Shown: piece by piece, positions 1 to 64,000 of the stretch
Layout: every line of letters begins with the position of its first letter
Numbering within the stretch: position 1 is the stretch's first letter
Program-made: the position numbers and the translations under genes
Notes under the pieces: generated by a model
Told to the model about the DNA's origin: nothing
Database searches by the model: none
Seen by the model: the letters and a program-made list of their open reading frames with translations, nothing else
Virus record (IMG/VR): IMGVR_UViG_3300045825_000202
Location: 1-64,000 of that record
Source of the DNA: a virus
Direction: 5' to 3' (one strand)
DNA: 64,000 bases

Positions 1-40
1 ATTGGTTTATGTGTTTGACGAGTTTGCGCGACTGGAGTAA
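1..40 (+). CDS. 3' end of an unidentified protein (partial)
   Basis: An open frame enters from the left edge and ends in TAA at 38-40, with the last residues reading LVYVFDEFARLE. The GGAG inside its final codons serves as the ribosome binding site of the next gene, which starts two bases after the stop. Only about 12 codons are visible, so no function can be given. Confidence 0.5.
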   Translation, partial: LVYVFDEFARLE

Positions 41-42
41 CT

Positions 43-276
43 ATGAGTACAATTGAAGCATTAGAATTAGCAGTAGATACACTAAAAAGTAACTATAGTG
101 AAGAATACGCAGAAGTACTGAACACTTTAAATGACACAATCGAGTTTGAGAAGTGTAAGCTAGCTAAACTTCCAGTAGAGGGCTCTGTTAGGGCAACCCT
201 AGCAATTGACGCTATGATGAAAGAATATAATTATCCTTGTAATCCTGCTAACGCGGCTAGGTTGTATAATCAATGA
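43..276 (+). CDS. Small hypothetical protein, 77 aa
   Basis: The ATG is preceded by GGAG at a good distance. The stop overlaps the start of the following GIY-YIG gene as ATGA, which suggests translational coupling. The protein is acidic and mostly helical by composition, with one Cys near residue 38 and another near residue 66. I do not recognise a family. Its position just before a homing endonuclease, in the same operon, says little about its job. Confidence 0.7.
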   Translation: MSTIEALELAVDTLKSNYSEEYAEVLNTLNDTIEFEKCKLAKLPVEGSVRATLAIDAMMKEYNYPCNPANAARLYNQ

Positions 277-785
277 GTTACGGCATCTATAAAATTATGA
301 TTGGAGGCTTACCTTATGTAGGTAAGTCATCTAATATTGAGCAACGTTTCTTAAGGCACAAAAGTGCTTTTGAAGCAGGTACTCAAGCTGCTAAACTTCA
401 GGCGGCTTACGATAAGTATAAAGACGCTGAAATGTCTATACTAGAACATACTTATGTAGATAAAGACCTATTAGCTAGGAAAGAAGTTTTTTGGATTAAG
501 AAACTTAACTCTATTAATAATGGCTGGAATACTAGAGGTGATTCATCTGCGGACAAAGTATATACTTGGGAAGAGCAACAAATTCTAGCAGCTTTTATTA
601 TGATTCTAGATAAAGTACCTGATACTGATATTTGTGTAGAAACTGGACTAACCCCTAAGATGCTACAGACTATTAGGCAAGGTACTAACTATGGTTGGTT
701 AGCACTAGAATTCCCTAAAGAGTATAATCAGATGAGAGTATATACTAAACCTACGGGCTACTCAAAATATTATAAAAATTTCTGA
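273..785 (+). CDS. GIY-YIG family homing endonuclease, 170 aa
   Basis: The N-terminus carries the diagnostic pair GIYKI (residues 4-8) and YVGKS (about 15-19), followed by an Arg (R26) and His (H29) in the first helix. These are the conserved positions of the GIY-YIG nuclease fold. The C-terminal half (about residues 95-170) is probably a DNA-recognition region; no canonical NUMOD motif stands out. Free-standing GIY-YIG genes in phages usually cut intron-less or nuclease-less relatives and spread by repair. A related but distinct copy sits right after terL at 14,836. It overlaps the previous gene by four bases. Confidence 0.85.
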   Translation: MSYGIYKIMIGGLPYVGKSSNIEQRFLRHKSAFEAGTQAAKLQAAYDKYKDAEMSILEHTYVDKDLLARKEVFWIKKLNSINNGWNTRGDSSADKVYTWEEQQILAAFIMILDKVPDTDICVETGLTPKMLQTIRQGTNYGWLALEFPKEYNQMRVYTKPTGYSKYYKNF

Positions 786-845
786 TGCTAAAGCAATTTT
801 AATCGCTAAAATCTAAAATATACTACAAGCATAAAAATAATGCAC

Positions 846-874
846 TTTACAAATATGTTTTCATAAGGTATAAT
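846..874 (+). promoter_or_regulatory. Sigma70-like promoter before the rod-like RNA
   Basis: TTTACA at 846-851 and a perfect TATAAT at 869-874 are separated by exactly 17 bases. The predicted start is near 881, at the foot of a long hairpin. The next gene begins more than 400 bases downstream, so the transcript has either an independent RNA or a very long leader. Confidence 0.7.
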
Positions 875-1015
875 TGTATTAACAGATCTAAAAGATCATC
901 TGCATATCGATAGATATTTGTGAAACAGGCACATTTCCCCCGCTAGACTAGAGGGGCGGTGGAAATTTGTATTGTTTCTACAAATATCTATCTAGATACA
1001 TGCAGATTAATACAA
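875..1015 (+). ncRNA. Rod-shaped structured RNA candidate
   Basis: The region folds into one long interrupted hairpin. Pairs seen by eye are 874-882 with 1007-1015, 898-905 with 1000-1007, a 13-bp helix 909-921 with 980-992, 922-927 with 973-978, 933-938 with 961-966, and a GC-rich tip near 940-959. A small side hairpin (GATC, loop TAAAA) lies at 885-897. A strong promoter lies immediately upstream. The overall shape, a long rod with internal loops, is reminiscent of 6S-like regulatory RNAs, but I see no decisive sequence match. It may instead be a protective 5' leader. Bases 1016-1297 hold no gene; a weak stem (AATCGA/TCGATT near 1087-1120) is visible there. Confidence 0.55.
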
Positions 1016-1297
1016 TGAATAATTACGTAAAAAATTAAGAGATAAATTCTTGATTAAAAATGGGATTTCTACCGTTTAAGAAACTGAATCGACTTCCCCC
1101 ACTTTAAAAGGGTTTTCGATTGCTAAAAGTCTAATACAGGATGAACTATTAATATAACTTTCCCACTTACTAATATTCCCAGCTAAGGGATTCTTTAGCA
1201 TTACTAGAAACCACACCCATACTAGTAGCATTATACATTATAGCCCTGCATTCGCTATAACTTAGGGTCAAGAGATATATCTCAATAAAGGAATCAA

Positions 1298-2305
1298 ATG
1301 CCACGTTTCTCTCCCACTCGAAAAGTCTTTACTAGTGTAAGTAAGGATATCAAAGATATTCCATTTCAGGAAGTGTTTGAAATATACAAGGAAGCCCAAC
1401 AGCAGGTATTAGCAGATGCTGAAACCTATGCAGATGAAGTATATCAGACAAAGATTAAAAGACTAGAACAGAACTATAACGATAATAACCCGGAAGAAGG
1501 AGCCTATGAAGGTAACTTTGATGAAGTAGTAAGTAAGCCTAAAGTATCCGTACCTGCTGGTATGATAGAAAAAGCAACAACAGATGCTATCAATGCCGGT
1601 TTTCTAAAAAAGTACGGTATTGAGATACATTCAGATTGGATAATGCCACAAGTCGTAACACTACTAGGGTCGATGCCTACGTATAAGAATAGTAACGGAA
1701 AGTTATCTGGATTACAGTTTAAGCGTAATAACTTTACTAGTGATTGGCTTAAAGGCATCTTTACAATGACAATGATTAGTACTAAAGGTGGCTATCTAAA
1801 GTATATGTACAAATCCCCGGCAAAAGACTATGCCGCACTAACCCCTCTAGTATTATACTCTCAAAAGCTTGTTAAAGGTACATTATACAACGAGTGGGAT
1901 CCAGAGGAGATTGGTCATATTGTACATTCAGAACTTGCTGAGGCTATGTTATATGAAGTACCTGAACTTACTTTAGCTAATATTATTGCTAATCGTACTG
2001 AGGGGTTAACTATTAAATCTGGTGCTTCAAAAGGCGAGGTTAAGAACCCCCTAACCACTTCTAGGTTAACAGGATTATCAAATCCTGACTTTAGACAAAT
2101 ACCCTATCTAGTTCAAATAATGCTAACTCAAATATGGTTAGCGCATCCTGCTAATAGAACAAAGTATATGATCCTAGACCCTAGTAATTGGGATAATAAA
2201 GGGGGCATGCCTGTTCCAATCATTGCGGCAGATGTACTAAGAGGGCCTAATACGGGTACTGCCTCTTCTACATCTAGTAAGCTAGTTACAACAGGACTAT
2301 GGTAG
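1298..2305 (+). CDS. Hypothetical phage protein, 335 aa
   Basis: AAAGGA lies about 8 bases before the ATG. The N-terminal 70 residues look like a charged helical region with a coiled-coil character, followed by a mixed alpha/beta body and a Ser/Thr-rich tail (GTASSTSSK). There is no signal peptide or membrane segment. I do not recognise a family; it could be a structural or early protein. It is the only large rightward gene in the first 12 kb and is transcribed from the promoter at 846 through the structured leader. Confidence 0.75.
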   Translation: MPRFSPTRKVFTSVSKDIKDIPFQEVFEIYKEAQQQVLADAETYADEVYQTKIKRLEQNYNDNNPEEGAYEGNFDEVVSKPKVSVPAGMIEKATTDAINAGFLKKYGIEIHSDWIMPQVVTLLGSMPTYKNSNGKLSGLQFKRNNFTSDWLKGIFTMTMISTKGGYLKYMYKSPAKDYAALTPLVLYSQKLVKGTLYNEWDPEEIGHIVHSELAEAMLYEVPELTLANIIANRTEGLTIKSGASKGEVKNPLTTSRLTGLSNPDFRQIPYLVQIMLTQIWLAHPANRTKYMILDPSNWDNKGGMPVPIIAADVLRGPNTGTASSTSSKLVTTGLW

Positions 2306-2318
2306 TATAACTTAAACC

Positions 2319-2361
2319 TGACCCTAGGTTGCGCAAATAGATGCCTCGCTACTTAGGGTCA
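2319..2361. repeat. Single 43-bp palindromic element
   Basis: The element begins TGACCCTAGG and ends CTTAGGGTCA, so its termini are inverted repeats, and it is exactly 43 bp long. That is the same length and core as the unit of the tandem array that starts about 90 bp downstream. Related copies are scattered through intergenic DNA in this window. Confidence 0.7.
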
Positions 2362-2400
2362 TAATAAATTTACATAAACTTAGTGCCGAAGGCACCAATC

Positions 2401-2680
2401 TATACACCCTAGGGAATACCATTTGCTACACTTATGCGAAGCATAAACTCGCTACACCCTAGGGAATGCTATACTTATGCGAAGCATAAACTCGCTACAC
2501 CTTAGGGAATGCTACACTTATGCGAAGCATAAACTCGCTACACCCTAGGGAATGCTATACTTATGCGAAGCATAAACTCGCTACACCCTAGGGAATGCTA
2601 TACTTATGCGAAGCATAAACTCGCTACACCCTAGGGAATGCTATACTTATGCGAAGCATAAACTCGCTACACCCTAGGGT
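2401..2680. repeat. Tandem array of 43-bp repeats, five full copies
   Basis: Full copies start at 2452, 2495, 2538, 2581 and 2624, with degenerate partial copies at either end (2401-2451 and 2667-2680). Each unit contains the palindrome CCCTAGGG and a hairpin TTATGC-GAA-GCATAA. Copies differ at only one or two positions, for example CCTTAGGG in the second. Apart from the 2319 element, nothing else is visible between 2306 and 2723. It could be a binding-site array, a replication iteron block or a recombination hot spot. Confidence 0.9.
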
Positions 2681-2723
2681 CAGATTAACTTAAGTAATAA
2701 CCCAAATAATTCAAGTAAAAACA

Positions 2724-3071
2724 ATGAAATACTCACACGAGCTGACAACTAGGATTTTGCACTATTACGGCCCTGGGGGTCTTTCGGTGCCTGAAATCGC
2801 TAAGATCCTATCAGACGAATTAGGTGAAACAGTACCAGAACGGTCCCTAATTGCTAAACTTAGTACACTAGGGGTATACGTAAAGAAGCAATATCTTACT
2901 AAACGGGGAGAAATTCCAGTTCGAAAAGAAGAATATCTGCAGAAAATCGCAGATATCTTAGAAATTGACGTAGAAAGTCTAGAAAGCCTCTCAAAAGCTA
3001 ATAAAAACATCTTAATCCTTTTAGCTGGGTTAGTTAAGCCTATTACTAAAGAAATGCTAGAAGCCGAATAA
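2724..3071 (+). CDS. Putative DNA-binding protein, 115 aa, paralogue of the 7.1-kb gene
   Basis: The protein has an N-terminal helical segment resembling a helix-turn-helix (about residues 20-50: SVPEIAKILSDEL then RSLIAKLS). A YVKKxYxTKxG stretch follows, then a C-terminal helical part. The order RSxIAKLS, then YxK..Y.TK.G, then V.KE is shared with the leftward 125-aa gene at 7095-7472, so the two are paralogues. No clear Shine-Dalgarno precedes the ATG. A strong intrinsic terminator follows directly, so this is a monocistronic or last gene. A regulatory role is inference. Confidence 0.7.
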   Translation: MKYSHELTTRILHYYGPGGLSVPEIAKILSDELGETVPERSLIAKLSTLGVYVKKQYLTKRGEIPVRKEEYLQKIADILEIDVESLESLSKANKNILILLAGLVKPITKEMLEAE

Positions 3072-3107
3072 AAAAGCTGCTACAATTTGATTTGTAGCAG
3101 CTTTTTT
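3070..3107 (+). terminator. Intrinsic terminator after the 115-aa gene
   Basis: A 16-bp perfect stem (arms 3070-3085 and 3092-3107, GCTGCTACAA/TTGTAGCAGC core) with a 6-base loop ends in a run of six T residues. The A-rich 5' arm means it could also act on leftward transcripts. Confidence 0.9.
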
Positions 3108-3113
3108 AGTTTC

Positions 3114-3192
3114 TGACCCTATGGCTTGGCAAACTTACCTTAATTATAGATACTAAATGCTGGAAGCATAAACTTGCTACAACTTAGGGTCA
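3114..3192. repeat. Long variant of the TGACCCTA element
   Basis: TGACCCTA at 3114 and TAGGGTCA at 3185-3192 are inverted ends enclosing an ATGC-TGGAA-GCAT hairpin. This is the same architecture as the 43-bp unit, expanded to 79 bp. It lies just after the terminator of the 115-aa gene. Confidence 0.55.
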
Positions 3193-3331
3193 GGTAGATA
3201 GGCCCCCTGTTACGGACGATAGGGCTGGCGAGGTTCCTGAGTAAAAGTTTATTAGTATAGTTATCGATATTGCTAGCAATATCACTGCATTAAATAATTT
3301 TAGATAGATTGTGAAAACTAATTCCACGCAG

Positions 3332-3374
3332 CAGACTGTATGAGAAGGACAAGTCTGGCTGTAAATATCCTTCT
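3332..3374 (+). ncRNA. H-type pseudoknot in a gene-free stretch
   Basis: CAGACT (3332-3337) pairs with AGTCTG (3352-3357). AGAAGGA (3343-3349) pairs with TCCTTCT (3368-3374). The two stems interleave, with linkers of 5, 2 and 10 bases, which is classic H-type geometry. The surrounding 3193-3660 holds no gene. It has another palindrome (GATATTGCTAGCAATATC, 3267-3284) and TATAAT boxes at 3411 and 3591 without good -35 elements. Whether the region is transcribed is not shown. Confidence 0.45.
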
Positions 3375-3665
3375 AGAATTGGCTCGATAAATTTTTTCCG
3401 TTTATACTAGTATAATGCGAATTGGGTGCGTTAGCACAAACCTGCACAACTTAGGGTCAGAAACTAACTAAAAATATTATTGCTATGGTTATATGTTAGA
3501 ATATTTTAGTATAACATTTTTGTACTAGCACTACAATTGACCCTAAGTTACAGCGACTTGTCACACTAATGAGAATCCCTTCTAGATTGGTATAATTTTA
3601 GAAGTTTTAGAAGTTTTTAAGAAGTTTTTAAGAATCGCTACAACCTAGGGTCGAGAAATTTAGTA

Positions 3666-3694
3666 TTGACACTATGTTACTAAAGTAGTATAAT
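3666..3694 (+). promoter_or_regulatory. Perfect-consensus sigma70 promoter
   Basis: TTGACA (3666-3671), a 17-base spacer and TATAAT (3689-3694) match the consensus at all twelve positions. The predicted start is near 3701. No gene begins in the next 200 bases, so the product would be an RNA or a long leader reaching the 96-aa gene. Confidence 0.85.
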
Positions 3695-3700
3695 TAACGC

Positions 3701-3906
3701 ATACACCAAAGTATATAGAACTGGACAGTCTCTCGATTTATCGTTTGCTCGCTTGGTCCGACCGTGGTAGGTGCTTTAATAGAGTCCTCCTCCTATGTAA
3801 TAGTGATTGTAGTCCTTCGCCTGTACTCTATTTTAGTGAGTCAGGCTAAACGTATTTGTAGTAGAGGATTAGGGTCGCTAAAACCTAGGGTCGGGAAAAT
3901 TTAGTG
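3701..3906 (+). ncRNA. Predicted short RNA or leader with alternative hairpins
   Basis: The stretch downstream of the perfect promoter has no open frame. Two mutually exclusive helices are visible. AATAGAGT (3778-3785) can pair with ACTCTATT (about 3825-3832). The second strand of that stem can instead join a GCCTG-ACTC / GAGT-CAGGC helix ending near 3848. The competing folds resemble a switch, but no known riboswitch core is recognisable. Confidence 0.4.
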
Positions 3907-3935
3907 TTGACTTACGTTTGCAATTGCAGTATAAT
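3907..3935 (+). promoter_or_regulatory. Promoter of the 96-aa gene
   Basis: TTGACT (3907-3912), 17 bases, TATAAT (3930-3935). The predicted start near 3942 rules out the upstream ATG at 3918 as the translation start of the next gene. Confidence 0.85.
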
Positions 3936-3965
3936 ATACATATGCACTTACAAATGGAGAAATAT

Positions 3966-4256
3966 ATGCATAAAAATTTAATAGACGCCGGAGTTAATTT
4001 CCCAGTATGGTGGAACGAAGCATTAGTACTAGAAGCAATTTCCACACTAGATACTTTAGACTTATATGAGTATTTTAATAAGCCAAACGCAACTAGCTTT
4101 ACTAGGTTTATGAAACCGTATTTTCCAAATCGTCCAAGTAATATGCCTTATAGCAGGTACGTGCGTAACCTATTAGCAAATGGTGATGCACTAACTCGCT
4201 CGTTTGGCGCTGCATGCTTATATTATACACCCAATAGGGGGCCTAGTCAAGACTAA
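3966..4256 (+). CDS. Hypothetical protein, 96 aa
   Basis: Three upstream in-frame ATGs exist. The one at 3918 lies inside the promoter and the one at 3942 is at the predicted transcript start. I choose 3966 (MHKNLIDAGV) because GGAG sits 6 bases before it. The protein is rich in aromatic residues (FPVWW, MKPYFPNRP, YSRYVRN) and has no recognised motif. It is expressed alone from its own promoter and is followed by a bidirectional terminator, a pattern seen for small early phage proteins. Function unknown. Confidence 0.65.
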   Translation: MHKNLIDAGVNFPVWWNEALVLEAISTLDTLDLYEYFNKPNATSFTRFMKPYFPNRPSNMPYSRYVRNLLANGDALTRSFGAACLYYTPNRGPSQD

Positions 4257-4357
4257 GTTTCTATAGGTCGCCCTGAGTAAACGCTATTCTGACCCTAGGG
4301 TGCACATATAGATGCTAAAGCATTAACTTGCGTAAATATAGCATAACAGCTAAAACT

Positions 4358-4390
4358 AAAGCCGCTTTGACTATAAATCAAAGCGGCTTT
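4358..4390. terminator. Bidirectional intrinsic terminator
   Basis: A 13-bp perfect stem (4358-4370 with 4378-4390, core AAAGCCGCTTTGA) has a 7-base loop. Rightward it ends the 96-aa gene. Leftward it is followed by a T-rich AGTTTTA and would end the large RNA that comes from about 5446. Confidence 0.8.
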
Positions 4391-4480
4391 CTTGCGGAAC
4401 AAACTTTATAGGCTTGCTAGAACTATTAAGAGCGACCTAATAGTTTTTGGTAGTTCACTCACGACTTTCGTAATGAGTAT

Positions 4481-4542
4481 AGCTAGTGAAATCGAACTTC
4501 ACATTCCTGGTGAAAACCAGATACTTGTATTGTACTATAGCT
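4481..4542 (-). ncRNA. tRNA-like fold near the 3' end of the large RNA
   Basis: Read leftward from 4542: AGCUA, a short D-like segment, a CUGG/CCAG hairpin, a 4-base link, then a T-arm-like hairpin GUGAA-GUUCGAU-UUCAC (4486-4502). The last element, UAGCU at 4481-4485, pairs with the first. The T-arm abuts the closing stem as in a tRNA. The acceptor is only 5 bp, the anticodon arm is abnormal and the length is 62, so it is not a functional tRNA. Confidence 0.35.
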
Positions 4543-4963
4543 GTATTTTAAAAGACTTCTTTGTCTACTAGTAATCCCTTAGTGAGGACGTTTCTACCTG
4601 TTTCGGGTCAGGAATTAGTACAATGCGCTAATTACGCCCATCAAGTTTAACGTCATTGAGAGAAGACGATAGTAGCTAATACAATTTAACCTATCAAGGG
4701 CACTACTAGACCAAATTTAACCACTGGGTCGCGTGGAATGAGATTAACGTCATCATTTTAGACGTCGAATAGCTAGATTTACTTTCCTTTTAAGCTATAC
4801 TTAACATAGCACTATACCCTTAAACTATCGGTATTGAGGTGGCCGATATCAGTAAAGCTGATATACTCCTTTACTATAAGATCAAAACTAGGCGGGTATG
4901 GGAAGACCCGTGCGATTCGGACTAGTCCGAGCAGTTTGCGACTGAGCAATATTACTATTACTC

Positions 4964-5021
4964 CTTATAGTTTCGGCCTTGTTTAGGTAAGGCCTCATCA
5001 GAAGGTAACCTTTACCCTAAG
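4964..5021 (-). ncRNA. Type III hammerhead ribozyme
   Basis: Read leftward: stem III 5' strand CUUAGGGU (5021-5014), H17 = A (5013), and a stem I hairpin AAGG-UUA-CCUU. Then come core CUGAUGA (5001-4995), a perfect 6-bp stem II GGCCUU/AAGGCC with an 8-base loop, core GAA (4974-4972), and the stem III 3' strand ACUAUAAG (one A/G mismatch). All invariant core residues are present, and the cleavage triplet is GUA between 5013 and 5012. Loop I (UUA) can pair with UAA in loop II, consistent with the loop contact that speeds natural hammerheads. Confidence 0.8.
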
Positions 5022-5074
5022 TTGCATAAGTTCGTTAAGTAGGAGAGTACTCAAGCAGAACCAGCTGATGACTA

Positions 5075-5145
5075 TAGGGTTTCGACTATTATTTATGGAT
5101 GAACTAGTTCATCACTATGCGGCAAGTCTCATCAGAAGATTCCGC
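5075..5145 (-). ncRNA. Second hammerhead core (strand I, CUGAUGA, stem II, GAAA)
   Basis: CUGAUGA is at 5135-5129 and GAA at 5083-5081. Stem II begins with GACU (5128-5125) pairing AGUC (5087-5084) and encloses a GAUGAA/UUCAUC hairpin. No local stem I or III partner exists. Both can be supplied by the type III site downstream: ACCCUA (5080-5075) pairs UAGGGU (5019-5014), and GAAUCUU (5142-5136) pairs AAGGUUA (5012-5006) apart from the last position. The result is a type I-like arrangement around the same phosphate. Confidence 0.6.
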
Positions 5146-5452
5146 AGTCACTAGTCACTAGTGACGAAGATGGCCAGTGCTGAGGTTTGTCACTGTTTAA
5201 GGAATTAATTCGCAGCCGGAACTCCTAGCACTGTAGACGTTAGCGCGTTAGCGCAATTCTCTACAACTTAGTGTCCGGTGATATTTAAGCGACCTCATAA
5301 CCACCAAATTAATTAGATTGAGCGCATCGTCAAAACGTTATTACTAAGAATCATCGGTATTGAATCTTATACGCACTTCAAAATACTAGACTAACCTATT
5401 GCCTCCGGGTTACTTAGTGCGTATTGCGGTCGAAGCTAGGGTCTGTCTATCA

Positions 5453-5481
5453 ATTATACACTTTATTAAGCAGAGAATCAA
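5453..5481 (-). promoter_or_regulatory. Leftward promoter 1 of the large RNA
   Basis: On the minus strand TTGATT (5481-5476) and TATAAT (5458-5453) are 17 bases apart. The predicted start is near 5446. Confidence 0.75.
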
Positions 5482-5536
5482 GACAATTTTTTCACTATCA
5501 TATCAGTCAAAACGTTTCTTATATCTCTATGTATCT

Positions 5537-5566
5537 ATTATACACTACGAAGACCTAGCGACGCAA
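5537..5566 (-). promoter_or_regulatory. Leftward promoter 2
   Basis: TTGCGT (5566-5561) and TATAAT (5542-5537) on the minus strand, spacer 18. It lies about 85 bp upstream of leftward promoter 1 and is in the same orientation. Confidence 0.55.
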
Positions 5567-5638
5567 GTGTAAATTTTCATTACTTATTACATAAAATCTT
5601 TCGTATATGGTTATACTACTTTTCTTTTCTGATATATT

Positions 5639-5667
5639 ATTATACGATATTTTAAGATAGAATTCAA
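5639..5667 (-). promoter_or_regulatory. Leftward promoter 3
   Basis: TTGAAT (5667-5662) and TATAAT (5644-5639) on the minus strand, spacer 17. Confidence 0.6.
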
Positions 5668-5741
5668 GTATAAATTCTTGAATGTTACGAGTATTTATAC
5701 TTAGAAACTGAGTTGAACGGGTCTTTTGTTTTCATAAAATA

Positions 5742-5770
5742 ATTATAACAAATTTCAAAATTTTATTCAA
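5742..5770 (-). promoter_or_regulatory. Leftward promoter 4
   Basis: TTGAAT (5770-5765) and TATAAT (5747-5742) on the minus strand, spacer 17. The surrounding 5.46-5.80 kb is very AT-rich with no gene, so an AT-rich unwinding element is an alternative reading. Confidence 0.55.
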
Positions 5771-5890
5771 GTGGTTATTTTCATACTCTCATTAGTACTA
5801 AGTCACGCGGCCCACTAATATGTTTCTAGAAAATTCTATTGACCACTGGCGCTCAAATTGCTAGCAATTTGATAGCATAGGTATACTTAA

Positions 5891-6002
5891 GCGGTTGGTT
5901 ATATAAGCGGTGGATTATATAAGCGGTGGGTTATATAAGCGGTGGATTATATAAGCGGTGGGTTATATAAGCGGTGGGTTGTATAAGCGGTGGGTTATAT
6001 AA
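5891..6002. repeat. Seven tandem 16-bp iterons
   Basis: Seven head-to-tail copies of a unit close to GCGGTGGRTTATATAA are exactly in register. They differ only at the R position, the first copy (GGTTGG) and one G for A. The embedded TTATATAAG is also found twice, again 16 bp apart, at 6197-6221. Iteron arrays bind initiators or repressors. The AT-rich 5.46-5.80 kb next door would fit an origin, but that is inference. Confidence 0.9.
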
Positions 6003-6121
6003 CTTTATAAGCATGTACTGATATTCCAACTTGGCATGCTTGATGCTAAGGCATAAAATGTGCCAAGCCCTAGGGTCGACAGTAAAGCAAGATTCATACC
6101 AAGTATTTATTTTTAGCAAAG

Positions 6122-6150
6122 TTGGCACATCGCACAAATCAGCGTATAAT
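6122..6150 (+). promoter_or_regulatory. Promoter of a short terminated RNA
   Basis: TTGGCA (6122-6127), 17 bases, TATAAT (6145-6150). The predicted start is near 6157. Confidence 0.75.
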
Positions 6151-6156
6151 GAGGTT

Positions 6157-6270
6157 GTGAAAGGCCGAGCAAGGCCGCGCAAAATTTGGCGCTAACTTAT
6201 ATAAGCCTTTGCTTATATAAGTGATAAAAAATAAAACCCGCTGGACAAATAGCATCCAGCGGGTTTATTT
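6157..6270 (+). ncRNA. Small RNA candidate, about 115 nt
   Basis: The transcript would run from the 6122 promoter to the terminator at 6234-6270 with no plausible coding frame. It contains GGCC-GAGCAA-GGCC, a GCGC/GGCGC helix and two copies of the palindrome CTTATATAAG 16 bases apart. That spacing matches the neighbouring iterons, so the RNA or its DNA may be bound by the same factor. Confidence 0.55.
6234..6270. terminator. Bidirectional intrinsic terminator
   Basis: A 12-bp stem (6234-6245 with 6255-6266, core ACCCGCTGGA) is followed by TATTTTTATTT rightward and has an A-rich flank leftward. It sits between the converging small RNA and the leftward 78-aa gene. Confidence 0.88.
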
Positions 6271-6507
6271 TTATTTCAACTCAGCATTAAAGGACAACCC
6301 GTCACATTCTGCCAAATCGCGCATACAGAAAAACGTATAATTTGGCAGGTTAGATGTAACCCATTGCTTACAGTATTCTTCCCAGTCTTTTTCAACCTTA
6401 TCACAATCTTTTTCAAATTGCGGCCAATTAGGAGGACCATTATATTTTTCGTCTTCTTCATTTGGATAAGGCAAGTAGTCGGGTACATCAATTTCAATAT
6501 AAATCAT
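6271..6507 (-). CDS. Small acidic hypothetical protein, 78 aa
   Basis: AGGA precedes the ATG (TTAGGAATAATATG). The protein is acidic and aromatic (DVPDYLPYPNEEDEKYNGPP) with three Cys residues and no known motif. It is the last gene of the leftward cluster and ends at the bidirectional terminator. The overlapping frame at 6276-6497 lacks a start signal and is rejected. Confidence 0.65.
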   Translation of the reverse strand: MIYIEIDVPDYLPYPNEEDEKYNGPPNWPQFEKDCDKVEKDWEEYCKQWVTSNLPNYTFFCMRDLAECDGLSFNAELK

Positions 6508-6514
6508 ATTATTC

Positions 6515-6643
6515 CTAAGTTATTTCAATCCGGTATATCTTATCCACGATCCCCGGATACTTTCGCCTAATGTCTCCCCGTGTATCGGCGAACATAATAC
6601 AAGGGGAGAATGCACCGAAGAAAGTAACTTCATAAAGTCTCAC
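6515..6643 (-). CDS. Small hypothetical protein, 42 aa, GTG start
   Basis: The GTG start overlaps the stop of the 104-aa gene as GTGA, a typical coupled junction. The frame reads RLYEVTFFGAF... and ends 7 bases before the next ATG, so it fills the gap exactly. It is basic in its second half (RGDIRRKYPG). Function unknown. The tight packing is the main reason to accept it. Confidence 0.55.
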   Translation of the reverse strand: MRLYEVTFFGAFSPCIMFADTRGDIRRKYPGIVDKIYRIEIT

Positions 6644-6954
6644 GATACCTGCAAAGATATTAGAACATCGTTAAGCCAGATTACAGGCAACGAAATAAAC
6701 TTACCGTCACAATAGTTACTATAGGCAATATATTTACCTAAAGTAGGTTTAAATTTTGCTTCGTCCGGTGACATAATTGCTGTCGCAATATCAACGGTAT
6801 TTGCCCCCGTGAATGGCGTAACGACTAGTACAGTTACTCCATTATACTTATTTTGCAGAAATTCTGCTTTATTATCTTCGATAAAGCTTTTAAGTTCAGC
6901 TTTTGCTTCGGATCTTGAAACACCATAAAGGGTTTTAAGTTTAGAATTTGACAT
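6640..6954 (-). CDS. Hypothetical protein, 104 aa
   Basis: The ATG follows a leader ending CTTATAGG that is shared almost base for base with the 125-aa gene. The N-terminal third is charged and helical; the rest is mixed alpha/beta (VTVLVVTPFTG). No family is recognised. It heads the three-gene unit 6954 to 6271. Confidence 0.7.
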   Translation of the reverse strand: MSNSKLKTLYGVSRSEAKAELKSFIEDNKAEFLQNKYNGVTVLVVTPFTGANTVDIATAIMSPDEAKFKPTLGKYIAYSNYCDGKFISLPVIWLNDVLISLQVS

Positions 6955-6960
6955 AATATA

Positions 6961-7008
6961 CCTATAAGAGAATCAGGGTTTTTGTACAGTTACCCCTCAC
7001 TGCCTACA
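6961..7008 (-). promoter_or_regulatory. Repeated promoter-leader cassette, copy 1
   Basis: These 48 bp match 7483-7530 at 46 positions. On the minus strand ATGTAG (7009-7004) and TACAAA (6986-6981) are 17 apart, a weak promoter, and the cassette ends with the CTTATAGG ribosome-binding region. Confidence 0.55.
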
Positions 7009-7036
7009 TACTAAAGTCTAATTAGACTTTAGTATG
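7007..7036. promoter_or_regulatory. Perfect 30-bp palindrome (operator or hairpin)
   Basis: The half site CATACTAAAGTCTAA is followed by its exact inverse. It overlaps the -35 region of the leader cassette before the 104-aa gene, so a repressor operator is plausible. In RNA it would be a strong hairpin. Confidence 0.6.
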
Positions 7037-7091
7037 TATCCTGATTACTTTTGATAATCAGGATAGTATTAGTTACTTTTGATAACTAATA
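7037..7091 (-). terminator. Two hairpins with identical heptaloops
   Basis: Stems 7037-7047/7055-7065 (11 bp) and 7067-7075/7083-7091 (9 bp) both enclose CTTTTGA on the plus strand (TCAAAAG in the leftward RNA). They lie directly after the 125-aa gene. No U tract follows leftward, so they may stabilise the mRNA end or attenuate rather than terminate. Confidence 0.5.
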
Positions 7092-7094
7092 TTT

Positions 7095-7472
7095 TTAGCC
7101 TTCTTGGGTAACCTTTGGAGTCAGTGCGGCAATAAGTTTCACCAAAGCCGACTTATTGACATGATCAAAACTGCTTTGTTCCGCCTCACTCATACTGCCC
7201 ACCAGTTTAGCCAAATCATCAATCAAGCCTTCTTTTTTAACGACAGTAGTCCCGGCCTTTGTCTTATATTCTGGTTTAACATAAAGCTGGTCGCCATCTA
7301 CCGACTTCATACGGGACAACTTAGCGATAATAGAGCGGGTAGTCTTACCCAATTCAAGGGCCAACAATTCAACGCTAGATTGTTTTTTATCAGCACCATA
7401 AACAAGGGCCATGCGTGCCGCTTGCTCTTCGGTATAGTTAACGGGCTTTACGGTTTTAGTAGTTGCGTTCAT
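7095..7472 (-). CDS. Putative DNA-binding protein, 125 aa, paralogue of the 2.7-kb gene
   Basis: The motif order RSIIAKLS, then YxKPEYKTKAG, then VVKKEG matches the 115-aa protein at 2724-3071. The N-terminal helices (EEQAARMALVYG, SVELLALELGKTTRSIIAKL) look like a helix-turn-helix. Small paired regulators of this kind are common in early phage regions, but no function is proven. A repeated promoter-leader precedes it. Confidence 0.7.
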   Translation of the reverse strand: MNATTKTVKPVNYTEEQAARMALVYGADKKQSSVELLALELGKTTRSIIAKLSRMKSVDGDQLYVKPEYKTKAGTTVVKKEGLIDDLAKLVGSMSEAEQSSFDHVNKSALVKLIAALTPKVTQEG

Positions 7473-7482
7473 TTTGAAACAT

Positions 7483-7530
7483 CCTATAAGAGAATCAGGG
7501 TTTTTGTACAGTTACCCTTTACTGCCTACA
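7483..7530 (-). promoter_or_regulatory. Repeated promoter-leader cassette, copy 2
   Basis: TTGTAG (7531-7526) and TACAAA (7508-7503), spacer 17, on the minus strand. The following leader and CTTATAGG are nearly identical to 6961-7008. Confidence 0.55.
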
Positions 7531-7614
7531 ATCTAGATTTTAACAGACTTTTTTAGTATTTTTCAGGTAAAACATAATAAAATTTTATGTTTTCTAGCGT
7601 AAAAAGATGGAAAC

Positions 7615-9231
7615 TTAAAGAAAAATAATTTGTCGCTGCCCATTCTGCCAAGTAACGATCGAAGCTAACCGCCACGAACTTGGCCCGATATTATACCCCA
7701 TATCAAGCTCGCAACATCCGGCGGTATAACAGCCGCCTATGATGCTAGGCGAATGAGTGTGGCCTGTGTTCATTTTAACGCCAAGCCCCGCCAGTTGCTG
7801 AGGTGAGCCGCGAGAGCCGTTAGCGCCCGTGTGGCCGTGGCACCCCATCTCAATTCCTGCCAAAATCAATGATTCGTCTGTGCTATGGAAAACGATATTA
7901 TCTTGAATAAGCCCGCCAAATTCACCCACCACATATTCTAGCATATTGAACGGCTCTTTGTACCCAGCATCAATATATTTATATAATTCTAGCATACATT
8001 GAAGATATAAAATAGCATTAGTAGGATCTGCTTTATAATCCTCACTCTTGAGCCATGTATTAATAGCTAGATCGTGGTTAGATTCTATAATGTGCGTCAT
8101 TCGATCATACTCAGCGGATAACTTATATATTACATTAGCTACTTTAATAATATCCTTTTCAACGGTATTGCCTTTAGTATGTTGACCGAACATAAAGGTA
8201 CAATCTTTCACATTATGATGATTCCTACTGCTAAAGTCCATTACATCATGCAAGACAGTATGGTATGGGTTAAATTTCTCCAGATGTTCAACTAACATAT
8301 CTAGGTTATTGCTAGATAATCTTTCTGCGTGAATATCCCCGAACTGTAAAGCAATGGGCCTCTGCCCCGTAATAACTTCATTAGCAGAATAATAGTTACC
8401 CTCGTCATAGAATCCATCACATCCCGGCATAATCTCCAAATGTCTAGCAGTCAGTACCCCATTTTTAACGGATACATACAGTGCACTAATGTTGTGCATA
8501 CTTGCCGCGACAGCACCGGCTTTACGTAATATATAATTACGCCGAGTGATACTACCCGTGCTAAACAACAGTTTCCCTTCACCATTTTTTAGTGCCGCCG
8601 TTGCCTTCAATGTAATTTTACTTGCAGGTATACACACCGACACACCTACAGGTGTAATGCTCTCAAAACCACTTAAAGGACCCTTGGCCGTTGGATTCAC
8701 GTTGGCTTGGCCGATAAAATGTATAACGCCACCTAAACTAATTTGACCCTCTACAATATATTTTACAATGGCAGGATCATAATAAATACCATCAGTAGCA
8801 TCTTGTGCAACCATAAACCCGGCCTTGTTATAGGTCATTTTTGCTACCATAATTATAGCATTATTATGCTCTGCAAAAGTTTCCAATGCACTCAAAGCCA
8901 CCATATCAACATCAGTGTTATTTTGCGCAACCGTTAACACATAGTTTCCCTCAGGATACTCCTGTACGTGTCCAGATGCGCTATCCGTGCCGCTAGACAA
9001 TGGTTTTGCGGCGTCTGACTCGATCTTATCAAAAGCCTTTTTAATTCGGTTTTGTGAGACTTCATGACGACGACTTACTTCAGCCTGCAAGATAACTAAT
9101 ACAGTATATTTATCAGCATTTTCAAATTCTTGTAGTTCAAGCAGTTCACCGAGCAGGACTTCGCGCTTCTCTTCAGACTTTGCACGAAAATAGCCCATAG
9201 TTTGCGCAGTTAAGATAGTTTGCTGTTTCAT
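7615..9231 (-). CDS. Metallophosphoesterase, T5 A1-like candidate, 538 aa
   Basis: Calcineurin-like metal motifs appear in order: GDIH (298-301), D329 in LHDVMD, NHD (385-387), a His cluster GCHGH (463-467) and GHTH (490-493). The first 280 residues are a separate region with a charged helical start. T5-like phages carry a pre-early protein A1 of similar size with a metallophosphatase domain, needed for second-step DNA transfer and host DNA breakdown. The resemblance is by motif order and location in an early-like region, so homology to A1 is inference. It begins with ATG 9231 after CAGGTAAACATT and ends close to the upstream leader of the 125-aa gene. Confidence 0.7.
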   Translation of the reverse strand: MKQQTILTAQTMGYFRAKSEEKREVLLGELLELQEFENADKYTVLVILQAEVSRRHEVSQNRIKKAFDKIESDAAKPLSSGTDSASGHVQEYPEGNYVLTVAQNNTDVDMVALSALETFAEHNNAIIMVAKMTYNKAGFMVAQDATDGIYYDPAIVKYIVEGQISLGGVIHFIGQANVNPTAKGPLSGFESITPVGVSVCIPASKITLKATAALKNGEGKLLFSTGSITRRNYILRKAGAVAASMHNISALYVSVKNGVLTARHLEIMPGCDGFYDEGNYYSANEVITGQRPIALQFGDIHAERLSSNNLDMLVEHLEKFNPYHTVLHDVMDFSSRNHHNVKDCTFMFGQHTKGNTVEKDIIKVANVIYKLSAEYDRMTHIIESNHDLAINTWLKSEDYKADPTNAILYLQCMLELYKYIDAGYKEPFNMLEYVVGEFGGLIQDNIVFHSTDESLILAGIEMGCHGHTGANGSRGSPQQLAGLGVKMNTGHTHSPSIIGGCYTAGCCELDMGYNIGPSSWRLASIVTWQNGQRQIIFL

Positions 9232-9306
9232 AATGTTTACCTGAAAATAGAATAGTGTCTATCTTAACACATCAGTTTAAAACCTAAACTGATAAAGGAT
9301 TATAAC

Positions 9307-9804
9307 TTATTTACAAGGAACCCAGACTAATTTCTTACAATTACCGTCAAAGGTCGCCCTATCGCCAAAGATCGCCCAATGGCCAAAGATCGCCCAATTA
9401 CCAAAGGTCGCTTCATCACCAAAGGTCGTCCAATCGCCAAAGATCGCTTCATCACCAAAGGTCGCCCTATCGCCAAAGGTCACCCTATCGCCAAAGATCG
9501 CCCTATCGCCAAAGATCGCCCAATTACCAAAGGTCGCCCTATCGCCAAAGATCGCTTCATCACCAAAGGTCGCCCTATCGCCAAAGATCGCCCAATGGCC
9601 AAAGATCGCCCAATTACCAAAGGTCGCTTCATCACCAAAGGTCGTCCAATCGCCAAAGATCGCTTCATCACCAAAGATCGCCCCCTTGCCAAAGGTCGCC
9701 CTATCGCCAAAATACGAAACTAGGGAATAGTCCCCCATAGGACATTCTCTAACACCATCCACGATAGGTAGGGTATTAAACTCAGCTTGTGTGTATTGTT
9801 TCAT
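9307..9804 (-). CDS. Hexapeptide-repeat protein, 165 aa
   Basis: From about residue 30 to 155 the sequence is a six-residue repeat, A[TI]FG[DN]x, about 20 copies, capped by a non-repeat N-terminus (MKQYTQAEFN...) and C-terminus (KKLVWVPCK). A strict six-residue period with a small hydrophobic pattern suggests a solenoid similar to a left-handed beta helix. Pentapeptide DNA-mimic proteins have a five-residue period, so this is not one. At DNA level an 18-bp minisatellite includes a direct repeat of about 105 bp (near 9355-9465 and 9574-9680), so copy number is likely unstable. Long open frames on the other strand and in another frame are shadows. Confidence 0.75.
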   Translation of the reverse strand: MKQYTQAEFNTLPIVDGVRECPMGDYSLVSYFGDRATFGKGAIFGDEAIFGDWTTFGDEATFGNWAIFGHWAIFGDRATFGDEAIFGDRATFGNWAIFGDRAIFGDRVTFGDRATFGDEAIFGDWTTFGDEATFGNWAIFGHWAIFGDRATFDGNCKKLVWVPCK

Positions 9805-9810
9805 AATATA

Positions 9811-9906
9811 TTACTCGAAAATCTCAAAAAGCCACATAGAAAAAGCAGTTAGTGCAACTAGTGGTACGTATACGATAAATTCGAAAGCCTTTCTAAATAA
9901 TTTCAT
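9811..9906 (-). CDS. Small membrane peptide, 31 aa
   Basis: It starts at the ATG at 9906, one base after the HAD gene's stop, with GGGG upstream. MKLFRKAFEF is followed by a hydrophobic stretch VYVPLVALTAFSMWLF, giving a basic N-terminus and one transmembrane helix. A longer upstream start would overlap the HAD gene and is less likely. Function unknown. Confidence 0.55.
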   Translation of the reverse strand: MKLFRKAFEFIVYVPLVALTAFSMWLFEIFE

Positions 9907-9907
9907 A

Positions 9908-10387
9908 TTATACCCCAATTCTAGCATTGATTTTATGTGCGCAAAGCACGGGAAACAGTGAGCGAAGCGCATATTTAACAGGCTTTGCATCATCGAACAT
10001 TATAACCTGTTTACCCTTAAATTGTTTTAACTTCAAAAAGGGCTTAATCCAAGTCATTTTGTAGTCACCATCCTTCATTTTATAGTGCTTTTCGCTTTTA
10101 CATTGATCTCGCGACATAATCTTATGATAGGGCAGGTTATTACGCTGCAAGAACTGATAGTCACAACTTTGCATATCCCTTGCAGTTAGGATAATAATAT
10201 AATCCCCCATTGCGTGCCTATCTCGCATCAGTTTAGCTATCGGTAATAACTTATCTTTTGCTACGTTTTTAGGTGTATGGTTTTTAATATACGCCTCTAG
10301 GTTAAGCGTACCATCAGGAAAATTAGGTGTTCGGTGACTTGAATTAATACAAGTCTCGTCAAGATCAAAAATAATTATATTTTTCAT
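9908..10387 (-). CDS. HAD-superfamily phosphatase, 159 aa
   Basis: MKNIIIFDLDETCINS supplies the HAD nucleophile motif DxDxT at residues 8-12. LTARD (about 66-70) is motif II, a Lys-rich middle follows, and MFDDAKP is the acidic motif. The size and LTARD form resemble the phosphatase half of polynucleotide kinase/phosphatases, so a 3'-phosphatase or nucleotidase is likely. I choose the ATG at 10387 because the preceding 54-aa gene stops two bases before it. An in-frame ATG at 10444 lies inside that gene. Confidence 0.7.
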   Translation of the reverse strand: MKNIIIFDLDETCINSSHRTPNFPDGTLNLEAYIKNHTPKNVAKDKLLPIAKLMRDRHAMGDYIIILTARDMQSCDYQFLQRNNLPYHKIMSRDQCKSEKHYKMKDGDYKMTWIKPFLKLKQFKGKQVIMFDDAKPVKYALRSLFPVLCAHKINARIGV

Positions 10388-10388
10388 A

Positions 10389-10553
10389 TCAACAAATAAC
10401 GTAAAATTCTTGAACAAATGCAGTATAAGAATCATTAGATTCATTATACTTTTCTACATAGTTGTCTGCCTCAGATAACTGCGCAAAAACCGATTCTACA
10501 AACGTCTCAAATTCATTATTATCAGAAAATACAGTAACAATATAAACTTTCAT
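10389..10553 (-). CDS. Small hypothetical protein, 54 aa
   Basis: The ATG at 10553 overlaps the stop of the upstream membrane gene as ATGA, and the stop is two bases from the HAD start. The frame is acidic and aromatic (MKVYIVTVFSDNNEFETFVES). Its exact fit between neighbours is the evidence that it is real. No family recognised. Confidence 0.6.
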   Translation of the reverse strand: MKVYIVTVFSDNNEFETFVESVFAQLSEADNYVEKYNESNDSYTAFVQEFYVIC

Positions 10554-10762
10554 ATTAAAACCCTATAAAGTCCAATTAAATTTGCACAAAAGAACGTACC
10601 GTTCAATGTGACTATAGCATTATCACGCCGATAACATCCAACGATTAACCAACTAATTGACCCTAAGCTAAAGCAAATATAGCCTATTAGCATAACCCCA
10701 TAGGCTACTAGAAACGCGCCGGCTATACTAGCCATAGTGCCAAGCCATGCTACCTTATTCAT
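10550..10762 (-). CDS. Membrane protein, 70 aa
   Basis: Two or three hydrophobic helices are visible (about 6-26, 28-44, 52-68). A Cys-Tyr-Arg-Arg-Asp turn between them fits a small inner-membrane protein. Four-base overlaps join it to the genes on both sides. A superinfection-exclusion or similar role is possible but unsupported. Confidence 0.6.
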   Translation of the reverse strand: MNKVAWLGTMASIAGAFLVAYGVMLIGYICFSLGSISWLIVGCYRRDNAIVTLNGTFFCANLIGLYRVLI

Positions 10763-11109
10763 AGTGACATATTTTCCTGTAACCTATTGGCAGGGTATCC
10801 CATTTTTACTAGAATATTTTGCCATGATTTTCTATGGTGTTTATCACCCTCAGCCCATCCGTTCAAAAGCCAGTCAATCTCATGTGCCAACTCATGACAT
10901 AGAATTTCAGTTACCATTCTATCATAGTATTTGTTCAGATAAACCCTAGCTAAATGAATCTCGTTTGTCTCGCTTCTATTATAGGCAATAGTCTTTTTAA
11001 GGCGATTATTTATAATAATAGTAGGGCAAGTAAACTTTTTAAGTTTAGGGAATAACTTTATACTATCTTGCCAAATAGTATCGGCTATTGCTTGAATAGT
11101 ATCTCTCAT
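10759..11109 (-). CDS. SprT-like zinc metallopeptidase, 116 aa
   Basis: HELAHEIDW (about residues 72-80) is a HExxH zinc site, and a KHHRKSW segment follows, as in SprT-like domains where a third His completes the site. The N-terminal half carries the usual SprT lead-in (LARVYLNKYYDRMVTEIL). Substrate unknown. It overlaps both neighbours by four bases and sits in the leftward early-like operon. Confidence 0.75.
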   Translation of the reverse strand: MRDTIQAIADTIWQDSIKLFPKLKKFTCPTIIINNRLKKTIAYNRSETNEIHLARVYLNKYYDRMVTEILCHELAHEIDWLLNGWAEGDKHHRKSWQNILVKMGYPANRLQENMSL

Positions 11110-11267
11110 TTGATTTTGCGCAGAATGCGGCCAATAATGCCAGTCTGTATCCGTGCTCGCGTTGGCGCGATTCTCATAAAGTTATGACCTACTGTTACGG
11201 ATACTATAGGATTAACCTTAGTTTGTGCTAGCATCATGTTTGCATAGTATTCTGAACGCATTTTCAT
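11106..11267 (-). CDS. Small basic hypothetical protein, 53 aa
   Basis: The frame runs from ATG 11267 to a TGA that overlaps the SprT gene start (ATGA), and its own start overlaps the upstream gene's stop in the same way. It is strongly basic towards the C-terminus (RIAPTRARI, GRILRKIK), hinting at nucleic-acid binding. No known family. Confidence 0.6.
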   Translation of the reverse strand: MKMRSEYYANMMLAQTKVNPIVSVTVGHNFMRIAPTRARIQTGIIGRILRKIK

Positions 11268-11506
11268 TTACTCCAAAGCGGAAACTGTTTCTTTGCTTGC
11301 CTAATTACAGAATTGATTCTAACGTCATATTCTGCCTCAAGGTCAACATTTTCACCGTTTAACGTAACTTCTACGCTTTCCCATGGGTGGCTTGGCAGTG
11401 CGACAATGATTGTGTCGCTATCTACCTTATATTCTGCGTTAAGCAGTAGGGCGCCCAGTTGGATGATGCTTGGCTCGACACGTGAAGTGATAAAGGATAA
11501 TTTCAT
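11264..11506 (-). CDS. Hypothetical protein, 80 aa
   Basis: A mixed alpha/beta small protein (MKLSFITSRVEPSIIQLGALL) with no recognised motif. The start lies just after a 19-codon peptide frame, and the end overlaps the next gene by four bases. The base composition is slightly richer in GC than its neighbours. Confidence 0.6.
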   Translation of the reverse strand: MKLSFITSRVEPSIIQLGALLLNAEYKVDSDTIIVALPSHPWESVEVTLNGENVDLEAEYDVRINSVIRQAKKQFPLWSK

Positions 11507-11509
11507 TTT

Positions 11510-11569
11510 TTAGTCCAAATAAACGATTAAAGAACAAACAATAACAAAGGTAAGAAGTAAAAACCACAT
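11510..11569 (-). CDS. Candidate transmembrane micropeptide, 19 aa
   Basis: ATG 11569 opens a frame reading MWFLLLTFVIVCSLIVYLD, a single hydrophobic helix, ending just before the 80-aa gene. The preceding frame has GAGG close before this ATG. It is short, so chance is possible. Confidence 0.4.
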   Translation of the reverse strand: MWFLLLTFVIVCSLIVYLD

Positions 11570-11570
11570 T

Positions 11571-11714
11571 TTAATATACCTCTTCCATGCAACGAATGAA
11601 CGCGACGGCATCGCAATAAGTCTCGAAACGAACAATCTCTTCTCCGCTTTCAATGTCGCATACAGCATACATTGTAAAGCCTAAGAAGGCACATTTGCGA
11701 ACTATTTCATGCAT
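11571..11714 (-). CDS. Small hypothetical protein, 47 aa
   Basis: ATG 11714 overlaps the end of the 63-aa gene by 13 bases. The frame has five Cys (KCAFLGF, AVCDIE, TYCDAV, IRCMEE) and ends one base before the 19-aa peptide. The spaced cysteines might bind metal, but there is no CxxC pair. Function unknown. Confidence 0.5.
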   Translation of the reverse strand: MHEIVRKCAFLGFTMYAVCDIESGEEIVRFETYCDAVAFIRCMEEVY

Positions 11715-11893
11715 TTTGTATACTCTAAGTAAGCAGGTATCACCCAAGCGCCGTCAATTTTAGCATAGATCAACCAGTTAACCCCTAAGATATCAACCTC
11801 TGTAACGGGTATATCGTCGCGCCTAGCTTCAAAAAATGCGGCCAATGACTGCTCGGTCATATCAAGTAAAACAGTAGTATTGAATGATCTCAT
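11702..11893 (-). CDS. Hypothetical protein, 63 aa, first gene of the leftward cluster
   Basis: AGGAC precedes the ATG. No motif is recognised. It is the first gene of the run that continues to about 9.3 kb with overlapping junctions, so the promoter should lie in 11,894-12,300. TATAGT about 30 bases upstream is the best -10 box, but no good -35 matches it. Confidence 0.6.
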   Translation of the reverse strand: MRSFNTTVLLDMTEQSLAAFFEARRDDIPVTEVDILGVNWLIYAKIDGAWVIPAYLEYTKCMK

Positions 11894-12195
11894 GATGGTC
11901 CTAAAGGATTGATCGTTACCCTATACTATAAGCAGATACCGTGCCAGGTATTTCATGCTATCAAAGTTATAGTATTGATCATATATAAATCAATAGGTTA
12001 TATTACAAATGAGAACCCGTACTATTTGACCAGATTTTCAAGTGTAAAGAAAAACCTAATCTTTCCACATTGTGAAATAAAAGGAATCATTTAACTGTAT
12101 GCATACACAGTGCATTGTCGAAAGCCTTTACAGTATCAAAAGTATAGCAAAGTGCTATCAATTGTGTAGTGATTTGCTATGCTTTGTGTAGCGTT

Positions 12196-12256
12196 AACTA
12201 TATAAACAGTTTATATAGTTTATACGGTATAAACTATATAAACTGTTTATATAGTT
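12196..12256. promoter_or_regulatory. Two identical 25-bp palindromes (operator pair)
   Basis: 12196-12220 and 12232-12256 are the same perfect palindrome, half site AACTATATAAAC, differing only in the central base. They are separated by 11 bp whose centre, TTATACGGTATAA, is itself a palindrome and recurs at 12356-12368. This is the divergent control region between the leftward early-like cluster and the rightward late operon, which fits repressor or activator binding. The rest of 11,894-12,560 shows no gene; one copy of the TTGACCCTAAG motif lies at 12382. Confidence 0.65.
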
Positions 12257-12560
12257 TATAAAAGCATACTATACGGGGTAGGGTATAGGAGGGGTTAATA
12301 GACTGCTATCTTTTTTGTAGCATGGTGACCCATCCATTTGCGGTATTTTAAGAATTTATACGGTATAATTTCGGTGCTATCTTGACCCTAAGTCATGCAA
12401 ATAGACGCTAAAGCGTAAACTAGGCACTACTATGTCATATGATATTCCCTAAGCTGTACAAACTATACGCTTCGCGTTGACTTGGTGGTGTATATACTAT
12501 AAGTGTTAACTTGATAGTGTGTATATTACTTAAACCTAAGAAGTTTCAAAAATTTACGTA

Positions 12561-12589
12561 TTGACTCGTATCTGCCTAAGTGCTATAAT
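12561..12589 (+). promoter_or_regulatory. Late-region promoter of the terminase operon
   Basis: TTGACT (12561-12566), 17 bases, TATAAT (12584-12589), with TG one base before the -10 box (extended -10). The TAAGTGCTATAATA block recurs at other promoters of this region. Confidence 0.85.
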
Positions 12590-12621
12590 AAAATTACAAA
12601 GTACAAAAAGGAGATTTTTTA

Positions 12622-12816
12622 ATGGAATTACCAAAAGGGGTATACGTAAGTGGGGTTAAGTTTGTCGCAAGATTACGCTTCGAATCCAAACTTATGCATC
12701 TAGGGACATTTACTACAGTTGAAGAAGCTAATACGGCTTTACAAGAAAAGCGTAAAGAGTTAGGTGTAGTAGGTAATAATACAAAACTAAGAATAATAAA
12801 GGATAAAGATGAGTAA
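12622..12816 (+). CDS. Stand-alone AP2-like DNA-binding protein, 64 aa
   Basis: GGAG precedes the ATG. GVYVSGVKFVARL...HLGTFTTVEEANTAL matches the three-strand plus helix pattern of an AP2/ERF-type domain, which usually sits at the C-terminus of HNH homing endonucleases. No nuclease part is attached, so it is either a remnant or a small regulator. It is the first gene after the late promoter and overlaps the terS candidate by eight bases. Confidence 0.65.
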   Translation: MELPKGVYVSGVKFVARLRFESKLMHLGTFTTVEEANTALQEKRKELGVVGNNTKLRIIKDKDE

Positions 12817-13312
12817 TATGTGTACAACCACGCCAGCTGAGACGCTGCAGATTGCACCTGAATCATTAGAGGTTGCTAATGCCTACCTACAAACACCTGA
12901 TATAAAAAAGGTAGCTAATCAGTTAGGAATACCTCCAGAAATCGTATCAGATATTCTAGAACGTAAGGAAGTTCGAAATTATGTGAACTCAATATTTTTT
13001 AGTTGCGGATTTAGTAATAAGTTCCAAGTTCGTGATTTAATAGATACTATTATAAAAAAGAAGCTACAAGAGCTGGACGAAAGTGATACCGGATCTACTA
13101 AAGATATTATAGAAATTTTAGCGTTATCGCATAAAATTAATATAGAAATGATACAAGCAGAAATGAAGTTAGAAGAGATGAGAACTAAAAATAGTATAAA
13201 GAAGCAGGTAAATGTTCAGATCAATGAAGCTATGGGTGGGACTTCAAAGTACTCTAGTTTAATTGAGCGACTAATTGGTGGAAGTAAAACAGATGATGTG
13301 GTAGATGTATAA
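12809..13312 (+). CDS. terS: Putative small terminase subunit, 167 aa
   Basis: It lies directly before the large terminase, as terS genes do. The N-terminal part (DIKKVANQLGIPPEIVSDILERKEV, about residues 28-52) is a helix-turn-helix. The central region (80-135) is helical and fits oligomerisation, and the tail is acidic. TerS recognises phage DNA and loads TerL. The call rests on position and fold pattern, not on a diagnostic motif. Confidence 0.65.
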   Translation: MSNMCTTTPAETLQIAPESLEVANAYLQTPDIKKVANQLGIPPEIVSDILERKEVRNYVNSIFFSCGFSNKFQVRDLIDTIIKKKLQELDESDTGSTKDIIEILALSHKINIEMIQAEMKLEEMRTKNSIKKQVNVQINEAMGGTSKYSSLIERLIGGSKTDDVVDV

Positions 13313-13455
13313 TGGCATATATTTATAAATTACAATTTGATGGTGACGAACGCGTATATATTGGTAAAACAGCAGGTATTTTAGATATTAGACAAAGCAA
13401 GCACTACTGGATGCTAAAAAATAATAAACATCATAGCTCTAGAAGAGGTAAATAA
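13312..13455 (+). CDS. Minimal GIY-YIG fragment, 47 aa, between terS and terL
   Basis: The ATG overlaps the terS stop (TAATG) and its stop overlaps the terL start (TAATG), so all three are coupled. It reads AYIYKLQF...VYIGKT followed by ILDIRQSKHYW, the first half of a GIY-YIG domain with the helix Arg. The later catalytic Glu and any DNA-recognition part are absent. It is probably a decayed homing endonuclease kept for coupling, or a tiny partner protein. Confidence 0.6.
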   Translation: MAYIYKLQFDGDERVYIGKTAGILDIRQSKHYWMLKNNKHHSSRRGK

Positions 13456-14783
13456 TGCTAGTTATCTCTAGACCTGGTATAAGTAGTACTGAGATTACAG
13501 AGTTTCCTCTACATTCTAGGTTTATTAAATTACCAATAGAGAATTATTTAAAGCTATTACCTACAGTAGACCCTATTACATATAAAAAGTCAACTGCGTG
13601 GGACCAAATCAATGGGCCCCAGCTTGCGCTTATTAACTGTATTAATTCGCCCCGTTACAGATTTGTGTGTGCTGCCCTAGCTAGACGACTTGGTAAGACA
13701 TTTATAGCTAATATTATCGCTCAGTTAGTAGTTCTAGTACCAGGGTCAAATGTACTTGTAATGTCACCTAATTTTAGTTTAAGCAGTATTTCATTCGAAC
13801 TTCAGAGAATGCTTGTTAAGACTTTTGATTTAGAAATAACTAAGGATAACGCCAAAGATCGAGTATTAGAACTAGCTAATGGCTCTACAGTTAGAGTAGG
13901 TTCTATATCTACAGTAGATAGTTGTGTAGGACGCAGTTATACCCTTATTCTGTTTGACGAGGCTGCTTTAGGAAAAGATGCGGAAGAAGCCTTTAACGTC
14001 AGTCTAAGACCTACCCTAGACCGTCCAGACTCCAAGTGCATATTCATTAGTACTCCTCGCGGAAAGAATAATTTCTTTAGTAGATTCTACCAAAGAGGAT
14101 TTAGTGACGAATTCCCTCAGTGGGCCTCTATAACTGCTACGTATCATGAAAACCCTAGAATGAGCGAAGTAGACGTAGAAGAAGCTAGAAGAAGTATGAG
14201 TAAGGCTCTATTTGAGCAAGAATACCTAAGTAGTTTCAGCACCTTCGAAGGACAGATCTACCAAGGGTATCTGCCTGAATATACTAAAGAGTTTGAGCAT
14301 AAAGAGGGTATGGAGTATATTGGCGGAGTTGACGTTGGTTTCCGCGACCCTACAGCTTTTGTAGTTATATCGTATGATAATAATAGTGGAATTTTCCATG
14401 TATTAGAAGATTATGTCCAAGCAGGTGTTACAACTAGTGTACACGCTAAAGTATTTCAAGACGCTATAGATAAATATGGTATTGAGTCAATATTCATTGA
14501 TAGTGCAGCAGCACAAACAGCCGCTGACTTAAGCTTTACTTATAATATAGGAACTATTAAAGCTAAGAAGTCTATTTTAGACGGTATTGCGTATGTGCAA
14601 GCGTTAATAGAACACGGTAAGTTAAACGTTTCTCCTAACTGTCTAGATACATTAGCAATGCTTGACCAATATAAGTGGAAAACTGATGCAGTTTCTGGAG
14701 TAGAAAAACCTGATCACGATAAGTACTCTCACGCAGCAGATGCTTTACGATACGCCCTATACTCATTCACTACAGGATATTAA
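13455..14783 (+). CDS. terL: Terminase large subunit, 442 aa
   Basis: The ATPase half has a Walker A RRLGKT (77-82), a Walker B LILFDE (164-169) and a coupling motif STPRGK (199-204). The RNase H-like nuclease half has its acidic triad at D293 (GVDVG), D349 (FIDS) and D429 (HAADALRY). It drives DNA into proheads through the portal and cuts the concatemer. The length is normal. The start overlaps the mini GIY-YIG stop. A second GIY-YIG gene follows immediately, a common insertion point beside terminase. Confidence 0.95.
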   Translation: MLVISRPGISSTEITEFPLHSRFIKLPIENYLKLLPTVDPITYKKSTAWDQINGPQLALINCINSPRYRFVCAALARRLGKTFIANIIAQLVVLVPGSNVLVMSPNFSLSSISFELQRMLVKTFDLEITKDNAKDRVLELANGSTVRVGSISTVDSCVGRSYTLILFDEAALGKDAEEAFNVSLRPTLDRPDSKCIFISTPRGKNNFFSRFYQRGFSDEFPQWASITATYHENPRMSEVDVEEARRSMSKALFEQEYLSSFSTFEGQIYQGYLPEYTKEFEHKEGMEYIGGVDVGFRDPTAFVVISYDNNSGIFHVLEDYVQAGVTTSVHAKVFQDAIDKYGIESIFIDSAAAQTAADLSFTYNIGTIKAKKSILDGIAYVQALIEHGKLNVSPNCLDTLAMLDQYKWKTDAVSGVEKPDHDKYSHAADALRYALYSFTTGY

Positions 14784-14786
14784 TAC

Positions 14787-14815
14787 TTGACTTCCATAAC
14801 CACTACTAGTATAAT
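14787..14815 (+). promoter_or_regulatory. Own promoter of the GIY-YIG gene
   Basis: TTGACT (14787-14792), 17 bases, TATAAT (14810-14815), right after the terL stop. Confidence 0.8.
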
Positions 14816-14835
14816 ATAATTTTAAAAGGGCAAAT

Positions 14836-15441
14836 ATGACCTGCGGAATCTATAGATTAACTTTTCCATCTGGAAGATTTTATATCGGTAAGTCAATTGA
14901 CATTGATAAACGATGGAAACAGCATTTTGACGACTTTGAAGCCGGCAAGCATACACGCCTTATGCAGCCTGAGTTTAATAAGTATCGTCAGTATGAACAA
15001 GAAGTAATATGTGAATGTCATTCAGACTACCTTACCATTTTAGAAGATTCTTATATTGCCAGGTTTAAGCCTCCTCTTAACGGAACGTTTCCTAAGGATA
15101 GGTTTAATTGCCCTGAGCATATGATAGAAACTGCTACGTCATACTTTGGTGAGTCTATAGTAGGAAGGGTACTACAACTACATCATGCTAAAGGTGAGTT
15201 AGTTTTAGCAACTGATAAAATCAGATTCCTGGAAGATGATGTTAGGCTATTGAAGATAGAACGATCTGACTCGGAACTTGCTGCTGATATTACTAATAGG
15301 ATTGTTAAACTGCGTGAAAAAGTTACTACTCTTGATACTAGGAATGGGATATTAGAGCACGAACTAAGTAATCTTAACGTAGAGTGTCAGGAGTTATGGA
15401 AGTATAAGAAGTTACCCTGGTATAAGAAGTTATTTAATTAA
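14836..15441 (+). CDS. GIY-YIG homing endonuclease, 201 aa
   Basis: GIYRLTF (4-10) and FYIGKS (14-19) define the fold; R26 and H30 sit in the following helix, and E77 (TILEDSYI) is a plausible catalytic Glu. Residues about 125-190 are a leucine-rich, charged stretch that looks like a coiled coil rather than a NUMOD repeat. It has its own promoter and its own terminator, so it is an independent mobile cassette between terL and the HNH-portal block. It is related to the 273-785 gene, not identical. Confidence 0.88.
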   Translation: MTCGIYRLTFPSGRFYIGKSIDIDKRWKQHFDDFEAGKHTRLMQPEFNKYRQYEQEVICECHSDYLTILEDSYIARFKPPLNGTFPKDRFNCPEHMIETATSYFGESIVGRVLQLHHAKGELVLATDKIRFLEDDVRLLKIERSDSELAADITNRIVKLREKVTTLDTRNGILEHELSNLNVECQELWKYKKLPWYKKLFN

Positions 15442-15476
15442 AAAAGCCGCTACGATTTGCATCGTAGCGGCTTTTT
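15441..15476 (+). terminator. Intrinsic terminator after the GIY-YIG gene
   Basis: A 16-bp stem (15441-15456 with 15461-15476) with loop TTGC ends in TTTTT. The A-rich arm makes it symmetric. Confidence 0.9.
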
Positions 15477-15566
15477 GTTACTCTAGAAAAATATACTCTG
15501 TATCAACAAATAGTTTCTTAGTAGGAATTAATTGCCAATTAATTCCTACCAATAAAAAAATGTACC

Positions 15567-15595
15567 TTGACTATTAACTACCTAAATGTTATAAT
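15567..15595 (+). promoter_or_regulatory. Late-region promoter before HNH and portal
   Basis: TTGACT (15567-15572), 17 bases, TATAAT (15590-15595), with the shared TAAATGTTATAATA block (extended -10). Confidence 0.85.
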
Positions 15596-15633
15596 AGAGT
15601 CGTTAAAGATATAGGTCTAATAAAAATTATAAC

Positions 15634-16110
15634 ATGGCAAAGAATACTACAAATAAAAGAATAGCAATTAAGCATATAAGGGATCGTTGTAAGGCTAAGT
15701 ATCAGAAACGAGATACATGTGATATCTGCGGAACTGATAAAGATCTAGAACTACATCACTTTCACTCCCTTACCAAACTATTAAATAGTTGGGCTGAAAA
15801 GAAGAACTATAGTATTGACACGGATGAAGAAGTACTAGAAATTAGGGATGAATTCATTGCTGAGCACCACCACGAGATATACGACTTAGTAGCTACTCTT
15901 TGCAACTCTCACCATGTAAAACTCCATTCTTGCTACGGCAAAGCACCTTCTCCTAGTTCAGTAGAAAAACAACAACGCTGGATTGAACTACAAAAGAATA
16001 AGTTACTAGGTATAGAAACTGCAGTAGATATCCAACCCATTAGTCGACCAATTATAGGGTCTTTTACTAAGTTCATAGATGAGCTTCCTAACTTTAGAAA
16101 ATTTATTTAA
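15634..16110 (+). CDS. HNH endonuclease, 158 aa
   Basis: CDICG (24-28) begins a zinc knuckle, LELHHFHS (about 33-40) carries the catalytic His, and LCNSHHVKLHS (about 87-98) gives the second Cys pair-like and His positions of an HNH fold. HNH proteins next to terminase in HK97-like phages help concatemer cutting. A homing endonuclease is the alternative, but the gene stands at the canonical terminase-portal position and abuts the portal gene. Confidence 0.8.
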   Translation: MAKNTTNKRIAIKHIRDRCKAKYQKRDTCDICGTDKDLELHHFHSLTKLLNSWAEKKNYSIDTDEEVLEIRDEFIAEHHHEIYDLVATLCNSHHVKLHSCYGKAPSPSSVEKQQRWIELQKNKLLGIETAVDIQPISRPIIGSFTKFIDELPNFRKFI

Positions 16111-16112
16111 GG

Positions 16113-17315
16113 ATGCCTATGCAATGGTATAACCCAATAAGCTGGTTTACATCAGATAAATCTAATCCAGCTCAGTCGGTAATCGGAATTCAAGAAGGTA
16201 GTAATTTAGCTACTACTTCTAAGTATAGTTATAAGACTGCTTTTGATAAACTTGAAGCAGTTAATAGAGGAGTAGGACTACTAGTAGGCGGATGTTCTAG
16301 TCTAGACTACGATATTAGAGATAAAGTTATTGATGGTGTAGTAAACAACGTTAGAATCAAATCACTACATAATCTATTAAACTTTAGACCTAACCCATAT
16401 CAATCAGTACAAGACTTTAGAACCAATATATTTACAGACTTCATTCTAGAAGGTAATATATTTATTTACTATGATGGGGCCTTCTTATACCATCTACCTG
16501 CCGCTAATGTTCAAATCATAACAGATACTAAAACTCTAGTTGCGGAGTTTATTTATAATGGTATTGTGCACATGAAGCCAGAAGAGGTTATTCATGTGAA
16601 AGACGTTAGCAGCCATTCAATATATAGAGGATCTAGTCGTCTAGCCGCTGCAGATAGAAATATTAAGATCCTTTTTGCTATGGAAAATTTTCAAGAACAA
16701 TTTTTTGAGAACGGGGCAGTGGCGGGTATTGTACTAACTACAGATAATACCCTTAGTCAGATTGCTAAAGATAAGACTATAGCTAACTGGTCACAGAAAT
16801 ATAGTCCTAAGAATGGTGCTCGTAGACCAATGATCCTAGATAGTGGACTTAAGCCTAATCCTCTTAGTTCTACCTCTTTTCAGGAACTTGATTTTGACCA
16901 GAGCATTCAAACCCATGACGCTAAGATTTTAAAAGCTCTAGGCGTTCCGCCTATCCTTTTAGATGGGGGCAACAATGCTAATATATCTCCTAATCTAAGA
17001 CTGTTCTACTTAGAAACAGTTATCCCAATTGTTACAAAGTACGTATCCGCGATTGAACGTTACTTTGGGTATGATGTAGCCCCAATAACTGCTGATGTAT
17101 CTGCGCTTCAACCAGATATTAAAGATGTTGCTAGCTATCATTCCACTTTAGTTAACGCAGGTATTCTTACCCCTAATGAGGCTAGAGTAGAATTACGTTA
17201 CCCTAAACTACCTGGTGCTGATGAAATACGAATTCCTGCTAATATTGCAGGGTCTGCTTCTAATCCTAGTGTAGGCGGTGCACCTAAAAAACCGGACGCA
17301 CCACAACCACCATAA
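16113..17315 (+). CDS. Portal protein, HK97-like, 400 aa
   Basis: Size and order fit the HK97 family portal. Features include an early WYNPISWF, a wing region with DFILEGNIFIYY and EEVIHVKDVS, the clip region, and the ILKALGVPPILL stem signature about residues 270-281. The C-terminus is Pro-rich (KKPDAPQPP). Twelve copies form the DNA gate at one capsid vertex and dock TerL. AAGGATG precedes it closely after the HNH gene. Confidence 0.9.
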   Translation: MPMQWYNPISWFTSDKSNPAQSVIGIQEGSNLATTSKYSYKTAFDKLEAVNRGVGLLVGGCSSLDYDIRDKVIDGVVNNVRIKSLHNLLNFRPNPYQSVQDFRTNIFTDFILEGNIFIYYDGAFLYHLPAANVQIITDTKTLVAEFIYNGIVHMKPEEVIHVKDVSSHSIYRGSSRLAAADRNIKILFAMENFQEQFFENGAVAGIVLTTDNTLSQIAKDKTIANWSQKYSPKNGARRPMILDSGLKPNPLSSTSFQELDFDQSIQTHDAKILKALGVPPILLDGGNNANISPNLRLFYLETVIPIVTKYVSAIERYFGYDVAPITADVSALQPDIKDVASYHSTLVNAGILTPNEARVELRYPKLPGADEIRIPANIAGSASNPSVGGAPKKPDAPQPP

Positions 17316-17323
17316 GGAGTAAA

Positions 17324-19249
17324 ATGGTAGATAAAAATAAAGTACTATATATAAATAGCGCTTTTACCAAAGAACTTCCTCTAGCAAATGAAACTATTGA
17401 TTCCATTTATATTGAAGGATACGCTAGTACCGTAGATCTTGATAGAGGTGGTGATATAGTACCAGCCAGTGTATGGAGTAAAGGTATTGAAAATTACCTT
17501 AAAAACCCTATTATACTCGCTCAGCATGATCATGACGATCCAATCGGTCGAATGGTCGAGCATAAGGTAGACTCTAGAGGACTATGGGTAAAGGCAAGAA
17601 TTTCAGCGGCTGCTGAAGTTTTTAGTTTAATTAAGGATGAAGTCCTTACAGCTTTCAGCATCGGATTCAGAATCATAGATGCTGAGTATAATGCAGCCGC
17701 AGAAGTATTTCTAATTAAAGAACTAGAACTTGTCGAGATATCGGTAGTTTCTGTTCCTATGAATCAGAATACTTTGTTTAACCTCTCTAAAGCATTTTCT
17801 AGTGCCGAAGATTATAATAGTTTCAAAGCTCAATTTATACCCAAAGGCAATTCAGCTAAAGGGCTAGAATCTCTTGCAGATAATGCGAGCACAATCAAAA
17901 AGGAATGGAATATGGATCCAAAAGAACTACAAACGATGCTTGACGCTGCCGCTAAAACTGCTGCTGAACAAGCTACTAAGTCCCTATTAGCTGCACAAGC
18001 AGTCGAAGCCGCTGAAAAAGCTGCCACCGCTCAAGCTGCTGCTGATATGGATGCTCGTATTAAGGCTGCTGTAGCCGCTGCTACTCCGTCTACTACGGGT
18101 ACTGAAAAATTGATGGCCGATATTGAAAAGCGTTTCGCTGATCAAGCTGCTGAATCTAAGTCTGCTCTTGCAGGTCTAGAAGCTGTTCTAGCCGAAAAAG
18201 CTGCTGAAATTCAAGCAATGCAAAAGTCTAAAATGACGTTCACTGACCCTAAGGGTGTGGATTATGCAGAACGTGAAAAAGCCGTGCTGCTTGCTAAAGT
18301 CAAGGGCGTAGGTATTGAAAGTACTAAGTTTGGTCAAGAACTTAGTACTAAGACAGGTGCTCACGTAGCAAGTGCTACATGGGAACTGGAAGTTTCTACT
18401 AATATGGAAACTGAAATCCGTCGCCGGTTAGTTGTGGCTTCTTTGATGACTCCTATTCAAATGAAGACTAATGTGATGACAATTCCAGTAAATCCTGAAG
18501 CTGGCGTTGCTACTTGGATTACTAATGCTCAATTTGGTACTTCTGCTTCTGCCGGTGCTACTCAGACCCATCAACTGAAAGAAATCACGTTGAATGCCTA
18601 TAAGGTAGCAACGAATGAATATATGGCCTATGAAGAGGATGAGGACTCGTTAATCGCTCTGCTTCCAATAGTTCGTGATGCTATGATTCGCCGGGTTGCT
18701 CTCGCTGTTGATAAGGCCTTCTTGCTTGGAGCAGGTGCTGGTGCTGATCCCGTTAAAGGCTTCCTAACTTACGATACTACTTCTGCGGTTACTTCTGCAG
18801 TTGCTAATAAGATGACTATCGCTAATCTTCGTGCTCTACGTGCAGATATGGGAGTATATGGTCTTACTCAAAGCGAACTAGTATTTGTTGTCTCTACTGA
18901 TGGTTACTTCGACTTGCTTGAAGATACTACTTTCCAAACAATGAATCAGGTTGGTCCTCAAGCTACTTTGCTGACTGGTCAAATTGGTATGGTTGGTCAA
19001 ACCCCCGTACTCGTAAGTGGTGCGTTCCCTGCTAAGGCAGCCGGTGCTACAACAGCTACAACTAACTACGGTGCTCTGTGTGTTAATCCTACTAACTTCA
19101 TTGCAGGTTCGCAACGTGGTCTACGTATGGATACTCAGGAACTTGTTGAAACACAACGTCGTGTTATCGTTGCATCTCTTCGTACCGGTATGATCCAACT
19201 CTCAACAGTTGGCGGTATTGGTTGCTCGGCATTCCGTTGGGTTGCTTAA
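17324..19249 (+). CDS. Fused prohead protease - scaffold - major capsid protein, 641 aa
   Basis: Residues 30-150 are an S78-type prohead protease: QHDHDDPIG (His at 68 or 70), SIGF with Ser112, and ELVEISVVSVP with the supporting Glu. Residues about 155-310 are an Ala/Lys/Glu-rich coiled coil, the scaffolding delta region. From about 320 to the end is an HK97-fold capsid protein (ASATWELEVST, then a typical GAGADPVKGFL). In many HK97-like phages these are two genes. Here no stop or frameshift separates them, so autoproteolysis must free the capsid protein. Confidence 0.9.
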   Translation: MVDKNKVLYINSAFTKELPLANETIDSIYIEGYASTVDLDRGGDIVPASVWSKGIENYLKNPIILAQHDHDDPIGRMVEHKVDSRGLWVKARISAAAEVFSLIKDEVLTAFSIGFRIIDAEYNAAAEVFLIKELELVEISVVSVPMNQNTLFNLSKAFSSAEDYNSFKAQFIPKGNSAKGLESLADNASTIKKEWNMDPKELQTMLDAAAKTAAEQATKSLLAAQAVEAAEKAATAQAAADMDARIKAAVAAATPSTTGTEKLMADIEKRFADQAAESKSALAGLEAVLAEKAAEIQAMQKSKMTFTDPKGVDYAEREKAVLLAKVKGVGIESTKFGQELSTKTGAHVASATWELEVSTNMETEIRRRLVVASLMTPIQMKTNVMTIPVNPEAGVATWITNAQFGTSASAGATQTHQLKEITLNAYKVATNEYMAYEEDEDSLIALLPIVRDAMIRRVALAVDKAFLLGAGAGADPVKGFLTYDTTSAVTSAVANKMTIANLRALRADMGVYGLTQSELVFVVSTDGYFDLLEDTTFQTMNQVGPQATLLTGQIGMVGQTPVLVSGAFPAKAAGATTATTNYGALCVNPTNFIAGSQRGLRMDTQELVETQRRVIVASLRTGMIQLSTVGGIGCSAFRWVA

Positions 19250-19258
19250 TAGCTAAAT

Positions 19259-19284
19259 AAGATAAGGGCTTTGGCCCTTATCTT
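19259..19284 (+). terminator. Hairpin after the capsid gene
   Basis: An 11-bp perfect stem (19259-19269 with 19274-19284, AAGATAAGGGC) with loop TTTG is followed by TAACAAGGG. A second imperfect stem (TAACAA...TTGTTA) follows. The weak T tract suggests partial termination that lowers downstream expression relative to capsid. Confidence 0.6.
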
Positions 19285-19329
19285 TAACAAGGGTTCTATG
19301 AGCCTTTGTTAAAGATAAAGGATAATAAA

Positions 19330-19902
19330 ATGGGTTTATCATTAATCAGTCGTTCAGATTACAAAATCTACGCCGGAATCTCTAGTAATACACAAGACGT
19401 ACTTATAGACTCTCTAATAGTAAAGATTAGTGCCCTAGTAAAATCTATTTGTAATAGAACTTTTATAGATTATGTTAATGACGCTAAAGTAGACTACTAC
19501 GATGGTGGCACATCTACTCTATTAGTAGAAGAGTACCCAGTACTTAATATTACTTCATTGGAGTACTCAGCAGACTATGGAAATACTTACACCACTCTTA
19601 CTGAGTTTATTGATTATGCTGTTTCTAGAATTAATTATAGTATTATTTCTATCAAAACTAACGGATTCCCTTATGCAGTTAACGGATATCGTTTAACATA
19701 TACTGCAGGATTTACGGAAATTCCCGAAGACCTTAAATTAGCTATATTTGATCTAGTTACTTACTATATTAAAAGCGATATGGCTATTCATAGCAACCGT
19801 AATCAAGGTGCTAATACGGTGCAGGTGGAGTACGTAACAACGACTAGTTTACCTTCGCATATCAGACGCGTGTTAGACTTACACGCAGCACATTATAATT
19901 AA
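19330..19902 (+). CDS. Head-tail connector, gp6-like, 190 aa
   Basis: I choose ATG 19330, preceded by AAAGGA 7 bases away, over a TTG at 19306. It is a small helical protein with LVKISALVKSICNRTF and LKLAIFDLVTYYI, the pattern of HK97 gp6 / DNA-packaging connector proteins that form a ring under the portal. Position between capsid and tail genes supports this. Confidence 0.75.
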   Translation: MGLSLISRSDYKIYAGISSNTQDVLIDSLIVKISALVKSICNRTFIDYVNDAKVDYYDGGTSTLLVEEYPVLNITSLEYSADYGNTYTTLTEFIDYAVSRINYSIISIKTNGFPYAVNGYRLTYTAGFTEIPEDLKLAIFDLVTYYIKSDMAIHSNRNQGANTVQVEYVTTTSLPSHIRRVLDLHAAHYN

Positions 19903-19904
19903 TT

Positions 19905-20696
19905 ATGTCAGTATTAGATTTTAGTGAAGTACTTCGTAATAGGGCTTTAGCGAACTGGGCGTCTAAGACTCCAGTTGCTACAACAACTATTACCGCTTCT
20001 GCTGATAAAACAGTAAATAATGCTATAGCAGATTATAGTATAAACTTTAAGATAGATTCTGCTAACGAAACTGAACGTCTAGCCACACAGACTAGAATTG
20101 TTAATGAGTTAAAGGACCCTAGGCTGCAGCGAACTTTATTAGATTTACATGGTAGCCCATCCTATATGGAACTAGTAAATGATATGTTACTAGATATACT
20201 GAAGGGTAGAAAAACAAGTAAGAAGTACCATACTAATGAAGTAGTACTTTCCAAGATTGTAGTAGCAGAGAACACTCAGTTAGAAAAACTAGCAACTAAC
20301 AGTAACTTAGAACAAGCAAAAGCTATCAGTACTAGTTCCACACAAATAAAGACATTAGACGGTAGATTTTATAGTTTAGCTAGTCTACAAGTACTTCTTA
20401 ATAGCCAACTTCAAGACGTTATCTCAGCTAATATGGGTAACGGAGATCAGAGGAGAGTCCTTAATTTTAGAACCGGTAGATTTGCTAGTACCGTTGCAGT
20501 AGAAAAGCTTACTTTAGGTAAGGAAGGTATGATCTCTATTTTTTATTCCTATATGAAGTACCCTTATGCTACCTTTAGTGAAGGCGGAGTTCAGGGCTAC
20601 CCAAGGACTAGAGACCCTAAGACTTTGATTGGCAATAGTATTAAAGAAATAGCAGCTACTAAGGTAGCTAATAGATTAAGGACAGTGTTAATTTAG
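19905..20696 (+). CDS. Neck or tail-completion protein, 263 aa
   Basis: The N-terminal half is charged and helical. The C-terminal half has NFRTGRFASTVAVEKL and FSEGGVQGYPRTRDP, then a helix ending ATKVANRLRTVL, which resembles HK97 gp10-like head-closure or tail-completion proteins. Synteny (connector, this gene, tail terminator) is the stronger evidence. The exact role is not proven. Confidence 0.6.
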   Translation: MSVLDFSEVLRNRALANWASKTPVATTTITASADKTVNNAIADYSINFKIDSANETERLATQTRIVNELKDPRLQRTLLDLHGSPSYMELVNDMLLDILKGRKTSKKYHTNEVVLSKIVVAENTQLEKLATNSNLEQAKAISTSSTQIKTLDGRFYSLASLQVLLNSQLQDVISANMGNGDQRRVLNFRTGRFASTVAVEKLTLGKEGMISIFYSYMKYPYATFSEGGVQGYPRTRDPKTLIGNSIKEIAATKVANRLRTVLI

Positions 20697-20738
20697 AATT
20701 GATTTTATAAATAAGACAATAAAAGGGTGGAAATTAGC

Positions 20739-21182
20739 ATGAGTAGACGAACAAGTATCCTAAAGGCTCTAGCTGAAAAATTTAAAGTAATTGACGGTAC
20801 GGGTGTATATAAGACTAACCTATTTGGAGCAGCTTTTCACTATCTTAAGTTCTGGGATGAAATTAATCAATTCCCCGCTATTTATATGTCCGCCGGAACT
20901 GAGCAACGAGAGTATCTACCTGGTAACTTTACCTGGGCATTCTTAAATATAGCGATAAAAATATACTGTAAAAATGGTGACGACCCTCAGGAAGAATTAG
21001 AACTATTATTAGAAGACGTAGAAACAGTGCTTAATAATAACCGACAATTAATTTATGATACTACATATGGGTACGAAACCACAGAAATTTTAGTATCAAG
21101 TATTATAACAGATGAATCTCTTTTAAGACCTTATGGCATAGGGGAGATACAGGTACAGGTTAGATACCAGTACCCAGCATAG
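20739..21182 (+). CDS. Tail terminator protein, 147 aa
   Basis: ATG 20739 is chosen over a GTG at 20727 because AAAAGGG sits at a better distance from it. Size, central beta strands (TWAFLNIAIKIYC) and the acidic helix PQEELELLLEDVETVL resemble gpU-like tail terminators that cap the tube. The gene lies one place before the tail tube gene, as expected. Confidence 0.7.
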   Translation: MSRRTSILKALAEKFKVIDGTGVYKTNLFGAAFHYLKFWDEINQFPAIYMSAGTEQREYLPGNFTWAFLNIAIKIYCKNGDDPQEELELLLEDVETVLNNNRQLIYDTTYGYETTEILVSSIITDESLLRPYGIGEIQVQVRYQYPA

Positions 21183-21208
21183 ACTACATAGTCTATAAAC
21201 AGTATAAT
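21180..21208 (+). promoter_or_regulatory. Probable promoter of the tail tube gene
   Basis: TAGACT (21180-21185), 17 bases, TATAAT (21203-21208). The -35 box is weak (four of six), but position and spacing fit. Confidence 0.45.
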
Positions 21209-21281
21209 CGTATCAGTAGCATTAAATACAGATAAATATCTAGTCTAAATGCGAAAAGGTACATAAGACAAAGGAATAATT

Positions 21282-22805
21282 ATGCCAGGTTTCAATCTAG
21301 TACGCAATTCACGCCTATTTTTTACTTCAAACGTTGCAGCTGCAACAGGTATTGTATCTCAGGGAACACTTACTTCCCTAGCTACTAATGGAGTAGGAAC
21401 TCAGGAAATTGCGGTAATGAATGGATTTAGTTTTAGCCAAGCTACCGCATCTCAAACAATCACAGTAAGCGAAGCGGGTAATACCCCTACACGTGGACAA
21501 CGCGCCTTTAATACGGCACTTCAAGCTGTAGACTTTAAGTTTACAACGTATATCCGTCCTCGTGGTGCTAATGCTACTACCGATATGGATGAAAAGGTTC
21601 TATGGAATGCTCTTCTTTCCGATGGTGCTGTTAACTTAGCCCCTACAGGTGTTACACAAGCAGGTAGCTTTAGTGCATCCGCTGCCACTATTGCTAGAAC
21701 TGGTACTACAAACGTAGTAACGTATACATGGACTGCTATTGATATTAGTACCGTACCAGGGTTTGCTCTAAATGATAGAGTTAATGTTGGTGGGGTAGTT
21801 AATACAGGTGGATTAGGATTTAATGGATCAGGTGTTATTACTACAGTCTCGGGATCTGTTGCCGCATGTACGGGTGTTATAGTTACAATGGATATTGCAC
21901 CAGACGGTACAGGTAACCCATCTACTACCACAGGTACTATTTACTTCTCTAAACAAAGTGCTCTTCTACGTAATGCTGTAGCAGGTACCGAAGCTGCTCA
22001 CGTTATGGCTACTGTAGGTCTATCTGGTAAGAACCAATTGCAAAAGTTTGGTTTAGTAGTTATTGTTGACCAAGCTACCTACATTATTGATAATGCAGCA
22101 CTTGACCAAGCTATTATTGACTTTGGTATTGATGGTATTGCCTCTGTTGAGTGGACTGGTAAAGGTACTGTTCTTCGTGTGCTAGCAACAGGTACAGGTA
22201 TTGCAGGTACATTTGGTGGATCTTTAACAGGTTCCTATACCGCAGCTGCAGGTCCTACAGTTTCAGCAGGTAACTTCATTACTAAGAAACTATCTACAGC
22301 TACTCTAGCTTCTACTTTTAGAGGTAAAGGTACTAGTGCTAAGGTATACACAGTTGCTATAACTGGTGGTACTGTTACTATTGCTAATAATATTACGTAT
22401 GTAACTCCAGATAGTTTAGGTGTTGTGAATGTGCCAATCGGCTATTTTACAGGTACTCGCGCTATCTCAGGTAGTATTACTGCTTACCTAAAAACCGGTG
22501 CAGGCAATACAACTAATACACTTCTAACCGACTTGCTTGCTGCTAACGCAGAAACTAAGTACTTCTTAGAACTACAGCTAGGTGGAGCTAATAACTCTGT
22601 TAAAGTAGAGTTTGAATTCCCTACTGTTACACTACAAGTTCCCACTGTAGACGTTAAAGATGTGGTATCTACTAGTATTAGTTTCGTAGCTCAAGGTGCT
22701 CAACTTCCTGACTCTAGTGCTACAGCGCTTGCAGATGCTTCAGCTACTAGTTACTATGACGTAGAAGCACTAACAGATATGATAGTTCGTTACTACTCAG
22801 TTTAA
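21282..22805 (+). CDS. Major tail tube protein, 507 aa
   Basis: An AAAGGA ribosome binding site precedes the ATG. It has a short charged start (MPGFNLVRNSRLFFTS), a high Gly/Thr/Ala content and beta-strand pattern, and RPRG...MDEKVLWNALL typical of tube proteins. It is longer than lambda V-like proteins and about the size of the T5 tube protein, so an extra outer domain (roughly 130-250) is likely. A terminator follows, which fits a highly expressed gene, and the chaperone pair comes next. Confidence 0.8.
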   Translation: MPGFNLVRNSRLFFTSNVAAATGIVSQGTLTSLATNGVGTQEIAVMNGFSFSQATASQTITVSEAGNTPTRGQRAFNTALQAVDFKFTTYIRPRGANATTDMDEKVLWNALLSDGAVNLAPTGVTQAGSFSASAATIARTGTTNVVTYTWTAIDISTVPGFALNDRVNVGGVVNTGGLGFNGSGVITTVSGSVAACTGVIVTMDIAPDGTGNPSTTTGTIYFSKQSALLRNAVAGTEAAHVMATVGLSGKNQLQKFGLVVIVDQATYIIDNAALDQAIIDFGIDGIASVEWTGKGTVLRVLATGTGIAGTFGGSLTGSYTAAAGPTVSAGNFITKKLSTATLASTFRGKGTSAKVYTVAITGGTVTIANNITYVTPDSLGVVNVPIGYFTGTRAISGSITAYLKTGAGNTTNTLLTDLLAANAETKYFLELQLGGANNSVKVEFEFPTVTLQVPTVDVKDVVSTSISFVAQGAQLPDSSATALADASATSYYDVEALTDMIVRYYSV

Positions 22806-22816
22806 GGTTTTTCTGT

Positions 22817-22845
22817 CGCCGGCTTGATCACCGGCGGCTCTTTTT
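22817..22845 (+). terminator. Intrinsic terminator after the tail tube gene
   Basis: A stem CGCCGG/CCGGCG (22817-22822 with 22831-22836) with an 8-base loop is followed by GCTCTTTTT. Confidence 0.85.
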
Positions 22846-22877
22846 AATCAAGTGTTACAATAATTAAAGGAACACAA

Positions 22878-23312
22878 ATGTCAGATGTAATTACCCCAGT
22901 TTTAAGTCTTAAATCCCTATTAGTGCCTAGTAAGGCTGCAGAAGTTGAGTACCCCGGGTTAGACGGATTTAAACTCAATGTGTGCTTTCTATCTCGAGAG
23001 ACTTTAATTAATATTCGTAAGAAAGCTACTAGTATTACTTATAAGAAACATCAGCCAATCGAAGAACTAGACGATGACCTGTTTCTTAAGTTTTACGTTG
23101 CAGAAACAGTAAAAGGATGGTCGGGCTTTAAACTAGCATATCTCGAAAAACTAGCTCCAGTTGAGTTAGCAGGACAGAACCTAGAAGCAGAACTAGAGTA
23201 TAGTGCAGATAATGCCTTATTCCTTATGAAGAATTCCTCTGACTTTGATAGTTTCATTAGTGAAATTGTTACAGAACTAGCAAATTTTACGAAAGCCAGT
23301 GCCTCGGCTTAA
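22878..23312 (+). CDS. Tail assembly chaperone (G-like), 144 aa
   Basis: AAAGGA precedes the ATG. It lies between the tube and tape measure genes, where siphophages encode the chaperone that coats the tape measure. The fold pattern (acidic helices, short beta region) and length fit lambda gpG. Near its end a slippery AAATTTT lets part of the ribosomes shift to the -1 frame and make a longer G-T product. Confidence 0.8.
   Translation: MSDVITPVLSLKSLLVPSKAAEVEYPGLDGFKLNVCFLSRETLINIRKKATSITYKKHQPIEELDDDLFLKFYVAETVKGWSGFKLAYLEKLAPVELAGQNLEAELEYSADNALFLMKNSSDFDSFISEIVTELANFTKASASA
23282..23288 (+). other. Programmed -1 frameshift site (A AAT TTT)
   Basis: In the zero frame the heptamer reads as gcA AAT TTT, an exact X XXY YYZ slip site. 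The -1 frame is open from 23264 to 23659, so slipping joins the 144-aa protein to the downstream 101-aa frame. The same device is established for lambda G/GT and is widely conserved. Confidence 0.75.
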
Positions 23313-23353
23313 ATAATCAAATAGACTCTTATTTAAGAAACGTCTCTTTAGGA

Positions 23354-23659
23354 ATGACTAAAGAGACGTATCTTGAAATGTGCGAAACCTTAGGTAATAC
23401 CCCCTTACCTGAAGAAATACCTTTAGAGCTAGAAGACCTATTTATCGAAGTACAATACGCTTTTTCAATATATAGTGAGCTTCGAGATGACTGGGATACG
23501 ATGAACGGAGATTTTCTAGGTAAGCACTTAGAGGGTATATTAGATATATTTATTATAAACGACGTACCGGCAGAAGATAGAAAGGTACTGCTATCTATTA
23601 TAAATATAATAGATAAATGTAGAGTAAAGATTAGTAGGGAAAATAAACCCAAAAACTAA
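23354..23659 (+). CDS. T-part of the tail chaperone, 101 aa (read as G-T fusion)
   Basis: The frame is -1 relative to the preceding gene and open well into it. An in-frame ATG at 23354 exists, but GAATG has no good ribosome site; the sequence before it (SYLRNVSLG) already looks like protein. Expression mainly through the frameshift is therefore likely. It is acidic and helical, as in gpT, which links the tape measure to tube subunits. Confidence 0.75.
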   Translation: MTKETYLEMCETLGNTPLPEEIPLELEDLFIEVQYAFSIYSELRDDWDTMNGDFLGKHLEGILDIFIINDVPAEDRKVLLSIINIIDKCRVKISRENKPKN

Positions 23660-23689
23660 GCCCACTATAACTATAGTGGGCTTTTTTAT
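23658..23689 (+). terminator. Intrinsic terminator before the tape measure promoter
   Basis: An 11-bp stem (23658-23668 with 23673-23683, AAGCCCACTAT) with a 4-base loop ends in TTTTTT. Confidence 0.9.
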
Positions 23690-23708
23690 GGTTGAATAAA
23701 TTTATACC

Positions 23709-23737
23709 TTGACCCTAGGCTGCATAAGTGCTATAAT
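23709..23737 (+). promoter_or_regulatory. Promoter of the tape measure gene
   Basis: TTGACC (23709-23714), 17 bases, TATAAT (23732-23737). Its -35 half is a copy of the dispersed TGACCCTAGG element, and its spacer end (CATAAGTGC) matches other late-region promoters. Confidence 0.85.
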
Positions 23738-23796
23738 AGGGGTAGATAAAATTAGTACCTCTATGTTTTAGTGTATAGGTATACCGGAGATAATAC

Positions 23797-26700
23797 ATGG
23801 CAGATAACACAGTAAATATTAAGTTACAATTAACCGCCTTAGGTATAAAAGAGGCTAATAGTGATGCAGTAGCTTTATCCAGTAATTTAGATAAAGCTGT
23901 AAAGACTGCTGATGTAATAAAGAAAACCGCTGCAGCTAGTGGTACAGGAGAGTCTAAGACCGCTAGAAGTTTAGGTATAGGGGCAGGTACAGGATCTGCA
24001 GCAAGCGACTTTGCCGCTCAAGCCTCAGGGCTTGGCGGGCTAGTTCACCTATATGCTACATTTGCAGCTAACTTATTTGCTGTAAGTGCTGGCTTTACTA
24101 TGTTAAGTAAAGCTATGGATACAACTAATCTAGTAGCAGGTCTAGATCAGATTGGCGCATCAGTAGGTAAGAACCTAGGTAGCCTATCTAAGCAGATGGT
24201 AGATATTGCTAATGGAGCTATATCGCTTCAACAAGCTATGAGATCTACAGCTATGGCTACCTCAGGAGGTATGACTAACGATCAGATTCTTAGAATGACC
24301 AAGGTGGCTCAACAGGCGTCTCTCGCGCTAGGCAGAGACTTACCAGACTCTATGGACCGCTTAACAAAAGGTATCATTAAGACGCAGCCAGAACTACTAG
24401 ATGAGCTAGGTATTATGACTCGTGTGATTCCTGCACAATCTGCATACGCAGAAAAGATAGGTAAAACAGTTACTAGTCTTACTACATTTGAAAAGCAACA
24501 AGCTTTCGCGAATGCTGTACTAGAAGAAGGTGAGAAGAAGTTTGGAGCTATTGCTCTACAATCTAATCCTTACTCTAAAATACTAGCAGGTCTAACTAAC
24601 CTAGCTCAAACTGGGTTATCTTTAGTAAATACAGTATTAGCACCATTAGTTGCTATGCTTGCTAGTAGTCCTACAGGTCTAGCAATTGCAATAGGAGCAG
24701 TAGCTTCAATGCTGCTAAAACAAGCAATTCCTACAATGGGAATGCTTAAAGAAAATACTTTAGCAGCAGCAGAACAGTCTAAGCTACTTGCAGTAACTAA
24801 GTCTATTGAAGCACAAAAAGGTTACCAAGCAGAAGCTTTAGCTGCTAAAGCAGCTGCAGTAGAGATTAGTAACACTAAATTAGCTGCGCTAAAAGAGTCA
24901 GAAGATGCTGCTAAAACTGCAGCTACGAATAATATAGCAACTGCTAAAGCTAATAGTGCTTTAGTAATAGCTAATGCTAAAAAAGAATTTGAAATATCTA
25001 AGCAGACAGCAGATAACCTAGCGGAAGAAAAAGTATCAGCACTTGTACGTGTAGAAACTAAAATTAAAGAGTTATCTGATAAAGAATTAGCTAAAGGTGG
25101 TAAGCCTTCTGCAGCGTATAAACTATTAAATACACCAGATATAAATTCTGTAACGCAAGAACAGTTGAATAGAGTAGAATCAACTGCTAAAGGCTACGAT
25201 ACTAAAGCTGTAAAGGCTAACTTAGCAGGTAACGAAGAACTATACCAATCTAACAAAAAGAATGCAGCAATGCAAAGAGAGTACATCTCTACTATTTTAG
25301 ATGTACAAAAAGCACATAACTCCTATACAGGCTCTTTAACAGAAGGTACAGCAAAAGTAGCGGCTGTAGAACTAAAAGCATCTACGGCAGTACAGAATGC
25401 TATATCCGCAGAGTCCGAAGCGCATAAAAACTCCGCTATAGTAGTAGCAGAAGCATCCGTAAAGAAAGTACTAGCAGAGAATGCGGCTACTTTAGCAGCT
25501 GAAGAATACGTAAAGACTAGTTTACAAAATGAGAGTATACTATCTACAGGTAGACATACTCGTATGATAGCTGATAGAGCTTTATTACAGGCTGCATCAG
25601 ACTCTATAGTATCTCAGTCTTCACAAACTGCTTCCACTAAAGGGTTTACAGCAGCTATGTCTGAAGCGTATAAGTCAGTCACTATAGCTATGTCAGGTGC
25701 TTCTAGTGAAATGGTGAAAATAGGTACTACTACAGATGAGTCCGGTAAACAGATTGATAATTTTGAGAAAGTCACTACTCCTGCAATGGGTAAAGTACGA
25801 GGGGGGTGGACGTTATTAAAGTCAGCCGTAGTATCAGCTACTAGTGTAGTTACTACAGCATTATCTGCTTTCCAAAGCATATTTATATACGTAGGTATTG
25901 CAATTGCAATATACCAAACTTTTAATAGTGTACTAAGTAGTTCAGCAAAAGAATCTGCTGCCTTCAATGACTCACTAGAAACCTTAAAATCTTCTTTCGA
26001 TAATATTGATAGAACCATTGATGTAATAAGTAAGAAAGACCCATTAGGTAGTATGAGTATAGTATCTACTCAAGCACTAGCTAATGCATTTAATGACCTT
26101 ACTACTAATCTAGACGCTACTATTAGTAGATTTGAAAAATTAGTAGTAGCTAGAAGTGGCTGGGATTCTGCTAAAAATTGGTTATTTGATATGTTTGGAC
26201 AGGGAGACGCAGATAAGTTAGCTGCTAGTGTATCAATGTCTATTGTAGATGCTATGAAAGTAATGGAGGAAGGTCCTGCTAAAGAAGCAGTTAAATCTTC
26301 TCTTACTAATCTTATTGGTAAAGGCATAGACCCTAGTAACTTTAATTCAATTAATTCGGCAATTAAAGATTTAGATGAGAATAAGATTTTAGGAGTTGCT
26401 AACGCTACAGATAAACTATTACAGACTGCTAATAGAAATGCAAATAATGCAGCCTCCGCGCTAACAGCATTTGCCACAGCCTTAGCAGATATTGCAAAAC
26501 AAAATACTGTAATGGGTAACAAACTTATCCCTACAGATGATTATAGTAAATTAGGTATTGAGTTAGGTAAAGGAGCAGTATCGCTAAACGAAGCTTTAAA
26601 AGATCCTATTAACAGTTTAAAAGCATTAGCTGCGTTATCTAAAGATATTAGTACACTAAGTCTATTGCCTAGAGATACAGCTGTAGAGCTAGGTGGGGCT

Positions 26701-29046
26701 AGTAAGCAAATAGACGCTATACTAAGTAGTTTAGGTAACTTGGATAGACAAAAAGCATCTCTTGAGGCTTCTATTTCTAAGACACAGGCTACATTAGAGG
26801 CTGGAACTTCTAGAACAGACTATGGTGTCAGACTAGTATCAGATAGAGACCTAGAGATCGCTCAAAAAATACATGATATTGATGCTAGTAGATTAGTTGC
26901 TATTGATGTAAGTATATCAAAACAAAAAGCAGCCGCAGAAGATATGCGCACTAAATTTAAGGATATAGGTACTGAATTTGCTACTGCTAGTTTTAATAAT
27001 CTTGCTAAAGGATTTAAGATTGCGCTACAAGAAGCTTCTATTACTTCTGCTAAAGGCTACTTAGATGTTATGAAGCAAGCAGGAATGGGTGTAGCAGCAG
27101 CAAAAACTGAGGCAGGTATTAACCAAGCAGAGTTTGCAGTACAACGTGCAGCAATAGAGGCTAATTTAAGTGTTATACAAAGTCAAAATAGTTTAAAACT
27201 ATCCATTGACCTACTTAGACTAGTAAATGAACGTACTAATCTATATGCTGAAAGAGATGCTCTTAAGGCTCAAGGTATTCCTACTAGAGGAGTTGATACT
27301 AAGATTGAAGCTAATGTTGTAGCATTAACACAGATGTCTACTAGAATAAGTAAGTCTAATATCGACCCTAAGTTATTAGCAAAAGATGCTGCTTCTAAAA
27401 CCCCTTCTGCCGATACATTAGAGTTAATGAAGACTATTCCTGGGTATATGTCTGAACTTATGGGAGCTATGGGACAATTAGCTAAAATTGATGCAGCAGC
27501 AGGTGCTTCTAGTTTTGCAAGCAAACAGAAAATATTTGTAGCATCAATAGATAGTATGAAGGAAGCTGAAACTCTTAATATTACTGCGCTAACTACTGAT
27601 AAAGAAAAGTTAGCCTATACTGAAAAACTAAGTAGTACATACGACGCTAATCTTAGTAGTCTAATACTAACTACAGATCAGGATATACTAAGAAGAAACT
27701 ATGCTAAAGATCTATTAGAATATGCTAAACAACAATCTGCAATTGACAAGAGTGGAAGTAAAGCACCTGAAGCAGCTAAAAAAGCGCAAGTAGAATTAGA
27801 TAGAGCTAGATCAGAAAGATTACGTAAATTTAATACTGATGATCAAGTACTATCATCTGAAGCACTTAATAAAAAGGAAGCAGGGGAAAATGCCTTAGCT
27901 AAAGTTAAGTCTGATTACGCATTAAAAGATAAGCAAGCAAGTACTGATCTATTTAAAGCTCAGAATGACGGACAGCAACAGGCACTAAAATATTTAGATG
28001 ATTCTGGCTTACTATCTGCCAAAGAATATGCTAAACGTGTAGAAATTTTAGCGTTATCAGTAGCAGAAGCACAGTATGCTCAGGAAACTGCAAATATTAA
28101 CAAGAAAGATTCTGACTCTAGAAGAGATGCAGAAGAAGCACTTAGAGTATTGAAACGTGAAAACGCTATGCCTGGAGCAGTACAGAGAGATACTACTCCA
28201 GCAACAGATGCATTAAAGCAGTTAAACGTAGATACTACAAATGCTTTAGCTTTATCCGCCCAAGTTTATGATAATACGGTTCAAGGTATTAAAAATACTG
28301 CAGAAGCAGTAGCTAAGTCAAGCGATTGGATTACTGGGGCACAAAAAGGATTGCAATCTTATGCTAAAACTGCTGCAGATGTAGCAGGAAATACTAATAC
28401 TGCATTTACTAATGCATTTAAAGGTATGGAAGATGCATTAGTTAGTTTTGTTACTACAGGTAAGTTAGACTTTAATAGTCTTGCTAATTCTATAATAGCA
28501 GATATGGTTAGAATTGCTGTACAACAATCAGTAACTGGACCACTTGCTAATGCTGGAATGAGTTTTATATCTAGTATGTTTAGTAGTGGTAGCAGTGGTT
28601 CTTCTATTCCAGCAGGAACCTTTCCAAGCGCAAAAGGTAATGCTTTTGGTAGTACCGGGGTTCAAGCTTTTGCTAAAGGATCAGGATTTAGTAACTCTAT
28701 AGTATCAAACCCTACATTATTTAAGTTTGCTAGTGGTACAGGACTTATGGGTGAAGCAGGTCCTGAAGCTATCATGCCTCTTACTAGAGATGCTACAGGT
28801 ACGTTAGGAGTCAGAAGCGCTGGTATTAATCAATCTAACGGTAATAACGTTGTTATAAACATTATTGAATCGAAAGAAAAAGCAGGTACGCAGGAACGTG
28901 ATAATAAGAACGGTGTAGATATGATTAGCATATTTGTTGAGAAGGTTAAGTCCTCTTTAGCAGGTGATATTACTAGTGGTAATGGTTCGGTACCTAATGC
29001 GTTAAGTCGCACATATGGCCTTAATAGGTCAGTAGGAGCATATTAA
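23797..29046 (+). CDS. Tape measure protein, 1749 aa
   Basis: The largest-but-one gene of the window is Ala-rich and helical with long coiled-coil stretches (about 330-620 and 990-1500). It has hydrophobic segments near 85-110, 265-300 and 700-725, and a Gly/Ser-rich C-terminus with LMGEAGPEAIMPL, a common tape measure ending. At about 0.15 nm per residue the tail would be roughly 260 nm long. It sets tail length and probably enters the envelope at DNA ejection. No peptidase motif was seen. Frames on the opposite strand are shadows. Confidence 0.93.
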   Translation: MADNTVNIKLQLTALGIKEANSDAVALSSNLDKAVKTADVIKKTAAASGTGESKTARSLGIGAGTGSAASDFAAQASGLGGLVHLYATFAANLFAVSAGFTMLSKAMDTTNLVAGLDQIGASVGKNLGSLSKQMVDIANGAISLQQAMRSTAMATSGGMTNDQILRMTKVAQQASLALGRDLPDSMDRLTKGIIKTQPELLDELGIMTRVIPAQSAYAEKIGKTVTSLTTFEKQQAFANAVLEEGEKKFGAIALQSNPYSKILAGLTNLAQTGLSLVNTVLAPLVAMLASSPTGLAIAIGAVASMLLKQAIPTMGMLKENTLAAAEQSKLLAVTKSIEAQKGYQAEALAAKAAAVEISNTKLAALKESEDAAKTAATNNIATAKANSALVIANAKKEFEISKQTADNLAEEKVSALVRVETKIKELSDKELAKGGKPSAAYKLLNTPDINSVTQEQLNRVESTAKGYDTKAVKANLAGNEELYQSNKKNAAMQREYISTILDVQKAHNSYTGSLTEGTAKVAAVELKASTAVQNAISAESEAHKNSAIVVAEASVKKVLAENAATLAAEEYVKTSLQNESILSTGRHTRMIADRALLQAASDSIVSQSSQTASTKGFTAAMSEAYKSVTIAMSGASSEMVKIGTTTDESGKQIDNFEKVTTPAMGKVRGGWTLLKSAVVSATSVVTTALSAFQSIFIYVGIAIAIYQTFNSVLSSSAKESAAFNDSLETLKSSFDNIDRTIDVISKKDPLGSMSIVSTQALANAFNDLTTNLDATISRFEKLVVARSGWDSAKNWLFDMFGQGDADKLAASVSMSIVDAMKVMEEGPAKEAVKSSLTNLIGKGIDPSNFNSINSAIKDLDENKILGVANATDKLLQTANRNANNAASALTAFATALADIAKQNTVMGNKLIPTDDYSKLGIELGKGAVSLNEALKDPINSLKALAALSKDISTLSLLPRDTAVELGGASKQIDAILSSLGNLDRQKASLEASISKTQATLEAGTSRTDYGVRLVSDRDLEIAQKIHDIDASRLVAIDVSISKQKAAAEDMRTKFKDIGTEFATASFNNLAKGFKIALQEASITSAKGYLDVMKQAGMGVAAAKTEAGINQAEFAVQRAAIEANLSVIQSQNSLKLSIDLLRLVNERTNLYAERDALKAQGIPTRGVDTKIEANVVALTQMSTRISKSNIDPKLLAKDAASKTPSADTLELMKTIPGYMSELMGAMGQLAKIDAAAGASSFASKQKIFVASIDSMKEAETLNITALTTDKEKLAYTEKLSSTYDANLSSLILTTDQDILRRNYAKDLLEYAKQQSAIDKSGSKAPEAAKKAQVELDRARSERLRKFNTDDQVLSSEALNKKEAGENALAKVKSDYALKDKQASTDLFKAQNDGQQQALKYLDDSGLLSAKEYAKRVEILALSVAEAQYAQETANINKKDSDSRRDAEEALRVLKRENAMPGAVQRDTTPATDALKQLNVDTTNALALSAQVYDNTVQGIKNTAEAVAKSSDWITGAQKGLQSYAKTAADVAGNTNTAFTNAFKGMEDALVSFVTTGKLDFNSLANSIIADMVRIAVQQSVTGPLANAGMSFISSMFSSGSSGSSIPAGTFPSAKGNAFGSTGVQAFAKGSGFSNSIVSNPTLFKFASGTGLMGEAGPEAIMPLTRDATGTLGVRSAGINQSNGNNVVINIIESKEKAGTQERDNKNGVDMISIFVEKVKSSLAGDITSGNGSVPNALSRTYGLNRSVGAY

Positions 29047-29396
29047 TGGCAACATGGCCCACAACCTTACCAAGTCCTACAAGTGGCTTCAGTATAGCCC
29101 CTGTAGATCAAACTATTCGTACTGATATGGAAGTTGGATCTGCAAGGGTGCGTAGACGTACTTCTGCTAGAAATGATATGATGACTACTACATGGCTTAT
29201 GACAAATGACCAAGTAGCAATATTTAGAACATGGTTTACAACTACTATAAATGGTGGAGTTACTTGGTTTACAGTAAGTTTACCAGTAGGTTCCACTGTT
29301 TATAGTTCAGTAAATGCAAGATTTAAAGGCCCCTATACGATTGATCACGTAGGTGGGATATATTGGAAAATTAACGGAACTTTAGAAATACAATAA
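29046..29396 (+). CDS. Minor tail protein (M-like), 116 aa
   Basis: The start overlaps the tape measure stop (TAATG). It opens MATWPTTLPSPTSGFSI, a signature start of the DUF6453/gpM-like family, with a WFTTTINGGVTWFTVSLP core. In lambda the M-L-K-I-J order follows the tape measure, and the same order is seen here. It likely forms part of the tail tip ring. Confidence 0.75.
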   Translation: MATWPTTLPSPTSGFSIAPVDQTIRTDMEVGSARVRRRTSARNDMMTTTWLMTNDQVAIFRTWFTTTINGGVTWFTVSLPVGSTVYSSVNARFKGPYTIDHVGGIYWKINGTLEIQ

Positions 29397-29398
29397 TT

Positions 29399-29926
29399 AT
29401 GTCAGATACTACTCTAACTCAAGCTTTAAAGGAAGCGTACGCAAGTGCTCCTTCTAATGTTATCATATATAGTACGATGGAATTATTCCATTCTGCGTTT
29501 ATTACTCCTATTAGGGTAGTAAGGGACTATCAAGACTTAGTAAATGCTAGACTAGAAGCTACTGCACCTAGAGATGCAGGACAACTAGTTACTTTTACTG
29601 CATTTAACTTTGACTTTACAAAACCTGAGGTAACTTCAACAGGATTACCTCAGGTTACTATTACTATAGATAACGTAGATAGGTCAATTGTTGCTAATAT
29701 TGAAAAGGCTATATCCTCTACTGAGTTAGTATCTGTTATATATAGAGAGTTTATTAGTACTGATCTTAGTGCCCCTCAAAATAACCCCCCTATTACTATG
29801 ACTATACTAAGTATAACAGCAGATGTACATAAGGTTACAGCAACTGCAGGATTTATGAATCTTATGAATAAGAAATTCCCTACACAGGAATATACTGCTA
29901 CAGTATTCCCTGGGTTACTACCGTGA
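29399..29926 (+). CDS. Minor tail protein (L-like), 175 aa
   Basis: It occupies the gpL position. DTTLTQALKEAYASAP and the beta-rich body with TFTAFNFDF...LPQVTITIDNV fit the DUF1833 family of tail tip proteins. No Cys cluster is present, so the iron-sulphur site of lambda gpL seems absent. It overlaps the next gene by four bases. Confidence 0.75.
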   Translation: MSDTTLTQALKEAYASAPSNVIIYSTMELFHSAFITPIRVVRDYQDLVNARLEATAPRDAGQLVTFTAFNFDFTKPEVTSTGLPQVTITIDNVDRSIVANIEKAISSTELVSVIYREFISTDLSAPQNNPPITMTILSITADVHKVTATAGFMNLMNKKFPTQEYTATVFPGLLP

Positions 29927-30309
29927 GCTATACTAAGTACATAGGTATCCCATGGCAGGCCGGGGCCCAAGGGCCAAATAGTTATGATTGTATGGCCTTC
30001 TTTAGGTTAATACAGAAAGAACACTTTGGAATAGAAGTACCTATTATTATTGCACCAGACTATGAAGATCAATACTGTCTTGCAGATATGTTTAGTACTA
30101 ATCCTGAAAGAGATAAGTGGATTAGCATACCTAAAGCTGAGGAAGGCTGCGCAGTACTAGTACATAGACCTATGCATATAGGAGTATGGTTAAATATAGA
30201 TGGAGGGGGAGTGTTACACTGTACTAGAGGTATAGGAGTAATATTTACCAAAGATAGTTCCTGGCCCTTCAGTGGGTTCGGCAGAAAAGAATACTTTAGG
30301 CACGAATAA
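29923..30309 (+). CDS. NlpC/P60-family tail hydrolase (K-like), 128 aa
   Basis: The catalytic Cys is in NSYDCMAFFR (residue about 23) and the His in HIGVWL (about 85). A following GGGVLHCT supplies the last strand and polar residue. It would cut cell-wall peptides during DNA entry or act in tip assembly. Lambda K also has a JAB domain, which is missing here. Confidence 0.85.
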   Translation: MSYTKYIGIPWQAGAQGPNSYDCMAFFRLIQKEHFGIEVPIIIAPDYEDQYCLADMFSTNPERDKWISIPKAEEGCAVLVHRPMHIGVWLNIDGGGVLHCTRGIGVIFTKDSSWPFSGFGRKEYFRHE

Positions 30310-33300
30310 ATGAATACTGTTATATACCTAGAAAATGGCTTAAATCCTCAACTTAGAAACGTAGTCGAGGTTGATGGCAGCAATACTATTAGTGAACTAG
30401 ATCCTAAATGGAATACTCCGTATATAGCTTTTCTAGATGGCAATGCTATTTTACGTAAAGACTGGGGTCAAGAGTTAGTAGAAGGAAATACTTTAGTATT
30501 TATAGACGCTAAAGCAATACCTCAAGGTGGTGGAGATGGTGGGTCTAATCCTTTACGTATAGTATTAATGATTGCAGTTATGTACTTTACTATGGGAGCA
30601 GGCTCAGGAATATGGGCTGCTCAAATGGGTATGGCAGGGGCAACTGCAGGTAGCTTAACTGCTATGGGTACTGTAGTAGGGTCAGGATTAATGATGATAG
30701 GTATGGCCCTTGTAAATGCAGTAGCACCAGTACCACAACCTACTAGTACCTCTTCCGCGGCAGCAATGGCAGCCCCTAGTCCTACATACTCACTTCAAGC
30801 TCAAGCAAACTCTGCTAGACTTGAATCAGCTATACCAGAACATTTTGGTAAAATACAAATATTCCCTGATTTAGCTTCACAACCATATGTAGAGTATGGT
30901 ATTGATAATGAACAGTACCTAACAGAATTACTATGTATAGGTAGAGGGCAGTATGTACTAGATAACTTAAAAATAGAAAACTCTCTAGCTAGTAGTTTTG
31001 ATAGTGTATTTACAACACTATATAATCCTAATGAGATAGTAAACTCTATTTTTGCTGCAGTTAGTAACGTACCTGAGGTAAGTGGGCAAGAATTAGATGC
31101 TACATTTATAGGACCATTTATTGTTAATAGTTCTGGGTCTACAGTTACAGAGATAGGGATTGATCTAGTAGCCCCTGCAGGATTATACTATGCTAATGAT
31201 GATGGTTCATTATCTGCTAAATCTATTGCGATTGAAGTAGTCGCAACTCCTATATCTGCAATTGGTGTACCTTCCGGAGCAGATATAGTTCTTACTGCAG
31301 GTACTACTAATTATGCCCCTTGGGGAGACTGGACTACCTATGTTAACCCAGCATTACGTACCTCTTATTTATATACTAGATACGCTGGTGATACTAGTTT
31401 TGAATCGTGGAGTTATACTCAAGGTATACCTGCAAATACTGCTCTAATTGAGTATATGCAAAATCCTGTAGACTATTTTGATGGGGCTCTTACCGCCTCA
31501 TATAGAACTCGTACTACGTTTTCAGGCCTATCTTTTTCTGCTGCTACTAATACGCCTCAGAGATGGACTAGACGATTCCCTGTAGCTGCTGGTAGGTACC
31601 AAGTTAAGGTACGTAGGACAGATACTAAAGATACCTCTACTAGAGCAGGACATACTGTAGTATGGGCAGCAGCTAGAGGGTACCATCCTGCTTCCGGTAA
31701 TTATGGAGATGTAACACTACTCGCAGTAACAATGAGAGCAAGTAATAACCTTTCTATGCAAGCATCTAGAAGGTTTAATATAATAGCTACTAGAAAGCTA
31801 CCTATTTGGACGGGTAGTGCCTGGACAGTACCTACAGTTACTAGAAATCCGGTATGGGCATTTGTATACCAGTGTAAAGCAGTAGGTCTAACTGACTCGC
31901 AGTTAGACCTACCCTCCCTTAAAACTCTAGCAGATACCTTAGATGCTAGAGGGGATTACTTTGACGGAAGATTCGATAATTTTGTAAGTTTCTGGGAGGC
32001 AATCTCTAAGACCTTATCAATTGTTAGAGCTAAACCCTTTATGCAGGGGGGTATACTACGTGTAATTCGTGATGCACCTCAAGCTATACCTGTTGCTATG
32101 TTTAGTACTCGTAATATAGTTAAAGGCTCTGTATCCGTAGACTATATCATGCCTAGCCAGGATACTGCTGACAATATTGATATTAAGTATTTTGACGAAA
32201 CTGTTTGGTCTCCTCAGACTATTAGTACCTTTATAGCAGGCTCTGCTATGGCAACTAAAGCAAAGGTAGAGTTATTTGGTGTAACTAATAGAAATCAAGC
32301 GTATAGAGAAGGTACGTATCAATGTGCTGCTAATAGATATCGTAGGAAGATGATTAAGTTTCAAACTGAAATGGAAGGCTTTATACCTTCATTCGGAGAT
32401 TTAATCAATATTCAACATGATATGCCAGGATGGGGGCAAGCAGGAGAAGTAATATCAGTATCAGGTAATACACTTACTTTATCTGAATCGTTAACTTGGG
32501 TTACTGGAACTCATTACCTAAGTCTACGTAGAAAAGACGGTAGTGTTAGCGGACCCTACGTAGCAACTGTAGGTACTGATAACACTAAAGTTGTACTAAC
32601 TGGTACTATTGATTTCACTATTAATACTACTTTAGATAGTGAAAGAACTTTCTACTCCTTTGGTGCAAATACTACGTATACACAACCTGCATTAGTACTA
32701 TCAATTAAACCTATTTCAAATACTACAGTTGAAATTACTGCTATTAATGAAGATCCTGCTGTACATACTGCAGACCAAACTACTTCTCCAGTTGCTTTAG
32801 TTACTAGTAGTCTTACTAACTATACTAATGCACCTGAAGTAGCGTCTATAGTCGTAACTCCTGTAATATTTAGTTCTAACCTATCTATTAGTTGGAGTCC
32901 TGCACCTTGGGCGACCTCTTATATTGTACAACAAAGTAATGATAATGGAGTTACTTGGTTTACTATTGATAATACTACAACTACTAATAGTATTAGTAGT
33001 AATAAGTACTTTTCCACTACACTTATACGTGTAGCAGCTATCAGTATTAGTAGAGGACCCTGGAAAGTATCAGGAGCAATACTTAGTAATGCTACTCCTG
33101 CCCCTATACCAGTTACGGCTATGGCTACAGGTACAGAATTAGCCATTCATATTCAATGGATATTTAATGAATTAAGAACTGATATTAACTATACCGAGAT
33201 CTGGGTATCTAATAGTAATGATAGAACTTTAGCTACATTACTTGATAAAGTATCTTTTCCAGGACAAGTATACGACTATATTAGGTTAGCTAGTTCTACC

Positions 33301-36300
33301 TCAGGGTACTTCTGGATTAGAAGTATGGATAAGTATGGGTCTTACTCTACGTTCTATCCTGCTAGTGCGACAGCGGGTATGTACGCAGTAGCATTAGGCT
33401 ATATTGTAGATACTACTCCACCTCCTACTCCTACTGGTGTAGTTATTACCCCCGGATTTACTAATATAAGTATTAGTACTGATGTTCCTACGTATATAGT
33501 AGGACATGGGCCAGGTAAAACTAGAATTTATGGTGCTGAGTGGACAACTGGAGCCTTACCCGTATTTAGTGGAGCTACTAAACTAGGAGAGTTTACTGGA
33601 AGTAACTATACATATGCTGCAAAAGCCGGTACTACCTACTACTTATGGTTAAAATGGGTTAGTATTGATGGAGCAGAGTCTACTACTGGGTCAGGCGGTA
33701 CTAATGGTACTGTTGCCGTAACTGGAATGGATATACCTAAAGTATTATCTAGCCTAAATGGGGCAATTACTGGAACACAGTTAGATAATACACTTTCTAC
33801 TACTATATCTCTTATTAGTGCCCCTTTAACAACAGTAGGTTCCGTTGCGTATCAAGTAGCTGCAGAAGCCGCTATTAGAACAGATAAAGATATACTTACT
33901 TCTATATATAGAGTTGAAGATACCCAACAAAATGCGTATAACTTACTTAAATCAATTGTAACAACAGATTTAAATAGAGTAAATGCAGCTAATGAAGTAG
34001 CACTAGCTAGATCAGACCTAACAACTGCTATTGTATCTGGTATATCTGCTGAAGCTACACAGAGAACTACGCTAGCAACTAGACTAGATACTGCTATTAA
34101 TACTACAATAGCATCAGTATCTAGTGAAGCTACTGCTAGATCTAACGCAGATATCGCAGAAGCTACTCAGAGAGGAATACTTGCTGCTCAACTACTTGGT
34201 AGTGATGGTACCGCAACTACATCAGGTGTCATTTATAACGAAGCTACTGTACGCGCAGCAGGAGATAATGCATTATCACAGCAAATTACTCTATTATCTG
34301 CAGGTGCAGGGGAACAATTTGACTGGCAGTCTATATGGTACTTTGATACTGGAGTAGATGGATGGGCAGGTAATGGTACGCCTACTACTGCTGCAGGTTG
34401 GCTTCGTGCAGCCAACCAGGCATCAGGGGCATACGTAGAGTCTCCTGCTAGTATTGCTACAGCTTCTGCTAAGTATAACCAAATTCGGTTACGCCTAAGA
34501 AAAACGGGTACTCCTACCTTTGCTGGTTGGGTATACTGGCAGTCTACAACAGATACTACATGGGATGTAGCTAGACGTATTGCTTTAGTAGAACCTACGT
34601 ATGATACTAATAATATTGGATTATGTACAGTATCTCCTACATGGACGGGTACTATTAATAAAATCCGTGTAGATCTATCAAGTGCTCAATCTGTTAGTAA
34701 CTACTTTGAGTTAGACTGGGTTGCAGTTGGTAGACCTTCTCCTGGGGCTTCATCTGCACAATTATTAGTTGAACAAACAGCTCGTATTGATGCAGATAAT
34801 ATTATAACAATTAGTGTATCAACGCTATCTTCTCAAGTAAATAATATAACTAATGGGTTACCGGCTACTTACGCGTTACTAGCAACGGAACAAACTACAC
34901 GAGCTAATGCAGATACTGCAGAAACAAATGCTAGAACTACATTAGCTGCTCGAGTTACTAATGCAGAAGGATCAATAGTAACTAATGCTAGTGCTATTAG
35001 TACTGAGGCTTCTACTAGATCAACAGCAGATTCAACAAATGCTTCTAGTATAAGTACTCTTAGCTCTCAAGTTAATGACGCTAGTACTGGACTACCTAAA
35101 ACTAGATCAGATATTATAGCAGTACAAACTACGTTTAGTAACTCTATTGAAAGTAACGTACGAGATATACGAACTCTAAAGTCTCAAAGTAATCAACTAG
35201 ATGAGGCAGTATTAAGAGCAGTACTAAATGGTGAAGACGCTACTGTTACGTATAAAGGTGAAATAGCTCTAGCTAGTCAAGAGTTAACTACATATATTAA
35301 TACAGGCGTATCTGCAGAAGCTAATGCAAGACTAAGCTTAGCTGCTATAGTTAATAATGCTACAACAGATTTAGCAACTAAGGCTAGTGTAACTCAAGTA
35401 GCTACTGCTAAAGCAGAGGCTATTGCAGCATCTGCTTCTGTAACTGATACTATATCTGCTCGTTTAAATACGGGAGATTACGCTGCTGTACAAGTACAGT
35501 CTGTTGCTAGTGCTACTTCAGTAACAGGGTTACTAGCACAATATACTGTTAAGTTAGATGTAAATGGTAAAGTATCTGGATATGGGCTAGCGTCTACTGG
35601 ACCTACGGGTACTGGGTCTACTTTTGAGGTAAGGGCTGATAAGTTCTCTATAACCGCACCTACTGGGGCAGCTGCAGGGTACTCTCCGTTTACCGTACTA
35701 GCAGTACCTACCTTAATTGGAGATATTACACTACCCGCTGGAGTTTACGCACAAAATGCATTTATTCAGGATGGTCAAATAACTAAAGCTAAGATTCAAG
35801 ATCTAGCTGTAACAACAGCTAAGATTCAAGATCTAGCTGTAACAACAGCTAAAATTGATAATCTAACTATAACAGGTGCTAAGATAGCATTAGCTACAAT
35901 TGGAACTGCACAGGTAGGTACTTTAGATGCAAGTGTTATTACTGCTAGAACTATTACTACAGATAGAATTCGAGTAGGTGCTGCTACTGCCTTACAAACT
36001 GCAGGCTCTGGGTTACTTAAAGTATACCCGTTAGCTACAGACTACTATTCAGTTAATACTACTAGTACTGTTACTACTATTACTTCTACAGGGTCACCTC
36101 TATGGTTATTTACGGATATATACATATATGCACTTGCGGGCAATTCTACTACACCATTTTTTAATATTTTAGCTACTGTAGAAGTATCTAAAGATGGGGG
36201 GGCTTACACCTCTACAATAGTTAATTCTAACGTTAATATGGCTTCTGTAAGTATAGCGCCTGCATGTACTGTTGCTGTAAGACTATACCCCCACGGTCTA

Positions 36301-36432
36301 TTGACAACACTTGTAGCAGGGTCTACATACGCATTTAGAGTAACTTCTCAAGTATCAATTGGTGCTACTTTTGGGAATAATTCAGAAGTATGGTTAACCA
36401 CTACAATTTCCGTCTTGGAGAATAAAGTATGA
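30310..36432 (+). CDS. Host-specificity tail tip protein (I-J fusion-like), 2040 aa
   Basis: The first 150 residues have a small ubiquitin-like part, then a glycine-rich hydrophobic block (NPLRIVLMIAVMYFTMG...), as in separate gpI proteins. From there a J-like body follows with repeated beta and FnIII-like domains (about 830-1150), then coiled-coil repeats of SxEAxxRxxAD type (about 1180-1750). Near 1830-1870 there is a tandem AKIQDLAVTT repeat followed by TGAKIALATIG, and a beta-rich end. It carries receptor recognition at the tail tip. The I-J fusion is inference. Confidence 0.88.
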   Translation: MNTVIYLENGLNPQLRNVVEVDGSNTISELDPKWNTPYIAFLDGNAILRKDWGQELVEGNTLVFIDAKAIPQGGGDGGSNPLRIVLMIAVMYFTMGAGSGIWAAQMGMAGATAGSLTAMGTVVGSGLMMIGMALVNAVAPVPQPTSTSSAAAMAAPSPTYSLQAQANSARLESAIPEHFGKIQIFPDLASQPYVEYGIDNEQYLTELLCIGRGQYVLDNLKIENSLASSFDSVFTTLYNPNEIVNSIFAAVSNVPEVSGQELDATFIGPFIVNSSGSTVTEIGIDLVAPAGLYYANDDGSLSAKSIAIEVVATPISAIGVPSGADIVLTAGTTNYAPWGDWTTYVNPALRTSYLYTRYAGDTSFESWSYTQGIPANTALIEYMQNPVDYFDGALTASYRTRTTFSGLSFSAATNTPQRWTRRFPVAAGRYQVKVRRTDTKDTSTRAGHTVVWAAARGYHPASGNYGDVTLLAVTMRASNNLSMQASRRFNIIATRKLPIWTGSAWTVPTVTRNPVWAFVYQCKAVGLTDSQLDLPSLKTLADTLDARGDYFDGRFDNFVSFWEAISKTLSIVRAKPFMQGGILRVIRDAPQAIPVAMFSTRNIVKGSVSVDYIMPSQDTADNIDIKYFDETVWSPQTISTFIAGSAMATKAKVELFGVTNRNQAYREGTYQCAANRYRRKMIKFQTEMEGFIPSFGDLINIQHDMPGWGQAGEVISVSGNTLTLSESLTWVTGTHYLSLRRKDGSVSGPYVATVGTDNTKVVLTGTIDFTINTTLDSERTFYSFGANTTYTQPALVLSIKPISNTTVEITAINEDPAVHTADQTTSPVALVTSSLTNYTNAPEVASIVVTPVIFSSNLSISWSPAPWATSYIVQQSNDNGVTWFTIDNTTTTNSISSNKYFSTTLIRVAAISISRGPWKVSGAILSNATPAPIPVTAMATGTELAIHIQWIFNELRTDINYTEIWVSNSNDRTLATLLDKVSFPGQVYDYIRLASSTSGYFWIRSMDKYGSYSTFYPASATAGMYAVALGYIVDTTPPPTPTGVVITPGFTNISISTDVPTYIVGHGPGKTRIYGAEWTTGALPVFSGATKLGEFTGSNYTYAAKAGTTYYLWLKWVSIDGAESTTGSGGTNGTVAVTGMDIPKVLSSLNGAITGTQLDNTLSTTISLISAPLTTVGSVAYQVAAEAAIRTDKDILTSIYRVEDTQQNAYNLLKSIVTTDLNRVNAANEVALARSDLTTAIVSGISAEATQRTTLATRLDTAINTTIASVSSEATARSNADIAEATQRGILAAQLLGSDGTATTSGVIYNEATVRAAGDNALSQQITLLSAGAGEQFDWQSIWYFDTGVDGWAGNGTPTTAAGWLRAANQASGAYVESPASIATASAKYNQIRLRLRKTGTPTFAGWVYWQSTTDTTWDVARRIALVEPTYDTNNIGLCTVSPTWTGTINKIRVDLSSAQSVSNYFELDWVAVGRPSPGASSAQLLVEQTARIDADNIITISVSTLSSQVNNITNGLPATYALLATEQTTRANADTAETNARTTLAARVTNAEGSIVTNASAISTEASTRSTADSTNASSISTLSSQVNDASTGLPKTRSDIIAVQTTFSNSIESNVRDIRTLKSQSNQLDEAVLRAVLNGEDATVTYKGEIALASQELTTYINTGVSAEANARLSLAAIVNNATTDLATKASVTQVATAKAEAIAASASVTDTISARLNTGDYAAVQVQSVASATSVTGLLAQYTVKLDVNGKVSGYGLASTGPTGTGSTFEVRADKFSITAPTGAAAGYSPFTVLAVPTLIGDITLPAGVYAQNAFIQDGQITKAKIQDLAVTTAKIQDLAVTTAKIDNLTITGAKIALATIGTAQVGTLDASVITARTITTDRIRVGAATALQTAGSGLLKVYPLATDYYSVNTTSTVTTITSTGSPLWLFTDIYIYALAGNSTTPFFNILATVEVSKDGGAYTSTIVNSNVNMASVSIAPACTVAVRLYPHGLLTTLVAGSTYAFRVTSQVSIGATFGNNSEVWLTTTISVLENKV

Positions 36433-36992
36433 TTTGTTTTATATACTATAATAATGCTACAGGTAGAATTCATAGCTCTTCAGAAAAGCAAAGTGAACCA
36501 CCTGCTGGTTGTACAGAATTATATACTAATATAAATATATCAGATGCTAATAAGTACTACGTTACTAATAGTACTCTAGTACTTGTACCTATACAGTCTT
36601 CCCCAGTTCATGAGTTTAACTATGTAACTAAACAATGGGAAGACCCTAGAACATTACAGGATATTAAACTTGCTAAATGGAATCAAATAAAACAGGCTAG
36701 AACTCAAGTAGAATATACTGGATTCATATGGAATAATCTAGTATTTGATTCTGATACAGTAAGTCAAAATAGAATTAGTGGAGCAGTTACGCTTGCTTCA
36801 CTAAACCCTAGTTTTTCTATTGGATGGACCCTAGCGGATAATACTACTAGAACCTTAAATCAAGGGGAAATGATCCAAGTAGGTGCTGCCCTAGCTACTC
36901 ACGTAACTACTCAGTTTGCAAAAGGTGTAGTATTACGCGCGCAAATAGAAGCAGCAATTACTATAGCAGAAGTAGAAAATATAGTTTGGTAG
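36429..36992 (+). CDS. Tail-fibre accessory protein, DUF4376-like, 187 aa
   Basis: It overlaps the J-like stop by four bases. The C-terminal half (about 75-187: LAKWNQIKQARTQVEYTGFIWNNLVFDSD...SQNRISGA) matches the pattern of DUF4376-type domains at the end of phage tail-fibre-related proteins. The N-terminal half is a small beta-rich unit. It may attach to or fold the J tip or the next fibre. Confidence 0.65.
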   Translation: MICFIYYNNATGRIHSSSEKQSEPPAGCTELYTNINISDANKYYVTNSTLVLVPIQSSPVHEFNYVTKQWEDPRTLQDIKLAKWNQIKQARTQVEYTGFIWNNLVFDSDTVSQNRISGAVTLASLNPSFSIGWTLADNTTRTLNQGEMIQVGAALATHVTTQFAKGVVLRAQIEAAITIAEVENIVW

Positions 36993-37016
36993 TAAATAGG
37001 CGTACTATATTTACAC

Positions 37017-37045
37017 TTGTAGACCGCTAGCTTAAATGTTATAAT
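37017..37045 (+). promoter_or_regulatory. Promoter of the tail fibre gene
   Basis: TTGTAG (37017-37022), 17 bases, TATAAT (37040-37045), with the block GCTTAAATGTTATAATA shared with 38,657. Confidence 0.8.
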
Positions 37046-37086
37046 AACCCAATACAAAATATTGGGTTATTTTTAAAAGGATAAAT

Positions 37087-38619
37087 ATGAGTTTTTATAG
37101 AACAGGCACTATTGCCTTAACTAATGGTTCCGCTTCTATTGTAGGTACAGGTACTGACTTTATTGTTGGAGCGAATGTAGGTGAGTGTATAAGTGCCCCA
37201 GACGGTAAATTGTACGAAATTTTATCTATACAGTCTTCAACCGCGCTAACCCTAGGAACTGTATACCTAGGGTCCACCGCTTCAGGACAAGCATATAGTA
37301 TTGTTCCTACACAAAGCTATATTAGAGATCTAGCTTCTCAAGCTGCTGCACTTGTAAATAGTTATAGTAATAGTACTGCTACACAGACCCATGCAGCTAC
37401 TACTAAAGCTACTCCAGTAGATGCAGATGAAATAAGTTTAGTAGATAGTACTGCACCTACAGTACTGCGTAAACTTACATGGGCCAATCTGAAAGCGACG
37501 TTGGCGGCATGGATCAATGGCGGGACGATACCGGGGGCATTTACGACGCTGAGTACAAATAGTGTAGTTACGTCTCTAGGTGCAAACGACTTAGTAGTTG
37601 AATCACGTACTGCAGGTGCAGGGGTATTATTCTTACAAGGTGCTAATACTATTATCCGACAAGGTTCTTCAGGTAGTTATGCACAACAAGCTACATTCTC
37701 TACTGCAGGTCTAGCAGTTACTGGTGCGCTGAGTGCCACAGGAAAACTTAGTACCTCAGCCGCCGCAACTACTTCTCCAACTGCTACTAAAGTATCTGAC
37801 TGGACTAATCCGTTATATATGGGTGCCCTACTAAATAATGGAGATTCAAATATATTTAGTTTTAGTTCAGCCGGAGTTGTTTCCTCATGTATAGCAGGAT
37901 TACGGGAAGCTACGGGCTGGAATACTGCATTAGCTTTTTATACAAATAATCTAATAGGGGGAGCTAACCCAGTAGATTCTATTCAGGAGAAAATGAGGCT
38001 TGATTCTAGCGGTAACCTTTTGATAGGGCAGCAAAGCCTAGGAAGCGGGGGCTTATCAAATAGTTATTCAGTGGCAATAAGTAGTACCAATGCCGGAGGG
38101 TACATAACCATTAATCATCAGAATGGGGCTGTGTCTGGGTTTATATACTCAAATTTCGGGTACAACGGAGCCGCAATTGGTTCTATTACTCAAAACGGTA
38201 CTACAGCAGTTGCCTATAATACTACATCAGACTACCGACTAAAAACCAATATCAGACCAGCCAACGCACTGCGATTCATGGACATTGAGTTCCATGACTT
38301 CGAGTGGACTGATGGCCGCCATGACTGTGGGCCTATTGCTCATGAACTGCAAGCAATCTACCCAGACCTAGTAACAGGCACCAAGGACGGTACTGAAGTA
38401 CGAGAAGTTGAAATTACTGCCGCAGTTCCTGCCGTACTTGATATAGATGGAGTTGAAGTTACTCCTGCTATCCCTGCTATTACGGAAGAGCAAACTTTCC
38501 CAGTATACCAACAAGTTAACTATATGGGTCTAATTGGAAGAATGGGTACTGTGATTCAGCAACAACAGAAACTAATTCAAAGTATGGAGGCCAGAATATC
38601 TGCAATAGAACTAAAGTAA
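37087..38619 (+). CDS. Tail fibre with S74 intramolecular chaperone, 510 aa
   Basis: The last 131 residues start TSDYRLKTNI (about 380), with Ser381 as the self-cleavage site and the Lys of RLK following. They end in a coiled coil after YMGLIGRMG, the hallmark of Peptidase_S74 chaperones that trimerise fibres and fall off. The body is a Ser/Thr/Ala-rich beta fibre. Two short GC-richer segments (near 37,480-37,545 and 38,240-38,400) stand out from the AT-rich surroundings and suggest module exchange. Confidence 0.88.
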   Translation: MSFYRTGTIALTNGSASIVGTGTDFIVGANVGECISAPDGKLYEILSIQSSTALTLGTVYLGSTASGQAYSIVPTQSYIRDLASQAAALVNSYSNSTATQTHAATTKATPVDADEISLVDSTAPTVLRKLTWANLKATLAAWINGGTIPGAFTTLSTNSVVTSLGANDLVVESRTAGAGVLFLQGANTIIRQGSSGSYAQQATFSTAGLAVTGALSATGKLSTSAAATTSPTATKVSDWTNPLYMGALLNNGDSNIFSFSSAGVVSSCIAGLREATGWNTALAFYTNNLIGGANPVDSIQEKMRLDSSGNLLIGQQSLGSGGLSNSYSVAISSTNAGGYITINHQNGAVSGFIYSNFGYNGAAIGSITQNGTTAVAYNTTSDYRLKTNIRPANALRFMDIEFHDFEWTDGRHDCGPIAHELQAIYPDLVTGTKDGTEVREVEITAAVPAVLDIDGVEVTPAIPAITEEQTFPVYQQVNYMGLIGRMGTVIQQQQKLIQSMEARISAIELK

Positions 38620-38622
38620 TCT

Positions 38623-38652
38623 AAAATAGCGACCCTAGGGTCGCTATTTTTT
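38623..38652 (+). terminator. Terminator built on the TGACCCTAGGGTCA core
   Basis: A 28-bp perfect palindrome (half site AAAATAGCGACCCT) ends in a T run. Its centre is the dispersed GACCCTAGGGTC motif, so the element here has become a terminator. The next promoter begins within its T run. Confidence 0.85.
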
Positions 38653-38656
38653 TGAC

Positions 38657-38685
38657 TTGCAGATCCTGAGCTTAAATGTTATAAT
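38657..38685 (+). promoter_or_regulatory. Promoter of the membrane-protein cassette
   Basis: TTGCAG (38657-38662), 17 bases, TATAAT (38680-38685), extended -10 TG. It is almost identical to the promoter at 37,017. Confidence 0.8.
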
Positions 38686-38724
38686 AGTACAAAATTATAG
38701 AGATATCAAAATTTTGGAGAATAA

Positions 38725-39156
38725 ATGATTAATAGGTATTTACTATCATTATCTAGAGCTCTATGGGATAGCGAGCTAATAGCTACAAGAATAAGTCTTT
38801 TTCTAGCAGAACTACTATGGGCAGTTATGCTTATTTGGCCGGGAGATACTGTTGATGGAGATGATTATGCGTTAATGCATATTATTGCACAAGAAGGGTT
38901 TTGGGCAGTAATATTTACTACTACTGCTATGTTACAATTACTAATAGTACTAACAGATAATCTACATAGTAAGTTTGCACGCTATTTTGCTGCATGGAAT
39001 GCATTTTTATGGCTATACGTAAGTTTTAGTATGCTATTTACAGTATACCCATTACCAGCTGCTATTGCAGGTAATATAGCACTAGCATTCGCAGCGTGTT
39101 GGATATGTATTCGACCCTATATTTTAGCAGAAGGGTATAAACATGCCGGATATTAA
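38725..39156 (+). CDS. Membrane protein with four helices, 143 aa
   Basis: GGAG precedes the ATG. Four hydrophobic helices are visible (about 21-40, 55-78, 88-108, 112-132) with short polar loops. It could be a holin-like or assembly membrane protein, though the better holin candidate sits at 45.7 kb. It overlaps the next gene, which has a single membrane helix, so the two may work as a pair. Confidence 0.7.
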   Translation: MINRYLLSLSRALWDSELIATRISLFLAELLWAVMLIWPGDTVDGDDYALMHIIAQEGFWAVIFTTTAMLQLLIVLTDNLHSKFARYFAAWNAFLWLYVSFSMLFTVYPLPAAIAGNIALAFAACWICIRPYILAEGYKHAGY

Positions 39157-39475
39157 TGATAATAAACATAGTCTAAGTTTAGCAGAATGTAATGCTATTC
39201 ATAGAAAGTTAGAGATAATTCAAGAAGAATTAGAAGATATAAAGAGAAAAATAGTACAGATTGATACTGCTTTTCTACGTGATGATATAGAAGGTATCGA
39301 TTACCCTGGACATAGAAAAGATCACTTAGATAGACGTGCAGCAGATACTATCATATCAGGGTATAAGGTCTCTGCTACCAAAGTAGTTATATCTATTGTA
39401 ACAACATTTTTAGTAGGGTTATTAGCCTCAGGCTTTATAGTTAAATTGACTGCTATATTTACAGGAGCGCCATAA
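39143..39475 (+). CDS. Single-helix membrane protein with coiled coil, 110 aa
   Basis: Residues 12-45 form a charged coiled coil (HRKLEIIQEELEDIKRKIVQI), then a polar linker, and residues 78-105 are one hydrophobic helix with the short C-terminus outside. The start overlaps the preceding membrane gene by 14 bases. Function unknown. Confidence 0.65.
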   Translation: MPDINDNKHSLSLAECNAIHRKLEIIQEELEDIKRKIVQIDTAFLRDDIEGIDYPGHRKDHLDRRAADTIISGYKVSATKVVISIVTTFLVGLLASGFIVKLTAIFTGAP

Positions 39476-40059
39476 TGGTACCTACTAAACTTAATTTTAA
39501 GATATACCAAGGCAGTACCTTTAAAGAAGTATTACGCTGGGAATCCTCAGATAAAGGTTACGCTACTATTACAGGTATTACTAGTGCAGCTCCTGTAATA
39601 GTTACTTCGGTAGGGCACGGAATTCCAGTAGGGTGGAGAACTAAAATTACTAATGTAGTAGGTATGAAGGAAATTAACTCTTCTGATACTTATTATAATA
39701 TCTCCGCTACTACAGAGAATAGTATAACTATTAACTCTGTAAATAGTATTGCGTATACTGCGTATACTAGTGGAGGTATACTAGAGTTTAATATACCTAA
39801 TAGCTTATTAAATCTAACTGCTAAAATGCAGATCAGAAGTAAGATTGATTCAATTGATATTATTAAGGAACTTACTACTGAAAACGGCGGTATTGCTATT
39901 GATAATACTGCTAAAATAATAACTATAACTATTAGTGCTGCTGATACAGCATTATTGACTATTACTAGCGCAGTATATAGTTTAGAACTTATATCGGGTA
40001 TAGAAATATATCCATTTATTGAGGGTAGTATAACCGTCAATAAAGAAGTAACAAGATGA
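39475..40059 (+). CDS. Virion-associated beta-rich protein, 194 aa
   Basis: LNFKIYQGSTFKEVLRWES at the start is typical of small phage appendage proteins. VIVTSVGHGIPVGWRTKITNVVGMKEINSS...YYNISATTENSITI resembles the ubiquitin-like turn repeats of tail appendages. The rest is beta-rich. The one-base overlap with the preceding gene ties it to this operon. Confidence 0.6.
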   Translation: MVPTKLNFKIYQGSTFKEVLRWESSDKGYATITGITSAAPVIVTSVGHGIPVGWRTKITNVVGMKEINSSDTYYNISATTENSITINSVNSIAYTAYTSGGILEFNIPNSLLNLTAKMQIRSKIDSIDIIKELTTENGGIAIDNTAKIITITISAADTALLTITSAVYSLELISGIEIYPFIEGSITVNKEVTR

Positions 40060-40124
40060 TTCTAGTAGGATCATAATTAAGTAGTTATATACTACTAGTA
40101 ACTCATTTTTAAAAGGATCTTATT

Positions 40125-40535
40125 ATGGCATCAAAACTAAATTATTCAATTGCGGCTGAACAAGCCCAATTAGCAGGAACTACTTCTACAGTAGGTGCTG
40201 CAGGACTACTATATCTATACTCTGGTGTACAACCTTCCAGCACAGCAGGCGCTGATGGTACCCTAGTTGCTGGTCCATTTACCCTAGGTACACCTTTTGC
40301 AGGTGCTTCTACTGCTGCATTACCTTCCGTCCTTAGTCCTACCTTACCTGCTAATGTTAATGCTAGTGCATCGGTACAGCCAACTTGGTATCGTGTTAAG
40401 ACCTCGGGTGGTACAGCAGTTTTTGATGGTTCTGCTGGAGTAGCTGGTTGTGATATGACTATTGGATTACCTACTTCAGGTCAACCAGTTGCAATCACTG
40501 CCTGGACTATTACTAGTGGTAACTCAGGTCACTAA
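40125..40535 (+). CDS. Small virion protein, 136 aa
   Basis: AAAGGA precedes the ATG. LLYLYSGVQPSSTAGADGTLVAG followed by an Ala-rich region, VQPTWYRVKTSGGTAVFDGSAG and a closing ITAWTITSGNSG follows the pattern of a common phage structural family of about 130 residues. Probably decorates head or tail. Confidence 0.6.
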   Translation: MASKLNYSIAAEQAQLAGTTSTVGAAGLLYLYSGVQPSSTAGADGTLVAGPFTLGTPFAGASTAALPSVLSPTLPANVNASASVQPTWYRVKTSGGTAVFDGSAGVAGCDMTIGLPTSGQPVAITAWTITSGNSGH

Positions 40536-40538
40536 AAT

Positions 40539-40949
40539 ATGTTAACCTTAGCAGAACTTAAGGCTAAAGTACCGACTACGGTACTTAGTACCGGAGATAC
40601 CATAGCGATTGCTACTGTTGTTTCTGTAGGTAGAGTTAAGACTATTAGTTATCAGGGTGGAATTGGAACTATTATGCAAGCACTAGGCCCTACGCTAGGT
40701 GCTGCACTTTTAGACCAATTAGATGCTCTTACTACTACAGTACCTGCAGTTAAATGGGGTATGAAATTAATAAATGCTGGAACCTTCGACTTTGGGTTAC
40801 CTAGTTCGCAAGGTATGATTGACCAATTAGTACTAGATCCTACTATGAATGCTGCTTTAAAAGCTGTAGCTACTATACCTGATCCAGTTACTGAGTATGA
40901 GGTGCGTTGTGCACTATATGACCCAATCGATGGTCACTTTTTGGGGTAA
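40539..40949 (+). CDS. Hypothetical virion-region protein, 136 aa
   Basis: Densely packed between two small structural genes, four bases after the previous stop. It has a hydrophobic centre and FDFGLPSSQGMIDQLVLDP, a start like MLTLAELKAKVP, and no recognised domain. Probably structural by context only. Confidence 0.6.
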   Translation: MLTLAELKAKVPTTVLSTGDTIAIATVVSVGRVKTISYQGGIGTIMQALGPTLGAALLDQLDALTTTVPAVKWGMKLINAGTFDFGLPSSQGMIDQLVLDPTMNAALKAVATIPDPVTEYEVRCALYDPIDGHFLG

Positions 40950-40952
40950 AAT

Positions 40953-41309
40953 ATGGCATCAACAAAAACAGCAAAGACACTATTAACTAGTCAATCTTTA
41001 GCAGCAGCAACTGCGGTTAGTGTAACTGAGTGGAGTATGGGTACTTGTTATGGAGGTTTAGCATGTGTTAAACTTACTAATGGGGCTGCCGCTCCTACTA
41101 CAGTTCCTATAATTAAATTTTATGTAGGAGAAACTACAGGTACTAAACGGATACTTTATCAAATATCAGGCGATACTGTTAATAGTTCAGTAAATGACTA
41201 TGTGTGTGAAGTACCTGCTAGTGCTATGTTCTGTAATATTACAGTTACTAATGGTGCTACTAATGCTATTACAGTTGAGGCGTACGGGCAAGAACTCACT
41301 ACGATTTAA
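40953..41309 (+). CDS. Small virion-region protein, 118 aa
   Basis: A beta-rich, Thr/Ala-rich protein (TKTAKTLLTSQSLAAATAV, YVCEVPASAMFCNITVTNGA) resembling small phage decoration proteins. It sits between small structural genes and the LamG protein. No catalytic motif. Confidence 0.55.
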   Translation: MASTKTAKTLLTSQSLAAATAVSVTEWSMGTCYGGLACVKLTNGAAAPTTVPIIKFYVGETTGTKRILYQISGDTVNSSVNDYVCEVPASAMFCNITVTNGATNAITVEAYGQELTTI

Positions 41310-41311
41310 TT

Positions 41312-43828
41312 ATGGCTAAGAGATATTCTCAGCCACAGGGAGGGGCGCAGATTGATTGGAGAAATCCGATCACTCGTGGTCTAGTGCTTGCGTCAAATCA
41401 TGATACGGATATTGTAAACATTGCTGGGAGCACTGGTGCGCCGACCCTGATTGGTTCTCCAACAGGCGTGGTTTTCTCCGAAGGAACGGCGGTAAATTTC
41501 GTAGCAACATCTAGCCAAGGTATCGACTACGGAAATTCAGCGACTCTAAACCCCACTAGTTTCACGCTGTTCTCGCTGTTCCAGATCAATTCGGTTATCA
41601 GTACGGTTATAGGTAGCGGAAATGAGTACGTACTTATCTCCCGCGATGATGCATCACTCGGTAGAGCTTACTGCCTGACACTCAATGGTGGCAATAACTG
41701 GGGTATCCGAGCTTTTATCAATGGTGGTGTCGCAGGGGGCGTTATTTTTGAAGGTGTTCAGCCTTCAGTGGGTGTGCCCCACACTGCCGCATTTTCATAT
41801 TCTGGCGGTGTTGAAAATCTCTATAGAGATGGCATCAGATTAACTGGCGCAACTGGGTTGCCTGCCGTTGCCAGCACAACTGGGCCGACTCAAGTAGGTA
41901 TCCGATCATATTCCGGATCGAGAAGCCCGATGAATGGGTACATCTCACTGTCGCTGATCTACAACCGCGCTTTATCTGACGCAGAGGTCAAGTCCCTCTC
42001 AAACAATCCCTGGCAAATCTTCACTCCTATATCTTCACCTATATGGGTAACGAGTACGAGTGGGGCTACAGGTGCAAGTATCTCTACAGTAGATAGTGCA
42101 GATATACAAAATACTACTGCAATAGTACCAGTAATTACCTCTATTACAACAGTAGATAGTGCAGATATAAGTAGTACTTCTTCCTCTTTTGGTAGTACTA
42201 CAATAATACCTATTATAAATAGTGCTAATAAGTTTACACAGCCACAAGGTAGGGTTACATTAAATAAGTTACATCCTTTATATAAGTATCTTATTTCTGC
42301 GTACGTTGGTAATTCTTTAAAAGACTTAGTTAGTGGGCAAAGTCTAGTACTACAATCAGGGGCTAAACTAGCTGCTAGTACTAAAGGTATAGGTTTAAAT
42401 GGATCAACAATAACTTCTGGGGCTTATTGTACCCAGAAGTTATTACCTACAAATGAAGCAGCTATTTTCTGGAATGGATTTATACCTCCAACATCTACTG
42501 GAGATGCTACTCTAGCAGGTATAACTTATAATAGTACTAATTCAAATCCTTATGTTTGCGTTGAACTTAAGCGTTTTGGTACAAATAAGGTTACATTAAC
42601 TTTTGGGGCAGGAGCCTCTTCCTATTATACGACATCCGCTGGAACTCCTAGTGGAAATATGAGTATTTCTGGGTCTGTTTTATCAGGGTATCAAACTCTT
42701 TACTTAGACGGGATCCCTAGTACTGTTACTAGCACTACGTTCGCTTCTTTAGCTTCGACTGGTACCTCACGTTTCGAGATTAATGATTCTCTTAATTCTA
42801 GGCAGTCTGGTGCTGTATGTAATGTATGTTATATATTTAGTAAAGCAATATCTAGTGAGTGGCATAGTTCACTAAGTAGTAATCCTTGGCAGTTATTTTC
42901 TTCTACAACTACACCCTTAAGTTTACTAGTTAGCTCTCAACCACTAGTTGCTACTATTAGTACTATAGATGCTATAGATATACAGGTTGTAGTATTAGAT
43001 AATTGGACTATAGGACAGTTAGTATCTTCAGATACAGTAGATATAACTCAGGTATCCGTATCTGCCGGAAGTATTACTCTAAGTTCTATAAGTACATTAG
43101 ATAGTATAGATATTCAGCAAGTTGCTGGGACTAATTGGACTCTATCTCAGGTAGTTGCGTTAGATACTAAAGATCTTACTAATATACAAGGGGCTATAGG
43201 AAGTATTGCTCTTGGTTCCATATCTCAATTAGATACCTCAGACTCTAATATTTCTACCTTAGCAAATTGGACAGTATCTCAAATATTAGGTACGGATAGT
43301 CAAGATTTAAGTAGTATGTTAACTACTGCTGGAAGTATTACTCTAGGCTCTGTTTATAATATTGATAGTGTAGATATTAGTTCTTCAATATTAGCTAACT
43401 GGACAATAGGTCAAGTTAATACTTCAGATATTAAAGATACTTCATCAGTACTAGGGTATATTATAGGTGCCCTTAGTGTAAGTATCGCTTCACTCGATAC
43501 ATCTGACCAGACTATAGTATACTCTGTAGTAACTATAGGTGGATCTATTAGTACTACGGATACATTAGATCTTTCTAGTATTAATACAGCGAACTGGACA
43601 ACTTCGGCTTTAACAAGCATAGATGGTCAAGATAAGGTATTCTTTATAGGTGGTGCACCTATGCAGGATACTCCTATTACAGTTGTAGGTATTATAGTAG
43701 TTATTAGTAGTAAAGATAATGCTTCTAATATTATTACTGATACTAGAACGGGTAATTTAGTAACGGAGCTAGTAAGTAATGGTACTATAATAAGTTCTAT
43801 CAATAGTACTTATTTTATACAAGGATAA
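41312..43828 (+). CDS. LamG/concanavalin-like appendage protein, 838 aa
   Basis: Two lectin-like domains are visible. The first is residues 1-240 (ITRGLVLASNHD..., ending LSNNPWQIF), the second about 308-530 (TQPQGRVTLNKLHPLYK..., ending LSSNPWQLFSS). The rest (about 540-790) is a repeat of roughly 45 residues built from ISxxDSxDI and NWTxxQ motifs. The first domain is distinctly richer in GC than the second and than its flanks, so it looks newly acquired. Carbohydrate binding on the host surface is a reasonable guess. Confidence 0.7.
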   Translation: MAKRYSQPQGGAQIDWRNPITRGLVLASNHDTDIVNIAGSTGAPTLIGSPTGVVFSEGTAVNFVATSSQGIDYGNSATLNPTSFTLFSLFQINSVISTVIGSGNEYVLISRDDASLGRAYCLTLNGGNNWGIRAFINGGVAGGVIFEGVQPSVGVPHTAAFSYSGGVENLYRDGIRLTGATGLPAVASTTGPTQVGIRSYSGSRSPMNGYISLSLIYNRALSDAEVKSLSNNPWQIFTPISSPIWVTSTSGATGASISTVDSADIQNTTAIVPVITSITTVDSADISSTSSSFGSTTIIPIINSANKFTQPQGRVTLNKLHPLYKYLISAYVGNSLKDLVSGQSLVLQSGAKLAASTKGIGLNGSTITSGAYCTQKLLPTNEAAIFWNGFIPPTSTGDATLAGITYNSTNSNPYVCVELKRFGTNKVTLTFGAGASSYYTTSAGTPSGNMSISGSVLSGYQTLYLDGIPSTVTSTTFASLASTGTSRFEINDSLNSRQSGAVCNVCYIFSKAISSEWHSSLSSNPWQLFSSTTTPLSLLVSSQPLVATISTIDAIDIQVVVLDNWTIGQLVSSDTVDITQVSVSAGSITLSSISTLDSIDIQQVAGTNWTLSQVVALDTKDLTNIQGAIGSIALGSISQLDTSDSNISTLANWTVSQILGTDSQDLSSMLTTAGSITLGSVYNIDSVDISSSILANWTIGQVNTSDIKDTSSVLGYIIGALSVSIASLDTSDQTIVYSVVTIGGSISTTDTLDLSSINTANWTTSALTSIDGQDKVFFIGGAPMQDTPITVVGIIVVISSKDNASNIITDTRTGNLVTELVSNGTIISSINSTYFIQG

Positions 43829-43830
43829 TA

Positions 43831-44202
43831 ATGGCTTTAATTCTATTAAAATACTGGAAGCAACTATTTCTATTAATAGTTATAGTTGCTTCACTATATA
43901 GCGGGTACTCCTACGTAAAAGGTACAGGGGTACAAGAGGCTACGATTAAGTACACTGCTGTTATTGCACAATACGAGAAAGATATTACTGATAAAGCTAA
44001 AACAATTGAAGTAATGTCTAACGTATTAGCAACTCAACAAAAAGCTTCTACTGATCTATTAAATAAGAATATTAACTCTATTTTAGTTAGTATTAAAAAT
44101 AAGCCCTTAGTAGTTATAAAAAATCAAGAATGTACTCCAAGCACTACATTTTCAGATAGCTTTTTACAGATAAATAAACAGGTTAATGAGAATATAAAAT
44201 GA
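43831..44202 (+). CDS. Inner-membrane spanin (Rz-like), 123 aa
   Basis: A short basic N-terminus, one transmembrane helix (about 12-28) and a periplasmic coiled coil, followed by the o-spanin gene overlapping by four bases (ATGA). That is the classic Rz/Rz1 arrangement. It joins the lipoprotein partner to fuse inner and outer membranes at lysis. Confidence 0.8.
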   Translation: MALILLKYWKQLFLLIVIVASLYSGYSYVKGTGVQEATIKYTAVIAQYEKDITDKAKTIEVMSNVLATQQKASTDLLNKNINSILVSIKNKPLVVIKNQECTPSTTFSDSFLQINKQVNENIK

Positions 44203-44468
44203 ATAGACTGTTAGTAACTATCCTATTAATTTTCTCTCTTTCTGGATGTGCATTTTTAAATAAACCAGTATCGATTCCTACAGGTACTCCAGTTAATATT
44301 AACCCTGACTTACTAAAAGAGTGCCCGCTACTAGATGAAGGTTTACAGGTAGCAACATTCGAGGATGTTGTTATAGTTTATAGTAATTTAGCTAAGACAT
44401 ATGGTTATTGCGCTATGCAGCAAAAGAATAGTGTTAAACTAATTAAAGAATTAGGAAATATAAAATGA
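44199..44468 (+). CDS. Outer-membrane spanin lipoprotein (Rz1-like), 89 aa
   Basis: A signal peptide with lipobox LSGC (Cys17) gives a lipoprotein of about 73 residues. The mature part has NKPVSIPTGTPVNINP with several Pro. It overlaps both neighbours by four bases. This implies a Gram-negative host. Confidence 0.78.
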   Translation: MNRLLVTILLIFSLSGCAFLNKPVSIPTGTPVNINPDLLKECPLLDEGLQVATFEDVVIVYSNLAKTYGYCAMQQKNSVKLIKELGNIK

Positions 44469-44863
44469 GCGATAACTGTCCAACTTGCACTATTTACCCT
44501 GAGGTAAACTTGGCAAACCATATGATGGCAATTAAACTTGCTAATCTTGGTCCTGCGGACCCTAGGCAGCCTAACACCTTATTCTGGGGGGATAAGATGT
44601 CACTATGGCATGTACCAGAAGGTATCGCACGCTCTAGACTTTGTATGACCTGCGAAGAATATGATGATACACCTGAAAATACTGAGTGTATTCGTACAGG
44701 CCCGGGAGCCCAGTTGAAACCTTCTCAACTACCTATTACTCCTAAATGGGCAGATATTGATGGTATGCCCGCCGCAGTATGCGATCGCTGGAATATTCCT
44801 TGTTCTGCTATTCGTACTTGTGATGATTGGGAACCTGAAGTAGAAGATGATATGGAAGATTAA
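44465..44863 (+). CDS. Cysteine-rich hypothetical protein, 132 aa
   Basis: It has CPTC (5-8), CMTC (60-63), then single Cys near 75, 106, 113 and 119, enough for two zinc knuckles. The tail is acidic (WEPEVEDDMED). It overlaps the spanin stop by four bases, so it belongs to the lysis cassette, but the sequence does not look membrane-bound. Function unknown. Confidence 0.6.
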   Translation: MSDNCPTCTIYPEVNLANHMMAIKLANLGPADPRQPNTLFWGDKMSLWHVPEGIARSRLCMTCEEYDDTPENTECIRTGPGAQLKPSQLPITPKWADIDGMPAAVCDRWNIPCSAIRTCDDWEPEVEDDMED

Positions 44864-44874
44864 TAAAGGATAAA

Positions 44875-45321
44875 ATGGCAATATATTTATACAAAAGTAC
44901 AACAGGAAGAACTTTCAACGTTAGTACCTACTCTGTAACTGTGGGGGGTCTGCATACTGATTCATCAATTAAAGCATTAGATGCTTTAATTGGTATTAGC
45001 TTACAAAGATATACTAATAATATACTAGATATTAAAGACGGTACAAGTGCTGCTACACTAACAACAGGTACTAGAACATTATCTATTGCAGATGACGATA
45101 CGCTAATTAAGTGTACTGGTGGGGCAGTTCTTACTATCCCTACAGATGCTGTAGGTGGATTTACCGATAACCATATTATTAGATCCTATCAAGGTTCTGC
45201 TACTGCAGTAACATATGCTGTAGCAGGTACTACCCTTGTAGGGTCTCCTAAAACTGCAGCTCAGTATATAGTACAAACTATTCAACGACTTGGCCCTAAT
45301 GCATGGGTATACATATCCTAA
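44875..45321 (+). CDS. Virion appendage protein with shared anchor domain, 148 aa
   Basis: The N-terminal IYLYKSTTGRTFNVSTYSV matches the start of the proteins at 47,970 and 48,197, so it is probably a common virion anchor. A LISLQRYT turn follows, then a C-terminal beta domain (about 75-148) with TLTIP-type strand and a closing WVYIS, similar to the ends of the 51.4-52.4 kb proteins. AAAGGA precedes the ATG. Confidence 0.6.
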   Translation: MAIYLYKSTTGRTFNVSTYSVTVGGLHTDSSIKALDALIGISLQRYTNNILDIKDGTSAATLTTGTRTLSIADDDTLIKCTGGAVLTIPTDAVGGFTDNHIIRSYQGSATAVTYAVAGTTLVGSPKTAAQYIVQTIQRLGPNAWVYIS

Positions 45322-45326
45322 ACTAG

Positions 45327-45668
45327 ATGTCTAAAGAATACTACTCCTAATGTTTATTTTATGCACTTGATAAATGGCATAAAGAAGGAGGTTACTTACT
45401 TCTAGCTAAGTCTACTCCTTGGGGTATTCCTCATGTACTACATATGGGAGTAAGAAGTAAAATTACTCACTTTGCTCCTCCTAGTGATTTACGATATCCC
45501 TGGTACTCATTATTTGGGTTTAAGGGCAGTATACTTCACAGAGACTCGGACGTTAGAGAACCAATGAGTAAGATATACATATTTATCGGAACTCTAGCAT
45601 TACTTATATTTGGAGGTGTCTGGGCTATAACTAGATACCTTAAAGAACTAAAGGATAAAATATCATGA
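45327..45668 (+). pseudogene. Longer frame with an in-frame TAA at codon 8
   Basis: The frame reads MSKEYYS, then TAA (45348-45350), then CLFYALDKWHKEGGYLLLAK and on into the 74-aa frame. The part after the stop looks like the N-terminus of a known type of small phage protein (IPHVLHM...). Either a nonsense mutation, a sequencing error or readthrough is possible. Confidence 0.45.
45444..45668 (+). CDS. Membrane-anchored small protein, 74 aa (possibly truncated)
   Basis: From ATG 45444 the protein has a polar N-terminal part with PPSDLRYPWYSLFGFKG and a C-terminal membrane helix (about 45-63). No clear ribosome site precedes this ATG; a GGAGG lies 50 bases upstream in the extended frame. It sits just before the holin. 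Confidence 0.5.
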   Translation: MGVRSKITHFAPPSDLRYPWYSLFGFKGSILHRDSDVREPMSKIYIFIGTLALLIFGGVWAITRYLKELKDKIS

Positions 45669-45880
45669 CATTAGTAGAAGATGTAAAACAAAGCTGGAAA
45701 TGGTTCTCGATGCAAGCAATGGCATTAGCAGGTACACTTCAGACAGTCTGGTTAACAATCCCAGATGATTTAAAAACACAAGTTCCGCATAACCTAGTTA
45801 ACTATCTTACCTTAGTACTAGTAGTTGCTGGTATGGTAGGTAGAACAGTTAAACAAGGAGCTACAGTACCTGTAGTATAA
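45665..45880 (+). CDS. Holin, 71 aa
   Basis: It lies between a small membrane gene and the endolysin, and overlaps the previous stop by four bases. It has a short amphipathic start and two weak hydrophobic segments (about 14-31 and 45-60), with a Lys-rich end. The pattern and length fit small class II-type holins that form the membrane pore at lysis time. Confidence 0.65.
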   Translation: MTLVEDVKQSWKWFSMQAMALAGTLQTVWLTIPDDLKTQVPHNLVNYLTLVLVVAGMVGRTVKQGATVPVV

Positions 45881-45882
45881 CT

Positions 45883-46389
45883 ATGGATATTAGTATACTA
45901 AGACAATGCACCGGGGCAAGCCTAGTCGATGCGACAAAGTTTGCCACTATTATTGAAACTGTATTTACTGAATTCAATATTAAAAATAAGGCAATGTTCT
46001 TAGCTCAGGTAGGTCATGAATCTGGCGGACTACACTGGCTTAAAGAGATTTGGGGGCCAACACCTACTCAAACTAGATATGAAGGACGTAAAGATCTTGG
46101 TAATACAAGTACGGGTGACGGTAAGAAGTTTATGGGTAGAGGACTTATTCAGACTACAGGTAAAAGCAACTACGCTATAGCAGCACTTGCTTTAGACCTT
46201 GATTTACTAGAGCACCCAGAGTTACTAGAACTACCTATAAATGCTGCCAGAAGTGCAGGATTCTTCTGGCAAAATAATAAACTAGATAGTTTTAGTGACA
46301 TTAAGGTAGTTACTAAAAAAATTAATGGTGGATATAATGGTTTAGCAGAGCGTACTGCTTTATACAATAAGGCAGTTACATTATTATAA
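45883..46389 (+). CDS. Endolysin, glycoside hydrolase family 19, 168 aa
   Basis: AMFLAQVGHESGGLHWLKEIWG (from about residue 38) carries the two Glu positions expected for GH19 catalysis. GKKFMGRGLIQTTGKSNYA is the family signature, followed by AARSAGFFWQNNKL and KKINGGYNGL. It cuts the peptidoglycan glycan chain. No signal peptide, so a holin is needed for release. Confidence 0.92.
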   Translation: MDISILRQCTGASLVDATKFATIIETVFTEFNIKNKAMFLAQVGHESGGLHWLKEIWGPTPTQTRYEGRKDLGNTSTGDGKKFMGRGLIQTTGKSNYAIAALALDLDLLEHPELLELPINAARSAGFFWQNNKLDSFSDIKVVTKKINGGYNGLAERTALYNKAVTLL

Positions 46390-46450
46390 TTTAGGTAGGT
46401 CCTAGTAACCTAGTAGTTACTAGATTTATTAACTTAATTAAGGAAACTTA

Positions 46451-47188
46451 ATGGCATCAACCACTGGTAAGAAATCTCGTCGTCAAATGTATGCTGATAT
46501 GGGGCAGTCTGATACCCCACAGGAACGTAGTTATATACAGAAGTTTCCCAAGTTAGAACCAAAGACTTACGCCCAAGAGGACTATATAGAGGCTATCCAG
46601 TCTAAATCTATTGTATTCGCACTCGGAAGTGCTGGGTCTGGTAAAAGTTACGTTGCCACCCACTATGCAGCTGAACAACTATACTATAAGAAGATTGATA
46701 AGATTATCCTTACTCGCCCCGCTGTGGAAGCTTGTGGAGAAGAACTAGGATTTTTACCGGGCGAGTTAGTAGAAGGTAAACTATTACCCTACCTAATCCC
46801 TTATATGGAGACTCTTAACCAATTACTTGGTAAAAGCTTTGTAGAATATTGTTTAAAAACTGGAACTATAGAACCTGTTCCCTTAGCGTTTATGCGTGGT
46901 AGAAGTTTTGGTAGTTCTAGCAATGGTTGCTTAATTCTCGCTGATGAAATGCAAAGTGCTACTCCTATGCAGATGAAACTACTACTTACTAGAATAGGCG
47001 AGAATACTAGACTTCTAGTAAATGGGGATATTGACCAACGAGATAAATTAGACGCTACTGGGTTAGAAGATGCTATTGGACGACTTAGTCACTTAGATGA
47101 AGTAGAGGTAATTAAGTTTACCGATGATGACTGTGTTAGATCGGGTATTACGAAAAAAGTTCTGAAAGCTTATTCAGGTTACCGTTAA
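46451..47188 (+). CDS. phoH: PhoH-like ATPase, 245 aa
   Basis: P-loop GSAGSGKS (59-66), RPAVEACGEELGFLPG (from about 86) and Walker B CLILADEMQ (about 155-163) are diagnostic of PhoH. It is common in phages of aquatic bacteria, and its role is debated (phosphate response or RNA processing). The gene stands just after the lysis cassette and ends at a strong hairpin. Confidence 0.92.
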   Translation: MASTTGKKSRRQMYADMGQSDTPQERSYIQKFPKLEPKTYAQEDYIEAIQSKSIVFALGSAGSGKSYVATHYAAEQLYYKKIDKIILTRPAVEACGEELGFLPGELVEGKLLPYLIPYMETLNQLLGKSFVEYCLKTGTIEPVPLAFMRGRSFGSSSNGCLILADEMQSATPMQMKLLLTRIGENTRLLVNGDIDQRDKLDATGLEDAIGRLSHLDEVEVIKFTDDDCVRSGITKKVLKAYSGYR

Positions 47189-47193
47189 ATAGG

Positions 47194-47227
47194 AAAGGCA
47201 ATATAACTCTTAGGTTATATTGCCTTT
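47194..47227. terminator. Hairpin after phoH
   Basis: A 14-bp stem (47194-47207 with 47214-47227, AAAGGCAATATAAC) with a short loop ends with TTT. It could work in both directions, since a leftward nuclease remnant follows. Confidence 0.65.
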
Positions 47228-47229
47228 AG

Positions 47230-47361
47230 TTAGGCTATAGTCCAGCCTTTATGTGACTTAGCTTTACCTCTTAATAGTTCACCAAAGTGCCCCTGATGTA
47301 GGTTATGATCTATAGCAAACTGTTTTACATTAGTAATACCAGTATACAGAGTACCTAAAAT
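47230..47361 (-). pseudogene. Homing endonuclease C-terminal remnant (NUMOD-like)
   Basis: On the minus strand an open frame without a start reads GTLYTGITNVKQFAIDHNL, then HQGHFGELLRG and KSHKGWTIA before a stop. That is the C-terminal DNA-binding repeat of phage homing endonucleases (VxxFxxxHxLxxGxLxxxLxGxxKSHKGW). The nuclease part is gone. Confidence 0.6.
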
Positions 47362-47392
47362 TTAGTATTTATATTACAGATAGGACCTTAAA

Positions 47393-47893
47393 ATGAAATA
47401 CAGCGAACTAAGAGAAACTATACAAACCGGAGACCTACTAGCTTGGTCTGAGGGAGGTAAGTGGAACTCATGGAGAAATATACAACTTAACTTAGTTCGT
47501 ATGGGTACTATGAGTGACTATAACCACGTAGGGGTTGCCTACGTAGTATCTGGAAGAGTATTCGTAGTAGAGGCAGTAGTACCTTATGTAAGAATTTACC
47601 CCTTGTCTAAACTACTGCCCTTCTACTATATTAGAACTAACTTTAGAACTACAGATGCTACTGAAGAGAAGCTCCTACAATATATAGGTACCCCATACTC
47701 TAAGTGGGAGGCTATTAAAGCAGCATTTACTAAAGATACTAATAATACTAAAGTTATGCAGTGTGCCAAACTAGTAAACGACCTATTTACCGAGTTTGAT
47801 ATAGGATATAAGGGTATCAACGATACTCCTGAAGCTGTCGTAAATTATACTTTAGATAATAGTAATAGTCCTATAAACTATATCAAAGAGTAA
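47393..47893 (+). CDS. YiiX-like permuted papain-fold hydrolase, 166 aa
   Basis: LLAWSEGG, then SDYNHVGVAYVV with the catalytic His, VFVVEAV, and in the C-terminal half VMQCAKLVNDLF with the Cys. This order (His before Cys) is the circularly permuted NlpC/P60-like family. Possible targets are lipids or peptides of the envelope. It is expressed between phoH and the appendage genes. Confidence 0.72.
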   Translation: MKYSELRETIQTGDLLAWSEGGKWNSWRNIQLNLVRMGTMSDYNHVGVAYVVSGRVFVVEAVVPYVRIYPLSKLLPFYYIRTNFRTTDATEEKLLQYIGTPYSKWEAIKAAFTKDTNNTKVMQCAKLVNDLFTEFDIGYKGINDTPEAVVNYTLDNSNSPINYIKE

Positions 47894-47969
47894 CTGTACT
47901 ACTGGTCTATTTTAGACTACTTAATAATCTAAGTAACCTCCAGTAGGGGTTAACTTACTGGAGAATAAA

Positions 47970-48182
47970 ATGGACTATTTATATAAAAGTCTTGATGGTA
48001 GAACTGTTACTATTAGTAACTATATGATTCGTGCTACAGGTACTAGTTTTACTAAAGTTATTGATTTACTAACCCCTGAGGTTGGAGTTACTATTAGTCT
48101 AGAAACTATTGCTGATGAAGTACCTGCAGTAGAAGCACTACCAGAATTAGCGCCTATAGTTGCTGAAGTACCTGTAGTTTAA
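47970..48182 (+). CDS. Short anchor-domain protein, 70 aa
   Basis: GGAG precedes the ATG. The first 45 residues (MDYLYKSLDGRTVTISNYMI) share the anchor motif YLYKSxxGRxxxIxxY with 44,875 and 48,197. The rest is short, Pro/Val/Glu-rich and ends after EVPVV. It may be a truncated sibling or a small decoy that fills the same virion site. Confidence 0.55.
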   Translation: MDYLYKSLDGRTVTISNYMIRATGTSFTKVIDLLTPEVGVTISLETIADEVPAVEALPELAPIVAEVPVV

Positions 48183-48196
48183 AAGAAGGAATATTT

Positions 48197-49819
48197 ATTG
48201 GATATGTTTATAAATCTACTACAGGTCATCCTGTAAATATAGATAACTTTGTTATTACACCTGAACCTGGGCTAGAGTTAAAATATGCTAATGACGCTCT
48301 TGATGCATATATGGGTATTAATCTAGCTAGATATACAGATGGAGTGCTAGATACTGCTGATAATAGTACACCTATACAAGCTACCCGTAATAGTTCTGGA
48401 ACAGTTACGGGAATAACTGCCGCTACTAGAGATGTTGTTGCGGATCTTGGATTAGGTTCTAGTGGGGCTTCTACAGCGACAACGGTTTCTACTTTAGTAG
48501 CCCTTAGGAAAGCAGGTACTCTAGTCTCTGGAACAATTTATGCTACTGAAAATGGTTGGACGTATAAAGCAACATCGTCAACTCACTTTTTGGCGCTGAA
48601 CGGGGCACCATTACTCGCATACGGCCTATATACCGGTATTGGTGATTCAATCATGGCTAACCAGAATATTGGTGGAGTAAGCAATACAATGAGTATCATT
48701 AATTGGTACTCATCACAGATCGATAGTCCTCTAGATATGGTAGCTAATCGTGGAGTTGGTGGATATGCGCTTGCTACTATTAATTCGACTCAGGTGGCTG
48801 CTACAGTTGCAGATGCTTCAGAGATTGTCTGGCTACATGGTGGTGTAAATAATCTACGTTATGGGTATGCTACCGCTACTAGTATTGAACAGGCAGCTAT
48901 AGACCTAAAAGTAATTCTTGATGCCCTTTCCCCAGTAAAACAAGCAATCGTAGTGGACTCTGTCACCCCGTGGTTATGGGGTCCGAACGCTACTGACGGT
49001 TACCGATCTCTGGAGATTCCAGCGCTCAATAACCTAATGAAAGGGCTGTGCGCTAGGTATCCAAATGTAATTTGGAACGACATATACCCTGCTATTTTGA
49101 ATACTGCATCAAGTCTGAGTGACCCAGACACAACATGCCTACTTGATTCGCTGATACATCCAAATTCAAAAGGTGCAGCATTGCTAGGATTTCAGTCAGC
49201 TTTAAATCTTGCAGGTAAATTATATATTGTCCCTGCATACTCTATAACTAGCACTGTATCGCTTCCTACTTTTACAGGTACAACTGGAACTGCAACCCCA
49301 GGTACCGGTACAATAACTGGTAGCGCCCCTGATAGTGTAGCTGTAGCTGTATCGTCAGGTCCAGCAGCAGTGACGCTAGCAGCCAAGACATATACATCAA
49401 CACTTACTGGGCTAAATGTAATTGCTACTAATGCTGGAGCTGCCTCGTTTATTGGGATAAGTCTTAATGCAGCAGGTCTTGCTACTGCCCTAGCCGTATT
49501 TGTAGCTGGTGATAAGGTTCGATTTACCGCAACAATTCGTGTTAAGTCTGGAGTACTATTAGCTCGGGTATTTTCATACTTGCTAATCAATGGCTCAATT
49601 GTCATCGCAAACTTTACTGTAGTCCCAGCAATAGAAACTCCGAACCTTATGGCACTAGGATCAAAGTCATGGACGGCAAAAACACGAACACCTGTTTATA
49701 CGATTCCGGCAGGTATGACAGCAATTAACCCTACTGTTGGTGTACAAATTGGGGCAAGTACTGGTGCTGTCGATTTTGATCTGATCGACTGGAAGATTGA
49801 AAAATTAATAGCCTTGTAA
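48197..49819 (+). CDS. SGNH-hydrolase tail appendage, 540 aa, ATT start
   Basis: In-frame protein sequence starts well before the first ATG (48311). It reads GYVYKSTTGHPVNIDNF, the same anchor as 44,875. AAGGA lies 6 bases before an ATT at 48197, the best initiation site; a TTG one base later is out of frame. The SGNH esterase domain has GDSI (149-152), GVGGY, GGVNN and DSLIHPN with the catalytic His. It probably deacetylates or trims host surface glycans. The rest is a beta-rich fibre. Confidence 0.75.
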   Translation: MGYVYKSTTGHPVNIDNFVITPEPGLELKYANDALDAYMGINLARYTDGVLDTADNSTPIQATRNSSGTVTGITAATRDVVADLGLGSSGASTATTVSTLVALRKAGTLVSGTIYATENGWTYKATSSTHFLALNGAPLLAYGLYTGIGDSIMANQNIGGVSNTMSIINWYSSQIDSPLDMVANRGVGGYALATINSTQVAATVADASEIVWLHGGVNNLRYGYATATSIEQAAIDLKVILDALSPVKQAIVVDSVTPWLWGPNATDGYRSLEIPALNNLMKGLCARYPNVIWNDIYPAILNTASSLSDPDTTCLLDSLIHPNSKGAALLGFQSALNLAGKLYIVPAYSITSTVSLPTFTGTTGTATPGTGTITGSAPDSVAVAVSSGPAAVTLAAKTYTSTLTGLNVIATNAGAASFIGISLNAAGLATALAVFVAGDKVRFTATIRVKSGVLLARVFSYLLINGSIVIANFTVVPAIETPNLMALGSKSWTAKTRTPVYTIPAGMTAINPTVGVQIGASTGAVDFDLIDWKIEKLIAL

Positions 49820-49830
49820 ATATAATAAAA

Positions 49831-49865
49831 GCCTACTTAACTCTAAAAGTTAAGTAGGCGTTTTC
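49831..49865 (+). terminator. Intrinsic terminator after the SGNH gene
   Basis: A 12-bp stem (49831-49842 with 49848-49859, GCCTACTTAACT) followed by GTTTT. Confidence 0.88.
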
Positions 49866-49969
49866 ACGTCCAAATATCCTAACCAAACTATCTGTCAAGA
49901 CTTAAATTTTTGATGTTGTATTTTCCATGAACAAAAAACCTACTTCTATTCTTTTCGTCACTAAGCATG

Positions 49970-49975
49970 TATAAT
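49970..49975 (+). promoter_or_regulatory. Probable -10 box for the glycine-rich protein gene
   Basis: A perfect TATAAT lies about 45 bases before the ATG. The -35 position (TATTCT around 49,947) is poor, so another activator may help or the box may be chance. The stretch 49,866-50,021 holds no gene. Confidence 0.4.
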
Positions 49976-50021
49976 ATAACCTGTAGCAAAAATAATTCTG
50001 CTACAGAAAATAGGAGAAGTA

Positions 50022-51224
50022 ATGTGGACACTAGATAATAGTGGCGTTACTAACCTTGTAACTATACCAGCAGATGGCATAGTTACTGTTACTATGCCAC
50101 ACGGTGTAGACCTATGTGCCTATATTAATAACATGGATGTACCTATACATCATATGCATGTTAAAGCAGGTGATAAGGTTCACTTCGATATACGAAATAA
50201 AAAGGAAGCTGCTACGGAAGTATCAGTAGGATATGCTGATACTCTCAGCAAGTTAATGATAGCAGGAAAACCTGCTAAAATCAAGGAGAAGAAAATGACA
50301 GAAGCAGTAAATTTATTTGCTAACCCAAACGCTGGAATGGGTTCAGCTATTGGCGGGGGCTTGGGTGCAGGTCTATTGGGCGGAGTATTGGGCGGAGCCT
50401 TACTAGGAGGCAACAAGGGTGGCCTTTTCGGAGGTAATAATGGTGGAGACACTCAATCCGGTATTAATGCTATTAATCTGAATACAGATAGTAAAATCGC
50501 AGCTAGTACTGCACTAAATGAAGCACGTTTTAATGCAGAAGCACAACGTGAACTTCAGGCAGCTATTGAACGCACCGCCGCAGCTACGCAAATGGCCTAC
50601 GCAGTAGGAAACTCGGCGTTAGGTGTGGAAATTGCTAAAGGCCAAGGTGAAACTAATGTTCAAGTAGCTTTGACTACTGGCAACTTAGGTACACAGAATG
50701 CTCTAAATGCATCTGCTACTCAAGTTTTAGTACAAAAGAATGCAGGTGATCTGTCTACACAAATTGCACTTGGGCAAGCTCAACTAGGTGTACAAGTAGC
50801 TACAAATGGTACAGCAACTGCTCTAGCATTTAAGGATGCAGCAATTGATAACCTACGTACTAGTGCACTTCTGCAAACTACTATTGTTAATGACGGTGAA
50901 AAGACTCGTAGTCTGATTACCTCTCAGTATGAAGCAACCCTGAATCGTCAGTTAGCTACAGCTCAGAATGAAATCATTGAGATGCGTGGCGACCGTAGAC
51001 TACAAGAAGCAACTGGTAATATTACTATTAGTAATGTTAACACTGCTACAGCTGTTGCTCAGCAACAACAGCAACAACAACAGCAACAACAAATCGCTAC
51101 TCTGTTAGCTAATGTTAATGCTTTGTACGCTCAAAATCAACACATCCAACAAGGTGTATTGAATATTGGTAGCGGTACAGTATCTGGCAACTCACAAACT
51201 GCTGCCAATACTAGAGTAGCTTAA
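50022..51224 (+). CDS. Glycine-rich, Gln-tract virion-region protein, 400 aa
   Basis: GGAG precedes the ATG. The N-terminal 90 residues are a small beta domain (MWTLDNSGVTNLVTIPADG). Then come an IGGGLGAGLLGGVLGGALLGG block with membrane-like character (about 112-133), an Ala/Gln-rich helical body and a run of eleven Gln (about 351-361). The helical body suggests a coiled-coil fibre or internal virion protein. No known family is certain. Confidence 0.6.
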   Translation: MWTLDNSGVTNLVTIPADGIVTVTMPHGVDLCAYINNMDVPIHHMHVKAGDKVHFDIRNKKEAATEVSVGYADTLSKLMIAGKPAKIKEKKMTEAVNLFANPNAGMGSAIGGGLGAGLLGGVLGGALLGGNKGGLFGGNNGGDTQSGINAINLNTDSKIAASTALNEARFNAEAQRELQAAIERTAAATQMAYAVGNSALGVEIAKGQGETNVQVALTTGNLGTQNALNASATQVLVQKNAGDLSTQIALGQAQLGVQVATNGTATALAFKDAAIDNLRTSALLQTTIVNDGEKTRSLITSQYEATLNRQLATAQNEIIEMRGDRRLQEATGNITISNVNTATAVAQQQQQQQQQQQIATLLANVNALYAQNQHIQQGVLNIGSGTVSGNSQTAANTRVA

Positions 51225-51226
51225 TA

Positions 51227-51367
51227 ATGCTAAGTACGCTCAAAGTAATCTGGGCGTACTTAGGTAAATTAAACTGTTGGGATATATACATTCAATATGC
51301 TACCAAGGATCGTCGGTCTCAAAAGGACCGACGATTTAATGTTGATAGAAGAATTAAAGGTAAGTAA
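51227..51367 (+). CDS. Small basic protein, 46 aa
   Basis: The ATG follows the preceding stop by two bases and the stop overlaps the next ATG (TAATG). The C-terminal half is strongly basic (TKDRRSQKDRRFNVDRRIKGK). The coding part contains two perfect hairpins (51230-51239/51254-51263 and 51309-51318/51326-51335), so the mRNA is structured. The tight coupling supports a real gene. Confidence 0.55.
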   Translation: MLSTLKVIWAYLGKLNCWDIYIQYATKDRRSQKDRRFNVDRRIKGK

Positions 51368-51828
51368 TGTTTCAATCTCAGATACCTTTTATAATCCCAT
51401 CTAATCCATATTTAGGCCCTAGTTTATTACCTAATGTACCCTGCGATGGACTTGATATAAACTTTACAGAGATAACCCAAGTTGGCCCAGCCGGACCACC
51501 GGGACCCGAGGGTCCAATAGGTCCACAGGGCCCGCCCGGTTCTTTAGCCGATGTACCTGTAACTCTAATAAGTACATCTACATATACTCCAACTCTTAGT
51601 GAGTACTTTATAGGAGTAGTTAGTACTACTCCAACTACTATTACTTTACCAGTAGGAACTATAGGTAAAGTATTTGTAATTAAAGATAGCCTAGGTACTT
51701 CTAGTATTAACCCAATTACTATTAGTACTACTGGTTCAAATATAGACGGTAATACTGGTACTATAATTAATAATAATTGGGCTAGTATTACTCTAATATA
51801 CGATGGGTCCGAATGGGGCATTGTATAG
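51367..51828 (+). CDS. Collagen-like appendage protein, 153 aa
   Basis: Residues about 39-56 are a short collagen-type triple repeat (GPAGPPGPEGPIGPQGPPG), preceded by an N-terminal anchor. It is followed by a beta domain ending ITLIYDGSEWGIV that is related to the end of the next protein. The Gly-X-Y tract implies a trimer. It probably projects from the virion. Confidence 0.7.
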   Translation: MFQSQIPFIIPSNPYLGPSLLPNVPCDGLDINFTEITQVGPAGPPGPEGPIGPQGPPGSLADVPVTLISTSTYTPTLSEYFIGVVSTTPTTITLPVGTIGKVFVIKDSLGTSSINPITISTTGSNIDGNTGTIINNNWASITLIYDGSEWGIV

Positions 51829-51846
51829 TTTTTAAAGGAATTCAAT

Positions 51847-52392
51847 ATGTCATATAATTCACCCCTAGGGTCAAAAACAGCCTTTGGTGTTTTAGAAGTG
51901 GGAACAAATCTTACAGTAACTGCTGGAGTAATAGATATTCCACAAAGTGTAGCAACTACTGCAGATCCTACTTTTGCTACAGTAACTAGTACTGGAGCAG
52001 TAACCGATACGGGTAATCGGGTCCTTACAGGACTAACTGCTGGTACTAATGTTGCTATTACAGGTACAGCACCTAATCTAACTATTGATGTTACTCCAGT
52101 TACTACTGTAGCTACTAGACTAGTTGTATTAACAGGTCCAGTACTTAATACAGACTATTATGTAGGTGTAGTTGCTGTAGTCCCAGTTACTTTAACTTTA
52201 CCAGTAGGTGTTGCCGGTACTGAGGTTATAATTAAATCTGAAGTAGGTAATGCTGGTAATATTACCGTTGTAGGTAATATTGTAGGAGAAACAGTTGAAG
52301 GATTTATTAGTCCTTTAGGCTACTCACTACCTTTTGCTAGTAATGCAAGTGTAACTTTAGTATATAGAGGCACTAACTGGAACGCAGTATAA
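51847..52392 (+). CDS. Virion appendage protein, 181 aa
   Basis: AAAGGA precedes the ATG. The C-terminal 90 residues (TLTLPVGVAG..EVIIKSEVG.. VTLVYRGTNWNAV) match the fold pattern of the collagen-like neighbour's end. The N-terminal half is beta-rich with TDTGNRVLTGLTAGTNVAI, a motif of fibre adaptors. It probably belongs to the same appendage. Confidence 0.6.
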   Translation: MSYNSPLGSKTAFGVLEVGTNLTVTAGVIDIPQSVATTADPTFATVTSTGAVTDTGNRVLTGLTAGTNVAITGTAPNLTIDVTPVTTVATRLVVLTGPVLNTDYYVGVVAVVPVTLTLPVGVAGTEVIIKSEVGNAGNITVVGNIVGETVEGFISPLGYSLPFASNASVTLVYRGTNWNAV

Positions 52393-52393
52393 T

Positions 52394-52753
52394 ATGTTAA
52401 CACAACTCCTTAATATAGTTACTCCAGAAGCACTTGCTTCTGCTGTAAGATCTAATCCTAAAGTAGTACAGGCCTCTTTACGTAAGTTTAGTACCTATGT
52501 AGCTTTTGGAGACGCACTTAGTAGTAACCAACAAATAGTTGTATCTAATAATTTAGATAAACTAGAATCCTTTTTCAAAGATGATGTAGGTAAAAGAGCT
52601 GCGGTAACTTTTGTAGGGGAATTTTGTACTTTTGTATCTCAACTAGACCCACCTAAAGCTATTAAAGCACCTTTAATTGAAGCAACGGATAGAGCTGCTT
52701 TACGTGCTCAGATTGAGGAAGAAGTTAGAGCAGAGATGCTCTTAAAGAAATAA
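52394..52753 (+). CDS. Hypothetical helical protein, 119 aa
   Basis: Last gene of the rightward block, one base after the previous stop. It is helical, with KVVQASLRKFSTYVAFGD and a charged C-terminus (RAALRAQIEEEVRAEMLLKK). It could be an assembly factor for the appendage. No motif recognised. Confidence 0.6.
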   Translation: MLTQLLNIVTPEALASAVRSNPKVVQASLRKFSTYVAFGDALSSNQQIVVSNNLDKLESFFKDDVGKRAAVTFVGEFCTFVSQLDPPKAIKAPLIEATDRAALRAQIEEEVRAEMLLKK

Positions 52754-52786
52754 AAAACCCGCTTAGAGTAATCTAAGCGGGTTTTT
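52753..52786. terminator. Bidirectional terminator between convergent blocks
   Basis: A 15-bp stem (52753-52767 with 52772-52786, AAAAACCCGCTTAGA) with T runs on both strands separates the rightward structural genes from the leftward replication genes. Confidence 0.93.
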
Positions 52787-52792
52787 GCTATG

Positions 52793-54817
52793 CTAACGGA
52801 TTGGGCAAGATCCAGTGGAACATTCATTACCACTAATTTCAGCGTCACTATTTACACTATCTAGATCAATTTCTAGTAACTGTAAAACATATTTATCATA
52901 CGTTTCTTTAGTAACAATCTGTTGAGGTAGATAGGCATACCCTAGATCTTCAGCGGTCTTAGTATGATCATTTCTAAATAAGAAACTAACTGCTACATAG
53001 TTATCCCAATTATGGAATAACCAGTCTACAATTTCTTCTGTCTCATCAATAGAGTATGAAATAGTACAGCTAACATTCTGATGGCAGTAACTACTCATCA
53101 GCATCTTATACCTCTCTAGTTGAGTAATAGCAGACTCTAGGTTTAGTTCAACTCCATTTACTTCTGTAAACTCTACTCCATCATATTTAACTGGTAGTGC
53201 AATAATTACAGCACCTGGATCTGTAGGATGAGTTGTTACTTTATAGTTAGCACTACGAAGTATTGGGATTAAAGGATCATGAATACCAAAACTAACATTA
53301 TTAAATAAGTATCTACCTAGTGGAGTATGTACCCCCTCTGTAGAGTCAAAGCACTTACTAATCGTACCTTCCGGTTTTAATGCACTAACATTCTTCGGCA
53401 AAGGTGTACCTAATTCTTTAGCCATAGTATACGTAGCAAAAGTAGCTATACGCTCAATTCTAGTATACTCATACGCTAGCATATCTGGACGCATAGCAAT
53501 ACCCATTAAACTTACACCACAAAGATGTAAATGAGCGTTACTTAGATTCCATTTCTCTTGAAGAATACCATCATTGAAATCTACAATAGTCTGCCTATAA
53601 TTAGCTCTAGCAACTACCTCAGTTGCACGTAGAAGTCCTTGCATATTAGATTTAAACTTAGATACGTCGATTGTTACAAGGTTACATGTTCCACCGTCTG
53701 GGAGCAAAATTTCATAACAGGGATTAAGTCCCTTTGCCCATGGAGCTCTTGCAAGCATATGCTGAGCATTAACAAAACCGGGCTCCCCATTACCACCTTT
53801 ATTAAGCATACCAAAAATACTAGTTAGTTCTTCATGCGAGGGCTTATTAAAGAAAAGTAACGAGTTATTGCTTTGATGTCGATGATATTTCCCATTAGAT
53901 TTAATGTCTGCCTTTAGATTCACAAACTCTTTCCAGCGAGGATTTTCTCTAGACATTAGTAAAGATTCTGCAGCACGTCTAGTAGATAGCACTGTACCTA
54001 ATAGATTAATGATATCCCCGATATCAATCTCGGTTAATAGTGAATCAGCTTTAGCATTTAGTATATTAAAGATTTCTAGATATGCAGTAGCTAGTCCAGT
54101 ATCAGATTGACTTAACCACCCATAGTTACGTAGTCTAGCTCCTGCGCCTCTAATCTGTGTAAAATCTAGTACTAGTGTTTTAGCAGGGTATTTACATGCT
54201 AATAGTTTACCAATAGATTTAGCCCATGCTCTAGCAGAATCCCCTACTTTAATAGTCCATGTATTACTATCTGGGTCCCATGACTCTAAATTATTTTCTG
54301 GACCCTTATCTGTAGGTGCTCTAGTAGTACGGATAATTCTAATATTAGGGATATGCTCTCTAAAACCTGTTAGGGTACCTACTTCAGGTAGACCTGTAAC
54401 TCCTGCTCCATTTAGTAATCCCCAAAATAGATCTACTATATCGTGTACAGTAGTTACTTTAATAAAAGCACAGTTAAACTGACTTAACTCTACACTCTTT
54501 CCAATAGGTGTACCACCCAACCACAGAGTTCTTCCCGCTACACAAACCTTACGTTCTAGCATAAGATCTCGTAGTTCCATTAATTCAGTAACCTGTTCAT
54601 TACTTAAAGATACCCACTCTTGCATATCTTCAGTAATATCATGTAGAGGCATTTCTGGAATATTTGAGTGGGTAAGCGCACGTTCCCACAGCCACTGTTG
54701 ATGGTTAGTTACACGATTAATTGTATCTTCCCATGTTTCAAAGATAGTACCTTCTTCATTAAGTGGTCTATTATAGGTTCTTCGCGTAATTATCTGTGCT
54801 CGTGTACTTACCATCAA
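52793..54817 (-). CDS. nrdJ: Class II (B12-dependent) ribonucleotide reductase, 674 aa
   Basis: The monomeric RTPR pattern is visible: SQFNCAF (N-terminal redox Cys, about 113), NPCYEI with the thiyl-radical Cys, and a second Cys eleven residues later (GGTCNLV). A C-terminal CSTGSC pair (about 665-670) re-reduces the site. The family normally has NPCGEI, so Gly to Tyr is a local change. It makes dNTPs from NTPs using adenosylcobalamin without oxygen, so the host must supply B12. Last gene of the leftward operon. Confidence 0.9.
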   Translation of the reverse strand: MMVSTRAQIITRRTYNRPLNEEGTIFETWEDTINRVTNHQQWLWERALTHSNIPEMPLHDITEDMQEWVSLSNEQVTELMELRDLMLERKVCVAGRTLWLGGTPIGKSVELSQFNCAFIKVTTVHDIVDLFWGLLNGAGVTGLPEVGTLTGFREHIPNIRIIRTTRAPTDKGPENNLESWDPDSNTWTIKVGDSARAWAKSIGKLLACKYPAKTLVLDFTQIRGAGARLRNYGWLSQSDTGLATAYLEIFNILNAKADSLLTEIDIGDIINLLGTVLSTRRAAESLLMSRENPRWKEFVNLKADIKSNGKYHRHQSNNSLLFFNKPSHEELTSIFGMLNKGGNGEPGFVNAQHMLARAPWAKGLNPCYEILLPDGGTCNLVTIDVSKFKSNMQGLLRATEVVARANYRQTIVDFNDGILQEKWNLSNAHLHLCGVSLMGIAMRPDMLAYEYTRIERIATFATYTMAKELGTPLPKNVSALKPEGTISKCFDSTEGVHTPLGRYLFNNVSFGIHDPLIPILRSANYKVTTHPTDPGAVIIALPVKYDGVEFTEVNGVELNLESAITQLERYKMLMSSYCHQNVSCTISYSIDETEEIVDWLFHNWDNYVAVSFLFRNDHTKTAEDLGYAYLPQQIVTKETYDKYVLQLLEIDLDSVNSDAEISGNECSTGSCPIR

Positions 54818-54984
54818 TTATTTCCCTTTATAACTCTACGCCCAACTGCTGAAATAAAACTACTTCTTAAATGGTCTAATACGTTCTCAATTGTATGTTT
54901 CTCTTCCTGGTCATATGCCATAGGTAGTAATATCCTATCTAAAGTCTTAATTGCCTCAGCAATTTTAGTTTCTGCTTCATTCAT
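54814..54984 (-). CDS. Small helical protein, 56 aa
   Basis: An in-frame ATG at 55056 would overlap dUTPase by 71 bases. ATG 54984 comes right after the dUTPase stop and is preceded by GGAG, so it is chosen. The sequence is helical and basic at the end (SAVGRRVIKGNN). It overlaps the RNR start by four bases. Function unknown; a nucleotide-metabolism helper is only a guess from context. Confidence 0.6.
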   Translation of the reverse strand: MNEAETKIAEAIKTLDRILLPMAYDQEEKHTIENVLDHLRSSFISAVGRRVIKGNN

Positions 54985-54985
54985 T

Positions 54986-55423
54986 TTATACTCCAGTTGA
55001 ACCAAATCCACCAGTTCCACGCTCCGTATCATTCCATTCTTCTTCAGTACCTTCAAATTCTACAAACTTTGCTAGTATAATAGGGCTGATGACTAACTGC
55101 GCAATTCTAGTAGAATAAGGATAGATAAAGTAAGGCTCTTCTCCATTATTTTTTAGTAGGACTTTAACGGTGGCAGTGTAGCCTGAATCAATAATTCCGG
55201 TTCCGTTAGCAATTTGAACTCCAATCTTACCTTGCGAACTCCTATTGAAAACAAAGCCTACGTATCCTACTGGAATTTTAATTGCTACTCCTGTATCAAT
55301 CATTTCTTGTTCGCCTGGGTAGATATGAACTTCTGTGTTAGAGAATAGGTCCGCACCTGCATCTGTTTCATGTGCCCTATATGGATTTAACCCATAGTTA
55401 TCTAGTTTAGTTACGATATTCAA
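54986..55423 (-). CDS. dut: dUTPase, 145 aa
   Basis: All five trimeric dUTPase motifs are present: AHETDAGADLF (18-28), NRSSQGKIGV (about 66-75), NGTGIIDSGYTATVKV (about 79-94), RIAQLVI (about 111-117) and the flexible tail RGTGGFGSTG. It converts dUTP to dUMP and PPi to keep uracil out of DNA. It lies with the RNR in a nucleotide-supply unit. Confidence 0.95.
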   Translation of the reverse strand: MNIVTKLDNYGLNPYRAHETDAGADLFSNTEVHIYPGEQEMIDTGVAIKIPVGYVGFVFNRSSQGKIGVQIANGTGIIDSGYTATVKVLLKNNGEEPYFIYPYSTRIAQLVISPIILAKFVEFEGTEEEWNDTERGTGGFGSTGV

Positions 55424-56256
55424 AGATAGTCCTTTAGTTGTTGATCTAGTTTTTTAATATTTTCTTCTCCAATAGCTTCTTCACAGTATGTTACTAAGTC
55501 CATAAGTTGATAGTTAAGCTGTAGATTATCTACCCCAAATCTATTTAAAGATTCAATGTACTTATACTTGCCCTGTAAGGGCATAGCCGCCATGATATCA
55601 TATACTGATCCGTACTCTTGTACCAATGAGTGCGCGCGTTTAGGACCAATACCTGCTACACCGTTTACATTGTCGCCCGCATCACCCTGCAAAATTTTAA
55701 TACTAATATAGTCTTCCGGTTCCCAATCGTAGTGTTCGTGCCAGTTCTCTACTGTAAATTCTTTTCTAGTAACATAGCTAAACTGAGATACTCTATCTCC
55801 AACTAGAAGATTCAGATCCCGATCTGAACTTACGATCCAGATATGGTCTTTACCTAAGCGTTTAACTTTAGAGCAGATGAAAGCAATAGTATCATCTGCT
55901 TCTACTCCTTGATAGCGAATGATAGGGTAATCTGAGTTTTCTGCTACATATACTAAAGACGCTTCAAAACTCTGGAAGAAAGCTTCAAACTCCTCTCGTT
56001 CTCGATCAGTCTGAGCGTCCTGCTTTTGTTTACGGTTATACTTATACTCAGGATATATACCTTTTCTATAGGAAGAGCCGCCTTTATCTACACATACTAT
56101 AACCTTATCAGCCTTATAGGATCGCTTTAGACTATTAATCATTTCTAGATACTTCTTATAGTAATCTACTGTACCTCTAAAGGAGAAACTCATATTAAGC
56201 CCGTCTACTAGAAGTAGGTTATTACCTGATTCGGTCATTGATTTAAATGTTTTCAT
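55420..56256 (-). CDS. 5'-3' exonuclease / flap endonuclease, 278 aa
   Basis: LLVDGLNMSF (metal Asp), DKGGSSYRKGIYPEYKYNR, GVEADDTIAFI, VSSDRDLNLL and LQGDAGDNVNGVAGIGPKRA with the helix-hairpin-helix all match the T5 D15 / Pol I 5' nuclease domain. It trims flaps and RNA primers during replication. It overlaps dUTPase by four bases. Confidence 0.93.
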   Translation of the reverse strand: MKTFKSMTESGNNLLLVDGLNMSFSFRGTVDYYKKYLEMINSLKRSYKADKVIVCVDKGGSSYRKGIYPEYKYNRKQKQDAQTDREREEFEAFFQSFEASLVYVAENSDYPIIRYQGVEADDTIAFICSKVKRLGKDHIWIVSSDRDLNLLVGDRVSQFSYVTRKEFTVENWHEHYDWEPEDYISIKILQGDAGDNVNGVAGIGPKRAHSLVQEYGSVYDIMAAMPLQGKYKYIESLNRFGVDNLQLNYQLMDLVTYCEEAIGEENIKKLDQQLKDYL

Positions 56257-56699
56257 GTAAATTTAGGATTCTCTTGTTTTATCCATTGCTCAAGTAGGGA
56301 TATATAGAAACTATGTTCTCCAATACTAATAAATACATGATCTACAGTATTAGGAATATCCGCATAAGCAGCAAAGATTTTACTTCTATCGAATTTAAAT
56401 AAAAGAAGGGGCTTACGGTTAGTCTGTACCCCTTGTCTTACTGCTTGCTGCCAGAATTGAATTAATTGTGGATTTTTTGAACTTAGGATCTTTGAATCAA
56501 ATTGCTCGTCGGTGTAGTTCTTACATTCAATGCAGAATATATTATTGATACCTACTAGATAAATATCGCCCTTTAATTGATGCTTAGGGTCAAGTGCTCC
56601 ACTACCAGGTACACGTTCGAATGGTAGTCCTGTCAACTCACGCAACTTATCCCTAATCACGGTCTCACCACGAGCACCTTTCTGATTACTAGTAACCAT
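56253..56699 (-). CDS. PD-(D/E)XK-type nuclease, 148 aa
   Basis: KGARGETVIRDKL near the N-terminus, then LKGDIYLV and FCIECKNYTDEQ give the E...D...ExK pattern of a restriction-endonuclease fold, as in Hjc-like Holliday junction resolvases. A structure-specific nuclease suits the recombination genes around it. The exact substrate is not certain. Confidence 0.7.
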   Translation of the reverse strand: MVTSNQKGARGETVIRDKLRELTGLPFERVPGSGALDPKHQLKGDIYLVGINNIFCIECKNYTDEQFDSKILSSKNPQLIQFWQQAVRQGVQTNRKPLLLFKFDRSKIFAAYADIPNTVDHVFISIGEHSFYISLLEQWIKQENPKFT

Positions 56700-56875
56700 T
56701 AAGGGGCTAGTCCAAAGTGAGTAATAAACATTTCTAGTGGTAGTGAGTGCTCTTGCGATTTAAGAACTCTAGTAAATACTACTGTTTTTACACCGTCCTG
56801 ATAGTCTACACTTACTACGTTTACTATATCCTTATGTATAGACTTATTATAGTATAGTTTGTTTACTTCAATCAT
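56699..56875 (-). CDS. Small hypothetical protein, 58 aa
   Basis: The ATG at 56875 begins two bases after the SbcC-like stop, and its TAA overlaps the next gene's ATG. It is a small beta-rich protein (IVNVVSVDYQDGVKTVVFTR) without a known motif. The exact fit in the operon supports it. Confidence 0.65.
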   Translation of the reverse strand: MIEVNKLYYNKSIHKDIVNVVSVDYQDGVKTVVFTRVLKSQEHSLPLEMFITHFGLAP

Positions 56876-56876
56876 A

Positions 56877-58673
56877 TTACTCCAATTTGCTAATATTATT
56901 TTCTTTTAATACTTCTAATTTCTCAATAAGTGGGTGGCTAAACGAATGACTAATTAATAGTACATTTAGTGATTCCTCATTTAAAAGCACTTCTACTAGC
57001 CTTTCCTTACCCTCGCTATCGAGTACCTCAATAGTTTCATCTAAAATAAGTAAATTAGTTCGGCTATTAGAAATTGATTGCATAAGCTTACGGATAGCAA
57101 GTAGCGTAGATATTAAAACTCTTGCGCGCTCGCCAGAAGATAGAGCGGCAATATCAATATCTTTAGAATTATCTGTAATAACCACATTTAGTTTGTCCGA
57201 TACTACAACGAAAGATAATTGAAATCTGCCATCAGACATTACTGCTAGATACTCGTTAGTAAGGGCTTCTAGATCTTTAACCATACATTCAATTTTTAGT
57301 GCAACTAAGCCAGTGTTACTAAATGTCTTGACCAGAATCTGTAAATTACTTAGTTCGGCTACGCGTAGCTTAAGTTCTTCACTAAGTACTAGACGCTCGG
57401 CAGTCATTTCTACTAGCTGCTCAGATACTACCTTAGCCTTTGAATTATGTTCAGTAATAGTCTTATTTCGTAATCTAGTAGCTGCTATTGCTGATTCAGA
57501 AACTTTTATAGACGCAGTATAAGAAGCAATTTCTTTATCTAGTACGTCTTTATCAAGTAACTCAGAAGGCATACTAGGGTCAATAAGCATGTGATACTTT
57601 TCCCACTCTTGAACCTTTTTATCGTACTCTTGATAAACTTTATTGGCTCGTTCAGCGTCCTTAATATTAGATTCTAGCTTATCTAACTCTGCCTGTAGTA
57701 TAGGTTTTTTACTAATAAAATTAGTAACTCTAGTAAACATAACTAAGTTGTCCATATCCTGAGAACAGGTAGGACACTTAATTATCTTAGTTGAAGGTTT
57801 CTTAGATAGAGCTAATCCATCTTTTAGTTCTTGCTGAATACTGCCTACTCGTAGTACCCATTCCTTTAATAGAGGATGGTCAGGTTTAGTATAAGGACTA
57901 TCAATATTAATACTAGCTAATACAGTCTTATAAGTATTATTCTGCGAAATCTTCTTATTAGTAGTACTAATATTAGTTAGTTCTTTATTTAATAAAACTA
58001 CTTGCTCTCGCATTCCTACTGGTTCAGGAATTTCTTCTTCTAGTTCTTTAATAGTCAGGTCTGTTTTAGAGTACTTAGTTAACCAGTTATTAATAGTCTC
58101 TATCTTAGCAGAAATAGTATCTACCTGTTTAGACATACCACTAGCTAGTTCTTTAAATACATCTAGTGCTTTAGTATACTTACCTAGATTAAGTAGATCA
58201 ATTAGAAACTTCTTTCTAGTTGAATCAGTAGCAGTTAAGAACTCAAGTGAAGATACACTGCTTTGGTAGACGATCTGACTGAAAGTCTTATGGTCAAATC
58301 CTAGGATATATTCTATTTGCTTATATGTTCCAGTTGCTGTCTTAAGACTGATGTCTTCTTCATTACGAAATAGCTTAACTGTGCTAGTAGAGATAGTTCT
58401 AACAGTATTAACAGTAAACGGTACACCATCTTTTTCAAACCTTACTTCAATTGAATAGTTCTTTGACTTAACGTAGCGATTAAGAATATCTGCTTTCTTA
58501 ATCTTTTTAGAGTTAGTATTAAATAGGCACTCTTCAATAATAAGTGCAATAGAACTCTTACCATTACCGTTCTTACCTACTAGTTGAGTAAGAATATTCT
58601 CGTCTAATCGTATTTTATTGCTCTCACCATATGAGAAGCAGTTAGACCAGCTAACTTCAGTAAATTTAATCAT
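56877..58673 (-). CDS. SbcC/Rad50-like ATPase (gp46-like), 598 aa
   Basis: Walker A VGKNGNGKSS (32-41) lies near the N-terminus. A zinc hook CPTC (about 302-305) sits in the middle of a coiled coil. LSSGERARVLIS is the ABC signature and LLILDETIEVLD the Walker B near the C-terminus. It forms a complex with the SbcD-like protein encoded just upstream (overlap of 8 bases) to resect DNA ends for recombination-dependent replication. Confidence 0.94.
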   Translation of the reverse strand: MIKFTEVSWSNCFSYGESNKIRLDENILTQLVGKNGNGKSSIALIIEECLFNTNSKKIKKADILNRYVKSKNYSIEVRFEKDGVPFTVNTVRTISTSTVKLFRNEEDISLKTATGTYKQIEYILGFDHKTFSQIVYQSSVSSLEFLTATDSTRKKFLIDLLNLGKYTKALDVFKELASGMSKQVDTISAKIETINNWLTKYSKTDLTIKELEEEIPEPVGMREQVVLLNKELTNISTTNKKISQNNTYKTVLASINIDSPYTKPDHPLLKEWVLRVGSIQQELKDGLALSKKPSTKIIKCPTCSQDMDNLVMFTRVTNFISKKPILQAELDKLESNIKDAERANKVYQEYDKKVQEWEKYHMLIDPSMPSELLDKDVLDKEIASYTASIKVSESAIAATRLRNKTITEHNSKAKVVSEQLVEMTAERLVLSEELKLRVAELSNLQILVKTFSNTGLVALKIECMVKDLEALTNEYLAVMSDGRFQLSFVVVSDKLNVVITDNSKDIDIAALSSGERARVLISTLLAIRKLMQSISNSRTNLLILDETIEVLDSEGKERLVEVLLNEESLNVLLISHSFSHPLIEKLEVLKENNISKLE

Positions 58674-59622
58674 CTATCTTATTCATATTATTATTTAGTA
58701 GATCAATTGCTGCATCTACAGTTTTCTGATCTAGTTCAAGAACATAAAGTAGGTATTCCTGAACTTCCTCCTGCAAGCTCATATTAGGGTCTAGTATGAG
58801 AGTAGTATCAGTACTTCTAGTAACTAACTTCTTATCTATTAAATCATTATCAGCAATAGTACCTAGTTCTGACATATCGCCTTCTAGTTCATATATTGTA
58901 TGATCGTAGTCAGTCGCTACCATAGGATCGCCTGCTCTAATAGTTTTTCTGATAAGTTGAGGTACAGTAATTTTTATCCATTCAATATTGTGATCCTCAG
59001 TATTGAATATAATTACTCCAGTATCTACTTTAGTTCTGTGAAAACTAGTTGTTAATGGCGAACCCGGGTAGTTTAGGTTCCTTTGGGAATTTTCCCTAGA
59101 GTGTAAGTCACCAAGAAGTACTATCTTAAATCGGTCAAATATACTAAGATCAACTTCAGGCTTTACATATGGAGGAATTGCTCCTCTACAATGCGTAAAC
59201 AACACATCAGACTGTAACGAGTCATTACCATTCTTTTCAAAGTCTTTTAAGCAGTTATACGGAATAAAATCTAATCCTTGATACGTATAGTAGTTATCAA
59301 TAATTCTTACTAAAGGATTAATAGCGTTAGTGACTTCTTTAAGATGAGTAAGAAACGTAGTACTTTTACCTACTGCACAGTGGTTACCGGGGATAATAAT
59401 AGTTTCTACGGTAGACTTCTTAATAAACTCAAAGTAAAGAGATAACTCCTCCATCGAAGGTAACTTATCGAACAAATCCCCTGCTATTACGTGTAACGTA
59501 ACTTTACTCTCTAACTTATGAATTTCTTCAAATAGAATTCGGTATCTATTTATTGCCCAGTCTTTGGGCACGCTCTTTTGAGAGAGTTTCAGGTGATAAT
59601 CACAGCTTACTAATATGTTCAT
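58666..59622 (-). CDS. SbcD/Mre11-like nuclease (gp47-like), 318 aa
   Basis: Metallophosphoesterase motifs in order: SCDYHL (7-12), IAGDLFDKLP (about 45-54), IPGNHCAVG (about 77-85), FTHCRG and LLGDLHSREN. The partner ATPase follows. The start overlaps the stop of an HNH gene as ATGA, so the endonuclease sits inside the operon. Confidence 0.92.
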   Translation of the reverse strand: MNILVSCDYHLKLSQKSVPKDWAINRYRILFEEIHKLESKVTLHVIAGDLFDKLPSMEELSLYFEFIKKSTVETIIIPGNHCAVGKSTTFLTHLKEVTNAINPLVRIIDNYYTYQGLDFIPYNCLKDFEKNGNDSLQSDVLFTHCRGAIPPYVKPEVDLSIFDRFKIVLLGDLHSRENSQRNLNYPGSPLTTSFHRTKVDTGVIIFNTEDHNIEWIKITVPQLIRKTIRAGDPMVATDYDHTIYELEGDMSELGTIADNDLIDKKLVTRSTDTTLILDPNMSLQEEVQEYLLYVLELDQKTVDAAIDLLNNNMNKIDD

Positions 59623-60299
59623 ATATTGTGTTCTACCTTAAACTTCTCATACGCTTCCGATGCTAATTCAGGAGTAGTAAAATAACCTAAAAAGAATTTC
59701 TCTCCTCTATTAGTTATAGAGGATTTCCATCCATCAGGAGTATAACATACTCCTGTATACCCAGAAATATTTCTACTACTAATAGTAGTATTACGCTTAT
59801 TAGTACTTCGATCTACATCCCTAAGATTACTAATACTATTATTGGTAGGATTCCTATCTATATGATCTATAAATTCTGTTGGCCATACCTTATATGTGTA
59901 TAACCATGCTAACCTATGTGCATAATACTGGTGTTTACCTAGAGTAATTACTACATATCCATCATCTTTAGTACATCCTGCAATACTACCAATTTTAGCA
60001 GTAAACTTTCTATTTTCTTTCCATTTAAATATACCTGTTAAAGAATTATACTCTAGAACATCCACTAATTCTTCATAGGTTATAGTACTAGATATTTCAG
60101 TATACTGTTTGTACACACCAGTTAAAAATAGAGATTTAAGTAATAGTGTTGTATACTTTATAGTATCAATACGGGTCCGTCTAACTGACATATCTACTAC
60201 GTCGCCTTTAATCCTTTTCCTGTCCGTATACTTCCAAGTAATCTGGTCAGTTTCGGGGTTATAGTCCCATAGTTCTTGTAATCGTTGTTGTGTTGCCAT
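59619..60299 (-). CDS. HNH homing endonuclease with AP2 domain, 226 aa
   Basis: HRLAWLYTYKVWPTEFIDHIDRN and PTNNSISNLRDV form the HNH core (about 128-165), then GYTGVCYTPDG... LGYFTTPELASEAY is an AP2 domain (about 176-215). The N-terminal part repeats an EELWDYNPETDQITWK-type unit twice, which probably reads the target. It is inserted between the candidate ssDNA-binding and SbcD genes. Confidence 0.9.
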   Translation of the reverse strand: MATQQRLQELWDYNPETDQITWKYTDRKRIKGDVVDMSVRRTRIDTIKYTTLLLKSLFLTGVYKQYTEISSTITYEELVDVLEYNSLTGIFKWKENRKFTAKIGSIAGCTKDDGYVVITLGKHQYYAHRLAWLYTYKVWPTEFIDHIDRNPTNNSISNLRDVDRSTNKRNTTISSRNISGYTGVCYTPDGWKSSITNRGEKFFLGYFTTPELASEAYEKFKVEHNI

Positions 60300-60311
60300 A
60301 GTAGTATAAAT

Positions 60312-60340
60312 AGCCGCTATAGATTAACTCCATAGCGGCT
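60312..60340 (-). terminator. Terminator after the candidate ssDNA-binding gene
   Basis: A 9-bp stem AGCCGCTAT/ATAGCGGCT (60312-60320 with 60332-60340) lies between the candidate ssDNA-binding gene and the HNH gene. Leftward it is followed by ATTTATA. It may dampen expression of the inserted nuclease. Confidence 0.65.
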
Positions 60341-60348
60341 TATTTAGT

Positions 60349-61002
60349 TTAGGTCAAATCACTCACCGCTTCTGCATCAATACCAGTTTCAGTAGGTACA
60401 TCATCTTCCTCACTAAGACCCTTCTTTACTTTCTCAAGTAACTTAAGAATCTCATCACTAGTAGGAAGTGGGAACTTTTCATCAATAGTAAGGGCTGCTG
60501 CAACTACTGTGCGTTCAGCTTCAGTAAGAGGACGTTTCTTAAGTTTAAGAACAGATAAGGTATATTCAACATTAAAAGCGGCACTTCCCGTTTTAACCTT
60601 TTTGAATACAATGTCAAAACCTTCATCAGGATCAGTAGGGTCAAGACCTAGATCTTCTGCAGCAGAAAGAATCTGAGCAAATAACTTCTTTTTCAAGTTA
60701 AATACCTTAACCTTACCATCAGTAGGGTCAATACAATTGACTGAGTATGCCCACGAGCATTTTTGCTCAGGGAAGAAGTCTTGAACATGATCCACTTGAT
60801 TATTATTAAACTTCTCTTCTTCACGAGAGAAGGATAAACATTCCGCTGGAATCTGTTTACCATTACCTGTAGTTAACCAATATAAATACCTGGGTAGTAG
60901 TCCACCTACCATACGTAGTACATTCTCATTGTCTTTAATCTTGTAAGATTCATGACTATTCTTAATTGCAGAGCCATTTGTTGTTTTAAAGCTAATCGCC
61001 AT
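60349..61002 (-). CDS. Candidate single-stranded DNA-binding protein, 217 aa
   Basis: I choose ATG 61002 (MAISFKTTNG) over an upstream TTG at 61053. The composition fits a phage ssDNA-binding protein: a basic, aromatic central beta region (LLPRYLYWLTTGNGKQIP, YSVNCIDPTDGKVKVFNLKKKL) and an acidic C-terminal tail (EEDDVPTETGIDAEAVSD) that would recruit partners. No gp32 Zn motif is visible. Position among replication genes supports the call. Confidence 0.7.
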   Translation of the reverse strand: MAISFKTTNGSAIKNSHESYKIKDNENVLRMVGGLLPRYLYWLTTGNGKQIPAECLSFSREEEKFNNNQVDHVQDFFPEQKCSWAYSVNCIDPTDGKVKVFNLKKKLFAQILSAAEDLGLDPTDPDEGFDIVFKKVKTGSAAFNVEYTLSVLKLKKRPLTEAERTVVAAALTIDEKFPLPTSDEILKLLEKVKKGLSEEDDVPTETGIDAEAVSDLT

Positions 61003-61056
61003 ATTATTTCTTTCTAGTTTGTTTTGGTTTATTTGACTTATATTAAGGTACAATAC

Positions 61057-61455
61057 TTAGTCAGAGTATTGTACTGGTAATTCCTCATACTTAAATTTAA
61101 TCTCGGTAGGACTAATAATAAGTAAAGGATTATGACTAATTGCACTATGATTCAAGTCCGGGTAGAACGAAGTTTCTAGTGCTTTATACTTGTACTGCTT
61201 ATAGAGTAAGTAATCTCGCATAGCCGCAAGTTTTAGATACTGTAGTTTGTACAGTATATCCGTAGTTTTGTCATCTAAGAAAGGCTTAGGGTTGACTAAA
61301 AACGAGTGGCCGTGTATCGGAACACGCGAAGGAGGAAACTTATCCCTTTTTGAGGGGATAGTCTTTTTATTATAGTGGTGAGTTAGAAGAGTAAATAGTT
61401 TTAAGGTATTACCTGCTGCCTGCTCTTCTAGTAGTTTCTGATTGAAAAATATCAT
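61057..61455 (-). CDS. Hypothetical protein, 132 aa
   Basis: A basic, aromatic protein (RDYLLYKQYKYKALETSFYPDLNH, HGHSFLVNPKPF) without a recognised domain. Between an HNH gene and the candidate ssDNA-binding gene, so a replication or recombination accessory role is possible. The start overlaps the HNH stop by four bases. Confidence 0.65.
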   Translation of the reverse strand: MIFFNQKLLEEQAAGNTLKLFTLLTHHYNKKTIPSKRDKFPPSRVPIHGHSFLVNPKPFLDDKTTDILYKLQYLKLAAMRDYLLYKQYKYKALETSFYPDLNHSAISHNPLLIISPTEIKFKYEELPVQYSD

Positions 61456-61994
61456 TGGTATAGGCTTTCCTTATATATAAGGGCCTCTTCCCACGCTTTA
61501 TCCTTACCTAACTTCAAATAACTAAATTTTTTCTGGTATTTGATTCCATGTACTACTAAATAGACTGACGCGTACTTATAACCTGTGGCAGTAGTAAGTT
61601 CATTAATACCATTTATACCACTAGTATTAGTTATACGTAACCCAACTCTGGTTTGCATCTTAGTTTTATTTAAATTAGTCATCCTAGAGCATAATTCTAG
61701 ATTAGATATATTATTGTTACTTGGATTAATATCTATATGATTAATTACTAGATGTGAAGCTACTTCATCATCAGCATGTAATGCCCATACTATTCTATGT
61801 ACTAGGTATAAAATAGAATTTATGTGTATTACCCAGTACCCGTCCTTACGCATACATCCAGCTACACCGTCTTTAGGGGCCCTAGAACCTTTATATATCT
61901 TCCATCTTAAAAAGCTTGGACTAGTATCATCGTAGTAAATAATTTGCTCTAGTATGTTTTTATCTAGTTTAGATGCACTCATTGTATTTGCCAT
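61452..61994 (-). CDS. HNH homing endonuclease, 180 aa
   Basis: YLVHRIVWALHADDEV followed by INHIDINPSNNNISNLEL is the HNH core (about 63-105). An AP2-like end follows (GINGINELTTATGYKYASVYLVVHGIKYQKKF). It resembles the 226-aa HNH gene but lacks its duplicated N-terminus. It is the first gene after the leftward promoter at 62,063 and belongs to the mobile set in this operon. Confidence 0.85.
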   Translation of the reverse strand: MANTMSASKLDKNILEQIIYYDDTSPSFLRWKIYKGSRAPKDGVAGCMRKDGYWVIHINSILYLVHRIVWALHADDEVASHLVINHIDINPSNNNISNLELCSRMTNLNKTKMQTRVGLRITNTSGINGINELTTATGYKYASVYLVVHGIKYQKKFSYLKLGKDKAWEEALIYKESLYQ

Positions 61995-62062
61995 TACATA
62001 CTATCCTCCTGCCTTAATAAAGTATTGATGCTTACTGGGTATAATATCCTTAGTAATCATCA

Positions 62063-62091
62063 ATTATACCATCTTTACACCCTAGGGTCAA
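62063..62091 (-). promoter_or_regulatory. Leftward promoter of the HNH-ssDNA-binding block
   Basis: On the minus strand TTGACC (62091-62086), 17 bases, TATAAT (62068-62063). The -35 half is again the dispersed ACCCTAGGGTCA element. The predicted start is near 62,056. Confidence 0.85.
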
Positions 62092-62128
62092 GTGTAAAAT
62101 TAATGATGTAGTTAGGTCATTGCTTAGG

Positions 62129-63418
62129 CTATTCAACTTCCCACCCCTTTCTCTGGTAGAACCCCATGCGCATCTTATTCTGACGCTTATCACTAGGACT
62201 ACTAAAGTTCATATCAATTACTAAAGGATTTAGTTTATCAGGATGCATACGTTGTACACGACCTATGATCTGCTCTAGTAACGAATCATTTGCAACTGGA
62301 GAAGCTAGAATGGCGCAGCTAAGAATATTTACCGACCATCCTTCTGAGACGATTTGACGGCTTCCAGCCACGCAATCTTTTTCGCCGGACTCGATTTGCT
62401 TTGTGACGGCAAGTCTTTGTTCGAGTGTTGATTCACCAGTAATGAGCAAGCATTTTTCACCAATTAATTCCTTTACGTTCTGTAAAAATTCAACTCGGTC
62501 AGCAACAATTAGAACCTTATGTCCTACTGATATTTCTTTAGCTGCAATTACTGCAATTAGTTCCTGATAGTCTGGGTCGTATAGTAGAGTATTAATCTTA
62601 TTAGCCCAGGCTTCACCTTCTGGTAAGCTAAAGCCTGTCTTATGGATTCTAATAGTAGGTATCAGTGTATTTTCTTGTGGTGGTTGGTATAGTTTTAGTC
62701 CAAAGAAATCCTTAAATAGAATATGCTTTCCATCTTTACGATTAATTGTACCAGATAAGCCAATCTTATACCTAGCGTACATTCCGTCTAGAAAAGTAGA
62801 AAAGGTAACACAACTGATATGGTGAGACTCGTCTACCACGACTGTACCAAACTCCTTACATATATTGGGTAATTCCTTAATCAAAGTCTGAATGTTACCA
62901 ACTACAATACTATGGTCAATATCAAACTGTCCACTACCAATAATACCGCACTCCATACCATATAACTTCTTTACTTCCTCAACCCACTGATCACGTAGCA
63001 TAGTATTATGACATACTATAAGAGTTTTCTTACCTAATTTCCTAGCAATATGTAATGCTAGGAAGGTTTTACCGAAACCCACCATAGCATTAATAAAGCA
63101 GTTATCTTCTACATCATTATAGATATCAATCTGACTATCTCTCAAAGGTAGTCGTGGTTCTGGAAATGGGTAGTCCTCAACAATACGCTTATCTATGATC
63201 TCATACCCTTTAGGAATAAGATCAATTCTACCAATAGGGATAGCAATCGCACCCCTAGGTAGAAGTTTATAGTTTTTAACTATCTCGAACTGAGAAAAGT
63301 GCGTAAGTCCAGGTCGTGGAGGTTTCTTGATTTTATAGGTTAAAGTTTTCTTTAGTGATTCTAGTATTTCAGCTGTAGCGTCTAGGTAAATTCTATTACT
63401 TAGAATTGCTTTAGGCAT
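62129..63418 (-). CDS. SF2 DNA helicase (UvsW/RAD25-like), 429 aa
   Basis: Motif I VGFGKTFLALHIA (about 113-125), motif Ia IVCHNTMLRDQW, motif II VVDESHH (DEAH-type), motif III GLSGT, and motif VI near QIIGRVQR. The region before motif I holds a short N-terminal domain. A UvsW-like enzyme remodels forks and R-loops and fits a recombination-driven replication scheme. AAGGA precedes the ATG. Confidence 0.9.
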   Translation of the reverse strand: MPKAILSNRIYLDATAEILESLKKTLTYKIKKPPRPGLTHFSQFEIVKNYKLLPRGAIAIPIGRIDLIPKGYEIIDKRIVEDYPFPEPRLPLRDSQIDIYNDVEDNCFINAMVGFGKTFLALHIARKLGKKTLIVCHNTMLRDQWVEEVKKLYGMECGIIGSGQFDIDHSIVVGNIQTLIKELPNICKEFGTVVVDESHHISCVTFSTFLDGMYARYKIGLSGTINRKDGKHILFKDFFGLKLYQPPQENTLIPTIRIHKTGFSLPEGEAWANKINTLLYDPDYQELIAVIAAKEISVGHKVLIVADRVEFLQNVKELIGEKCLLITGESTLEQRLAVTKQIESGEKDCVAGSRQIVSEGWSVNILSCAILASPVANDSLLEQIIGRVQRMHPDKLNPLVIDMNFSSPSDKRQNKMRMGFYQRKGWEVE

Positions 63419-63431
63419 TTATTTCCTTTAT

Positions 63432-63554
63432 TTATTGTTTGCTATATGTTTCTTCTGTTTCTACTGCTTCTTCGTAAGTTAGAGGCTCAAAATTACCCTC
63501 TAACTCTACGTACCAGCAGGTTGGCCCCATTCGTAGGAACCATTCCTCATTCAT
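63432..63554 (-). CDS. Small hypothetical protein, at least 40 aa
   Basis: The ATG at 63554 opens a frame reading MNEEWFLRMGPTCWYVELEG and ending just before the helicase gene. Protein-like sequence continues upstream (INTKNFVNVEQSINRVK) without ATG; GGAG lies 6 bases before an in-frame ATA, so the true start may be non-canonical. No motif recognised. Confidence 0.45.
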   Translation of the reverse strand: MNEEWFLRMGPTCWYVELEGNFEPLTYEEAVETEETYSKQ

Positions 63555-63601
63555 CTTTACACGGTTAATACTCTGCTCAACATTAACAAAATTTTTGGTA
63601 T

Positions 63602-64000
63602 TTATACCATTCTCCTAGTAGTTTCGGGTATGCTTGAGTATAATCCATATAAGACTGTTGCCAGTCCCATATGTAAAATCCCAGCACATTTTTCTGCTGC
63701 TATGGGTGTGTGTAGAACCTTAAATCTATTAGGTATCCCATCAACTTCGATAATTGCTCCTCCCGTTTGTATGGGGATTATCTTAGTTATCTTGTGGAAG
63801 TCTAACTTAACACTTGTTGTTTTCTTATAGTTAAATAACTTACCATTAGAGTCTATAAACCAAGTTTTAGGGTTTGCAATCTTTATTAGATCCCCTAGGA
63901 AGAATAGCGCATTCTTCAACTTGAATAGCGGTACACCGTCCGCTAGTAGACGAAGGCGGCGTTTTGCCAAGGAGTCGCCTTCTATACTTATATCGTCTAT
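63602..64000 (-). CDS. Hypothetical protein, 5' end cut by the window edge
   Basis: The frame is open to base 64,000, beyond a TTG at 63970, so the start is probably outside. The visible 132 residues are mixed, with a basic region (SLAKRRLRLLADG) and a hydrophobic C-terminal helix (ECAGILHMGLATVLYGLY-like). No family can be named. Confidence 0.6.
   Translation of the reverse strand: MDDISIEGDSLAKRRLRLLADGVPLFKLKNALFFLGDLIKIANPKTWFIDSNGKLFNYKKTTSVKLDFHKITKIIPIQTGGAIIEVDGIPNRFKVLHTPIAAEKCAGILHMGLATVLYGLYSSIPETTRRMV

Follow-up and report, generated by a model that had tools for sequence, protein, structure and literature searches.

The window analysed here covers the first 64 kb of a virus record of 95,792 bp. 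The last 254 bases of the record repeat its first 254 (positions 1-254 and 95539-95792) with 99.6% identity. Because the ends overlap in this way, the genome is probably complete and circularly assembled; the record is classed as linear. Its large terminase shares 47% identity with the terminase of T5-like Vibrio phages, and the phage is a distant relative of T5. On the minus strand, a putative long non-coding RNA gene lies close to the A1 DNA-transfer gene and to D5-like regulator genes, and two genes on the plus strand are convergent with it (Table 1). The protein encoded at 1298-2305 has no Pfam or PHROG family.

Table 1. Features of the RNA gene and its neighbourhood (window positions; stems are read on the minus strand)
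Feature	Position	Strand	Remarks
Syntenic marker protein gene	1298..2305	+	Converges on the RNA; 260 aa in relatives
Convergent gene, DNA-binding family phrog_1725	2724..3071	+	Syntenic marker
Long non-coding RNA gene	4358..5446	-	About 1.1 kb; ends predicted from promoter and terminator
Intrinsic terminator	4358..4390	-	15-pair stem
Degenerate tRNA-like domain	4478..4547	-	GCUA/UAGC closing, middle hairpin, T-arm-like hairpin
AAAGAA hairpin	4553..4566	-	Invariant loop, covarying stem (AGAC/GUCU in the window); 20 distinct sequences including the window
Type I hammerhead B	4868..5005	-	C3-A9 5001-4995; predicted cut 4872/4871, H17 at 4872
Stems of hammerhead B		-	I 5002-5005/4871-4868; II 4994-4989/4980-4975; III 4971-4964/4880-4873; GAA 4974-4972
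Type I hammerhead A	5007..5141	-	C3-A9 5135-5129; predicted cut 5013/5012, H17 at 5013
Stems of hammerhead A		-	I 5136-5141/5012-5007; II 5128-5125/5087-5084; III 5080-5075/5019-5014; GAA 5083-5081
Possible reduced copy of the relatives' 5' three-way junction	5172..5217	-	GGC..CUUAA-[CAGUG..CACUG]-GCC; tentative, by eye against alignment A8
5' three-way junction of relatives, make-up			GGGYG/CRCCC, GUUAU-GAG-hairpin-AUAAC, AACUURAU, then a hairpin such as GGUGAC/GUCACC
Promoter-like site, sigma-70-like	5453..5481	-	TTGATT-17-TATAAT; consensus match only; +1 expected at about 5446
Two more promoter-like sites, leftward	5770-5742, 5667-5639	-	Consensus matches
T5 A1 homologue, phrog_1745	7615-9231	-

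An earlier note on this DNA had described about 1.1 kb free of open frames of 60 codons or more. This was confirmed on both strands of 4257-5930, where the longest frame has 59 aa. The terminator that it had seen was also recovered. Its leftward promoters correspond to consensus matches at three sites, but 15 sites were matched versus 10.1 ± 4.3 in shuffles, so the promoter matches alone are little proof. To judge from these signals, the RNA probably starts near 5446, not at 5770. Pieces similar to the promoter-like sites of 5639-5770 are found again at 76.5, 80.7 and 88.2 kb of the same genome. The dense perfect stems of the note are real in the sense that the minimum free energy is below that of the RNA's own shuffles (z = -3.8, 0/60), but the excess over shuffled sequence, -30 kcal/mol, ranks only about eighth among 31 sampled windows of the same phage. 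Stem density is thus weak evidence and not distinctive by itself. The proposed link to tRNA genes is not seen in the window, which has no tRNA gene (the nearest lies at a distance of about 10 kb when the contig ends are joined), but it returns in relatives, many of which have tRNA-Glu inside the RNA. At least 15 tRNA genes, tRNA-Glu(UUC) among them, lie at 78.2-89.5 kb of G000, distant from the RNA gene.

Two hammerheads in the window

Over 128 kb of strand, exactly two strong hammerheads, A and B, matched a search pattern made up of CUGANGA, stem II, GAAA, and stems I and III. Both lie in the RNA gene on the same strand, and they abut without sharing bases. The cores reported in the earlier note proved to belong to two complete type I hammerheads, each with the CUGANGA ... 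GAAA core, three helices and NUH site that define the class and that are also found in the relatives described below. The stem III arms are about 60 nt in A and about 90 nt in B. The contiguous pairs of stems I, II and III sum to 16 in A and 19 in B, both within 140 nt; 3003 dinucleotide-shuffled versions of the whole window, read on both strands, gave a total of 10 sums of at least 16 pairs.

Rfam matches B only, weakly and as type III (28.7 bits against a threshold of 48.5). We rejected the type III reading because type I pairing with 4880-4873 is far better. The missed gathering threshold lowers the claim that the ribozymes are known to Rfam and not their match to the defining core, the copies being of type I with long stem III arms. 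A covariance model of the relatives' hammerheads, R1, which was built without the window, found A with E = 2.7e-5 in 761 kb (1.8e-5 in another search) and B with E = 4e-4.

In the fold of the whole RNA, B forms well apart from its short stem I, and its stems II and III have pair probabilities of 0.90-0.98. For A, an alternative fold is favoured over stems I and III by about 9.6 kcal/mol on the local segment under the nearest-neighbour energy model. Both A and B hold everything that cutting in cis would need, namely the core, the A15.1-U16.1 pair and GUA or GUC at the predicted site.

Relatives and covarying domains

Alignment of the terminase gave 80 related viral contigs; relatives are designated by L-numbers, which label related viral contigs or loci. 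The exact pattern CTGATGAG..CGAAAC was present in 5 of 24 full records, and the reversed control pattern in none. At four of the five sites a simple hammerhead lies some 8 kb upstream of the terminase and on the strand opposite to it, the same as in the window. The fifth, in L095, is a hammerhead at the same place that is read with an offset GAAA. A search with the marker protein gave 55 viral contigs with homologues. In 39 of them the motif search placed a type I hammerhead at the corresponding syntenic position, and model R1 added L120, L129, L139, L141, L157 and L163, with L167 marginal, giving a total of 45-46 of the 55. The family comprises about 60 environmental phage contigs. In each of the 30 tabulated hammerheads the core is complete, both the A15.1-U16.1 and the C15.2-G16.2 pair are present, and the site is a cleavable GUC or GUA. 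In most relatives an AAAGCC-type terminator follows about 480-850 nt past the predicted cut; in most members of the L088 group a terminator stands 10 nt or less after it.

L163 carries two hammerheads in tandem, as in the window, with a tRNA-Glu ahead of each there. At 3085-2697 on its minus strand the whole tRNA-Glu and hammerhead unit is duplicated in tandem, the copies being almost identical. In L139, L157, L163 and L167 the hammerhead is a variant in which an additional U separates A9 from stem II.

Among cultured phages in the collection searched, no DNA similarity to the RNA and no homologue of the neighbour protein were found. The hammerhead pattern is absent from the T5-like phages My1, 100268_sal2, Lacusarx, 70E35-3, Wyman and Akh-2. 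One weak model match in Wyman was set aside, as it resembles coding sequence. A hammerhead-based DNA pattern gave three matches in viral contigs, all by chance.

The earlier note had left the covariation of the stems to a comparison of homologues, and the hammerhead, the 5' junction and the tRNA-like domain all covary. For the hammerhead (24 sequences), 90% of cells are paired and the covariation score is 0.392 versus 0.152 for shuffled alignments (0/500), with slid controls at 0.108 or below. Stems I, II and III each have compensatory changes. Among the 30 sequences, the third pair of stem II is UA in 12, AU in 10 and CG in 7, and the fourth is CG in 16, GC in 7, UA in 5 and AU in 2. RNAalifold recovers the hammerhead unaided. 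The covariation score of the 5' domain (19 sequences) is 0.569 versus 0.176 shuffled, and that of the tRNA-like domain, in an alignment which includes the window (A4), is 0.517 versus 0.192.

Most main-group members have the 5' three-way junction upstream of the hammerhead. Scanned over 2.9 million viral contigs, a DNA pattern that describes this domain and includes no hammerhead sequence matched 30. Twenty-five of these have a full hammerhead and four more have the core, at most about 200 nt downstream. The same pattern matched once in bacterial genomes, apparently by chance. Alignment of the window with the main group is patchy in the 5' and 3' parts, and in the 5' part only traces match.

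In the 3' part of relatives the AAAGAA hairpin is followed by a domain that begins with AAUACAGCUAU; the window has both. The window's copy of the domain was found by the leave-one-out model R3 with 42.8 bits (E = 2.7e-7), the only good match in 135 kb. Because R3 also matches true tRNA-Glu and tRNA-Arg genes of T5-like phages, part of this score is owed to tRNA shape; the family-specific features are the AAUACAGCUAU prefix and the AAAGAA hairpin. We had called the element a three-way junction and renamed it the tRNA-like domain after its model matched real tRNA genes. A complete tRNA-Glu(UUC), almost the sole tRNA in the relatives' loci, stands directly 5' of the hammerhead in L062, L131, L132, L134, L141, L147, L163 and several contigs from the motif scan. 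The majority of members, the window among them, lack a tRNA at this place, yet their covarying hammerhead is intact and the domains on both sides of it are retained. We define the family by a type I hammerhead after a 5' three-way junction, the tRNA-like domain with the AAAGAA hairpin, an AAAGCC-type terminator and the convergent phrog_1725 gene. The window has all of these, its 5' junction being only tentative.

Proposed processing and its alternatives

The dedicated long structured RNA gene with hammerheads that the earlier note had postulated is supported by the homologues in about 60 viral contigs and by their covarying stems. The best explanation, with a probability of about 0.8, is that this is a dedicated non-coding RNA gene of a T5-related phage, that it belongs to a modular family of large RNAs new to Rfam, and that the RNA processes itself. 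Transcription would run leftward from about 5446 to the terminator, and the RNA would fold as independent modules: the 5' part, the hammerhead linker, and the 3' part with the AAAGAA hairpin and the degenerate tRNA-like domain. The 5' product of hammerhead cleavage ends in a 2',3'-cyclic phosphate and the 3' product starts with a 5' hydroxyl. A cut in cis would be expected to leave a 5' module with the cyclic phosphate and a 3' module with the 5' hydroxyl. In the window, cutting at both sites would yield three pieces, of about 434 nt (5'), 141 nt (middle) and about 510 nt (3'). In the relatives, a single hammerhead, often right after tRNA-Glu, would part the 5' module (and the tRNA) from the 3' tRNA-like module. 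The purpose is most likely programmed self-processing, by which one transcript would give two freed structured modules. The recurrence of tRNA-Glu and tRNA-like parts, and the A1 and D5-like regulator genes close by, lead us to guess that the modules are used in host takeover, possibly of translation. A more elaborate possibility, which we consider doubtful, is that of a self-fragmenting RNA machine, in which the two modules reassemble into a multi-part RNA or RNP particle that has tRNA-Glu or a tRNA mimic among its working parts and acts early in infection against host translation or defence. In its bolder version the ribozyme would also cut other phage transcripts in trans between the recurrent UUAGGGUC and a following A; this motif matches the ribozyme's own substrate strand.

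Two alternatives accept the RNA and give the hammerhead another role. The RNA could be kept whole, with the hammerheads as structural modules or inactive. The alternative folds that compete with hammerhead A and the extra U after A9 in four relatives would fit such an RNA. Hammerheads kept for structure alone, however, could do without the catalytic residues, and the core, both conserved pairs and the GUC or GUA are present in 30 of 30 tabulated instances, which makes this reading unlikely. The RNA could also be a tRNA precursor whose hammerhead serves to process the embedded tRNA-Glu, the tRNA-less members having decayed. The position of tRNA-Glu(UUC) next to the hammerhead in several relatives and the tandem tRNA-hammerhead unit in L163 speak for it, and self-cleaving ribozymes tied to phage tRNAs have a precedent in the HDV-like theta ribozymes of gut phages, which were proposed to trim tRNA 3' trailers (PMC10879173). 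Unlike theta ribozymes, with their HDV-like fold and a cut at the tRNA 3' end, the present ones have a hammerhead core and the type I topology, which cuts 3' of the whole ribozyme. Because the hammerhead would cut beyond itself and is kept, with its covarying stems and flanking domains, in the majority of members, which lack a tRNA, it is not a tRNA 3' trimmer, and we regard a tRNA precursor as quite unlikely.

Other readings dispense with a dedicated RNA gene. The first-step-transfer region of T5 is non-coding and repeat-rich, and the locus could mainly be a DNA control region of this kind, with stems and repeats for DNA binding or transfer. The A1 and D5-like genes nearby, the tandem repeats upstream of the gene (described below) and the YTAGGGTCR motifs, which are many and lie in both orientations, would suit it. 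But the stems covary as RNA pairs, G-U changes included, the ribozyme cores are conserved on one strand only, and promoter and terminator are strand-specific; such a control region is very unlikely. Type I and tandem hammerheads are typical of mobile or viroid-like RNAs of the retrozyme, satellite or obelisk type (PMC3088659), of which the locus might be a remnant. It occupies a fixed position with the same flanking genes in dozens of phages, it has no ORF, its hammerheads are confined to one strand and the genome has no dispersed copies, which makes such an origin extremely unlikely.

To our knowledge, large phage RNAs are few and their roles mostly unknown. GOLLD and ROOL are homo-oligomeric cages. 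The earlier note had named GOLLD, ROOL, HEARO and OLE as families to compare. No model of these in Rfam 15 reached its gathering score in the window, none matched at E ≤ 10 in 3700-6400, and none matched in six relatives. Membership in them is rejected on this ground, and the RNA is a new family of large phage RNAs absent from current RNA catalogues, GOLLD-like in part and not a member. As far as the available text of the source goes (PMC12286853), GOLLD is a large structured phage RNA of more than 800 nt that sometimes has phage tRNAs in the linker between its 5' and 3' regions, as several members here have tRNA-Glu inside; its sequence and modules are different, and no hammerhead between two parts is mentioned there. 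ROOL, in the same text, is a large ornate phage RNA often near tRNA genes (PMC12286853). The present RNA resembles both GOLLD and ROOL in size, in being phage-borne and probably in the tRNA link of the relatives; unlike ROOL, it carries hammerheads and has no tRNA within 10 kb in the window genome.

Perreault et al. (2011) described hammerheads that lie between genes of the phages PaP3 and Bcep176, and also tandem ones (PMC3088659). The catalytic core and the cleavage rule are identical to those found here, but here the hammerhead is a conserved type I module of a long covarying RNA, with a stem III arm of 54-106 nt. The literature searched, which lay largely outside subscription journals, yielded no description of a long phage RNA that has a conserved hammerhead. 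The locus adds a large-RNA family that Rfam does not match; its domains covary, its genomic place is fixed, and a hammerhead is built in. The family places bacterial and phage hammerheads in a biological setting of the kind long sought for them, and it can be assayed directly and simply. The tRNA-Glu within the RNA and the tRNA-like domain parallel the linker tRNAs of GOLLD (PMC12286853), which suggests a shared theme.

Further elements and recurrent motifs

Just upstream of the RNA gene, at 5888-6018, a 16-bp repeat (TAAGCGGTGGGTTATA) stands in seven tandem copies. Farther on, at 9307-9804 of the minus strand, an ORF consists of FGDxAxFGx repeat units, and the opposite strand and another frame are also open at length. 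L062, L065, L066, L104 and their relatives have a second, shorter conserved element upstream of the RNA with its own promoter (ACAGTCGGGAAGGGCTTAATGAATACC...GACTGTCT), which is probably another structured RNA. Further tRNA-like copies were seen outside the hammerhead RNA in L104 (3632-3559), L066 (2175-2106) and L131 (4231-4160), all on the minus strand; they have no evident D-arm, e.g. AATAGATTA...TAATCTATT. The motif GCTACAACYTAGGGTCA recurs both ways round, often between genes, in 1.2-6.1 kb of the window and in L062, L065, L066, L088, L095 and L104. The numerous D5-like HTH proteins may bind it, or the ribozyme may target it in trans. The substrate strand of hammerhead A (GCAACTTAGGGTA) coincides with this motif.
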